Part shown: positions 1 through 41,851 of the stretch, in pieces
Layout: each line of letters starts with the position of its first letter
How positions within the stretch are numbered: position 1 is the stretch's first letter
Source: Flavobacteriales bacterium
GTDB taxonomy: Bacteria > Bacteroidota > Bacteroidia > Flavobacteriales_D > Sanyastnellaceae
Length of the DNA stretch: 41,851 nucleotides
Reading direction: 5' to 3'
Assembly (NCBI GenBank): GCA_022428285.1
Contig: JAKMCX010000123.1
Span: 1-41,851 of the forward strand
Position numbers and translations under genes: made by a program
Notes under the pieces: generated by a model
The model's input: the letters and a program-made list of their open reading frames with translations, nothing else
Told to the model about the DNA's origin: nothing
The model's database searches: none

Positions 1-89
1 CCCTCATCGTGCTTCAGACGGTTCACATAGAGCCGTTGATCTTGCTGTACCTTATACTGGTGCCCTGCAATTTCTACGATGGCGTACAT
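1..89 (-). CDS. rplU: 50S ribosomal protein L21, N-terminal part
   Basis: Reading the minus strand from the ATG at 89-87 gives an uninterrupted frame to the window edge, beginning MYAIVEIAGHQYKVQQDQ. This is the characteristic N-terminus of ribosomal protein bL21, a 23S rRNA-binding protein of the large subunit. Only about 29 residues are present; the rest, and usually rpmA (L27), would lie beyond base 1. The start codon is clear because nothing similar to L21 continues upstream. The gene runs in the same direction as hemCD but is 100 bases downstream of it and has its own promoter-like sequence at 115-145, so it is probably transcribed separately. The family assignment rests on recognising the N-terminal sequence only. 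Confidence 0.88.
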   Translation of the reverse strand, partial: MYAIVEIAGHQYKVQQDQRLYVNRLKHDE

Positions 90-114
90 GATGGGCCTCT
101 TTTTTTGAGGGGTG

Positions 115-145
115 CGAAGATACGCGAATTTGAATGGGCTTGAAA
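115..145 (-). promoter_or_regulatory. Putative promoter of rplU
   Basis: On the minus strand TTTC (145-142) is followed after 19 bases by TATCTTCG (122-115). Each element differs by one base from the Bacteroidota consensus TTTG-N19-TAnnTTTG. The -7 box ends 25 bases before the rplU ATG, leaving a short leader. Prediction by motif only. Confidence 0.5.
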
Positions 146-189
146 GTATCGCCCCGATCCGAGGTTGAATTCTTGCAGAATCAGCCCTT

Positions 190-1728
190 TCAGGACGATT
201 TCGCCTCCAAAATGGCCTCCCAGAGTCCAAATGCATCGGGCGATACAGCTGTGGTATGGGACCAGCCTTTGGCTGTTAAGGCCGCAGAGGTGGTGGGTCC
301 AATGGCCACCATTTTGGCAGGGGCCTCAGCTTGCCAGGTATTGACGTTGCTGGGAGAAGTGAAGCACACCACATCGGCGCTTTCCGTGCCTGCCTCGTGG
401 GGGACAGGTTCGTAGTGTGTCCAAGCGTGGACGGTGGCTTGGGTCTTGCCTGTATTCCAACGTTTGAGCGAATAGGTGCCGTGAGGAATGGCCACGTGTT
501 CACCAGGGGTCCGGTCTCCGGCAAAGGCATGCCAGGCTTGCGCTGGATGGCCGTTTCCTACGAAGTCCAATCTGGTCAAGAACATGGCATCGAGGGCTTC
601 TGCTGTCCCGTCGCCAGGGACTGCAATCCGGGTTTGAGGATGCTTGTTCAACCACCCTTTGGCGGCGTCGCATGCACCGGGGCTCCCCAACCAGACCCAA
701 TCTTGGCTGGAGCTACTCCAGGACGCTGGTTCGACTGGACTGGCCAGGGGCTGGACCGCAATTAAGGGCGATTCGATCAGCGCTGCTCCATAGCCTCGGG
801 CGAGCCTGCTGAGTACGCTGTTGGTGCGCGGTGTGCGGGTAACGTGAACACTGAATGGCGCTGATGGCGTGAGTTGGCTCAATGCCGCTTGATCGTGCGG
901 CGCCAAGATCCTGAGGGGTCCTGCAGGAGTCTGAAGAAAGCACCGCAGCTGCTGGGTTTCATCGTTCCAGTGTGCGCCAAAAGGGAGTTGACAGCCACCT
1001 TCTAATGCGCGCAATACGTTGCGTTCTGAGCGCACACCGCTCTGGGCGGAAGGATTGTTGAGGGCTGTCAGAAAGGAAGTCTTGGGGTCGGTCTCCCGCA
1101 TTTGAAGTGCGAGTGCGCCTTGGGCGGGTGCGGGAACAAAGTGCCGGGGTTCGAGGCTGTGTCGCACAACACCGTCCAATGAAAGGTCGAGGCGGTCAAG
1201 CCCTGCTTCTGCGAGTACAATGGCATCGCAGCCACCTTCTTGTAAACGCTTGACACGCGTGGGAACATTGCCGCGCAGGGCGACGATGTTCAGGTCTGGC
1301 CGCAGCAGCAGCAGCTGGTCCCTACGGCGCACGGAAGAGGTGCCAATGGTGGCGCCTTGTGCAAGTGGAAGCCACGGGGCTGCTACATGCCGATCTGCTC
1401 GGACCAACAAGGTGTCGCGCTGGGAAGCGCGGTCCGGAACAGCGACAATGGAGAGGCCTTTGGGCTGCTGCGTCTCAAGGTCTTTGTGGCTGTGTACAGC
1501 GATGTCGATGCGCTGTTCAAGCAGGGCCTCTTCGATTTCTTTGGTAAAGAAACCTTTGCCTTCAAGCTTCTCAAAGGCCTGCACCTGCTGGCGGTCGCCT
1601 TGTGTGGAGAGCACGATGATCTCGGATGTGCCACCGGCATTGGCGATCAGGTCTCGGACGTGATGGGCTTGCCACAGGGCGAGGTCGCTGCCCCGCGTGC
1701 CGATGCGGAAATGGGGTGAATCAGGCAT
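190..1728 (-). CDS. hemCD: Fused hydroxymethylbilane synthase / uroporphyrinogen-III synthase
   Basis: A 512-residue protein that joins two consecutive cytoplasmic tetrapyrrole enzymes. Residues 1 to about 285 are porphobilinogen deaminase (HemC). Visible features are TRGSDLALWQ at 11-20, the HSHKD segment at 79-83 whose Asp83 matches the catalytic aspartate, the arginine-rich substrate loop SSVRRR at 131-136, RGNVPTR at 152-158, and GGCQ at 244-247 whose Cys246 carries the dipyrromethane cofactor. From about residue 294 to the end the sequence resembles HemD (uroporphyrinogen-III synthase), with the typical VCFTSPSNV strand near residue 455. HemD is poorly conserved, so this half is recognised by position, length (about 215 residues) and pattern. 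The two are normally separate proteins of about 300 and 250 residues. The start lies 6 bases after the hemA stop, so the genes almost certainly form one operon. Confidence 0.93.
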   Translation of the reverse strand: MPDSPHFRIGTRGSDLALWQAHHVRDLIANAGGTSEIIVLSTQGDRQQVQAFEKLEGKGFFTKEIEEALLEQRIDIAVHSHKDLETQQPKGLSIVAVPDRASQRDTLLVRADRHVAAPWLPLAQGATIGTSSVRRRDQLLLLRPDLNIVALRGNVPTRVKRLQEGGCDAIVLAEAGLDRLDLSLDGVVRHSLEPRHFVPAPAQGALALQMRETDPKTSFLTALNNPSAQSGVRSERNVLRALEGGCQLPFGAHWNDETQQLRCFLQTPAGPLRILAPHDQAALSQLTPSAPFSVHVTRTPRTNSVLSRLARGYGAALIESPLIAVQPLASPVEPASWSSSSQDWVWLGSPGACDAAKGWLNKHPQTRIAVPGDGTAEALDAMFLTRLDFVGNGHPAQAWHAFAGDRTPGEHVAIPHGTYSLKRWNTGKTQATVHAWTHYEPVPHEAGTESADVVCFTSPSNVNTWQAEAPAKMVAIGPTTSAALTAKGWSHTTAVSPDAFGLWEAILEAKSS

Positions 1729-1734
1729 GTTGCC

Positions 1735-2964
1735 TCAAGGCTTGTCTAAGTGTTCCATGACCGCTTCACGGGCCAATTTCATGGGAACAGAGACGTATTT
1801 CTTTTCGAGGTAGTCCACGATGCGGTCTACCAAGCTGCGCGTTTCTCCATCGAGTTCGGCGAGTTCGTCGGCAAAGACTTCACCCAATGCCGTATTGCGA
1901 ACGGCTGCGAGCAGTGTAGGCAGCTCCCGAAGCGCCAGTTCTACCTCCCTCTGCTGTAGGCGGTGAGAGAGCTCAATGAGGCTTTCATCTATGATGTGCT
2001 GACAGTCGCCGAGGGCTTCGCGGCGTCCTGCCACGTTTTGGTCGGCCATGGGCTTGAGCTCTGCGATGCCGACAACAGTGGTGTTGGTTCTCGAGCGAAA
2101 GGCGTCGGTGACACCTGTTGGAACGCTCAAGTCCAAGACAAACACGCGGCCCTCTGGGAGCATGGACGCTTGGGCTTCACCCAAAATGGGGACGTCGCTT
2201 CCGGTGCACAGAAAGATGGCGGCAGGGCTTTTGGCGAGCGCGTCATGGAGTCCCGTGAGGCCACCCCATGTCCAACCGCGGGGAGCAGCCACCGCCTCGG
2301 CTTTGGGACCCGTGCGGTTGATGACGTGAACAGAGCTGTACCCTTGTTTGGCGAGAAAGCGGGCAATGTTGCCATTGGTTTGGCCTGCACCAATCATCAA
2401 AACAGGAGCGTCCTTGGGGATGGCTTGTTCCTGAAAGGCTTTCCAGCCCAGCGCATTGACTGAGACGCTGCGCCTTGAAACGTCGGTTTCGGTAAAAATC
2501 CGCTTGGCCGTCTCTACAGCGATGCGTTCTGTGATGCGCAGCTGGTCACCGGCCAACCCCCACTGCCTGGAACGTTCCAAAGAGGAACGAATCTGGGTCA
2601 GGATTTCGCGCTCGCCCAGCACCATGGACTCCAGTCCAGCGCTCACGCGCAAGAGGTGGCGCGATGCCTCTTCTCCGTGCAGCACCATGGCCGTGCCCAT
2701 GAGAGAACGAAGTTCCGCCTGGTCGGGCTCAAACATTTGGAAGAGTTGCTGCAGGCGACCCATACAGAAATAGGCTTCGTCTACCAGAATGAATTCGACC
2801 CGATTGCAGGTGGTCAGATAGGCCAAGCCCTGAACACCGAGGGTGTTTTTGAGCGCGATGAGAAAGGCTTCTTGACGCTCCTCGGGCACATGCATTTTGC
2901 CAATCCTAGAGATTGGAGCGTTGCGGTGATTGAGGGAAACGATATGGAGGTGATCCTGTCTCAC
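1735..2964 (-). CDS. hemA: Glutamyl-tRNA reductase
   Basis: A 409-residue protein that reduces glutamyl-tRNA(Glu) to glutamate-1-semialdehyde with NADPH, the first committed step of the C5 tetrapyrrole pathway. The N-terminal catalytic domain contains the family signature LTTCNRVEF, with the thioester-forming nucleophile at Cys53. The VLGEREILTQIR segment near residue 115 is conserved in the family. A Rossmann NADPH-binding motif (IGAGQTNGN) lies near residue 192, and the last 100 residues form the helical dimerisation domain. The start codon is GTG (2964-2962), as no ATG in frame fits the conserved HIVSLNHRNAP start. It is the first gene of the hemA-hemCD operon; hemL, which uses its product, lies separately at 18254. 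Confidence 0.96.
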   Translation of the reverse strand: MRQDHLHIVSLNHRNAPISRIGKMHVPEERQEAFLIALKNTLGVQGLAYLTTCNRVEFILVDEAYFCMGRLQQLFQMFEPDQAELRSLMGTAMVLHGEEASRHLLRVSAGLESMVLGEREILTQIRSSLERSRQWGLAGDQLRITERIAVETAKRIFTETDVSRRSVSVNALGWKAFQEQAIPKDAPVLMIGAGQTNGNIARFLAKQGYSSVHVINRTGPKAEAVAAPRGWTWGGLTGLHDALAKSPAAIFLCTGSDVPILGEAQASMLPEGRVFVLDLSVPTGVTDAFRSRTNTTVVGIAELKPMADQNVAGRREALGDCQHIIDESLIELSHRLQQREVELALRELPTLLAAVRNTALGEVFADELAELDGETRSLVDRIVDYLEKKYVSVPMKLAREAVMEHLDKP

Positions 2965-2971
2965 GAAGTGT

Positions 2972-2979
2972 CAAAGTTC
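2972..2979 (-). promoter_or_regulatory. Possible -7 box of hemA
   Basis: The minus strand reads GAACTTTG at 2979-2972, one mismatch from TAnnTTTG, ending 7 bases before the GTG start of hemA. No convincing -33 element is seen at the right distance. If used, the hemA mRNA would be leaderless or nearly so. Confidence 0.3.
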
Positions 2980-3052
2980 GGTCACGGCTGTCAACCGGAG
3001 ATGAGAACAACACTTCTTGGGTGTGATTGGGGACTTTTCGTGTCACGAATGG

Positions 3053-3088
3053 AAAAAAAAGGGCGGTCCGAAAGTGGACCGCCCTTTT
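3053..3088 (-). terminator. Rho-independent terminator after nrdA
   Basis: A perfect 9-bp stem, GGGCGGTCC (3061-3069) with GGACCGCCC (3076-3084), encloses a 6-base loop and is flanked by eight A residues at 3053-3060, which read as a U-tract in minus-strand RNA. It starts about 25 bases after the nrdA stop codon and separates nrdA from hemA. The short TTTT on the other side would support only weak termination of plus-strand RNA. Confidence 0.9.
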
Positions 3089-3109
3089 CATTGGAGTTGT
3101 GCTGTAGGA

Positions 3110-5527
3110 TCAGCCGCTGCACATTTCGCAGTCTGGCCCATTGTCGATAGAACAAGCGGCCACCTGCTCCTCATGTGTCATTTCTGTGACATCCTTAGGG
3201 GCGGCGACTGCTACAGGAGCTGCTTCAGGCGCTGCTTCTTGAGCTTCGACAGGCTGGTCCTTGTACTTCTTGTCTACCGTGAACTTGATCGCGTCGGTGG
3301 CGGCCTTTGTCCGCAGGTAGTACATGCCCGTTTTCAATCCCGAGCGCCATGCGTGGAAGTGCATGGAGGTCAACTTGGGCGCATTGGCATTTTCCATGAA
3401 GACATTCAACGACTGCGATTGGCAGATGAATGCCCCGCGGTCTGCGGCCATATCTAGAATGGCGCGCTGCGAAATCTCCCAAGCCGTGCGGTACAACGCC
3501 TTGAGGTTTTCGGGGATTTCTTGGATGTTTTGGATGGAACCGTTGGCTGCGATGAGTTGGTTCTTCATCGTCTCATTCCACATTCCGAGTTTGGTCAAGT
3601 CCCGGAGGAGGTGGTTGTTGACCACGATGAACTCACCACTGAGGGTCCGGCGGGTGTAGATGTTCGAAGTGTAAGGTTCGAAGCACTCGTTGTTGCCGAG
3701 AATTTGTGCGGTTGAGGCTGTGGGCATGGGCGCTACGAGCAGGCTGTTGCGCATGCCTTTGTCCATGATTTCCTCCTTGAGCACGTCCCACTCCCAGCGG
3801 TCGCTTGGGGTTACGCCCCAAAGGTCGAACTGGAGCTTGCCTTCAGATGCGGGTGAGCCTTTGAAAGTCTCATAGGGCCCTTCTTCGATGGCCATGTCCT
3901 TGGATGCGCAGCACGCAGCATAGTAGATGGTTTCGAATACGTCTTTGTTCATCTGACGTGCCTCTTCTGAATCGAAGGGATAGCGCATCATGATGAAGGC
4001 GTCGGCCAATCCTTGCACGCCCAAACCGACTGGTCGGTGGCGCATGTTTGAATTGCGGGCTTCTACGATGGGGTAGAAGTTCCGGTCAATCACCCTGTTG
4101 AGGTTCTTGGTGACCTGATAGGTGACCTCGAACAGTTTGTCGTGGTCGAAGCTCAGGTCTTCGTTCACAAACTTGGGCAGGGCGATCGAAGCGAGGTTGC
4201 ACACCGCGACTTCGTCTTTGGCGGTGTACTCGATGATCTCTGTGCAGAGGTTGGAGGAACGGATTGTACCGAGGTTCTGCTGGTTGGACTTGCCGTTGGC
4301 AGCGTCTTTGTACAGCATGTAAGGAACCCCCGTTTCGATCTGGCTCTCTACGATTTTGAACCAGAGTTCCTGGGCTTTGATCGTTTTGCGGCCTTTTCCT
4401 GCTGCCTCGTACTTCTCGTAAAGGGCTTCAAATTCGGGACCCCAAGTATCGGCGAGGCCAGGACATTCGTTCGGGCACATCAAGGTCCACTCACCATCGG
4501 CCTCAACGCGCTTCATGAACAGGTCGGGCACCCAGAGGGCATAGAACAAGTCGCGGGCGCGTTGCTCTTCCTTTCCGTGGTTCTTTTTGAGGTCGAGGAA
4601 GTCAAATACGTCTGCGTGCCAGGGCTCGATGTAAACGGCAAAGGAACCTTTGCGCTTGCCGCCACCTTGGTCTACGTAACGTGCGGTGTCGTTGAAGACA
4701 CGCAACATCGGGACGATGCCGTTGGACGTGCCATTGGTGCCGCGGATGTAGGAGCCCGTAGCGCGGACGTCGTGGATGGCCAAGCCGATGCCGCCCGCAT
4801 TCTGCGAGATTTTGGCGCACTGCTTGAGGGTGTCATAAATGCCGGAGATGCTGTCCTCTTGTGTGGTCAGCAAAAAGCAGCTGGACATTTGAGGCTTCGG
4901 AGTTCCCGCGTTAAACAGGGTGGGTGTGGCGTGGGTAAACCAACCCTCCGACATCATGTTGTAGGTCTTGATGGCGCTTTCTACGTCGTCTTTGTGGATG
5001 CCCACGGAGACGCGCATGAGCATCTGTTGGGTACGCTCAGCCACTTGTCCTTCTAGCTTGAGGAGGTAGGACCGTTCCAAGGTTTTGAACCCGAAATAGT
5101 CGTAGCTGAAATCCCGATCGTAGATGATGGCAGAATCCAAGGCTTCTGCATTGGCTTCGATGATTTCCATCACGTCATCCGCAATGAGGGCAGCCGGAGC
5201 CCCCGTTACTGGATCGGTGTAGGTGTGCAGGTTGCGCATCACCTCCGTGAAGGATTTGTGGGTGGTCTTGTGCAGATTGGATACCGCAATTCGCGAAGCG
5301 AGTTGCGCATAATCTGGGTGGTTGACAGCGTTCGTGGCTGCAACTTCCGCGGCGAGGTTGTCCAACTCTGAAGTTGTGACCCCATCGTAAACCCCCTCGA
5401 TGACGCGCATGGCGACCGAAACAGGATCTACTTTTTGGTGGAGTCCATAACAGAGTTTCTTGACCCTTGCCGTGATCTTGTCGAATTGGACCTGTTCCCG
5501 GCGTCCATCCCGCTTGACGACATACAT
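3110..5527 (-). CDS. nrdA: Ribonucleoside-diphosphate reductase class Ia, large (alpha) subunit
   Basis: An 805-residue protein that reduces ribonucleoside diphosphates to deoxyribonucleotides with the NrdB radical subunit. Residues 1 to about 92 form an ATP-cone allosteric domain. The catalytic barrel shows C217 (SSCFLL) and C443 (AVCNLAS), the redox pair, and the NLCTE motif with N426, C428 (thiyl radical) and E430. [11 protein letters not shown] at 295-304 and the PTASTAQI loop are also present. The C-terminal tail ends CEMCSG, giving the shuttle pair C800/C803. The spacing of the active-site cysteines (217/428/443) is within one residue of vertebrate R1, so this is the eukaryote-like class Ia subtype. 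nrdB lies upstream on the same strand across a 223-base gap, and a strong terminator follows. The gap suggests either a separate promoter or an internal leader element. Confidence 0.97.
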
Positions 5528-5750
5528 GCTATTTCTCGGCTTTTTGACCCTCTGAATGAGGGAATGATGGTGACGACCGAGGCGACAAGACCTCGGCGGA
5601 GTGTGTGGTTCTGAAGCGGTTGGTTAGGCGTTGAACTTCTGGGTCAAGATTGTTCACCAGGGGTCCAAATTCGTTCTCTCAAGATGGGACTTGAAGAGGT
5701 AGAATGATACTTTGGTGGAGCGTCAGTTTTGAACTTTTTCTCCGTTGAAA
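5528..5750 (-). other. nrdB-nrdA intergenic region with two small inverted repeats
   Basis: This 223-base gap has no supportable gene. On the transcribed strand it holds CCGAGG/CCTCGG (5577-5582 with 5591-5596, 8-base loop) and CCCTC/GAGGG (5548-5552 with 5558-5562). Neither is followed by a U-tract in the minus direction, so they are not canonical terminators. I found no TAnnTTTG box on the minus strand and no NrdR-like box. The hairpins could shape the nrdA leader or an RNA-processing site; this is inference. Confidence 0.35.
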
Positions 5751-6845
5751 TCAGAAATCCGCGTCCAGACTGAATCCTTTGGCCTCTTCTGCAGATCCGG
5801 ATTTGTTGACTCCGGCCTTCTGATACTCCGCAACCCGCTTCTCGAAGAAGTTGGTTTTTCCCTGGAGCGAAATCATTTCCATGAAGTCGAAGGGGTTGGT
5901 GGCGTTGTATACTTTTTCGTTGCCCAACTCCACCAAAAGGCGGTCCGCTACGAATTCAATGTACTGGCTCATCAAGTCGGCGTTCATTCCGATCAAACGC
6001 ACGGGAAGTGCGTCGCAGACAAATTCCTTTTCGATGTTGACCGCGTCGACGATGATTTTCTCGACCGTTGACTTCGGAAGCTTGTTGACGATGTGCTGCG
6101 TGTAAAGCAAGCATGCGAAATCGCAGTGCATGCCTTCGTCCCTGGAGATGAGCTCGTTTGAAAAGCTCAATCCTGGCATCAGCCCCCGCTTCTTCAACCA
6201 GAAAATGGAGCAGAAGCTTCCGCTGAAGAAAATGCCCTCTACGGCTGCAAAAGCGACGATGCGCTCAGGGAAGTTTCCGTTGTCGATCCACTGAAGGGCC
6301 CAAGTGGCTTTCTTCTTGACGCAATCCAACGTTTCAATGGCGTTGAAGAGGTGGTTTTTTTCCTCCTTGTCCTTGATGTAGGTGTCGATCAACAGGGAGT
6401 AAGTCTCCGAGTGGATGTTCTCCATCATGATCTGGAAGCCGTAGAAAAATTTGGCTTCGGTGTATTGTACTTCAGCGACGAAGTTCTCTGCCAAGTTTTC
6501 GTTGACGATGCCGTCAGAGGCTGCGAAAAAGGCGAGGATGTGCTTGATGAAGTAGCGCTCGTTGTCATTGAGCTTCTCGTTCCAATCCACCATGTCCGCG
6601 GCGAGGTCAATCTCTTCTGCGGTCCAGAAACTGGCTTCGGACTTCTTGTAGAAGTTCCAAATGTCGTCGTGCTGGATGGGGAACAGTACAAAACGGTTGG
6701 GGTTGTCTTCCAGAATGGGCTCGACTACAGCAGTGTTTTCAGGCAGTACCGCGTCGATGGCCATTTGGCCATCCACTTGATGTTGAACATCCGAAGGCAT
6801 GTCGCTGGTCGACTGTGTTCCGTTGTTGTGCTGTTCGTTGCTCAT
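5751..6845 (-). CDS. nrdB: Ribonucleoside-diphosphate reductase class Ia, small (beta) radical subunit
   Basis: The frame extends to 6959, but I choose the ATG at 6845, giving 364 residues starting MSNEQHNNG, because the upstream part is basic and unlike the family. The first 40 residues are polar and low in conservation; the ferritin-like core starts near [13 protein letters not shown]. Diiron and radical residues seen are D111 (AASDGIV), E142 and H145 (MENIHSE), the radical Tyr149 (HSETYS), and downstream glutamate/histidine ligands in AAVEGIF and RDEGMHC. The last residues, SLDADF, match the R2 tail that docks on R1 in eukaryote-like enzymes (FTLDADF in mammals). The presence of the radical tyrosine argues for a standard Fe-tyrosyl class Ia enzyme rather than the Mn/Fe class Ic type. 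It precedes nrdA on the same strand. Confidence 0.96.
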
Positions 6846-7206
6846 GTGGTGGGTGGTTGGATGAAATTGACTTCTGCGGAGACGGCTTTTTCTGACTTGA
6901 AAGACAGACTTCAAAACTGCAGAGAGCTTCCTGCAACGGCAATCGGAAACGATGAACACCCCCGTGGAATTGTCAACATGCGGTTAATTAAGGGGTCTAT
7001 TAAACTGTAAATCAGAATTCTGTGTTGTTGATAGGGGCTTGACTGGTGTCATGCGCGGCACAAAAATTTCGGTGTCAAATGATGGCCCGCAAGGTCCCTG
7101 TGGGGTGGCAATTCGCAACAATGTTTGGGAGTGCAGACCCCAATCTTGGGCCTTAATTTTGTCCACACCGCTTGCATTCCATTTCTGTTTTTGACATGGG
7201 GTTACA
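6846..7206. promoter_or_regulatory. Divergent nrdB/secA intergenic region (361 bases)
   Basis: No protein-coding frame or RNA gene is supportable here. The secA side holds a TAATTTTG box (7154-7161) and, just before it, the perfect inverted repeat CCCAA-TC-TTGGG at 7139-7150, which could be an operator. The nrdB side has an AT-rich patch around 6983-7018 but no exact TAnnTTTG box on the minus strand. I looked for a NrdR box (ACACWATATATWGTGT-like) and saw none. Confidence 0.4.
7154..7161 (+). promoter_or_regulatory. Putative secA -7 promoter box
   Basis: TAATTTTG matches TAnnTTTG exactly and lies 45 bases before the GTG start. The nearest upstream TTTG (7124-7127) is 26 bases away, longer than the usual 17-23, so the -33 element is uncertain. 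Confidence 0.42.
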
Positions 7207-10200
7207 GTGGCACAAGCAGCACCCATGATTGGAGCCTTTAATAAAATCGTCAAGCGCCTCGTCGGCGACAAGGCGGCAACGGATGTCAAAGCCATCCAAC
7301 CGGCGGTTGACGCCGTTCACACTTTTGAGTCCGAAATGCAGGCGTTGTCCTCTGACGGATTGCGTGAACGCAGCGTGGACTTGAAGCGCCGCATCCTGGA
7401 GCATGTGGCAGGCCTGGTGGAGGAGTCCAAGGGCCTCCGGGCGCAGGCTTCGTCCAATCCTACGATGTCGTTTGAAGCCAAGGAGGCGCTGTACGACCGC
7501 GTGGACGCGTTGGAAAAGGAGGTCGACGAAAAGCTAGAGGAGGTCTTGGAGCAATTGATGCCCGAGGCTTTTGCATTGCTCAAGGAAACCTCCCGCCGTT
7601 TTGCGGCGCCAGGAGAATTGGAGGTGACAGCCTTGGATTACGACCGAGATTTTGCAGCGGGCCGCGATTTCGTGCGCATCGACGGCGACCGGGCTTTTTG
7701 GGCCAGAGAATGGTTGGCTGCAGGCACGCCAGTAGAGTGGAACATGGTGCACTACGACGTCCAGTTGATTGGAGGCGTGGCGTTGCATCGGGGCAAGGTC
7801 GCGGAGATGCAAACGGGTGAAGGAAAGACGTTGGTGGCGACCCTCCCTGTTTTCCTCAATGCCCTCACCGGCCGCGGTGTGCACCTGGTGACCGTCAACG
7901 ATTACCTCGCGCGACGGGACGCAGAATGGATGGGGCCGTTGTTCCAATTTCATGGGCTGACCATCGACTGTATCGACAAGCACCAGCCCAATTCCGAAGA
8001 CCGGCGCAATGCCTACAAGTGCGACATCGTTTATGGCACGAACAACGAGTTTGGATTTGATTACCTGCGTGACAACATGGCCATGCGGCCAGATCAGTTG
8101 GTGCAGGGCAAGCACCACTATGCCATTGTCGACGAGGTGGACAGTGTCTTGATTGATGAGGCCAGGACCCCGTTGATCATTTCTGGGCCAACGCCCAAAG
8201 GAGACGAGCACGAGTTTGACGGGCTCAAGCCCAAAGTGGTGCAGTTGGTCCAAAAGCAGCGTCAAGCGGTCAACTCTATGATCACGGAGGCCAAGAAGAA
8301 ACTGGGTGACGGTGGTGCTGACAAGGAGACCACCCGTACCGGAGGATTGGCGCTGTTCCGTGCTTACCGTGGTTTGCCCAAGACCAAGTCGCTCATCAAG
8401 TTTATGAGTGAGGAGGGCATTCGGCAGCAGATGCTCAAGACGGAGGGCTACTATTTGCAGGACAACAAGCGCATGATGCCCGAGGCGGACGAGGAGCTGT
8501 ACTTCGTGATTGACGAGAAACAGAACCAGGTCGAGCTGACGGAAAAAGGCATTGCCACCTTGACGGCAAACATGGAAGACGACCAGTTTTTCACGATGCC
8601 AGACGTGCCCTCGACCTTGATCGAGATCGACGCTTCGGAGGATTCGGATGCGGTCAAGCAAGAACAGCGAGAGTCTTTGTTTCGCGAGCAAGGCATCAAG
8701 TCTGCGCGTTTGCACACGATGAACCAGCTGCTCAAGTCCTATGCCTTGTTCGAAAAGGACATCGACTATGTGGTCATGGACAACAAGGTCAAAATCGTGG
8801 ACGAGCAGACGGGTCGGATCATGGAGGGCCGGCGCTATTCTGACGGATTGCACCAGGCGATTGAGGCCAAGGAGGGGGTGCGCATTGAGGCTGCCACTCA
8901 GACTTACGCGACCATCACTTTGCAGAACTACTTCCGCATGTATCACAAGCTCGCGGGAATGACGGGTACGGCGGAAACCGAGGCCCAGGAGCTGTGGGAC
9001 ATTTATGAATTGGACGTCATGTCCATCCCAACGAACAGGCCGATTGCACGTCAAGACGACGACGACCTGGTGTACAAGACCAAGCGCGAGAAATTCAACG
9101 CCGTCATTGAAGACGTGGTGAAGCTCCGCGATGCAGGGCGCCCTGTTTTGGTGGGCACCACTACGGTGGAGGTCAGCGAGCTCTTGAGCCGCATGCTCGA
9201 CATCCGAAAAATCGAGCACCAGGTGCTCAATGCGAAGCGCCACCAGGCAGAAGCCGAAGTGGTCGCCAAGGCGGGTATGCCGGGCGCAGTGACCATTGCG
9301 ACCAACATGGCGGGTCGTGGTACCGACATCAAATTGGGCGACGACGTCAAGGCTGCGGGAGGCTTGGCAATCATCGGCACAGAACGCCACGACAGCCGTC
9401 GGGTGGACCGGCAGTTGCGCGGCCGATCAGGCCGTCAGGGCGACCCGGGAAGCAGCCAGTTCTACGTGAGCTTGGAAGACGACCTCATGCGCTTGTTCCA
9501 GAGTGAGCGGGTATCCAAGATGATGGACCGTTTGGGCCACCAAGATGGAGAGGTGATCCAGCACTCTATGATCACCAAGTCCATTGAGCGCGCCCAGCGC
9601 AAGGTGGAGGAGAACAACTTCGGCATCCGAAAGCGCTTGTTGGAGTACGACGACGTGATGAACAGCCAGCGCGAGGTGATTTACCGCCGCCGCCGAAATG
9701 CACTGCATGGAGAGCGCTTGAAGTTTGACATCTCCGGGATGTTCTACGAGCTATCAGATGACCTGGTCACCGAGTTTGGGCCGGGCAAAGATTTCGAAGG
9801 GCTGCGCATCCGCAGCTTGGCAGACCTCGGCGTGGACCCTCCGTTCACCACCGATGAATTCGGCCTTGGCAATTCTGATGCCCAGTCTCAGTCGTTGCAT
9901 CAGGTGGCCGAGACCCACTACCACGACCGCATGAAGTCGTTGGCTGCACATGCCCATCCTGTGATTCAGCGTGTTTACGAGGACGATTCCAATCAATTCG
10001 TCAACATTGCCGTTCCCTTTACGGATGGCCGACGCAACCTTCAGGTGATGGCCAACATTCAAGATGCGGTCGATTCCTCGGGCACCACCTTGGTGGATGA
10101 ACTGGAAAAGACGGTCGTTTTGGGGGTGTTGGATCAACTCTGGAAAGAGCATCTGCGCAACATGGACGACCTGCGTTCCAACGTGCAGCACGCGCGCTTC

Positions 10201-10575
10201 GAGCAAAAAGATCCGCTGCTCATTTACAAATTTGAGTCGTACGAGCTGTTCAAAGCGATGGTGCAACGCATGAATACGGACGTGGCCAGCTTCTTGCTCA
10301 AATGTCAGTTGCCCAGCCAGCCAGATCAGGTGAAGCGCGCCCCTGGTGCGCGGCCCCAGCAGCCTGCGCGTGTACAGACCAGCAAGCAAGGCGTTCAAAA
10401 CCTCAATGAGCAGCGCATTGCTGCTGCCCGCGCCCAAGGCGGAGGTGCCACAACGGGAATGCCGGCTCCACCTCCTCCCAAGGCCGAACCGGTCCGCGTC
10501 GAAAAAAAGACCTTGCCCAATGAACCCTGTCCTTGCGGGTCGGGCAAGAAGTTCAAAAAGTGCCACGGCCTCTGA
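7207..10575 (+). CDS. secA: Protein translocase ATPase SecA
   Basis: A 1,122-residue motor ATPase that drives Sec-dependent export through SecYEG. Walker A is MQTGEGKTLVATLP near residues 200-213 and the DEAD-type Walker B DEVDSVLIDEARTP is near 308-321. The preprotein cross-linking insertion, the second helicase fold (TNMAGRGTDI near 700; RGRSGRQGDPGSS near 740) and the scaffold/wing region follow in order. After a Pro/Gln-rich linker the last 16 residues are the zinc-binding SEC-C motif PCPCGSGKKFKKCHGL. The length, over 200 residues above E. coli SecA, is normal for Bacteroidota. The start is GTG at 7207 (MAQAAPMIGAF); the ATG at 7225 is a plausible alternative that fits family N-termini better. 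SecA would deliver the signal-peptide-bearing T9SS proteins of this window to the periplasm. The gene stands alone between nrdB and comF. Confidence 0.97.
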   Translation: MAQAAPMIGAFNKIVKRLVGDKAATDVKAIQPAVDAVHTFESEMQALSSDGLRERSVDLKRRILEHVAGLVEESKGLRAQASSNPTMSFEAKEALYDRVDALEKEVDEKLEEVLEQLMPEAFALLKETSRRFAAPGELEVTALDYDRDFAAGRDFVRIDGDRAFWAREWLAAGTPVEWNMVHYDVQLIGGVALHRGKVAEMQTGEGKTLVATLPVFLNALTGRGVHLVTVNDYLARRDAEWMGPLFQFHGLTIDCIDKHQPNSEDRRNAYKCDIVYGTNNEFGFDYLRDNMAMRPDQLVQGKHHYAIVDEVDSVLIDEARTPLIISGPTPKGDEHEFDGLKPKVVQLVQKQRQAVNSMITEAKKKLGDGGADKETTRTGGLALFRAYRGLPKTKSLIKFMSEEGIRQQMLKTEGYYLQDNKRMMPEADEELYFVIDEKQNQVELTEKGIATLTANMEDDQFFTMPDVPSTLIEIDASEDSDAVKQEQRESLFREQGIKSARLHTMNQLLKSYALFEKDIDYVVMDNKVKIVDEQTGRIMEGRRYSDGLHQAIEAKEGVRIEAATQTYATITLQNYFRMYHKLAGMTGTAETEAQELWDIYELDVMSIPTNRPIARQDDDDLVYKTKREKFNAVIEDVVKLRDAGRPVLVGTTTVEVSELLSRMLDIRKIEHQVLNAKRHQAEAEVVAKAGMPGAVTIATNMAGRGTDIKLGDDVKAAGGLAIIGTERHDSRRVDRQLRGRSGRQGDPGSSQFYVSLEDDLMRLFQSERVSKMMDRLGHQDGEVIQHSMITKSIERAQRKVEENNFGIRKRLLEYDDVMNSQREVIYRRRRNALHGERLKFDISGMFYELSDDLVTEFGPGKDFEGLRIRSLADLGVDPPFTTDEFGLGNSDAQSQSLHQVAETHYHDRMKSLAAHAHPVIQRVYEDDSNQFVNIAVPFTDGRRNLQVMANIQDAVDSSGTTLVDELEKTVVLGVLDQLWKEHLRNMDDLRSNVQHARFEQKDPLLIYKFESYELFKAMVQRMNTDVASFLLKCQLPSQPDQVKRAPGARPQQPARVQTSKQGVQNLNEQRIAAARAQGGGATTGMPAPPPPKAEPVRVEKKTLPNEPCPCGSGKKFKKCHGL

Positions 10576-10658
10576 GTCTGGACCGGGCATTGAATCCTCC
10601 AACGCTTCCGGACTTCAGCTGCAGAAGTTGAAGAACCGGAGGTGGCGGGGTGGTCCGT

Positions 10659-11342
10659 TTACCGCGCGGCGTCTGCCATGGTGATGTAGCCCAAGGGGCC
10701 CTTCCAGTATTGGCGCGCTGCGGCGTGCGCACGTTCTAACGTGCTGCCAGTTGTGATGACGTCGTCTATGAACAGAATGCCCTGCGTGGCTGGGGAGATG
10801 GTCGGTTTTTTGGGATTCCAGACAAAGGGGTTTTGCCGGGTGCCGATGCGCTGGGCCCTCCCAAATTTGGTCAGTGACTTGCCCGAGTGTGGCCGTTCCA
10901 AATGGTTGAGCACAGGCGCCCCTGTGTTGTGTGACCAGCCAGCCGCCAGCATTTCGCTTTGGTTGTAGCCGCGTTGTCTTTGGCGCCTCCAGTGCAAAGG
11001 GATGGGTGCCACGGACCAGTGCGCGCACGGAGGGATGTGTGTTGAATTTTGGAGTTCCCTGGCCATGGCTTTTCCGAGTTGAGCGCCCAAAGTGGCGTTT
11101 CCCCCGTATTTGAGGTTGTGCACGAGCCGGCGTTCTTCGGGGCGGGTCAGGCGCAGCCATGTGATGCCGAATGTCCAATCCAGCCGCATTCCAAAGCGCT
11201 GGGTGGTTTGCGTGGTGTGTCGGGTCCACAGAAATTCACAGGGCCCACACCAAGCGGGCTCATCCGCCGACAGTGGCGTTTCGCAAGAGGCACATCGCCT
11301 CGGAAAAACAGCATCGGCGATGGGGTTCCATGGTGCAGTCAT
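10659..11342 (-). CDS. comF: ComF family phosphoribosyltransferase-like protein
   Basis: Starting at the ATG 11342 the product is about 227 residues. It opens with a zinc-finger-like cluster, CASC followed by CGPC, preceded by the family's FPRRC sequence. It then shows the conserved RQRQRGYNQSEMLA segment and ends with the PRPP-binding loop GILFIDDVITTGSTL. This order is that of ComF proteins, implicated in DNA uptake during natural transformation in several bacteria; the biochemical activity is not established. The frame continues upstream to 11504, but that extension is Pro/Arg-rich and unlike the family, so the internal start is preferred. It converges with secA (83-base gap without a clear terminator) and is divergent from the DUF72 gene. 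Confidence 0.88.
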   Translation of the reverse strand: MTAPWNPIADAVFPRRCASCETPLSADEPAWCGPCEFLWTRHTTQTTQRFGMRLDWTFGITWLRLTRPEERRLVHNLKYGGNATLGAQLGKAMARELQNSTHIPPCAHWSVAPIPLHWRRQRQRGYNQSEMLAAGWSHNTGAPVLNHLERPHSGKSLTKFGRAQRIGTRQNPFVWNPKKPTISPATQGILFIDDVITTGSTLERAHAAARQYWKGPLGYITMADAAR

Positions 11343-11400
11343 TCGGGCAAGATGCGCCCCATGGGGTGTGATGTGGCGAAGGGTTTGTCGGCTTAGCGGC

Positions 11401-11408
11401 TTTCTTTG
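11401..11408 (+). promoter_or_regulatory. Possible -7 box of the DUF72 gene
   Basis: TTTCTTTG differs from TAnnTTTG at one position and ends 5 bases before the GTG start at 11414. It is weak alone but has the same position relative to the start as the better boxes at 14600, 20450, 27632 and 41703. Confidence 0.3.
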
Positions 11409-11413
11409 CCGGT

Positions 11414-12328
11414 GTGAAATACGGCAAGATTCCAGAGGAGGAGCAGCAGGAGCTGTTGCCAGGGGTGGATTTCTCTTTGCCGGAGGACCATCCGGAAACG
11501 GCAAGAGGCTTGGCCCCGGGCAAAGGCCGCCCTTTGGAGGTCAGGGCAGGAGGTACCATGTGGACCATTCGGGCGTGGCGTGGCAGCGTCTACCCGCAAA
11601 AAGCGCCGCAACGCACCTGGCCGACCCATTATGGCCAGTCCTTTGGAACCATTGAACTCAATGCCACGCACTATCGGATTCACCCTCCGGAGCGGATGGC
11701 AGAATGGGCTGCGGCCATGCCCGACGACTTTCGTTTTTGCCCCAAGTTTCCGGCGATCATCACCCATTACCGCAGGTTCAACGATTGTGCTGGGCCCACC
11801 GATGACTTCATTGCGGGGTTGGATGCGTTGGGTTCCAAAAGGGGCCCGGCATTCATACAGTTGCCGCCTCACTTTTCGCCCAAGCATGCGGACCGATTGA
11901 TGGCGTACCTCCAAACTTGGCCGCGGTCGTTCGAGGCGGCGGTGGAGTTCCGTCATCCGGGCTGGTTTGCTCCGGATCCAGAATTCGCCCAAGCGGTTGA
12001 ATCGGTGTGGGAGGCCATGAGGGAATGGGGCATCGGTGCTGTGATCAGCGACACAGCGTTGCGCAGAGATGCGGTGCACATGAGGATGACGGCGCCTTTT
12101 TTGTTGTTGCGTTTCGGGGGCTACGAGGGGCACCCCAGCGATGAATGGAGGCTCAAGGAATGGTGCAGGCGCATCCAAGCATGGCATGCGGAGGGCTTGC
12201 AATCTGTCGACCTGTTGGTGCACCAGCCCGACAGCATCAGGACGCCTGAGACCTGTCGGATGTTCTCCGAGTTGGCCAAAAGCCAACTGGGTGCGGAGCT
12301 TCGTGTGCCTGCACCGGCTCTTTTTTGA
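11414..12328 (+). CDS. DUF72 (YecE-like) family protein
   Basis: A 304-residue TIM-barrel-type protein of the DUF72/YecE family. Recognisable parts are the MKYGKI start followed by FSLPEDHPET, usual in Bacteroidota members; the motif ELNATHYRIHPPERMAEWAAAMP near residues 76-98, equivalent to the family's N-[ST]-[TS]-FY segment; FCPKFP after it; and FIQLPPHFSP near 145. The molecular function of DUF72 is unknown; I do not assign one. GTG at 11414 is chosen because it fits the conserved N-terminus and no ATG lies in a better place. It is the first gene of a plus-strand run; the next gene starts 55 bases after its stop. Confidence 0.88.
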   Translation: MKYGKIPEEEQQELLPGVDFSLPEDHPETARGLAPGKGRPLEVRAGGTMWTIRAWRGSVYPQKAPQRTWPTHYGQSFGTIELNATHYRIHPPERMAEWAAAMPDDFRFCPKFPAIITHYRRFNDCAGPTDDFIAGLDALGSKRGPAFIQLPPHFSPKHADRLMAYLQTWPRSFEAAVEFRHPGWFAPDPEFAQAVESVWEAMREWGIGAVISDTALRRDAVHMRMTAPFLLLRFGGYEGHPSDEWRLKEWCRRIQAWHAEGLQSVDLLVHQPDSIRTPETCRMFSELAKSQLGAELRVPAPALF

Positions 12329-12383
12329 CGCTTCTTGACGAGAAGCAGATGGAAGAACCGCCTGCACTGTCGAACTTCGAACC

Positions 12384-12893
12384 ATGGCTGACGCTGCTGC
12401 ATTTGACCACACGACACCGCGCGAGGCCCGCTACGACCAGCTGGAGATGCAGTGTGCTGCGTTGCTGTCGGACCCGGACCCTGTGGCGAATCAGGCCAAC
12501 TTTGTGGCTTTGGTGAACATGGCCTTTGGATGGCATTGGCTGGGGTTTTACCGTGTATTGAATGGCGAACTTGTGTTGGGGCCATTCCAAGGACCCGTTG
12601 CGTGCACGCGGTTGTTCAAAGACAAGGGGGTGTGCGCGGCGGCTTGGTCGCGCAATGAGGCAGTCGTGGTCCAAGACGTCGACGCGTTCCCGGGACATGT
12701 GGTGTGCAGTGCAGAGAGCCGCAGTGAACTCGTTGTGCCCGTGCGTGATTCAGAAGGACAGGTTCGCGCCGTTTTTGATGTCGACAGCGATGCGGTTGGA
12801 GATTTTACGCAGGTGGATGCAGACCGGCTTCAGCGCCTGATTGACGGTGTGGCCTCTAGGTTGATTGAAGAATCCATACCCGGTCATGCTTAG
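12384..12893 (+). CDS. msrC: GAF-domain free methionine-(R)-sulfoxide reductase
   Basis: A 169-residue single GAF-domain protein. It has the three cysteines of the fRMsr family: C74 (GPVACTR), C84 (KGVCAAA) and C108 (HVVCSAESRSE), in the order used for the disulfide-based catalytic cycle. GPFQGPVACTR and AFPGH are hallmark sequences. The enzyme reduces free L-methionine-(R)-sulfoxide in the cytoplasm using thioredoxin, repairing oxidised methionine. Length and motif order fit the E. coli MsrC/yeast YKG9 type. The start ATG lies 55 bases after the DUF72 stop; a short inverted repeat (GCTTCT/AGAAGC, 12330-12346) sits in the gap but lacks a U-tract. The 3' end overlaps the next start by 8 bases (ATGCTTAG), suggesting translational coupling to the lipoprotein gene. 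Confidence 0.92.
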   Translation: MADAAAFDHTTPREARYDQLEMQCAALLSDPDPVANQANFVALVNMAFGWHWLGFYRVLNGELVLGPFQGPVACTRLFKDKGVCAAAWSRNEAVVVQDVDAFPGHVVCSAESRSELVVPVRDSEGQVRAVFDVDSDAVGDFTQVDADRLQRLIDGVASRLIEESIPGHA

Positions 12894-14553
12894 GTTGTTG
12901 GGCAAAGCGGTGGTTGCAGGCATGGCGTTCTTGATGGTGGGATGCGCACAGGTAGGTTCACCCGATGGTGGTGGGCGCGACGAAGCGGCGCCTCGGGTTG
13001 TTGCGGCGGATCCGCCCTTTGGCACCGTGCAGTTTGATCAAGGGGAATTCATCTTGGAATTCGATGAGTTTGTGCAACTGCAAGATGCGCGACGTCAGAT
13101 GCTGGTATCGCCTCCGCTCCCCACGTTGCCCAAGGCTTTGGTGCGCGGAAGGAGTGTGAAGGTGGAGTTGGGAGACAGTTTGATGGGGGACCGCACTTAC
13201 ATCGTGCAGTTTGGAGATGCTGTGCGCGATTTGCGTGAAGGGAATGTGGCCAAGGGATTGCAATACGTGTTTTCGACGGGCGCTGTTTTGGATTCTGGGC
13301 GCGTGGCCGGCCGCTCCGAAGACGCCTGGTCTGGAGAAGCTTCTGCCGGCACGCGTGTTTTGCTCTTCGACGGTGGCCTTCCCGAGGGTGTATTGGATGC
13401 GGACTTGCCCGATTCAATCCGCCCGCTGCCAGATTATGTGGGCTTGGTGGACGACAGTGGGCGTTTCGAAGTGGGCTTTTTGCCCATCACGGCGTTGGGT
13501 TGGATGGTGGTGGATGATGCCAATGGGAATTATCGCGCCGATCACGGCGAATCTGTGGGATGGGGCGACAGCCTTCTGCAGACGGTCACAGACAGCGCGG
13601 GCTTGTTGGGATTGATGGCAGCACCGCCACTCATGTTGGATGCGCCCCCGCCGGTGGCCTCGACTTATTTGTCGGGTGTGCTTGTGGATTCCTCGGGCTA
13701 TTTCCGAGCGGCCATTTCGGGGCTCGATGTCTTGCGTGAGGGTCCCGATGGCCTCACCGACGCCGACATCAAGGATTCGGTTGTGCTCACAGGGCCTGAT
13801 GGTCCGGTGGACTTCGGTTTGGAGGGCGACAGTGTATGGGCCATGTTGCCTGGATTTGAAGCTGGAGAGGGAGGGCCTTGGTTGCTGCGCCACCTGTCTG
13901 GTACAGACACCTTGCTGTTTCGCGACATACGGCCCAATGCGCCTCCGGTCCCGGTTGGGGCTGTGGAACGGTTTGCCGACCGTGCAGGACACTTTGGTCT
14001 GCGCTTTGCCCCGCGTCCTGAGGTTTTGGACACGGCGTTGTGCTCAGGAACGGTTGTTCTGAATGGGGATACGTTCGGGTTGTCGTCTTCGCTGTTCACA
14101 TTGGAGGGGAACCGCTTGGATGTGGGCCCATTGCCGCTGGGGTCTTCGGTGTCGTTGATGATAGAGCCTGGTGGGATCCAAGGTGCGACAGGGCTGTCAA
14201 CCGACACCTTGGAGTGGCGCTTGTCTGTGCGGGCACCTTCGGATTTTGGCACCATTCAGTTGTTGTTGGACAGCGCTGTTCACGCAAGTGGGGAAGAGGT
14301 CATTTGGATGCTGCTCAATGGGTCTGGAGCCCCCACCGATTTTGGCATGAATGCGGAGGGCCGGTTTGAAGCATTGCTGCCTGGACGCTACCGGTTGGTG
14401 ATGGTTTGGGACGAAAATGGCGATGGAAGATGGTCTGGTGCCCGTCCCGCCGATGGCCTGCACCCCGAGTCAGTGTACAGATGGGCCGAGGAGGTAGACG
14501 TTCGCGCAGGATGGGAGGTGGAAATCGCTCCTGGATTTCATCCACGGCCTTGA
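12886..14553 (+). CDS. Ig-like (Big_5/SbsA-type) domain lipoprotein
   Basis: The frame opens at 12865, but I prefer the ATG at 12886, which gives a tidy signal peptide MLRLLGKAVVAGMAFLMVGC with a lipobox (L-M-V-G-C); the lipidated cysteine is residue 20 in this numbering. The mature start CAQVGSPDGGGRDEAAPRV is a recurrent form in Bacteroidota lipoproteins (C-A-x-x-x-x-P-x-GG-x-x-D-x-x-P-P), followed by an Ig-like bacterial domain of about 100 residues (VAADPPFGTVQFDQGEF onward). The remaining 400 residues look like repeated beta-sandwich modules and end with a DENGDGRWSG segment. It is strongly acidic with only about four lysines in 555 residues. The family has no established function; it is predicted to be anchored to a membrane on the periplasmic or surface side. 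Its start overlaps msrC by 8 bases. Confidence 0.8.
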   Translation: MLRLLGKAVVAGMAFLMVGCAQVGSPDGGGRDEAAPRVVAADPPFGTVQFDQGEFILEFDEFVQLQDARRQMLVSPPLPTLPKALVRGRSVKVELGDSLMGDRTYIVQFGDAVRDLREGNVAKGLQYVFSTGAVLDSGRVAGRSEDAWSGEASAGTRVLLFDGGLPEGVLDADLPDSIRPLPDYVGLVDDSGRFEVGFLPITALGWMVVDDANGNYRADHGESVGWGDSLLQTVTDSAGLLGLMAAPPLMLDAPPPVASTYLSGVLVDSSGYFRAAISGLDVLREGPDGLTDADIKDSVVLTGPDGPVDFGLEGDSVWAMLPGFEAGEGGPWLLRHLSGTDTLLFRDIRPNAPPVPVGAVERFADRAGHFGLRFAPRPEVLDTALCSGTVVLNGDTFGLSSSLFTLEGNRLDVGPLPLGSSVSLMIEPGGIQGATGLSTDTLEWRLSVRAPSDFGTIQLLLDSAVHASGEEVIWMLLNGSGAPTDFGMNAEGRFEALLPGRYRLVMVWDENGDGRWSGARPADGLHPESVYRWAEEVDVRAGWEVEIAPGFHPRP

Positions 14554-14599
14554 TTTGAACATCCGCGCGGAACAATGTGTCTCGGCGTGCCAAAGGCGC

Positions 14600-14607
14600 T
14601 AATTTTG
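14600..14607 (+). promoter_or_regulatory. -7 promoter box of the type B T9SS gene
   Basis: TAATTTTG matches TAnnTTTG exactly and ends 6 bases before the ATG at 14614. TGTG at 14576-14579, one base from TTTG, is 20 bases upstream. The box lies inside the longer open frame that begins at 14575, which argues that the true start is 14614 and that the mRNA is leaderless or nearly so. Confidence 0.6.
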
Positions 14608-14613
14608 AGGCAT

Positions 14614-16194
14614 ATGCAGGTTAAATCCTTCTTTTCCCACATGCTGCTCACTGCGGTTGTTGTGTTGATGGGCCAATCGGTGTCCCAAGCGCAAGACCCC
14701 TGTGTCTCCACAGGGACGGGTTTGCCGTATATCTCAACCAATCCGAACTATGTCTGCGAGGCATTGGATGCCTTTGTCTACATCAATGTGGCCCAGGCTT
14801 ATGCCGACCCCAATGATGCTGCAGCAGAAAACTTCAACTTCAGTTGGTATCCATTCGATGTGCTGGGCGGCACCAGCACCCAGAGCTTCGACATGTCGTT
14901 TGACAGCACCATCACCATTTGGTGTGTGGCCCTGGACCTGCAGAACAATTGCACCTGGACAGACACCATTGTGGTGCAGGTTCAGGAGGCGGTGAACATT
15001 GGCCTTCCGGCCGATACGCTGGTCTGTGATTTGAATGGATTTACGTTGCAGCCCTCTGCCGAGGCACAAGCGATGCCCGGGATTTCTTGGAATTGGGAGC
15101 CGTCACTCATGCTCTTGGGTGCCAACACGGCAACGCCTGAGCTGATCTTGGACGTGGACCAATGGTACTATGCAACCGCCAGCGCTGGGCCTTCGGGACA
15201 GTGCGCTTATGAAGACAGCATTTTTGTGACCGCGAATGTGGCGCCCATTGAGTTGGGGGTCGATCAAGAGCTGTGCGAAGGGGAAACGGCATCCTTGGAT
15301 TGTGGGTTGGATGCGGAGGTGGAAACCTTGTTGTGGAGCACAGGGGATACCGTGGCGTCCATAGTGGCCGATGTGACAGGGGTGTACTGGGTGACCGCCG
15401 TCAACCCCGAAGGTTGTGAGCGATCAGACACCGTCAGCATCGGCATTTTTGACAACCCCGTCATCACACTGGATGCCAGTGGCGCCGCGTGTGAAGGGCA
15501 GCCGGTTACGCTCACCGCTGCCGTTACCAGCGACACCACCATAGCCGGGGTGGGGTGGTCCAGCGGTGAGGCGGGCTATTCTATTGTGGTCACTGAGCCA
15601 GGCACTTATGAAGCCATTGCCGTGGACCTGACAGGGTGCACAGGAACGGCTTCTGTTTCTCCAGCGTTTTATCCATCGCCGGTTCCTGAATTGCAGAGTG
15701 ACACGGTCTTGTGTCTGGAGGAGGAAGGCCCGGTTTGGCTCGATGTGAGCCAGCCTGATGTGGCTTACACGTGGTCGGATGGGTCCACTGGCCCCGGAAT
15801 TTTGCTTTCCAGCGAGGGCCTTTACACGGTCACCCTGACCTTGCTTTCGAACGGATGTCAGGACTCTGCCAGCATCACGTTGACCGACTTCTGCCAGCAG
15901 GACAGCGTCTATTTCCCCTCGGCATTTACGCCGGATGACGACTCCGTGAATGACGATTTTGGCGGCTATTCAGAGGCGGTGGGGAGTTACCAATTGGTGG
16001 TGTTCAACCGATGGGGCATCGAGGTTTTCCGTTCAGATGACCTGGGCCGCCGTTGGGATGGCCGATTGGAAAGCGGAGAACTGGCGCCGGGCGGACTCTA
16101 TGGTTTCCGCGCCGTGTGGCGTCCCCTTCGGGATGATGGGGAAAGCATTGGCGGCTTCTTGGAAAAGGTGGGTGCCGTGACCCTTATTCGTTGA
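14614..16194 (+). CDS. T9SS type B (CHU_C / gliding-associated C-terminal domain) secreted protein
   Basis: A 526-residue secreted protein starting MQVKSFFSHMLLTAVVVLMG with cleavage expected after VSQA (…SQA|QDPC). The passenger holds at least three Ig/PKD-like modules with the pattern LC-EG…LWSTGDT…G-Y-V…GC, seen around residues 205-285, 290-355 and 360-425. The C-terminal 90 residues, starting VYFPSAFTPDDDSVND and containing LVVFNRWGIEVF and WDGR, are the gliding-motility-associated C-terminal domain that serves as a type B sorting signal for T9SS. The only lysines are K4 and K518, so 513 residues are lysine-free; there is also no arginine before R270. Function of the passenger is unknown; adhesin-like display is a reasonable inference. 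The 3' end overlaps ktrA on the other strand by 11 bases. Confidence 0.9.
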   Translation: MQVKSFFSHMLLTAVVVLMGQSVSQAQDPCVSTGTGLPYISTNPNYVCEALDAFVYINVAQAYADPNDAAAENFNFSWYPFDVLGGTSTQSFDMSFDSTITIWCVALDLQNNCTWTDTIVVQVQEAVNIGLPADTLVCDLNGFTLQPSAEAQAMPGISWNWEPSLMLLGANTATPELILDVDQWYYATASAGPSGQCAYEDSIFVTANVAPIELGVDQELCEGETASLDCGLDAEVETLLWSTGDTVASIVADVTGVYWVTAVNPEGCERSDTVSIGIFDNPVITLDASGAACEGQPVTLTAAVTSDTTIAGVGWSSGEAGYSIVVTEPGTYEAIAVDLTGCTGTASVSPAFYPSPVPELQSDTVLCLEEEGPVWLDVSQPDVAYTWSDGSTGPGILLSSEGLYTVTLTLLSNGCQDSASITLTDFCQQDSVYFPSAFTPDDDSVNDDFGGYSEAVGSYQLVVFNRWGIEVFRSDDLGRRWDGRLESGELAPGGLYGFRAVWRPLRDDGESIGGFLEKVGAVTLIR

Positions 16195-16867
16195 CTTCGA
16201 GGAAGCGGTTCACGTCGCCCAAGGTTCCGAAGACCACGAGGGTGTCGGTTTTTTCGACCACTGTATCCGGATGCGGAATGCCGATGAGGTGCTCCTTGTC
16301 TTCACCCCCTTCATCGTAAGTGCGCCGAATGGTGATCAACCTCAAGTTGTATCGGGTGCTCAGGTCAATGTCGCCCAGGCTGCGGCCAACAACTCCCGCG
16401 GGAGCTTGGATCTCTGCGATCTCATAGTCGTCGGGAAGCTCCAAGAATCCACGCAGGTTTGGATTCATCAACCGCTCTGCTACAATGCTGGCGAACTCGG
16501 CCTCTGGAGCGAGAATTTCTTGCACGCCCAGGCTGCGGAGGATGCGCTCTTGGTGCGGGCCAGATGCCCTGACGATGACACGGGGAATGCCCATGTCCAA
16601 GAGGTTGAGTGTGGTCAGGACGGTCGCCTCGAAGTTGTCTCCAATGGCAACCACAGCAGCGTCCATCTCGTCGAGTTTTTGACTCCGCAAGGCCTTTTGG
16701 TCGGTGGAGTCCATGGTGATGGCAAGGGCGATGTCATCGGAAACCTCCTCGACTTTTTCTTCCACGCAATCGATCGCGAAGACTTCAGCTCCCCGTCCAG
16801 CCATTTCTAATGCAATGCGGGAACCGTATTTCCCGATTCCGATCACGACATAGCGCATGCTCTTCAT
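16184..16867 (-). CDS. ktrA: TrkA/KtrA-type potassium uptake regulatory (RCK) protein
   Basis: A 227-residue cytoplasmic protein with the RCK layout: an N-terminal Rossmann domain (RCK_N, about 1-135) with the GxGxxG loop at G10-I-G-K-Y-G15 and an acidic residue after strand 2 (AIDCVEE), then an RCK_C domain (about 140-227) with PAGVVGRSLGDIDLSTRYNL. Such proteins gate KtrB/TrkH K+ channels in response to nucleotides. No membrane partner is encoded in this window, so the partner must be elsewhere. The start is given as ATG 16867; an in-frame ATG three codons later is equally possible. It follows kynU by 9 bases on the same strand and is probably its operon partner. It converges on the type B T9SS gene with an 11-base overlap. 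The name ktrA versus trkA is by length (single RCK pair). Confidence 0.9.
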   Translation of the reverse strand: MKSMRYVVIGIGKYGSRIALEMAGRGAEVFAIDCVEEKVEEVSDDIALAITMDSTDQKALRSQKLDEMDAAVVAIGDNFEATVLTTLNLLDMGIPRVIVRASGPHQERILRSLGVQEILAPEAEFASIVAERLMNPNLRGFLELPDDYEIAEIQAPAGVVGRSLGDIDLSTRYNLRLITIRRTYDEGGEDKEHLIGIPHPDTVVEKTDTLVVFGTLGDVNRFLEVNE

Positions 16868-16876
16868 GGGGCCAAT

Positions 16877-18178
16877 TTACGCGTCTTGATGAAGGCCGTG
16901 ATGCAGGATGGTGAGGAATTCAGCCACGTCTGCAAAGGAGTTGTACAAGGGAACGGGTGCCATGCGGATCACTGCGGGCTCCCTCCAATCCACAATGACG
17001 CCGTGTTTGGTGAGGCAATCAAACAGTGATTTGCCGTGCCCATGGGCCACCACTGACAGTTGGCAACCGCGCGCCGACGGGTCTGATGGGGTGAGGATTT
17101 CGAGCGGTGCGCCGGTGGACTTTGCAACGGCGTGGATCCCTTGCTCTAGAAAAGCGGTCAGGGCCAATGACTTTGCGCGCATTCGGTCCATGCCGGCAGC
17201 CCGAAACTCAGCCAGCGAAGCCAACATGGCGGCCATATTCATGACCGGGGCGTTGGAGGTTTGCCATCCTTCTGCTCCCGACATGAGGTCGAAGTCGGGT
17301 TCCATTTTGAACCGGCGCGCCTCGGAATGTCCCCACCACCCCTCGAGGCGGGGCATCTCAGGTTTGTTGGCATGGCGCTCATGAACAAAGGCCCCTGCGG
17401 TGCATCCGGGGCCCCCGTTGAGGTACTTGTAACCGCACCAACAGGCAAAGTCCACGTTCCAATCGTGAAGTTGCAGGGGCACGTTGCCCGCGGCATGGGC
17501 CAAGTCGAATCCACAAGTCGCGCCTGCAGCGTGAGCGGCCTCTGTGATTTCGCGCATGGGCATCCACTGGCCGGTGTAGTATTGGACGCCGCACAACATC
17601 ACACAGGCCAGGGTGTCTCCTTCTTGGGCGATTCGGGCGGTGATGTCTTCGGTGCGCAAGGTGTGTTCGCCTTCCCTTGGGGAGATTTCGATGAGGTGCG
17701 TTTCGGGATCAAGACCGTGCAAGCGCAGCTGGCTCAAGGCGGCATAGCGGTCGCTGGGAAAGGCACCGGCTTCGATCATCAATTTGGTCCGCTTCCCCTG
17801 GGGCCGGTAAAATGAGATCAGCAACAAGTGCAGGTTGACCGTCAGTGCGTTCATGGCCACAACCTCGTCGGCTTGGGCCCCGACAACGGCTGCGAGGTCA
17901 GCTGTGGCTTCCCTGTGATAAGCCACCCAAGGTCGGCGGCCTTCAAAATGGGCCTCTACGCCGTAGCGCCGCCAATCTTCGAGTTCGCCTTCTATGATGT
18001 CGCGGGCGCCCTTGGGCTGGAGGCCGAGGGAGTTTCCGGTGAAATACAAGGACTGGCCTTCTCCGTGCGGCGGGATGTGGAAGCGTTCGCGGAAAGGTGC
18101 AAGCACGTCTTCTCGATCAAAGCGCTGCGCGGCTTGGAGGAATTCACCTTGGTGTGTCCAATTGTGGTCGAGGGGCAT
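16877..18178 (-). CDS. kynU: Kynureninase
   Basis: A 433-residue PLP-dependent fold-type I enzyme. It hydrolyses kynurenine or 3-hydroxykynurenine to anthranilate or 3-hydroxyanthranilate plus alanine. The pyridoxal lysine is K251 in the diagnostic CWCGYKYLNGGPG motif. Upstream are FTGNSLGLQPKG (47-57), the cofactor aspartate in GFDLAHAAGN (223-232) and the YYTGQWMP segment. The length fits the family (about 420). haaO, the enzyme that acts on 3-hydroxyanthranilate, is in the window at 31117, pointing to the tryptophan-to-quinolinate route known in several Bacteroidota. Divergent from hemL across 75 bases and followed 9 bases later by ktrA. Confidence 0.96.
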   Translation of the reverse strand: MPLDHNWTHQGEFLQAAQRFDREDVLAPFRERFHIPPHGEGQSLYFTGNSLGLQPKGARDIIEGELEDWRRYGVEAHFEGRRPWVAYHREATADLAAVVGAQADEVVAMNALTVNLHLLLISFYRPQGKRTKLMIEAGAFPSDRYAALSQLRLHGLDPETHLIEISPREGEHTLRTEDITARIAQEGDTLACVMLCGVQYYTGQWMPMREITEAAHAAGATCGFDLAHAAGNVPLQLHDWNVDFACWCGYKYLNGGPGCTAGAFVHERHANKPEMPRLEGWWGHSEARRFKMEPDFDLMSGAEGWQTSNAPVMNMAAMLASLAEFRAAGMDRMRAKSLALTAFLEQGIHAVAKSTGAPLEILTPSDPSARGCQLSVVAHGHGKSLFDCLTKHGVIVDWREPAVIRMAPVPLYNSFADVAEFLTILHHGLHQDA

Positions 18179-18229
18179 GGGCGGTGGAACGGAGTGGATG
18201 TCGGCGAATGTCCGGGACGGACTGGTCGC

Positions 18230-18237
18230 TAATTTCG
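18230..18237 (+). promoter_or_regulatory. Putative hemL -7 box
   Basis: TAATTTCG is one base from TAnnTTTG and ends 16 bases before the hemL ATG, within the 75-base kynU/hemL divergent region. I could not place a convincing -33 element. Confidence 0.4.
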
Positions 18238-18253
18238 CGCGGAATCCCGACCT

Positions 18254-19576
18254 ATGCCCACACCGACGTCACATCCTGCCGCGCACAGCCGAACAGCCAG
18301 TGCTGCACTTTTTGAAGAAGCACGCCTTCGGTTTCCCGGAGGGGTCAATTCTCCCGTACGCGCATTTGGTGCTGTGGGGGGCACTCCGCTGTTCATCGAC
18401 AAGGGTGAAGGCGCCCACATTTGGGATGCAGATGGCCAGCGGTACATTGACTTTTGCTGTTCATGGGGCCCTCTTATTCTGGGCCATGCCCACCCTGCGG
18501 TTCAAGAGCGCATCATGTCGGCTGTGGCCAATGGCACTTCGTTTGGAACCCCAACCCGCCTCGAAAATGAGCTGGGAGGTCTGATTTTGGACAACCATCC
18601 TTTTGCAGAGCGGATTCGATTTGTGTCGAGTGGTACAGAAGCGGCCATGAGTGCCATTCGTTTGGCGCGTGGTGTGACGGGCAAGTCCAAAATCCTCAAG
18701 TTCGACGGCTGCTATCACGGCCATGTGGACGCCTTGCTCGTGAAGGCGGGCAGTGGCCTTGCCACCTTGGGGACTTCCACATCGGCGGGCGTCCCCGAAG
18801 CCTACGCACGCGAGACGCTGGTCCTTCCGCTCAATGATTTGGAGGCGTTGGAGGCGACGATGAAAAAGTACGCCGATGAGCTGGCGGTGGTGGCCATCGA
18901 GCCCATCCCGGCCAACAACGGCTTGCTGATCCAAGACCCCGGCTTCTTGCAGGGCGTGCGGGATTTGTGCGACAAATACGGCGTGCTGTTGCTTTTTGAC
19001 GAAGTCATCAGTGGCTTCAGGGTGGCCTTTGGCGGGGCTGCTGAGTACTACGGCATCCAACCCGACGTGATGGCGTTCGGCAAAATCATCGGTGGTGGAA
19101 TGCCCGTTGGTGCCTATGCGGCTTCTGAAGCAGTCATGAACCATGTGGCTCCGGTAGGTCCCGTTTATCAGGCGGGAACGCTGAGCGGCAATCCGGTTGC
19201 AATGGCCGCAGGAGCGGGCCAATTGACTGAGTGTCTCAAGCCGGGCTTTTACGAGGACCAGGAGCGCAGGACGCGCCGGTTGGTGGACCCCATTTTGGCC
19301 CATGCTGAGCGGAAGGGTCAACCCTTGCGGATTTTCACAAGGGGCAGCATTTTCTGGTTGGCTTTTAGCGACCAGGTTCACATCCGCCGCAGCAGTGAAA
19401 TTGATCCAGACAGCATGGCTTACTTCTCGAAGTTGCATGCCGCATTGCTGGACCGGGGAGTTTATCTCGGACCGTCGGGCTACGAGGTTGGTTTTGTTTC
19501 CGCGGCGCACAGTGATGCCGTCATTGATGAGGCGGTGGCTGCGTTCACGGAGGCGTTGGACGTGACCTTTTCTTGA
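18254..19576 (+). CDS. hemL: Glutamate-1-semialdehyde 2,1-aminomutase
   Basis: A 440-residue PLP enzyme that converts glutamate-1-semialdehyde, the HemA product, into 5-aminolevulinate. It shows RFPGGVNSPVRAFGAVGG (26-43), FVSSGTEAAMSAIRLARG (cofactor phosphate region), DEVISGFRV with the PLP-binding aspartate, and AFGKIIGGGMPVGAY with the Schiff-base lysine K277. These distinguish GSA aminomutase from other class III aminotransferases. Together with hemA and hemCD at the start of the window it gives the C5 route, though the genes are 15 kb apart and on opposite strands. The stop is only 3 bases from the end of the converging membrane-protein gene. The start ATG is supported by the upstream -7 box. 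Confidence 0.97.
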   Translation: MPTPTSHPAAHSRTASAALFEEARLRFPGGVNSPVRAFGAVGGTPLFIDKGEGAHIWDADGQRYIDFCCSWGPLILGHAHPAVQERIMSAVANGTSFGTPTRLENELGGLILDNHPFAERIRFVSSGTEAAMSAIRLARGVTGKSKILKFDGCYHGHVDALLVKAGSGLATLGTSTSAGVPEAYARETLVLPLNDLEALEATMKKYADELAVVAIEPIPANNGLLIQDPGFLQGVRDLCDKYGVLLLFDEVISGFRVAFGGAAEYYGIQPDVMAFGKIIGGGMPVGAYAASEAVMNHVAPVGPVYQAGTLSGNPVAMAAGAGQLTECLKPGFYEDQERRTRRLVDPILAHAERKGQPLRIFTRGSIFWLAFSDQVHIRRSSEIDPDSMAYFSKLHAALLDRGVYLGPSGYEVGFVSAAHSDAVIDEAVAAFTEALDVTFS

Positions 19577-19579
19577 GGG

Positions 19580-20443
19580 TCAAACCCAAGCCATGACCAG
19601 GGCCGCGTCTGCTACGAGAGCGGCGTCTAACATCACGAAATACCAAGGTGAGCGCCGCTCGTGGGCGCAGGCAACGGCAGGCACCATGATGAGAGGTCCT
19701 ATGGCAAAAGCGAAGTTTCCACCGGATGCCGCTGTGGATGCCCATGCGGCAGCGAGGAGCATGGCCACAGCTGTGATTCGGGTTCCCTTTGCGCCCCAAA
19801 GCTGAGGCAGTGTTTTCATCGATGCGGGGTCCCAGTTGCGGTCCCTCAAGTCAAAGGGCAGGGTCAAAGCCATGATCACCAAGGCCCTTTCTGCTGCGAT
19901 CAAAATCAAGGTTCCGCGCTCAAATGAGGTGATGTCAGCCCCCAGCAGGGCTGGCCACAAGGCCGTGATGACGGACCAGGTCAACCCGATCCAAAGCAGT
20001 TTGAGCCGTGGCATGCGCCTCAGTGCCAATTGCACGCCTCGGATACCGGGCAGTCCTGCGTACAAGAGGGTGAGGAGGCCTGCTGCGCAAAGACCAAAAA
20101 AGAGCAGAAGCGCAGTGGACATGGTGGTTTCTGCCGTGGCTGCTGTCTGAGCGAGGGGAGCCAGCGCTGGGGGGACCAACAGAACAGCGACCCACGTCAG
20201 GGTTTTTTTGTGTGCCCGCAACCACACGAGGTGGGCACTGCGAAGGCCGTTTGGGCGGGTGGATTTGACGTGCCGCTGCCAGGTGTAGGCCAACCATGTC
20301 GCAGTCCCTATGCCGGTGGCAAACAGCCAAGGCACGGAGGCTTCAGATTCGGCAGGATGGGACAAAGACCAAGAGCGCAAAACGCACCCTGCGGCGGCGA
20401 CCGAAATGACGGCATTTGACCAGAGCATTCGAGAGCCACGCAT
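19580..20443 (-). CDS. Multi-spanning membrane protein, UbiA prenyltransferase-like
   Basis: A 287-residue hydrophobic protein with about eight predicted membrane segments. The loop PFDLRDRNWDPASMKTLPQ (aspartates near 198, 201 and 205) resembles the second Asp-rich motif of UbiA-type prenyltransferases, and LPQLWG after it fits the same pattern. The first UbiA motif (NDxxDxxxD) is not present; the equivalent loop reads AYTWQRH. I recall similar proteins in Bacteroidota annotated only as hypothetical or UbiA-like, so a prenyl-transfer role is uncertain and the missing motif may mean loss of that activity. The frame extends to 20470, but the ATG at 20443 is chosen because an exact -7 box (20450-20457) lies between the two. 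It converges on hemL and is divergent from gcvP. Confidence 0.6.
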   Translation of the reverse strand: MRGSRMLWSNAVISVAAAGCVLRSWSLSHPAESEASVPWLFATGIGTATWLAYTWQRHVKSTRPNGLRSAHLVWLRAHKKTLTWVAVLLVPPALAPLAQTAATAETTMSTALLLFFGLCAAGLLTLLYAGLPGIRGVQLALRRMPRLKLLWIGLTWSVITALWPALLGADITSFERGTLILIAAERALVIMALTLPFDLRDRNWDPASMKTLPQLWGAKGTRITAVAMLLAAAWASTAASGGNFAFAIGPLIMVPAVACAHERRSPWYFVMLDAALVADAALVMAWV

Positions 20444-20449
20444 GCCCCT

Positions 20450-20478
20450 CAAATGTAGAATATCGAACACCCACGAAA
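20450..20478 (-). promoter_or_regulatory. Promoter of the UbiA-like membrane protein gene
   Basis: On the minus strand TTTC (20478-20475) is followed after 17 bases by TACATTTG (20457-20450), an exact TAnnTTTG box. The box ends 6 bases before the ATG at 20443, so the transcript would begin at or next to the start codon. Confidence 0.6.
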
Positions 20479-20518
20479 CGGTTATGAACAGATTGTACTT
20501 TTTGATGTTGTACCCTTT

Positions 20519-20526
20519 TATTTTTG
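20519..20526 (+). promoter_or_regulatory. gcvP -7 promoter box
   Basis: TATTTTTG matches TAnnTTTG exactly and ends 17 bases before the gcvP ATG, in an AT-rich stretch (20483-20536). TTG at 20493-20495 is 23 bases upstream and may serve as the -33 element. Confidence 0.55.
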
Positions 20527-20543
20527 ACTTCTAATTCAGCGTT

Positions 20544-23408
20544 ATGGCTTCAGGAGCTTTCGTTCAGCGTCACTTGGGTCCCCGTTCAGAGGAGCACCTT
20601 ACTATGCTTTCAGTTTTGGGTCTGAATTCTTTGGAGGAATTGGTCCAGAGTACCGTGCCAGAAGCCATCCTTTCGGACCAAAGGCTCAATGTTCCAGAGG
20701 CCATGTCTGAGACGGCTTATTTGGAGCACATTGACCAATTGGCTTCTCAGAACAAGCTGTTCCGCAATTACATCGGCATGGGGTATCACCCTACGGAGGT
20801 GCCGAGTGTCATTCGTCGAAATGTTCTAGAAAACCCCGGTTGGTACACGGCTTATACGCCCTACCAGGCGGAGATTGCCCAGGGCAGGCTCGAGGCACTG
20901 CTGAATTTTCAGACCATGGTGTGTGACCTCACGGGCATGGAAATGGCCAATGCCAGCTTGCTCGACGAAGCCACTGCTGCGGCAGAGGCGATGACCATGT
21001 TGTTCAATGCCCGGAGCCGCGCAGCGGCCAAGTCAGGTGTGGACCGTTTCATCGTTTCCGAAAGTGTATTTCCCCAGACTTGGTCGGTGTTGAAGAGCCG
21101 TGCGGTTCATTTGGGTATCCGCATTGAGCGGGTTGCTGAGGATCAGATGGTGCTGGCTGAGGACGTCTTTGGCGTCTTTGTCCAATACCCCGATGATGCG
21201 GGCCGGGTGGAGCCTTTGGATGCCTTTATCGCGCGTGCCCACCAAGCAAACGTGCGTGTTGTGGTGGCGACGGACTTGTTGGCCTGTGCCTTGGTTCAAT
21301 CGCCTGGGTCGATGGGGGCAGACGTGGTGGTGGGCAACAGCCAACGCTTTGGCGTGCCCATGGGGTACGGAGGTCCTCATGCGGCCTTTTTTGCCACACG
21401 CTTGGAATTCAAGCGCAACGTTCCTGGCCGTGTGATTGGCGCTTCTGTAGACAGGAGGGGCAAGTTGGCTTACCGGATGGCCCTTCAGACCCGTGAGCAG
21501 CACATTCGGAGGGACAAGGCGACGAGCAACATCTGCACGGCCCAAAGTCTTTTGGCGGTCATGGCGAGCATGTATGCGGTGTACCACGGGCCCCTTGGAT
21601 TGCGCACCATCGCAGAGCGCATCCATGCGCAGGCGTGTGCCTTGGCCGATGCGGGGCGTGCCGCAGGACACAACCCCGTGCATCCCAACTTCTTCGATAC
21701 TGTGGTCTTTGCGATGGAGGATGTCGGCGCCGTGATGGAACGCGCGGGACGCAAAAACATCAACCTGCGTTATTTCCCCGACGGGGTTCATGTCGGTATA
21801 GCCTTTCACGAGTGCACCCTTCCTGAGGATTTCCAAGACGTGTGTGAAGTCTTGGGCTTCAATGCGGTGACATTGCCAGATATGGAGGGCTTCGCTTCTC
21901 CCTTGGCGGGGCAATTGAGGCCTGTGGATTATTTGAACCACCCGGTTTTCAATACCTACCGATCTGAAACCGCCATGATGCGGTATTTGAAGCAGTTGGA
22001 AAACAAAGACCTGTCTTTGACCCATGCCATGATCCCCCTGGGGTCGTGTACCATGAAACTCAATGCGGCGACCCAATTGTTGCCCATCGGCTGGGCGTCA
22101 TTCGCACAGTTGCACCCGTTTTGTCCGCCTGAGCAAGCCGTGGGCACGCGCAGAATGGTGAGGGAATTGGAGCAGTATTTGAGTGAAATCACAGGTTTTG
22201 CGGGCATGAGCCTTCAGCCGAACAGTGGTGCGCAGGGCGAATACAGTGGCCTTTTGGTCATCAGAGCTTACCACGCTTCGCGGGGTGATGCGCACCGTGA
22301 TGTGTGCCTGATTCCCTCTTCGGCGCACGGAACAAACCCCGCTTCAGCGGTGATGTGCGGCATGAAGGTGGTGGTGGTGGGATGCGACAAGCACGGCAAC
22401 ATCAACCTCGATGAGCTCACCGAAAAGGCTGAACAGTATGCAGACCGGTTGGGTGCATTGATGATCACTTACCCCTCCACCCATGGTGTGTTTGAAGAGC
22501 ACATCTTGGAAGTGACCAAAGTGGTGCACGACAATGGGGGCCAGATTTACATGGATGGCGCCAACATGAATGCCCAAGTAGGACTCACAAGTCCGGGCAG
22601 GATTGGTGCTGACGTGTGTCACTTGAACCTGCACAAAACCTTTGCCATCCCGCATGGCGGCGGCGGACCCGGTGTCGGTCCCATTGGCGTTGCCGCGCAC
22701 TTGGTGCCATTCCTTCCTGGCCATGCCTTGGATTCAGTGGGCGGTGAGCAGGGCATCGACGCTGTCAGTGCTGCGCCCTTTGGCAGTGCCCTGATTCATT
22801 TGATTTCCTATGCCTACATCCGTCTGTTGGGGCCTGATGGCCTGAAGCGGAGCACAGAAGTGGCCATTCTCAACGCCAATTATTTGCGGAGCCGGCTCGA
22901 GGATCATTATGATGTCCTGTATAAGGGGAACCGGGGCGAGGTGGCGCACGAAATGATCTTGGACTGCAGGCCGTTCAAGGCTTCCGCTGGCATCGAGGTC
23001 ACCGACATCGCGAAGCGGCTCATCGACTACGGTTTTCACGCTCCGACGGTCAGCTGGCCTGTGGCGGGAACCCTGATGATTGAACCAACAGAGAGCGAGC
23101 CCTTGGAGGAGTTGGACCGGTTTTGTGAGGCGATGATCTCCATTCGAGAGGAAATCCAAGCGATTGAGGAGGGCCGTTGGAGTCGGGATGACAACCCCTT
23201 GATCATGTCGCCGCACACGGCAGGTGAGCTGACGGCGACGGAATGGAACCACGCCTATTCAAGAGAAGAAGCGGCTTATCCTGTTCGGTCGATGCGCGAG
23301 CGCAAATTCTGGCCAGCCGTGGCCCGTGTAGACAACGCACACGGCGACCGGAATCTGGTCTGTACATGCCCCAGCATTGAATTGTTCATGGAGCCAATGG
23401 GTGCTTGA
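20544..23408 (+). CDS. gcvP: Glycine dehydrogenase (aminomethyl-transferring), P-protein
   Basis: A 954-residue PLP enzyme of the glycine cleavage system that decarboxylates glycine and passes the aminomethyl group to the lipoyl H-protein. Both halves of the long form are present: the N-terminal half (FVQRHLGPRSEEHLTMLSVLG, then GMGYHPTEVPSVI and WYTAYTPYQAEIAQGRLEAL) and the C-terminal half with the cofactor lysine K698 in HLNLHKTFAIPHGGGGPG. The ending SPHTAGELTATEWNHAYSREEAAYP is typical. Length matches the homodimeric single-chain type, not the split gcvPA/gcvPB. gcvT and gcvH are not in the window. It is monocistronic or first of a short unit; the next ATG is 69 bases downstream with its own -7 box. 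Confidence 0.98.
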   Translation: MASGAFVQRHLGPRSEEHLTMLSVLGLNSLEELVQSTVPEAILSDQRLNVPEAMSETAYLEHIDQLASQNKLFRNYIGMGYHPTEVPSVIRRNVLENPGWYTAYTPYQAEIAQGRLEALLNFQTMVCDLTGMEMANASLLDEATAAAEAMTMLFNARSRAAAKSGVDRFIVSESVFPQTWSVLKSRAVHLGIRIERVAEDQMVLAEDVFGVFVQYPDDAGRVEPLDAFIARAHQANVRVVVATDLLACALVQSPGSMGADVVVGNSQRFGVPMGYGGPHAAFFATRLEFKRNVPGRVIGASVDRRGKLAYRMALQTREQHIRRDKATSNICTAQSLLAVMASMYAVYHGPLGLRTIAERIHAQACALADAGRAAGHNPVHPNFFDTVVFAMEDVGAVMERAGRKNINLRYFPDGVHVGIAFHECTLPEDFQDVCEVLGFNAVTLPDMEGFASPLAGQLRPVDYLNHPVFNTYRSETAMMRYLKQLENKDLSLTHAMIPLGSCTMKLNAATQLLPIGWASFAQLHPFCPPEQAVGTRRMVRELEQYLSEITGFAGMSLQPNSGAQGEYSGLLVIRAYHASRGDAHRDVCLIPSSAHGTNPASAVMCGMKVVVVGCDKHGNINLDELTEKAEQYADRLGALMITYPSTHGVFEEHILEVTKVVHDNGGQIYMDGANMNAQVGLTSPGRIGADVCHLNLHKTFAIPHGGGGPGVGPIGVAAHLVPFLPGHALDSVGGEQGIDAVSAAPFGSALIHLISYAYIRLLGPDGLKRSTEVAILNANYLRSRLEDHYDVLYKGNRGEVAHEMILDCRPFKASAGIEVTDIAKRLIDYGFHAPTVSWPVAGTLMIEPTESEPLEELDRFCEAMISIREEIQAIEEGRWSRDDNPLIMSPHTAGELTATEWNHAYSREEAAYPVRSMRERKFWPAVARVDNAHGDRNLVCTCPSIELFMEPMGA

Positions 23409-23442
23409 ACCCTTCCTGTGCTGTGTTCGTTGTTGCGGGGAC

Positions 23443-23450
23443 TATATTCG
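23443..23450 (+). promoter_or_regulatory. Putative -7 box of the first tandem T9SS gene
   Basis: TATATTCG, one base from TAnnTTTG, ends 27 bases before the ATG at 23478. It lies inside the longer open frame starting at 23418, supporting the downstream start. Confidence 0.4.
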
Positions 23451-23477
23451 CCCCACGAATCCAACATCAAACACGTA

Positions 23478-25400
23478 ATGAAGCACCTTTACACATTGGT
23501 CTTTGCGATGCTCACCGTGAGTTTCGCTTTTGCTCAGGCACCGGTTCGCGAATACGCCGGACGTGCCGTCACTGCCCGCGCTGCCCAAGGCACGCACGTT
23601 GATTACACCCGCGACATCATTTACACAAATGACTTCTCGGATTGCTCCAACATCACTTTCACCAACGCCAACGACGCCGGTTTCACAGACTACATCGATG
23701 GCATCAACTGGGAGTGCACGACATCTGCTCCAAGCGGACCATATGCCATTGCTGGCATCGCCTCTACCACTTCAGACAATGGTTTTGTGATGGTGGACTC
23801 CGATTTGTTCGGAGCAGAAGAAGCTTACGCTGCGAGCTGGGTTGAGAACTGCTGGTTCGACATTAACGATCCTGTGGACCTGACCGGTCACCCCTTTGTG
23901 ACCGTAGAGTTCGAAAACTACTACCGCTGCTGGGACAACACCACGGACATCGAGCGCTGCTACATGGAGATTTCTTTGGACGGCGTGAACTGGCCAAGCC
24001 CAGAGACCCTCGAAATTGAGGACGGTTATGTCGTCGTTGACGGTGACACACTCGCTGCCCGTTATGAAGTCTTCCCAACCTATGAGCGCGGTGATGAAAG
24101 CACCAACCCCAGTGTGGCCCGTTTTGACATCGGAGGCATTGCCGGTGATGAGGCTACGGTATACTTCCGCTGGCGCTGGGTTGGCCAATGGGGCTACGCC
24201 TGGATGGTGGACGACATGGTGGTGTTCGACACCCCTGCCAATGACGTTCGCATCAACGACTACGTCAGTTTTACCGACTACTTCACTACAGGTCTTTGGG
24301 AGGCGCAAACTTGGCCAGAGAGCCAACTGCCTGTCTTTGATCTCGCAGTGGGTGTGACCGGACTCGGAACTGCTGTTCAGCCCAACACCATGTTGACCGT
24401 AGCGGTCAATGGCAGTGAGGCTGACGGAGGAATGAGCACCGGATTGGACATTGCCTACGGCCAGAACGACACCTTGCGTGTTTTGGGCTGGGAAGCTGAT
24501 GGTTTGGGTGAGTACACCTTTGACTACACAGTGGCTTCGGACAGCACGGACGAATACCCTGCCGACAACGCGGCCCAGCAGGCCATTGAGGTTGTGGAAT
24601 TGCAGTACGGCCGTGACAACGGTGAGTTTGTGGGTCAAACACCTGCTGACGGTACTGTGGACTTCATCGCAGGTGTCCCATACGACGCTGTGAACGACAT
24701 GACCATCTACGCGATTGACGTTGCCATCATGGATGGATCTGACGTTGGTGCTGAAGTGGTCTGTCACCTCTTCGACTGGGTCGAGTGGAACAACGGAGGC
24801 GGTCAGTACGACGGCTTGTTGACCACAACGGAGGAAGTTCAGCTCGAGGCCAACTTCTTGAACAGTGGTGACGGCGAGGTGTCATGGTACACATTCGCAT
24901 TGGAGGAGCCCTATGAAGTGGCGCAAGGAGAGGCTGTGATGGCTTGCTTCGAGCACCTCGGCGGTGACAACGTTCAGATTGGAACCAGTGTCCCACAGCG
25001 CGACCAGACGGTCTTCATCTATGGTCCTTTCGGAGCCAGCAGCGCATACGACTGGTTCTTCACGACCAACTGCCCCATGGTTCGCTTGAACCTCGACCCG
25101 AACGCCGAGACCACCATGAACGTGGAGGACATCGCTGGAGAGGGCTTCACTTTGGGCCGTGCGTATCCCAACCCTGCGGCTGGAAACACCCGCATTGACT
25201 TCACCCTTGAAGCTGCAGCAGACGTGACCTTGGAGGTCACCAGCATGACGGGTGCCATCGTGCGTCGCATGGACCTCGGAGTTCAGCCCGCTGGCAACCA
25301 GCGTGCCGTTCTCGACCTCGAGGGCTTGACCGCAGGCATGTACACTTACACCATCTCTGTGGACGGCGCCCGCGCTACCCGCAAGTTGATCGTGAAGTGA
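23478..25400 (+). CDS. T9SS type A sorting-domain secreted protein (first of a tandem pair)
   Basis: A 640-residue secreted protein. The ATG at 23478 gives a clean signal peptide MKHLYTLVFAMLTVSFAFAQ, cleaved before or at the Gln; the upstream extension from 23418 lacks this form. The N-terminal passenger (about 50-270) looks like a beta-sandwich of the MAM/lectin-like type, with DNGFVMVDSDLFG, YMEISLDGVNW and a YAWMVDDMVV strand. A middle Ig-like segment and a second sandwich domain (about 390-550) follow. The last 75 residues, from GRAYPNPAAGNTRIDF to TRKLIVK, are a type A T9SS sorting domain. Lysine occurs only at K2, K636 and K640, so 633 consecutive residues have none. The substrate or ligand is unknown. 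A paralogue follows, separated by a strong terminator. Confidence 0.88.
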   Translation: MKHLYTLVFAMLTVSFAFAQAPVREYAGRAVTARAAQGTHVDYTRDIIYTNDFSDCSNITFTNANDAGFTDYIDGINWECTTSAPSGPYAIAGIASTTSDNGFVMVDSDLFGAEEAYAASWVENCWFDINDPVDLTGHPFVTVEFENYYRCWDNTTDIERCYMEISLDGVNWPSPETLEIEDGYVVVDGDTLAARYEVFPTYERGDESTNPSVARFDIGGIAGDEATVYFRWRWVGQWGYAWMVDDMVVFDTPANDVRINDYVSFTDYFTTGLWEAQTWPESQLPVFDLAVGVTGLGTAVQPNTMLTVAVNGSEADGGMSTGLDIAYGQNDTLRVLGWEADGLGEYTFDYTVASDSTDEYPADNAAQQAIEVVELQYGRDNGEFVGQTPADGTVDFIAGVPYDAVNDMTIYAIDVAIMDGSDVGAEVVCHLFDWVEWNNGGGQYDGLLTTTEEVQLEANFLNSGDGEVSWYTFALEEPYEVAQGEAVMACFEHLGGDNVQIGTSVPQRDQTVFIYGPFGASSAYDWFFTTNCPMVRLNLDPNAETTMNVEDIAGEGFTLGRAYPNPAAGNTRIDFTLEAAADVTLEVTSMTGAIVRRMDLGVQPAGNQRAVLDLEGLTAGMYTYTISVDGARATRKLIVK

Positions 25401-25422
25401 TTCTGAACCGACTTTGATTGAG

Positions 25423-25451
25423 AAAGGGGGCCCTACCAGGCCCCCTTTTTC
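25423..25451 (+). terminator. Rho-independent terminator after the first tandem T9SS gene
   Basis: GGGGGCC (25426-25432) pairs with GGCCCCC (25439-25445) around a 6-base loop, followed by TTTTT (25446-25450). It starts 25 bases after the stop codon, so the two tandem T9SS genes are separate transcription units. Confidence 0.92.
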
Positions 25452-25517
25452 GTTCATCATGTTTTGAAGTAGTGGGGAACGGCTGGTAGGGGTTATTTTG
25501 CCGCACCATTCACAATC

Positions 25518-27575
25518 ATGAAGCACATTTTTACTCTGGCCGCCTGCGTGTTGGCCTTCCAAGTCTCGGCACAAATGATCGAGCAAATGCCCAAGAAGGC
25601 ATCGGATCAAGAACTTGAGACCAGCCGATTGTTGGGCCTTGAAGAGATCGCCCGTTCGGAGGCCCAAGGCATGCGTGGCGGCGACTCCACGGTGACTTTT
25701 TTCTACGAGGATTTTGCCAATGGCCTGGCTGGAAACAATGGCTTTGGCGCTTTGTCCACTGAGGACAGCAGCCCGGACAACACCATCTGGCAGTATGTGG
25801 ACGCTGCAGGTGACGGATACTTCCAAGATGCCACCGCATCTGGTGTTCAACCTCCAGCAGGTGAGTTCAGCACCAACATTGGTGCACTCAGCAGCATGAC
25901 GGCCGACAACGGCTGGATGATTTTTGACTGCGACTATTACAATACGCCCATCGCGTCGGGTGTTGAGGACACAGAGGGTTTCTTGAACCTCCCCAACATG
26001 GACATGACGGATTTGACCAGTGTGGTGATCACCTGGGACCAATACCTGCGTTACTGCTGCTATCCTTACCTGCCCATTTTTGTGGAGGTGAGCACCGATG
26101 GTGGAAGCATCTGGACGTCATTTGAAGCAGGAGGAACCTTTATTCCTTCGGCCAATTCAGCCAGTGCCAACCCACTGGTGACAAGCTTGGACATCAGCTG
26201 CGCTGCAGCTGGACAATCGTCTGTAGACATCCGCTTTGCTTACCTGCAGAGCCCCATTTCTGGAGGTGGCTATAGCCACTATTACTGGGGCATCGATGAC
26301 ATTGCCATCGAAGCCAACCCTGTGACCAACAGCTTGGAGTTGGTGCAATTGACCAACGGAGACGTATACAACCTCTTCGAGTACCGTGTGACGCCCATGG
26401 CGCAGGCCATTCCTGCTGCCGATGGCGGCGTGCTCGCAGGTGTACTTTACCGCAATGGCGGTTACCTGAACCAAGAGAACTGTGTGGTGACAGTGGAGGT
26501 CTTGGACGACCAGGGCACCGTATTGAGCACCACCAATACCGATCCGTTTACTGCGCCGTCTTTCGCCAACAACGACAACTGTCCTGCCAACCCGCAAGAC
26601 ACCTTGTACATCGCCACGGGATGGGAGCCCGATGGAGAAGGGCTCTACACGTTGCGTGCGACCATGTCCAGTGACAGTGTGGCTTCTGCGGTCGCAGTGG
26701 GCAGCGATTCCGGTGAGTTGACCTTGGACATGGAGTACACAGAGTGTGAATTTGGCCACGACAATGCCGGCACCTTGGATGTAGAACTCGGGCCACGTTT
26801 CGACGACGAGAACGATTTCTTCGAGCCTACCGGTTACGGCAACCGTTTCACCTTCAACAACGAGGGAACCACGGTGTACGGACTTGCAGTGGCCTTTGGT
26901 CCAAGCTTGGGCAATGGCATTGACTTTGAGATCCGTTGGATCGACCAAGACCCCGAAGTGGGACTTTCTGATTCGCCTTATGAATTTGCGGAATTCACTT
27001 CCGATGCGAACTGGGCAGGAACGCCAGCGGCACCCGTTTACTATCCCTTGGCATTCGAAGATGAAATGGAAGTGTCTGTAGAAGGATTGGCTTCACCCGG
27101 ATTTTATGCTGGAGCCGTGATCACGGAGTTTGACTTTGAAGACCTCGAGTTGACCGTATTGGGCAATGGCAACAGCGACACAGACAACAGCACCATCATC
27201 TACCAACAGGCTGGAAGTGGTGATTACGTGTGGTTTACATCGCAGACTGCGACTCCTGCGATCCGTTTGATCACCTGTCCGGTGGTCAGTGTGGACGTGT
27301 TGGGCGCTTACAACGGTGTGCATCTCGATGGCAACTTCCCCAACCCCACGGCTGGTGAAACCCGCTTCCGCTTCAACGCGGATTGGGGGGGTGATTTCAC
27401 GATTGAGCTGCGCGATTTGCAGGGACGTTTGGTCGATGTGGTCGACCTCGGTAACCGCACCCCAGGTGAGCACACTGTGGTGTACAATGCTTCTGCGCTG
27501 GCGGACGGCATGTACACGTATTCGCTCGTTACCAACGGCGTGCGCGTCACGAAAAAGATGCGCGTGCAGCATTGA
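25518..27575 (+). CDS. T9SS type A sorting-domain secreted protein (second of a tandem pair)
   Basis: A 685-residue secreted protein with signal peptide MKHIFTLAACVLAFQVSA and cleavage before QMIEQ. It shares layout with its upstream neighbour: a N-terminal beta-sandwich with TADNGWMIFDCDYYN (compare TSDNGFVMVDSDLFG), FVEVSTDGGSIW (compare YMEISLDGVNW) and a YYWGIDDIAIE strand, then an Ig-like segment, a second sandwich (about 400-590) and a type A T9SS sorting domain (about 612-685, GNFPNPTAGETRFRF to VTKKMRVQH). Lysine is absent from residue 28 to 678. Upstream, TTATTTTG at 25493-25500 is a near -7 box 17 bases before the ATG. A strong terminator follows the stop. The shared order of motifs implies a tandem duplication that has since diverged; the passenger function is unknown. 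Confidence 0.88.
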   Translation: MKHIFTLAACVLAFQVSAQMIEQMPKKASDQELETSRLLGLEEIARSEAQGMRGGDSTVTFFYEDFANGLAGNNGFGALSTEDSSPDNTIWQYVDAAGDGYFQDATASGVQPPAGEFSTNIGALSSMTADNGWMIFDCDYYNTPIASGVEDTEGFLNLPNMDMTDLTSVVITWDQYLRYCCYPYLPIFVEVSTDGGSIWTSFEAGGTFIPSANSASANPLVTSLDISCAAAGQSSVDIRFAYLQSPISGGGYSHYYWGIDDIAIEANPVTNSLELVQLTNGDVYNLFEYRVTPMAQAIPAADGGVLAGVLYRNGGYLNQENCVVTVEVLDDQGTVLSTTNTDPFTAPSFANNDNCPANPQDTLYIATGWEPDGEGLYTLRATMSSDSVASAVAVGSDSGELTLDMEYTECEFGHDNAGTLDVELGPRFDDENDFFEPTGYGNRFTFNNEGTTVYGLAVAFGPSLGNGIDFEIRWIDQDPEVGLSDSPYEFAEFTSDANWAGTPAAPVYYPLAFEDEMEVSVEGLASPGFYAGAVITEFDFEDLELTVLGNGNSDTDNSTIIYQQAGSGDYVWFTSQTATPAIRLITCPVVSVDVLGAYNGVHLDGNFPNPTAGETRFRFNADWGGDFTIELRDLQGRLVDVVDLGNRTPGEHTVVYNASALADGMYTYSLVTNGVRVTKKMRVQH

Positions 27576-27598
27576 GCTGAGCGTTGACAATGAACTTG

Positions 27599-27639
27599 AA
27601 AGGCCCGCTCCCTGTATGGGGGGCGGGCCTTTATTTTTG
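27599..27639 (+). terminator. Rho-independent terminator after the second tandem T9SS gene
   Basis: A 10-bp stem AAAGGCCCGC (27599-27608) with GCGGGCCTTT (27623-27632), with possible extra pairing CCC/GGG inside the loop, is followed by a T-rich run to 27638. The T-tract is shared with the -7 box of the next gene. Confidence 0.88.
27632..27639 (+). promoter_or_regulatory. -7 box of the GH3 operon, overlapping a terminator
   Basis: TATTTTTG matches TAnnTTTG exactly and ends 5 bases before the ATG at 27645. The position a -33 element would occupy falls in the terminator hairpin and shows no TTTG, so promoter use is less certain than the box alone suggests. Confidence 0.45.
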
Positions 27640-27644
27640 CAGCG

Positions 27645-29192
27645 ATGTCAAAGGGCGGGTACACTCCTGGAAGCGGAGGTTGGAAAGGGCGCTTGGCCAG
27701 CCCTTGGGCGCGTCGCGTGCGCAGCAGGGACCACTTGGTCAATGCTGACCCGGCCCTTGCGCAAGCGGCCGTGTTGCAGGACTTGCTGTCTCAGGCTGCC
27801 CAGACCGCCTTTGGCAGGGACCATGGCTTGGGCGAAATCGCGGCCATTCAAGATCCGGTCGAACAGGCGGCGGCTTTCAGGGCGGCGGTTCCCGTGCGCG
27901 ACTATGAAGGGCTTCGGCCCTATGTAGAACGGGTGGTGGCTGGAGAAGCCGATGTGCTGTGGACAGGATTGCCCCAGTACTTCTGCAAGACTTCGGGAAC
28001 GACTTCGGGGGCCAAATACATTCCGCTCACAGAGGACAGTTTGCCCAACCACCTCGGCGCCGCTCAGAGGGCTTTGTTGCACCACATTGCCAACACCGGC
28101 AGTGCGGAATTTGTGGGGGGGAAGATGATTTTTCTGCAGGGCAGTCCCACTTTGGTGCCCACCCCTGGTGGTGTGCCCTTGGGCCGTTTGAGCGGCATTG
28201 TTGCCCACCACATCCCCGCTTACTTGCAGCGCAACCGTTTGCCTTCTTGGGATACGAACTGCATCGACGATTGGGAGACCAAGGTCGAGGCGATTGTGCG
28301 CGAGACGGCAGATCAGGACCTGCGTTTGATCAGCGGGATTCCGTCGTGGGTGCAGATGTACTTTGAACGGCTGTTGGAATTTACTGGCGCGGCCAATGTC
28401 AAGGAGGTGTTTCCCAACTTCTCGCTTTTTGTCTTCGGTGGAGTGGCCTACGCCCCTTACGCCGAACGGTTTCGCGAGCTCATAGGGGGAGATGTGGCCA
28501 TCGTGGAGACCTATCCCGCCAGCGAAGGCTTCATCGCTTACCAAGATGGTGCATTGGGCGAAGGCTTGCTGGTCAATGCGGCGGACGGATTGTTTTTGGA
28601 GTTTATTCCTGCGGATGAATATGGCCGTGCAGGTGCCCGCCGGTTGGGACTGGGAGAAGTGGAGATGGGGGTGAATTATGCGGTGGTCATTTCGTCCAAT
28701 GCGGGGCTGTGGGCCTACGATTTGGGGGATACGGTGCGCTTTGTGTCTTTGGCACCTGCTCGGATATTGGTGACGGGCCGCATCAAGCATTACACCAGTG
28801 CCTTCGGCGAACACGTCATCGCTGAGGAAGTGGAGTCTGCCATGGCCTCGGCTTTGGAGCAGGCAGGGGGACAGGTGGTAGAATTCCATGTGGCGCCGGA
28901 AGTCAATCCCGAAAATGGACTGCCCTATCATGAGTGGTTTGTAGAGTTTGCAGTAGCCCCCCCAGACGAAGGCGCTTTTGCTGCTGCCCTCGATGTGGCG
29001 CTTCAGGAGCGCAACCCGTATTACAAGGACCTGATTTCTGGAGCGGTGTTGCGCCAAGCCCAGGTCACGGCGCTGCGGTCTGGGGCCTTTCGCGCAGCCA
29101 TGGCACGTCGGGGCAAGCTCGGTGGCCAAAACAAAATCCCCCGCCTGGCCAACGACCGGTCCATGGCGGAACAATTGCTGGCAGATGTCTGA
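27645..29192 (+). CDS. GH3 family acyl-acid amido-synthetase-like protein
   Basis: A 515-residue protein of the GH3 branch of the ANL adenylating superfamily. The ATP-binding P-loop is CKTSGTTSGAKYIPLT near residues 112-127. The second nucleotide motif, VETYPASEGFIAYQ, is near 287, and the third, YDLGDTVRFVS, near 359; the flexible C-terminal domain starts after GRIKHYTSAFGEHVI. In plants GH3 enzymes adenylate jasmonate, indole-acetate or benzoates and join them to amino acids. Bacterial members, common in Bacteroidota, have no settled substrate, so only acyl-adenylate chemistry can be inferred. It is the first gene of a tightly packed five-gene run ending with haaO, and its stop overlaps the next start by 8 bases (ATGTCTGA). 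Lysine content is normal, unlike the secreted neighbours. Confidence 0.9.
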   Translation: MSKGGYTPGSGGWKGRLASPWARRVRSRDHLVNADPALAQAAVLQDLLSQAAQTAFGRDHGLGEIAAIQDPVEQAAAFRAAVPVRDYEGLRPYVERVVAGEADVLWTGLPQYFCKTSGTTSGAKYIPLTEDSLPNHLGAAQRALLHHIANTGSAEFVGGKMIFLQGSPTLVPTPGGVPLGRLSGIVAHHIPAYLQRNRLPSWDTNCIDDWETKVEAIVRETADQDLRLISGIPSWVQMYFERLLEFTGAANVKEVFPNFSLFVFGGVAYAPYAERFRELIGGDVAIVETYPASEGFIAYQDGALGEGLLVNAADGLFLEFIPADEYGRAGARRLGLGEVEMGVNYAVVISSNAGLWAYDLGDTVRFVSLAPARILVTGRIKHYTSAFGEHVIAEEVESAMASALEQAGGQVVEFHVAPEVNPENGLPYHEWFVEFAVAPPDEGAFAAALDVALQERNPYYKDLISGAVLRQAQVTALRSGAFRAAMARRGKLGGQNKIPRLANDRSMAEQLLADV

Positions 29193-29811
29193 ACACAACC
29201 GTACCATCCTCGTCGGCGTTGCCGGAGGAAGCGCCTCTGGAAAAGGCACTGTCGTTGACCGCCTGTTGGCCCATTATGGCGAAAAGGCGGCGGTCCTGCG
29301 CATGGACGATTACTACAAGCCCATTGGACAGGTTCCGCGCGATGCCGATGGCGAACCGAATTTCGATGAGCCCGACTCCTTGGACTTGGCGCGGTTGGCC
29401 GGTGACTTGGATGTACTTCGAGCGGGAGAAGACCTCCACATTGACAGTTACACCTTCAATCAACCGGGCGTGCAGTCTCAACGGCTTCACATTCCGGCCT
29501 GCCCGATTGTGTTTCTGGACGGCTTGTTTTTGTTGCACGATGTGGGAGTTCGGGAGCGTCTTCACCTGACCGTATACATCCACGCCACTCCTGAAACCCG
29601 CTTGGCGCGCAGGATGGCCCGGGATCAAGCAGAGCGCAGCCTGACGCCAGAAATCATCCAATACCAGTGGGACCGGCATGTCAGGCCTGGAGACCTCGCT
29701 TACCTCGAACCGGTGTCCCATCTTGCGCATGTTGCCGTGGACAACGACCGGCCTGGAGAAGCAGACTTGTCGGAAGTCCATGCCGCCATTTCCGGTTTGA
29801 TTCAACCTTGA
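29185..29811 (+). CDS. udk: Uridine kinase-like P-loop kinase
   Basis: The ATG at 29185 gives 208 residues, the usual uridine kinase length (about 207); the longer frame from 29122 is only overlap with the GH3 gene. Walker A is GVAGGSASGKGT at 11-22. RMDDYYKPIGQVPRDADGEPNFDEPDSLD matches the substrate lid of uridine/cytidine kinases, VFLDGLFLLHD is the Walker B-like strand, and RMARDQAERS the LID arginines. It would phosphorylate uridine or cytidine in pyrimidine salvage. It is diverged (GKGT in place of GKTT), as are other Bacteroidota members I recall, so another small-molecule substrate cannot be excluded. It is coupled to the GH3 gene by an 8-base overlap and followed 10 bases later by the ArsC-like gene. 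Confidence 0.82.
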   Translation: MSEHNRTILVGVAGGSASGKGTVVDRLLAHYGEKAAVLRMDDYYKPIGQVPRDADGEPNFDEPDSLDLARLAGDLDVLRAGEDLHIDSYTFNQPGVQSQRLHIPACPIVFLDGLFLLHDVGVRERLHLTVYIHATPETRLARRMARDQAERSLTPEIIQYQWDRHVRPGDLAYLEPVSHLAHVAVDNDRPGEADLSEVHAAISGLIQP

Positions 29812-29821
29812 AACCCACCCC

Positions 29822-30181
29822 ATGTCGAAGACCTTCTTCACCCTTCCCACTTGCAAGACGTGCCAGCGCATTGAGGCAGACTTAAAGCCTGCCGAAAGCG
29901 GTGCCGTTGTGCGCGACATCAAAGCCCAAGCCATCACGGCAGAGGAAGTCGATGCCATGCACGCCCATTCCGGAAGCTATGAGGCCCTGTTCAGCCGCCG
30001 TGCGATGAAATTCCGTTCTATGGGACTGGCAGAACGACAGTTGACAGAGTCGGACTACCGCCAGCTGATCATGGATGAATACACCTTTCTCAAGCGCCCG
30101 GTGCTCTTGACCGGTTCGGGGGTGTTTGCCGGTTCTGCCAAAGCCTCTGTTGAGGCTGCGCGGGCGGCACTCAAGGGTTAA
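29822..30181 (+). CDS. ArsC/Spx-family thioredoxin-fold protein
   Basis: A 119-residue protein of the ArsC/Spx family. The N-terminal LPTCKTCQRI places Cys11 and Cys14 in a CxxC arrangement, as in Spx-type proteins and unlike the single-cysteine glutaredoxin-coupled arsenate reductases. The conserved parts GSYEALFSRRAMKFRSMGL (near 51-69) and YTFLKRPVLLTGSGVFAGS (near 88-106), including the RP that shapes the ArsC active site, are present. Family members are arsenate reductases or redox-sensing RNA polymerase regulators; which applies cannot be told from sequence. No arsenic genes lie nearby, so a detoxification role is not supported by context. It is third in the GH3 operon. Confidence 0.82.
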   Translation: MSKTFFTLPTCKTCQRIEADLKPAESGAVVRDIKAQAITAEEVDAMHAHSGSYEALFSRRAMKFRSMGLAERQLTESDYRQLIMDEYTFLKRPVLLTGSGVFAGSAKASVEAARAALKG

Positions 30182-30192
30182 ATCAGCAGGAC

Positions 30193-31107
30193 TTGCAGCG
30201 GTTACTTGCCCATCTGGCCTTGCTGGTCGTGGCGTTGGTCTACGGTGGTAATTACCTCGTGGCCAAGGGGCTCATGCCTGATTTGGTGGGGCCGAGTGGG
30301 TTCATTGTGTTGCGCGTGACAGGGGCATTGGCCTTGTTTTCGTTGCTGTTGCCCTTCAATCGGGAGCGGGTGGCCAAGGCGGACATTCCCCGGTTGATTT
30401 TCTGTGGCGTGACGGGAGTGGGCATCAACATGCTGCTCTTTTTCAATGGGCTGAACATCACAAGCCCCGTCAATGCCAGTTTGATCATGACGGTGAACCC
30501 CATTTTGGTGCTGATCGCCAGTGCGGTGGTGCTGGGACAGCCCATCGTGAAGCGCCGGTTGCTCGGCGTCATTTTGGGGGGTGTGGGTGCAGCGGCGATC
30601 CTTTTGTGGAGTGGGTCAGGTGACCGCATCCATGCCTCTTGGCAAGGTGACCTCATGATCTTGATCAACGCGACCAGTTACGCGTTTTACCTCGTAGCGG
30701 TCAAGCCCCTCATGTCGAAGTACAAGCCTTTGACAGTGGTGACGTGGGTTTTTCTGTTTGGCTGGTTGTTTACCACGCCCATTGGTTGGCGCCAAGCCGC
30801 CGACATTGATTGGAGCTTGTTTGGGGCTTCGGAATGGATGGGGGTGGCCTATGTGGTGCTGGCCACCACTTTTTTGGTCTACTTGCTCAACATTTTCGCG
30901 ATGCGCCATTTGCAACCTACGGTGGTGAGCGTCTACATCTACCTGCAGCCCCTGTTGGCCACGCTGTTTAGCGTAGCTCAGGCCCGCTACGGGGGCACAG
31001 ATTACATGGTGGATACGGGTTGGCCGCTGTGGGCCTTTGGAGCGCTCATTTTCTTGGGGGTGTATCTGGTAGGCAAGCCTGTTCGAACGACACCTTCTAA
31101 GGCTTAA
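30193..31107 (+). CDS. EamA/DMT superfamily transporter
   Basis: A 304-residue inner-membrane protein with about ten hydrophobic segments arranged as two EamA repeats (about 1-140 and 150-300). YGGNYLVAKGLMPDLVGPSGFIVLRV at the start, NASLIMTVNPILVLIASAVVLGQ near the end of the first repeat, and the matching VVSVYIYLQPLLATLFS in the second are characteristic. DMT proteins of this type export amino acids or other small metabolites. The start is TTG at 30193 since no ATG occurs before the conserved first helix; this is the least certain start in the operon. It lies between the ArsC-like gene and haaO, so the exported compound could be related to aromatic-acid metabolism; this is inference. Confidence 0.87.
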   Translation: MQRLLAHLALLVVALVYGGNYLVAKGLMPDLVGPSGFIVLRVTGALALFSLLLPFNRERVAKADIPRLIFCGVTGVGINMLLFFNGLNITSPVNASLIMTVNPILVLIASAVVLGQPIVKRRLLGVILGGVGAAAILLWSGSGDRIHASWQGDLMILINATSYAFYLVAVKPLMSKYKPLTVVTWVFLFGWLFTTPIGWRQAADIDWSLFGASEWMGVAYVVLATTFLVYLLNIFAMRHLQPTVVSVYIYLQPLLATLFSVAQARYGGTDYMVDTGWPLWAFGALIFLGVYLVGKPVRTTPSKA

Positions 31108-31116
31108 TTTCAGCCT

Positions 31117-31653
31117 ATGTCGATTTCCAAGCCTTTCAACCTGACCACATGGATCGAGGAGCACCGCGACTTGCTCAAACCACCAGTGGGCAACAAGAAC
31201 CTCTACGTTGACAGTGGAGACTACATCGTGATGATTGTGGCGGGTCCCAATGCGCGCAAGGATTACCACTACAACGAAACGGAGGAGTTGTTTTACCAGT
31301 TGGAGGGCCACATCACGGTGCGGATTCAGGAAGACGGAAAGGCTGTGGACATGAGGCTCGGACCAGGGGACATGTATTTGCACCCGGCCAAAGTCCCGCA
31401 CAGCCCCATGCGGGAGGCGGGATCCCTGGGCTTGGTGATTGAGCGCAAGCGCGAAGGCAGCGGCATGCAAGACGGCTTGCTGTGGTTCTGCGATGGTTGC
31501 AATGCCAAGCTGCATGAAACCTATTTCGAGCTGCGGGACATTGAAAAGGATTTCTTGCCCCGCTTTCGGGAGTTTTATGGCAGCGAAGCGAAGCGAAGTT
31601 GTTCTCACTGTGGCGATGTGATGCCCACCGACAAGCGCTTCGTGGATGCTTAA
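31117..31653 (+). CDS. haaO: 3-Hydroxyanthranilate 3,4-dioxygenase
   Basis: A 178-residue cupin dioxygenase that opens 3-hydroxyanthranilate to 2-amino-3-carboxymuconate semialdehyde, the precursor of quinolinate. The metal ligands fit H51, E57 (DYHYNETEELFYQ) and H95 (KVPHSPMRE). The C-terminal rubredoxin-like iron site shows two CxxC pairs, C125/C128 (CDGC) and C162/C165 (CSHC), as in the bacterial and yeast enzymes. Length and motif order fit the bacterial family. The upstream step, kynureninase, is at 16877, but the other kynurenine-pathway genes and nadC are not seen here. It is the last gene of the GH3 operon, 9 bases after the DMT stop. Confidence 0.96.
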   Translation: MSISKPFNLTTWIEEHRDLLKPPVGNKNLYVDSGDYIVMIVAGPNARKDYHYNETEELFYQLEGHITVRIQEDGKAVDMRLGPGDMYLHPAKVPHSPMREAGSLGLVIERKREGSGMQDGLLWFCDGCNAKLHETYFELRDIEKDFLPRFREFYGSEAKRSCSHCGDVMPTDKRFVDA

Positions 31654-31717
31654 AGGAGCAAGCAACGAAGTCTTCAAGAATTCAGTTTTAAGCGTGAGTG
31701 AAGTCAATTTTTAAAGG

Positions 31718-34700
31718 ATGAGATTCAAACTGCAGTTCTTGGGCTTGGCCCTGTTGACGGTACTCTTTGCGGAGGCCCAACCGGTGTTGGTGGACGGAGA
31801 TGTTTGCTTGGACATAGAAGTGGTGGCCATCCACACAGAAGGCGCGCTCGAAGGCTTGACCACCTATCGCTTGTTTGCCACATTGCCCGGCCCTGAAGAC
31901 GTGATCACCACCGTGTTTGGAGATGCCGAGCACCCCACAAGTGTGCAAACAACCACGTCGTTTTACCAGGACGAGATTGGCGGACAATTCCCCTGTGCCA
32001 ACAACCCCATCCTCTTTGATGCTTTTCCCAGTTTGGCTTGGGACAGCTGGCTGACCTTGGGAATCTCCGGTCCGCCTGACCCTTCGCTGGGGGAGGACTG
32101 TCCCCAAGTGGTCATGAGCACGGGCTCTCCGTTTGTCACAGAGTTTGAAAGCGGCAACGGCTTTACGATTGACGATATGATTGGAAGCGCCTGGTTTGTG
32201 GTGCCTTCGAATACCAACGGGCTTCCAGATGCTGATGGTCGGGTTCTCCTGGCACAGTTGACGACCGACGGCGCACTTTCTGGGGTGTTTTACATTCAAG
32301 TTTTGCCTGGAGGAGTGGGCACCCTGGCCGAAGTTGTGGGGCTGCCTTTTTATGGAGAATGCGCAGAAATCTCACCGATACAATGCCCAGAGGAAATCGC
32401 CGTGGACGCTGCGGGATGCGATTGGCAATTCGAAGCGGGAAGTTTTCAGCCGTCGGATACCGCTGTGTGGTCGTTTGGCGACGACGTTCAGGTCGGAGGC
32501 CATTACACTGAATATTCTTTTGCCCAAGACGGTCAATACCCTGTATCCGTCACTTACAGCTCGGCCTATTGTCCCGAAGGGGTGACGTTGGTCACAGAAG
32601 TGTCGGTAGAGGGGTGCTCGGAAGTGGAGTGCACGCTGGAGTTGAACGTAGAAACCGCCCAAGAAGGGGAGGTGATCATGGTGATTCCGGTGGATTACCC
32701 GGAAGGCGTTGAATTGGTGTATTCGCTCAATGGCGAGGTTTTCCAAGAGGGAGGCTTGGCCATGACGCTGCCGGTGGGAACGGGCAATGCCCCTTGGCAA
32801 GTTTGTGTCCAATATGTGTCTGAAGATTGCCCAGATGGGGTGGTCGCATGCACGGGAAGTGAAGACTATGAGCCGGGCTGCCCAGACGAAATTTGGGTGG
32901 GTGGCTCAGGATGTGAATACATCTTAAGTATCTGCGATTACACGGAAGGAGAAAGCGTGGAATGGACGTTCAGCGATGGCACTTCGTCCGAGGGTCACTT
33001 CACGTGGCATACGTTCCCGGAGGACGGCATCTATGAAGCATGTGCGACTTATGTGAGCCCTACTTGTCCTGATACTGCGGTGCTGTGCACGGCGGTGGAA
33101 GTAGAGGGGTGTGGGCCTTGCCCGCTGGAGGTTGTGATCCTCAACAGTGCCACTGAAGATGAAGGTTGGATTCTTGAAGCGGTGGGGATGCCACCGGGCA
33201 CCGTTGTTTCATGGTTGGATGCTGAGGGCGCCTTGATTTCGGAGTCTGTTGAATTGTATTTCTCCGGCGAGGGGACGGTTTGCGCTGTTTACGAATCGGA
33301 GGACTGCCCTGAAGGGGTAGAAGCGTGCATTGAATTGGAACTTCCTGAGCCTGAATGCGGGGTGGAAGTGACCATCACACCCCTTGGCGAATGCGGGCAG
33401 TATTTGGCCCAATACGAGGGTGAACCAGGCCCGGGAGATGTGATGTGGTACCTCGACGGGGACCTTGTGCAGACAGGAGGAAGCGGGTTTGATTTTGCTT
33501 TGGACAGCGCCCAAGTGGCGGTCTTGTGCGCTGTGGCGACAGGAGCAGATTGTCCCGAAGGCGAGGAGGTGTGCACTGAAGTGCAGAACGAAGGTTGTGA
33601 ACCTTGTTTGAATGAGGATGAGGCCGAACTCATGGTGTTGCCCTTGGACGGGGAGGCGCCTTGTAGTGTGATGTTGCTGCTGGAGATGATGCAGCCCAAT
33701 GACTTCTACATTTTCTGGGATTTTGGAGATGGCATCACCACGACCGACGCCTATCTGTTTACCAACCATCAATACTCGGAATCTGGCACTTACGAGGTCT
33801 GTGCCACGGTGTTCAGTCCCGGATGTTTGGAAGGGGCCACGTGGTGCATCGATGTGGAGGTGGAAGGTTGCGACCAACCTTGTGAGCCCATTGCCGTGAC
33901 TGTTGCGCCCAACGAGGGGGCTTCCGGTTATTATTTCTGGTCTGGATACGCTGAGAATTGGGCGCAGGAGGGGGTGTTTTTCATTCCCGAGGGGAGCGCT
34001 GATCCGGTGGAATTGGGGTTGTGCCTCGCCGATGGGTGTTACGTGCTCGACTTCTGGGGATCAAGCGACCTTGACCTTGCGTCCGAACTGGACATCAGCG
34101 TGTCTGACTCGGAGGGCACAGTAGCTTGGGAGAATGAGCCGCTCATCGATGAGAATGGCTGGCAGGTCATCAGTTTTGGTGTGGGCGGTGGCTGTGATCC
34201 CGAACCCGAGGAATGTGAACTTGAAATCGAGGCGGCTCAGGAAGCAGATGGCAGCTGGACCTTGACGGCAGTCACTGAATCGCTGGAGGACGTTGGCTTT
34301 GTCTGGACCTTTTCGGATGGCTCCGTGCTGAATGGGGCAACGGTGAGTTACGCTTTTGTGTCCGGCACCCCCTTTGAGACCGCTTGTGTTGCGGCATTCT
34401 TTCCGGAGTGTGATGAGGTATTGGCGGCTTGCATCGACCTCGACAATGGGGCGGATGGGACATGCGAGGCTGTAGAAGTTGTGATTGAGGGCGAAACGTT
34501 TGTGGAATTGTTGGAGGATTTGGAGTGGGCGTGGAGCTTGTTCGGAGGTGGGTTTGAATGGTCCGACGCCATGTCGTTGGACCCGATGGATGGCGATGCC
34601 GGTGGCATTGTTCTGTGCCTGCCCCCTGGATGTTATGCCCTGTCTATGGAGATGTCTGGATTGCCAGGGTTTCAAGGCCTGCCTGGAATGACGATGTCCT

Positions 34701-35068
34701 TGAACATTGGTGCAGAAGAGCAGGTGTCCGTAGACCTTACTTCGATTGAAGGGGTGTTTGACCTGGAATTTGGGGTTTTGACCGACTGCGAATCCGCCAT
34801 TGAAGAGGCGTCGGTTTTGGCTCCAACGGGCCTTTCGGTATTCCCAAACCCCGCCGATGGCGCGGCCCATGTGCGGTTGGATGATGCCGCATTTGACGGC
34901 AAGGCATCGTGGGTTTTGGCCGATGGATTGGGTCGAATTGTGCTCCGAGGAACAGCCGCTGCGCCGCTCTGGGAATTGCCCTTGCATGGACTGCCGCCCG
35001 GCGGCTATTTGTTGCATGTGGTAAGTGGCGTTCACCGCCTCGACCAGAGGGTGATGGTCACCCGCTGA
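31718..35068 (+). CDS. Giant cysteine-rich, PKD-like repeat protein with T9SS type A sorting domain
   Basis: A 1,116-residue secreted protein with signal peptide MRFKLQFLGLALLTVLFAEA and cleavage before QPVLV. Residues 22 to about 215 form a unique N-terminal domain. From about 220 to 925 there are roughly eight modules of 75-105 residues, most with PKD-like strands (VWSFGDDV, EWTFSDGT, FWDFGDGITTTDAY, VWTFSDGS). Many carry the cysteine pattern VC-x3-Y-x-S-x2-CP-[ED]-G-V-x3-C and end in EGC. Module starts lie near 221, 299, 386, 463, 545, 625, 717, 825 and 915. The final 70 residues (LSVFPNPADGAAH onward) are a type A sorting domain. About 47 cysteines suggest a disulfide-stabilised surface protein. 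No lysine or arginine occurs from 176 to 1052. Passenger role unknown; a long adhesin or structural stalk is plausible. DUF2723 lies 85 bases downstream. Confidence 0.88.
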   Translation: MRFKLQFLGLALLTVLFAEAQPVLVDGDVCLDIEVVAIHTEGALEGLTTYRLFATLPGPEDVITTVFGDAEHPTSVQTTTSFYQDEIGGQFPCANNPILFDAFPSLAWDSWLTLGISGPPDPSLGEDCPQVVMSTGSPFVTEFESGNGFTIDDMIGSAWFVVPSNTNGLPDADGRVLLAQLTTDGALSGVFYIQVLPGGVGTLAEVVGLPFYGECAEISPIQCPEEIAVDAAGCDWQFEAGSFQPSDTAVWSFGDDVQVGGHYTEYSFAQDGQYPVSVTYSSAYCPEGVTLVTEVSVEGCSEVECTLELNVETAQEGEVIMVIPVDYPEGVELVYSLNGEVFQEGGLAMTLPVGTGNAPWQVCVQYVSEDCPDGVVACTGSEDYEPGCPDEIWVGGSGCEYILSICDYTEGESVEWTFSDGTSSEGHFTWHTFPEDGIYEACATYVSPTCPDTAVLCTAVEVEGCGPCPLEVVILNSATEDEGWILEAVGMPPGTVVSWLDAEGALISESVELYFSGEGTVCAVYESEDCPEGVEACIELELPEPECGVEVTITPLGECGQYLAQYEGEPGPGDVMWYLDGDLVQTGGSGFDFALDSAQVAVLCAVATGADCPEGEEVCTEVQNEGCEPCLNEDEAELMVLPLDGEAPCSVMLLLEMMQPNDFYIFWDFGDGITTTDAYLFTNHQYSESGTYEVCATVFSPGCLEGATWCIDVEVEGCDQPCEPIAVTVAPNEGASGYYFWSGYAENWAQEGVFFIPEGSADPVELGLCLADGCYVLDFWGSSDLDLASELDISVSDSEGTVAWENEPLIDENGWQVISFGVGGGCDPEPEECELEIEAAQEADGSWTLTAVTESLEDVGFVWTFSDGSVLNGATVSYAFVSGTPFETACVAAFFPECDEVLAACIDLDNGADGTCEAVEVVIEGETFVELLEDLEWAWSLFGGGFEWSDAMSLDPMDGDAGGIVLCLPPGCYALSMEMSGLPGFQGLPGMTMSLNIGAEEQVSVDLTSIEGVFDLEFGVLTDCESAIEEASVLAPTGLSVFPNPADGAAHVRLDDAAFDGKASWVLADGLGRIVLRGTAAAPLWELPLHGLPPGGYLLHVVSGVHRLDQRVMVTR

Positions 35069-35076
35069 GGAGGGCC

Positions 35077-35084
35077 TATTTTCG
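35077..35084 (+). promoter_or_regulatory. Possible -7 box upstream of the DUF2723 gene
   Basis: TATTTTCG, one base from TAnnTTTG, lies just after the stop of the giant T9SS gene. It ends 69 bases before the preferred ATG (35154) and 15 bases before the alternative ATG (35100). Confidence 0.35.
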
Positions 35085-35153
35085 CGGTAGTTCCACAGAA
35101 TGGGGTTCCGAAGTTTCGGGGCTGTTTTTTTGACAGGGACCAATCCACGCCGC

Positions 35154-38100
35154 ATGAATTACAAGCGACTTAATGACCTCACGGGATGGGCAGTATGGCT
35201 CATCGCTTCGGTTGTCTACCTCCTCACGATTGAGCCTACAGCCAGCTTTTGGGACTGTGGCGAATTCATTGCCTCCGCCTACAAGCTGGAAGTGGGGCAC
35301 CCTCCGGGAGCACCTATGTTCATGCTCTTGGCACGCTTGTTCTCGATGTTTTTCCCTGCGGAGCTGGCGGCCAATGCGGTCAACGTCATGAGTGCGATGG
35401 CGAGCTCCTTCACCATCCTCTTCTTGTTTTGGAGCGTGACGCATATGGCGCGAAAGCTCGCATTGAGTCGCCTTGCTGAAGGGGTGACCGAGCTGTCTGA
35501 TGGACAGCGCATCGCAGTCTTGGCCAGTGGCGCCGTTGGTGCTTTGGCGTACACGTTTAGCGACAGTTTTTGGTTCTCTGCGGTGGAGGGTGAGGTCTAT
35601 GCTTTGTCTTCACTGTTCACGGCGTTGGTTTTCTGGGCCATCCTCAAGTGGGAAGCGCGGTCAGAGGAGCCCGGTAACCTGCGTTGGATCGTGCTCATTG
35701 CCTACCTCATGGGACTCTCGATTGGGGTTCACCTCTTGAATTTGCTGGCGATTCCTGCCATTGTAGCGGTGTATTACTTCAAGCGGAATACGTTCAAGTG
35801 GCCCACGTTTATTGGCGCCATGGCCTTGTCCTTGGCCCTGCTGTTGTTTGTCCAATACGGTTTGATTCAAGGCTTTGTGAAACTCGCAGCCCGTTTTGAG
35901 TTGGCTTTCGTGAACAGCATGGGACTGCCCTTCAACACTGGTGTGGCGGTCTACATCGCCTTGGTCATTGGGTTGATTGTGGCAGCACTGTGGTGGAGCC
36001 GCAAAAAGGGCTGGTGGCAGCTCAACGTGGCGGCCCTTTCTGTGGCGATGATCTTGGTGGGTTACAGCACTTTTGCGCTCATCGTGGTGCGATCAGCTGC
36101 CAACCCCCCGATGGATGAGAACAACCCGGAGAACCTCTTCGCTTTGCTCGCCTACCTGAACCGGGAACAATACGGCGACCGCCCGCTCGGAACCGGCCAG
36201 TACTGGAATTCTCCGAACGACATGGAGGACCCTTACAGCGACGGGTCTCCTTCTTACTTCCCGAGCTACAGCATCTACAAGTCCCGTGGGGCTGTGGATA
36301 CCCGCGTGGCGACGTTCAAGGACCGCTTTGCAGCGGACAAATACATGAACGAGAACGAGGGCGACTTCGAGGTGAAGCAGGAATATGTGGACAGTGGAGA
36401 AAAGCGAAATGGGGTCCCCCGTTATGACGACCGTTTCACCATGTTGTTCCCCAGGATGTATTCCAGCCAGGCGAACCACATCAATGAATACAAGCGTTGG
36501 TCCAACTACAAGGGTTGGAACGAGGACGCTGGATTTGTGAGCCCCATTGACCAAAAGGAACGCGATGCGGCCGCATTTGAACAACACCTCGCCAGTCGAA
36601 TTCTGGGGAGCAACATGGAAAAATCGGAGTTGAGCCGCACGCTCAACAACCTCTACCGTTCGTTTGGTCAGCGCTTTGGGGCCAAGTTTGAAGTCCGCAG
36701 TGGAACAGAGATCATTGTGGGCCGTGGCAATGAAGCGCGGTTGGCGGACTTGAGCAATTCGGAGGTGCGCCGCACACTGGCCCAAATGATGTTGGACGAC
36801 CTGTCCCAAGGGTTGGACCATGGCCGCACTTACGCCAAAACCTTGCAGCGAAGTCTCAACGGCCTCGAACAGCAGGTGCGGGCGGCCACCAACAGGGCCA
36901 ACCAAACCCGCTCGTCGGAGGACATTCGCGAAGTGCAGCGCTTGCAGGGGCAGGCCGACCGTTATCACGAATTGTTGATGCCATCGCAAGGGGAGAATTT
37001 GACCTTCTTTGCCCGCTATCAGATTGGGTGGATGTACCTGCGTTATTTCATGTGGAATTACTCAGGACGGCAGAACGACGTTCAGGGCCATGGCGACTTC
37101 ATCGACGGCAACTGGCTGACCGGCGTGGACTTCTTGGATGCAGAGCGTTTGGGAAGTCGGGAGCAGGTGCCGCCTCACCGCACCTCTGACAAGGCACACA
37201 ACAACTACTATCTGCTGCCATTTTTGCTGGGCCTCATCGGGGCCATCTTCCAGGCTTTCCGCAGCTGGCGGGACTTCTCTGTGACGGGCCTGTTGTTCAT
37301 TCTGACAGGTTTGGCCATTGTGGTTTACCTGAACCAATACCCATTGCAGCCGCGGGAGCGCGACTATGCATATGTGGGCTCTTTCTATGCTTTTACCATC
37401 TGGATCGGGCTGGGGGTGTACGCTTTGTTTGACATGGCGACCCACCTCAAGGGCAAGTCATTGGGCATTGCCATGGGTGCTCCATTGGCGTTCGGTGTTG
37501 TTCTGTTTGTCTTGGAATCTGCTGGGGGCGGGAGCCATGCTCTGAGTTACACGGTTCTGTATCTCGGTGCAGTGGCTGCAGGCCTGCTCGGCTTGGCCTT
37601 TGCGTTGGGCAGAACTGGCAATGAGAAACTCACAGCCATGGTGATTTCCGCGCTGCTGTTGTTGGTTCCCTCTCAAATGGGAGCTGAGGGTTGGGACGAT
37701 CACAGCCGGGCTGGACGGAGTACGGGTGTGGACATGGCCAAGAACTACTTGGACAGCCTTGCGCCCAATGCCATTCTGTTTACCAATGGTGACAACGACA
37801 CCTTCCCGCTGTGGTATGTGCAAGAGGTAGAGGGATACCGCACCGATGTGCGCATCGTCAACCTCAGCTTGCTCAATACCGATTGGTATGTAGAGCAGAT
37901 GAAGCGCAGGGCCTATGACAGTCCTCCTGTGCCCATCCGAATGGGCGAGGAGAAGTACCGGCAGGGCACGCGTGACATCGTGCTGTTGGACCCACCTTCT
38001 GACACCAACAACCCTTATGTGGACATCGAGACGGCCATGCGCCAGGCATTGGATGATGCCGACATGGTGGATTACGGCGGTGGACGCAAGTATGCGCACC

Positions 38101-39023
38101 TGCCGTCTAACAGCTTCAGTGTACCGGTCGACTTGGATGCTGCAGTGAGCTCGGGCCTGGTCCTTCCAGAGGAGCGCCAGCGCATGGTGGAAGCCTTGGA
38201 ATGGACCATCACCGATGGCAATGGAACACCCAAGCAATACGTCCTCAAGAACCAGTTTATGGTGATGGAGATCCTGCGCAACAACAACTGGGAGCGCCCA
38301 GTTTATTTCGCGGTGACCATTGGTCCGGACAGTTATGTCGGCTTGCAGGACTACTTCCGATTGGAAGGCCTGGCTTGGCGCTTGGTACCGGTGAATTATG
38401 GTTCTAGGGGTGGACAACCCGTGGGCATTGCGCAGGAGATCATGTACACCAACGTAATGGAGGACTTTCAATGGGGTGGTATGGATGCTCCAGGAGAGAT
38501 TTACATGGACGAGAACAACCGCAGGATGGCGACGAACATTCGGTTGCAACTCACCAACCTCGCGGAGTCTTTTGCCCAATCGGGCAAGAGTGCGCGGGGC
38601 CTGCAGGTTTTGGAACGTTTGATTGAAGCCACGCCCTCGCGCAATGTGCCTTATGACAGGATCATGTTGCCTTCGATTGAGTTGTTGTCCGAGTTTGCCC
38701 AAGACGCCAACTTGACAGAAGCGCAGCGGAAATCGGCTGGAGCGCTCGCCAAGCAGGTGGGTTCGGAGCTCTTTGCGATGTTGTCGGGTGACGTGGATTA
38801 CTTCTTCTCGCTGGATGAAGCCCGTTATGCTGCTGCGAGCAACGAGATTCAAATGGCCATGGCGGTGAGTCAGCGGGTGTCTGGTGCCTTGTCGGATGCT
38901 TTGCCAGACGACGCCGAAGTGCAAGCGATGGCCGATGCCATGAGCCAGCTTTTGTCGGACAGAACAGCGCGTCAGAGGGGCCCACTTTCGGACCCTGCTG
39001 TGTTTGACCCGGACGCACGCTGA
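35154..39023 (+). CDS. DUF2723 family membrane protein, TMEM260/O-mannosyltransferase-like
   Basis: From ATG 35154 the product is 1,289 residues, starting MNYKRLNDLTGWAVWLIASV, which matches family N-termini; ATG 35100 would add 18 residues and is nearer the -7 box, so the start is not settled. The first periplasmic loop holds SFWDCGEFIASAYKLEVGHPPGAP, a D-x-G-E motif typical of DUF2723 and in the position of the catalytic acidic pair in GT-C glycosyltransferases. About eight membrane segments run to residue 320, then a soluble region (about 320-650), a second group of membrane segments (about 675-850) and a long soluble C-terminal part. Vertebrate TMEM260, in the same family, O-mannosylates IPT domains of receptors; bacterial members lack a proven role. 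It follows the giant secreted protein and overlaps purN by one base. Confidence 0.88.
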   Translation: MNYKRLNDLTGWAVWLIASVVYLLTIEPTASFWDCGEFIASAYKLEVGHPPGAPMFMLLARLFSMFFPAELAANAVNVMSAMASSFTILFLFWSVTHMARKLALSRLAEGVTELSDGQRIAVLASGAVGALAYTFSDSFWFSAVEGEVYALSSLFTALVFWAILKWEARSEEPGNLRWIVLIAYLMGLSIGVHLLNLLAIPAIVAVYYFKRNTFKWPTFIGAMALSLALLLFVQYGLIQGFVKLAARFELAFVNSMGLPFNTGVAVYIALVIGLIVAALWWSRKKGWWQLNVAALSVAMILVGYSTFALIVVRSAANPPMDENNPENLFALLAYLNREQYGDRPLGTGQYWNSPNDMEDPYSDGSPSYFPSYSIYKSRGAVDTRVATFKDRFAADKYMNENEGDFEVKQEYVDSGEKRNGVPRYDDRFTMLFPRMYSSQANHINEYKRWSNYKGWNEDAGFVSPIDQKERDAAAFEQHLASRILGSNMEKSELSRTLNNLYRSFGQRFGAKFEVRSGTEIIVGRGNEARLADLSNSEVRRTLAQMMLDDLSQGLDHGRTYAKTLQRSLNGLEQQVRAATNRANQTRSSEDIREVQRLQGQADRYHELLMPSQGENLTFFARYQIGWMYLRYFMWNYSGRQNDVQGHGDFIDGNWLTGVDFLDAERLGSREQVPPHRTSDKAHNNYYLLPFLLGLIGAIFQAFRSWRDFSVTGLLFILTGLAIVVYLNQYPLQPRERDYAYVGSFYAFTIWIGLGVYALFDMATHLKGKSLGIAMGAPLAFGVVLFVLESAGGGSHALSYTVLYLGAVAAGLLGLAFALGRTGNEKLTAMVISALLLLVPSQMGAEGWDDHSRAGRSTGVDMAKNYLDSLAPNAILFTNGDNDTFPLWYVQEVEGYRTDVRIVNLSLLNTDWYVEQMKRRAYDSPPVPIRMGEEKYRQGTRDIVLLDPPSDTNNPYVDIETAMRQALDDADMVDYGGGRKYAHLPSNSFSVPVDLDAAVSSGLVLPEERQRMVEALEWTITDGNGTPKQYVLKNQFMVMEILRNNNWERPVYFAVTIGPDSYVGLQDYFRLEGLAWRLVPVNYGSRGGQPVGIAQEIMYTNVMEDFQWGGMDAPGEIYMDENNRRMATNIRLQLTNLAESFAQSGKSARGLQVLERLIEATPSRNVPYDRIMLPSIELLSEFAQDANLTEAQRKSAGALAKQVGSELFAMLSGDVDYFFSLDEARYAAASNEIQMAMAVSQRVSGALSDALPDDAEVQAMADAMSQLLSDRTARQRGPLSDPAVFDPDAR

Positions 39024-39628
39024 TGGCTGCAGGGAGCATGAAGGTGGCCATTTTGGCCAGCGGAGAGGGGACGAACGCGGAGCGCCTGATTCGGGCTGCA
39101 GAGAAGCGCAGCGACATCGAGATTGAAGTGGTGGCGAGCAACCGCGCAGGTGCGGGTGTTTTGCGCCGAGCGGAATCATTGGGCGCGCGCACTTGGGTCT
39201 TTTCAAAGGCCCAGCTGAACGGGGGTTCGGTGGCCCAAGAATTGGCCGCTCAAGGCGTTCAATTTGTGGTGCTGATGGGTTTTTTGCTGAAGGTGCCGGG
39301 TCAGTTGGCTCAGGCTTTTTCTGGGCGCATATTGAACCTGCACCCGTCCCTTCTGCCGGCTTTTGGAGGCAAGGGCATGTATGGAGACCATGTGCACAAA
39401 GCGGTCCACAGCGCCCTGCAGGAGGGGTTGGTAAATGAGACCGGCATTACGTTGCATTGGGTAGACGAAGAGTACGATACCGGTGCGGTGTTTTTTCAGG
39501 CCCGTGTGGCATTGGATGCGGCCTTGGACACCCCGTCGAGCATCGCGGAAAAAGTGCGAAACCTCGAAGCCGAGCATTGCGCCAGGGAGGCCTTGCGCGC
39601 TGTGACGGAATGCCTATCCTTGTCTTGA
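39023..39628 (+). CDS. purN: Phosphoribosylglycinamide formyltransferase
   Basis: A 201-residue cytoplasmic enzyme that transfers a formyl group from 10-formyltetrahydrofolate to GAR, third step of purine synthesis. Catalytic residues line up as N105 and H107 (RILNLHPSLLPAFGGKGMYG) and D152 (HWVDEEYDTGAVFFQ), equivalent to Asn106, His108 and Asp144 of E. coli PurN. The N-terminal phosphate-binding loop is ILASGEGTNAE. Length is near the family norm of about 210. The start ATG shares its first base with the DUF2723 stop (TGATG), suggesting coupled translation; an in-frame ATG five codons on is an alternative. marC follows after 28 bases. Confidence 0.95.
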   Translation: MAAGSMKVAILASGEGTNAERLIRAAEKRSDIEIEVVASNRAGAGVLRRAESLGARTWVFSKAQLNGGSVAQELAAQGVQFVVLMGFLLKVPGQLAQAFSGRILNLHPSLLPAFGGKGMYGDHVHKAVHSALQEGLVNETGITLHWVDEEYDTGAVFFQARVALDAALDTPSSIAEKVRNLEAEHCAREALRAVTECLSLS

Positions 39629-39656
39629 ACCATTGACCCTTTATTGAACGGTAAAC

Positions 39657-40247
39657 ATGGCTTTTGATTGGACAGAGTTGTTAAAATCGGGGATGGTGAT
39701 GTTCGCTGTCATCGACATCGTAGGGTCGATCCCTTTCTTGCTCGACATCAAGAGAAAGGCTGGAGACATCCACCCTGAACGCGCGAGCCTGGTCGCTTTG
39801 GGGATCATGCTCGCCTTCTTGTTTCTCGGTGAAGGGGTCATCAACTTTTTGGGCATCGACGTCAATTCTTTTGCAGTCGCAGGGTCCATGGTCATGTTCT
39901 TCATGGCCTTGGAAATGATCTTGGGCATCACGTTGTTTAAGCAGTCTCCCCAATCCATGAAGACGGCGACGATTGTTCCTGTGGCCTTTCCCCTGATTGC
40001 TGGTGCTGGCAGCATGACCTCCATCATCTCGCTCAGGGCAGAGTATGCGGCGGTCAACATTGCGCTGGCGATTTTGGTCAACATGGCACTGGTGTACTTC
40101 GTGTTGCGCATGACCGGTCGCATCGAGCGTCTGCTCGGCGAGGGCGGCATTGCGGTCCTTCAAAAGGTGTTTGGCATCATCCTCTTGGCGATCGCCGTCA
40201 AGCTGTTTTCCGCCAACGCCGCTATGCTTTTTCAGGTCAATGGCTGA
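39657..40247 (+). CDS. marC: MarC family integral membrane protein
   Basis: A 196-residue protein with six hydrophobic segments. The first helix pair contains MFAVIDIVGSIPFLLDI, the MarC signature in which the conserved D-P/D-x-x-G-x-x-P lies in the membrane. ATIVPVAFPLIAGAGSMTSIISL matches the repeated counterpart in the second half, P-[LI]-[IA]-GPG-type. MarC proteins have no firmly known transport substrate; the historical link to antibiotic resistance in E. coli is not supported. It lies between purN and rnhA, with an 8-base overlap into rnhA (ATGGCTGA). The gene symbol reflects family membership only. Confidence 0.9.
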   Translation: MAFDWTELLKSGMVMFAVIDIVGSIPFLLDIKRKAGDIHPERASLVALGIMLAFLFLGEGVINFLGIDVNSFAVAGSMVMFFMALEMILGITLFKQSPQSMKTATIVPVAFPLIAGAGSMTSIISLRAEYAAVNIALAILVNMALVYFVLRMTGRIERLLGEGGIAVLQKVFGIILLAIAVKLFSANAAMLFQVNG

Positions 40248-40704
40248 TCCCGTTGTCGTTCACACGGATGGGGGCGCCTCGGGCAATCCCGGCCCTGGTG
40301 GTTACGGGGCGATTTTGCAGTGGGGAGGCCACCGCAAAGAGTTCACGGCAGGCTACCGGCTGACCACCAACAACCGCATGGAGTTGCTCGCGGTCATCGT
40401 TGCACTGGAGGCGCTGAACCGGGATGGGGTGGAAGTTTGGGTCGTCAGTGACAGCAAGTATGTCATTGATTCGGTAGACAAAGGTTGGGTGTTCAATTGG
40501 GAAAAGAAGGGCTTCAAAGGCAAGAAAAACCCAGACCTGTGGATGCGATTTCTGCGGGTGTACCGCAAGCACAAAGTCCGGTTTGATTGGGTCAAAGGCC
40601 ACGCCGGCAACCCCATGAATGAACGCGCCGATCATTTGGCCGTTTCGGCCTACAAAAAGAAGGGCCTTTTGATCGATGATGGCTACGAGGCCTCGGTGGC
40701 TTGA
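40240..40704 (+). CDS. rnhA: Ribonuclease HI
   Basis: The ATG at 40240 yields 154 residues, the standard RNase HI length; the frame runs upstream to 40150 but that part is only an alternative reading of marC. The four carboxylates are D10 (HTDGGASGNPGPGG), E48 (NNRMELLAV), D71 (VVSDSKYVIDS) and D131 (NERADHLA), with the active-site histidine H121 (KGHAGNP). The basic handle region (WEKKGFKGKKNPDLW) of E. coli-type enzymes is present. It degrades RNA in RNA-DNA hybrids such as R-loops and lagging-strand primers. It overlaps marC by 8 bases at its start and the converging RluA-type gene by 22 bases at its end. Confidence 0.97.
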   Translation: MADPVVVHTDGGASGNPGPGGYGAILQWGGHRKEFTAGYRLTTNNRMELLAVIVALEALNRDGVEVWVVSDSKYVIDSVDKGWVFNWEKKGFKGKKNPDLWMRFLRVYRKHKVRFDWVKGHAGNPMNERADHLAVSAYKKKGLLIDDGYEASVA

Positions 40705-41672
40705 CGCTGTTCGAGGGCTTTCCTGATCCAGGCGATGCGCTGGAATTTTTTGGGCGCTTTTGCAGAAGCGAGTGATGAGGTTCCGTGGTCCCCTTGGGGG
40801 ATTTCAAGGGATACTGCGCTCAAAAACAGGCCGTGACCACTGTAGCGCAAGGCGGGTTGTTCACCGGGTTCCAATGAGGGGTAGAGGTCGTCTCCAACGA
40901 TGGGGTGGCCCAGGTGCGCGCAGTGCTTCCGAATTTGGTGGGTGCGGCCAGTGGTGGGCGTCACTTCGAGCAAGGTGGCGGTGCCGTGAACAGGGAGTGG
41001 TCCAGATGCCATGGCGCGCCAAGTGGTCAGAGCGGGCTTTCCTTCGAGGGGTTGTTTGCACTCCCCTGTACCGATGAGGGTTCCGGAAACGAGCGCGAGG
41101 TATGACTTTCGAACGTTCCGTGCAGCGAAGGCGTTACTGATGCTGTGGGCGGCTTTGAGGCTCAGGGCGACGCAAACCCATCCAGAGGTGCCGCGGTCGA
41201 GGCGGTGAACGGGCTGGGGCCAGCGCATGGCGTCGGGTTCAAGGGCCCGAAGGGTGTCCATTTGGTCCGGCGTTCCGGCATGGGCAAAGTGGGCGAGTAA
41301 GGCAGCGAGGTGCATGCGCCCATTGCCCGAGGTGGCCATGCCTGCTGGCTTCCAGACAAATAGATGGTCGGCTCCTGGGGGTCGGCTCCACTTCAATGTG
41401 GAGGGGGACCCTGCACCGGGTGGACGGGGAAGTGTGGCATCGGGCAGGTAGACCACTTCATCACCTGTTTGGACCTTCCGTGCGGTCGTGGCAGGCATTC
41501 CGTTGAGTTCAACCCGGCCCCTTTCGATGGCCTTTTTGCAGGATTTCCGGCTGGGCAGAAGCGTGGGAAACAGTCCCGGCAAAGCATCCTGAATCCGCAA
41601 GCCATGCCGGTCTGAGGCAATTTTGGCAGCGACGCGGGCAAATTCAGGGTGTTTTGGGCGTTCTGGGTCCAT
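40683..41672 (-). CDS. RluA family RNA pseudouridine synthase
   Basis: A 329-residue protein with an S4 RNA-binding domain at about 24-80 (LPSRKSCKKAIERGRVELNG) and a RluA/RsuA-type catalytic domain. The catalytic motif is PVHRLDRGTSGW with the nucleophilic aspartate D159. YLALVSG and the later TGRTHQIRKHCAHLGHPIVGDDLY segment are diagnostic for the RluA group. It isomerises specific uridines in rRNA or tRNA; the target (RluA, RluC or RluD-like) cannot be fixed from sequence. It ends inside rnhA on the opposite strand (22-base overlap) and is divergent from the acyl-CoA dehydrogenase gene, with a 42-base shared promoter region. Confidence 0.93.
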   Translation of the reverse strand: MDPERPKHPEFARVAAKIASDRHGLRIQDALPGLFPTLLPSRKSCKKAIERGRVELNGMPATTARKVQTGDEVVYLPDATLPRPPGAGSPSTLKWSRPPGADHLFVWKPAGMATSGNGRMHLAALLAHFAHAGTPDQMDTLRALEPDAMRWPQPVHRLDRGTSGWVCVALSLKAAHSISNAFAARNVRKSYLALVSGTLIGTGECKQPLEGKPALTTWRAMASGPLPVHGTATLLEVTPTTGRTHQIRKHCAHLGHPIVGDDLYPSLEPGEQPALRYSGHGLFLSAVSLEIPQGDHGTSSLASAKAPKKFQRIAWIRKALEQRQATEAS

Positions 41673-41679
41673 GGTTGTT

Positions 41680-41687
41680 CAAGTGTA
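41680..41687 (-). promoter_or_regulatory. Putative -7 box of the pseudouridine synthase gene
   Basis: The minus strand reads TACACTTG at 41687-41680, one mismatch from TAnnTTTG, ending 7 bases before the ATG at 41672. Confidence 0.4.
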
Positions 41688-41702
41688 CGTACGCAGGCGT
41701 TG

Positions 41703-41710
41703 TATTTTTG
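41703..41710 (+). promoter_or_regulatory. -7 box of the acyl-CoA dehydrogenase gene
   Basis: TATTTTTG matches TAnnTTTG exactly and ends 4 bases before the ATG at 41715. It is separated from the opposing box at 41680-41687 by only 15 bases, so the two divergent promoters must share or compete for the same DNA. Confidence 0.5.
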
Positions 41711-41714
41711 TGAC

Positions 41715-41851
41715 ATGAACATGGGATCTGTTAAGACCGACCTCTACCAGGGGCATGATTACTATATGATGGACGACCTCTTGACGGAGGAGCACAAACT
41801 CATCCGCGATGCGGCCCGTGCTTGGGTCAAGCAGGAGGTGAGTCCCATCAT
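41715..41851 (+). CDS. Acyl-CoA dehydrogenase (glutaryl-CoA dehydrogenase-like), N-terminal part
   Basis: The frame from ATG 41715 is open to the window edge and encodes about 45 residues beginning MNMGSVKTDLYQGHDYYMMD, followed by DLLTEEHKLIRDAARAWVKQ and EVSPII. This is the start of the first helical domain of the acyl-CoA dehydrogenase family, and the D-[YF]-Y-x-x-D-[DE]-L-L-T-E-E-H form is the one I associate with the glutaryl-CoA dehydrogenase-like group common in Bacteroidota. These are FAD enzymes that oxidise acyl-CoAs and pass electrons to ETF. The catalytic glutamate and substrate-defining residues are beyond the window, so the substrate is not determined. An ATG two codons later is an alternative start. 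Confidence 0.85.
   Translation, partial: MNMGSVKTDLYQGHDYYMMDDLLTEEHKLIRDAARAWVKQEVSPI

Follow-up and report, generated by a model that had tools for sequence, protein, structure and literature searches.

The mature part of the surface protein studied here is kept free of lysine and arginine (K/R) by purifying selection, and by selection the exposed structural parts (FAS1, PKD, SprB, FN3, and DDGSC-type repeats) of many T9SS cargo proteins in its family and order are K/R-free as well, whereas enzymes and the cleaved-off ends retain both residues. The ban is far wider than the focal gene and affects a whole class of cargo, which rules out the quirk of a single gene. The original prediction had offered three possible meanings for the gap (resistance to trypsin- or gingipain-like proteases, a polyanionic cation-binding surface, and a secretion constraint), and the first is the best supported of the three.

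The gene lies in a window of 41,851 nucleotides (the whole stretch of DNA that was analyzed), which is part of a metagenome-assembled genome (MAG) that is 90% complete; the genus is represented by uncultured Flavobacteriales MAGs, whose records are aquatic and partly marine. All K/R of the product (Table 1) are found at positions 2, 4, 51, 175, 1053, 1062, 1073, 1077, 1107, 1111, and 1116, and the predicted lack of K/R from R175 to R1053 is exact by count of the translation. Within the gap, Glu outnumbers Asp (108 versus 58; D+E, 166), 44 Cys and 5 His are present, and the net charge is about −166; the acid content of the protein itself is high (D+E, 19%). The probability of an 877-residue gap is about 10^-33 at the genome background of 8.4% K+R and about 10^-8 at 2.2%, the mean for long T9SS cargo in this genome, and the gap is thus far beyond chance, as had been claimed. 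The longest K/R gaps in the conventional genes of the window span 20 to 74 residues, and those in its other secreted-type genes span 265 (positions 14575-16194), 128 (23418-25400), and 124 (25518-27575) residues. Other proteins of the focal genome have K/R-free runs of 958, 1009, and 1088 residues, so that 877 is not its record, and the label "giant" did not hold for the protein either, since 1,116 residues are modest beside the cargo of 3,000 to 4,400 residues in the same genus.

Table 1. Features of the focal open reading frame, with positions in the window
Feature	Position	Strand	Basis
Whole ORF, T9SS-type surface protein of tandem beta-sandwich modules, 1116 aa	31718..35068	+	Translation
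Signal peptide, residues 1-20, with R2 and K4	31718..31777	+	Sequence; cleavage inferred
N-terminal module, residues 21-221, with the sole K/R of the mature protein (R51, R175)	31778..32380	+	
K/R-free stretch, residues 176-1052, 877 aa	32243..34873	+	Count; gap kept in orthologues
Tandem all-beta Ig/PKD-like modules, residues 222-1030	32381..34807	+	Pfam, AlphaFold2, Foldseek
T9SS C-terminal sorting domain, residues 1041-1116, 7 K/R	34838..35065	+	Por_Secre_tail; predicted removal on surface

A frameshift or an assembly error as the origin of the gap is ruled out by the orthologues and by synteny. The gap recurs in independent assemblies, and all copies that include the N-terminal module have R2, R51, and R175 as well. 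The gene order around the open reading frame is kept: in relatives, the protein is flanked by the same neighbors (which we take to be genes for an EamA-like transporter, a 3-hydroxyanthranilate dioxygenase-like [HAAO-like] protein, and a DUF2723-like protein), and therefore, the reading frame is sound. Thirteen further genomes of the genus encode orthologues, some of them partial; R51 and R175 occur in every one that has the N-terminal module, and L042 adds K46. In an alignment of the focal protein with 11 orthologues (n = 12; 33 to 76% identical to the focal protein; 4.9 substitutions per site), the region of residues 176 to 1030 contains a single K/R among 9,318 residues, located in L039 in the linker that leads to the sorting domain, compared to 187 K/R (117 to 277) expected from a simulation of the same alignment under the LG model with amino acid frequencies taken from the K/R-bearing cargo of the focal genome. 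Hence, the proposed check, that the gap be conserved while the orthologues diverge, gave a strongly positive result. In this region of the focal gene, K or R would arise from 648 of the 7,695 possible single-base changes, among them 254 transitions, and the complete tails of the orthologues hold 6 to 10 K/R per ~86 residues; since these tails belong to the same genes, mutation supply is not the cause of the gap.

Judged from its sequence, the product is predicted to be a T9SS type A cargo that is exported and cleaved by PorU. Inspection revealed the features of a signal peptide (R2/K4 and a hydrophobic core) with an Ala20-Gln21 pair that is nearly invariant in the orthologues, and Gln21 is the predicted mature N terminus according to the Q-rule, by which secreted Bacteroidetes proteins start at a Gln that becomes pyroglutamate (PMC10653852). 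At the other end, Por_Secre_tail matched with 21.2 bits (E = 8.6e-4), which is below the 27-bit cutoff of the genome search; the assignment is supported by a PNP motif and by basic residues at the terminus, and a profile of the orthologues matches known T9SS protein tails, including that of a solved lipase (2.4e-6). Conserved Lys in CTD motif E are required for secretion (PMC10202324), which explains the basic residues of the tail. The R-rich ends of the protein are thus, by prediction, the very pieces removed, and only R51 and R175 are left after loss of both.

Many long proteins from the genus and the family contain the N-terminal module as well, and AlphaFold2 modeled it with a pLDDT of only about 30. 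In the tandem modules, Pfam detected PKD_4 (3.8e-19, 69 bits) and PKD (3.4e-14, 53 bits), in four stretches each. The AlphaFold2 model is all-beta, with a pLDDT of mostly 60 to 89 in these modules; its mean pLDDT is 65, and therefore, it was used for the general fold class only. The significant PKD matches, together with the modeled beta-sandwich fold, place the protein in the PKD/Ig-like repeat class. A Foldseek search with the model gave fragments of the Aureispira grappling hook protein GhpA as the best match (9flp, E = 9e-20), followed by Ig/FN3 ectodomains.

The original prediction had also called for a comparison with the T9SS cargo of the genome: among the 50 tagged proteins collected with one tail profile, 13 have less than 1% K+R in the mature part, and L077, L079, L085, and L088 have no K/R at all between signal and tail. 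Domains of these K/R-poor proteins are FAS1, PKD, SprB repeats, or cupredoxin, and their D+E content is 16.5%, versus 14.6% in other cargo; most of the K/R-bearing cargo in the sample are enzymes (M43, M36-like, and M1 peptidases, GH5, and CotH) with 3 to 7% K/R. Samples of long cargo from other genomes, which were picked by tail score and length and are not complete, contain K/R-free runs of 1,366 residues (L164, from a different genus of the family) and of 2,090 residues (L343, from a different family of the order). The clearest control within one protein is L178, in which a stretch of SprB/PKD/Ig repeats, K/R-free over 843 residues, comes after a Lys-C domain with normal K/R. Protein size was rejected as the cause of the ban, since L074, with 3757 residues and the same tail type, has a normal K+R content of 5.2%.

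These proteins also bear on a constraint of transport, by which positive residues would slow Sec translocation against the membrane potential and long, abundant cargo would be purged of them. Arginine transport is indeed rate-limiting in the Sec pathway and shapes the secreted proteins of Escherichia coli (PMC9110029). However, such a constraint predicts replacement of Arg by Lys, and the loss of Lys seen here is no weaker than that of Arg (residual K of 0.2 and R of 0.4 in the K/R-poor cargo of G000 and of 0.0 and 0.4 in G027). L074, the K/R-normal half of L178, and the K-rich single-domain FAS1 proteins described below speak against it as well, and enzymes with 3 to 7% K/R use the same route. 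We therefore consider a transport constraint very unlikely, and the secretion constraint first proposed is largely rejected.

What exactly is avoided is seen best in FAS1, the cleanest control, in which the fold is matched. In 97 domains of T9SS-type proteins with several FAS1 domains, the majority of which show a sorting tail in the sequence piece, K amounts to 0.01% (one K), R to 0.00% (no R), H to 2.28%, and D+E to 15.2%, compared to 6.4% K, 0.4% R, 1.7% H, and 13.3% D+E in 38 single-domain FAS1. At 15 columns that are K/R-rich in the single-domain set (one of them 100% K/R), the 97 domains have T/A/S in 56% and D/E in 12% of cases. Since the lost K/R are replaced by T/A/S rather than by acids and His is kept, this is a ban on K/R and not a drive to acidity. 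Given the replacements, a polyanionic or Ca2+-binding surface, the second of the proposed meanings, is rejected as the general cause of the ban, and D+E falls as low as 6.9% in the K/R-free run of L178. Furthermore, no Ca2+-binding repeat family (RTX, cadherin, or thrombospondin-3) was found in the focal protein by Pfam search at E ≤ 1, and its excess of Glu over Asp does not point to a Ca2+-binding repeat adhesin either, although it may bind Ca2+ weakly.

The same data weigh on salt adaptation at its extreme, in which extracellular proteins of marine bacteria would lose Lys/Arg and gain Asp/Glu in a halophile-like manner. A general trend of marine extracellular proteins that includes loss of Arg and Lys is documented (PMC11928666) and has the same direction for K and R as the ban; the partly marine origin of our records and the higher D+E of the K/R-poor cargo would fit. 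However, the secreted enzymes of the same genome retain their K/R in the same salt, total D+E of the FAS1 sets is nearly unchanged, K/R-free cargo of G038 is not acid-rich (D+E of just 6.9 to 10% in its K/R-free stretches), and zero K/R is far past the reported average shift. Unlike that shift, the loss described here is near-absolute, confined to structural domains, and made up by neutral residues, and the halophile signature of K replaced by D/E with a net acidic gain was not found in the K/R-free class. Salt adaptation is thus improbable as the cause. Still less credible, in our view close to negligible, is a saving of nitrogen or cost in protein that is lost to the cell, Arg and Lys being nitrogen-rich. 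The focal stretch is low in Asn (1.8%) and His (0.6%), and marine extracellular proteins are N-poor on average (PMC11928666), but Asn reaches 1.2 to 2.0 times background in the K/R-free segments of three genomes, and the focal stretch holds 2.4% of the costly Trp and 5.0% of the sulfur-bearing Cys.

The best explanation, which we put forward tentatively, is that K/R have been erased from exposed structural proteins as protease cleavage sites. The focal protein would be exported by the T9SS as a disulfide-rich (44 Cys) chain of Ig/PKD-like domains that stays on the cell or is shed. K and R may have been purged because the dominant extracellular endoproteases with K or R specificity recognize them at P1, and these proteases would include the bacterium's own secreted enzymes of the Lys-C and RgpB-gingipain types; long strings of exposed domains without such sites would escape clipping and be spared while the cell digests proteins of prey, algae, or neighbors. 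A pyroglutamate N terminus may block aminopeptidases in like manner. A Kgp-like enzyme would not be needed in this model.

Candidates for both enzymes are encoded in the focal genome. L053 is a T9SS-tagged C25 peptidase (Pfam Peptidase_C25, Propeptide_C25, and Peptidase_C25_C) that aligns to RgpB (1cvr) with 5e-73; Asp163, the catalytic His and Cys, and Trp284 are conserved, and the pro-domain is also matched. L086, L096, and L308 are three homologues of Achromobacter protease I (Lys-C, family S1) with sorting tails, in which the S1 triad and Asp225 are kept (alignment with 4nsv); L308 has the motifs GSSGS and PDYYGKM, and L086 and L096 have Tyr in place of His210 of Lys-C. What these residues contribute to specificity is established for both families. 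Hence, L053 is predicted to be an Arg-specific enzyme of the RgpB type and the other three to be of the Lys-C type, with activity and specificity read from conserved residues, and together they would cut after both banned residues.

The loss of both K and R, matching the two specificities found, is in favor of protease-site erasure, as are the K/R boundary inside L178 and the finding that the ban is directed at K/R and not toward acids (FAS1; K/R-free stretches with D+E of 6.9 to 10%). On the other side, the ban extends into compact domains, although clearing the linkers alone would suffice, and residual K/R of the K/R-poor cargo are not enriched before Pro (2/72 and 1/24), as would be expected for protected sites. 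Furthermore, the cargo includes secreted proteases of the M43, M36, and M1 types, which do not need K/R.

Across genomes, we measured what fraction of the residues of long cargo lies in K/R-free runs of at least 150 residues, some samples being small, and judged absence of a protease at the search thresholds used. The fraction is 0.36, 0.43, and 0.23 in genomes with both enzyme types (G000, G027, and G038); 0.30, 0.15, 0.40, 0.13, and 0.15 with Lys-C only (G020, G033, G029, G018, and G044); 0.43 with C25 only (G056); 0.00 with no Lys-C and one C25 (G052); and 0.08 with no Lys-C and two PorU-sized C25 (G058). G052 and G058 are the sole sampled genomes nearly without the ban, which is suggestive and fits the protease prediction; they belong to one family and thus count as one independent contrast. 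G056, in which no Lys-C was matched at 1e-6, nevertheless has a K/R-free run of 2,090 residues, and G020 and G029, without a second C25, have runs of 433 to 640. These genomes count against the protease explanation and contradict a strict dependence of the ban on the cell's own Lys-C or its own C25, neither of which is individually required. The association of secreted K/R-specific proteases with the ban is therefore suggestive but not established. Thus, protease resistance as first proposed gains from the T9SS-tagged C25 and the three Lys-C homologues, whereas their presence across genomes tracks the ban imperfectly, and this imperfect co-occurrence keeps salt adaptation and avoidance of positive charge as rivals.

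The fit of positive-charge avoidance is almost as good as that of protease-site erasure, although we regard such avoidance as rather unlikely to be the cause. Exposed filaments would shed cations in order not to bind to the anionic coat (A-LPS), polysaccharides, or DNA and would stay extended and mobile. Such selection would act against K/R without any need for extra D/E and would tolerate His, which is neutral in seawater, in agreement with the joint loss of K and R and the retained His of FAS1. It would also account for a net charge as negative as that of the focal stretch and for a ban that peaks in long surface proteins and spares enzymes; the probable removal of the N-terminal amine as pyroglutamate fits this view and the protease explanation alike. 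However, a few K/R would be electrostatically trivial at about −20 per FAS1 domain, and yet their exclusion is near absolute, and His at 0.21 to 0.36 of background in other K/R-free segments is only a partial fit. The Debye length in seawater of less than 1 nm also counts against it.

Returning to protease-site erasure, a bolder version, which we offer with more reserve as a possibility, is that Bacteroidota secreting Lys/Arg-specific proteases made themselves immune to proteolysis through loss of the recognition residues in a whole class of their extracellular structural proteins. Sites would then persist solely in the two pieces removed during export. Such secretome-wide avoidance of protease sites may be likened to the avoidance of restriction sites in phage DNA.

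The focal protein shares its signal peptide, tandem beta-sandwiches, and basic sorting domain with T9SS type A cargo carrying PKD/Ig/SprB-type repeats, the gliding and surface adhesins of Bacteroidota, but differs from them by a mature part that is essentially K/R-free; a role in adhesion is putative. GhpA (9flp and related PDB entries), the best structural match of the predicted model, is likewise a multidomain surface protein, and a giant one; its aligned pieces (residues 201-426, 632-701, and 782-905) contain ~5 K/R in ~420 residues, with none in 201-426. With 5,898 residues, it is of another class and architecture, no close sequence match exists between it and the protein of the window, and its function cannot be transferred. 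A search of the open literature revealed no earlier description of K/R-free T9SS cargo.

The near-total loss of two common amino acids over 900 to 2,000 residues, across unrelated folds and in diverging orthologues, is among the strongest composition constraints visible in folded proteins, and the protease explanation leads to a precise prediction, for which commercial proteases offer a bench test. Since the K/R-free part yields no internal tryptic peptides, this class of proteins on the surface and in the matrix of abundant marine bacteria will have been counted too low in standard proteomics. FAS1, PKD, and FN3-like modules that are naturally free of K/R also offer trypsin-resistant scaffolds ready for use.

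The 200-aa N-terminal module of the focal protein is recurrent across the genus and family, where numerous proteins, the largest about 4,400 aa long, carry it, some of them in repeated copies; no Pfam family was reported for it.

Features in the window and in the genome from which it derives
Feature	Location	Remarks
Two adjoining T9SS-tagged proteins	window 23418-25400 and 25518-27575	alike in size and start
RgpB-type gingipain homologue (L053)	contig C255:33190-37957	T9SS-tagged
200-aa N-terminal module	window 31778-32380	focal protein residues about 27-230
Long K/R-poor proteins (L099, L101, L102)	contigs C3, C156, C60	
Secreted protein	window 14575-16194	539 aa; K/R gap of 265 residues

The adjoining T9SS-tagged proteins begin with MKHLYTLV and MKHIFTLA, respectively, and are low in Lys, yet their Arg content is 2.8 to 3.6%. 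The longest K/R-free run among the proteins examined, 2,090 consecutive residues (771 to 2860), lies in a T9SS-tagged protein of 3,337 residues from a genome in another family of the order (L343 of G056).

Por_Secre_tail gave no hit in the three long K/R-poor proteins, and their C termini have in common a short dockerin-like motif (GDGxI..DLLDFxxxxxxxC), which may be a further signal for sorting or anchoring at the C-terminal end. The 539-aa secreted protein also gave no type A tail hit; its FTPDDDSVNDDF...-type end resembles the gliding (type B) C-terminus.

Multi-FAS1 proteins from another class of the phylum (L228 to L235) have lipoprotein-like N termini, and their FAS1 domains are strongly, though not absolutely, K/R-poor (K, about 0.6%; R, 0.1%), which suggests that the constraint reaches beyond T9SS cargo. 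In a further genome (G027), L148 has a zinc-metalloprotease-like motif (HELGHGLGVV) inside a nearly K/R-free stretch of 638 residues and, judged from this sequence, an enzyme-like domain can tolerate the ban as well.

The gingipain homologue comprises a pro-domain, a C25 domain, and a C25 Ig-like domain (uncultured Flavobacteriales MAG), and most searched genomes of the order have a PorU-like C25 and a second C25 peptidase. L178 (genome G038) is a chimera, in which a lysyl-endopeptidase domain with normal K/R content and a long K/R-free tail of SprB/PKD/Ig repeats are part of a single polypeptide.
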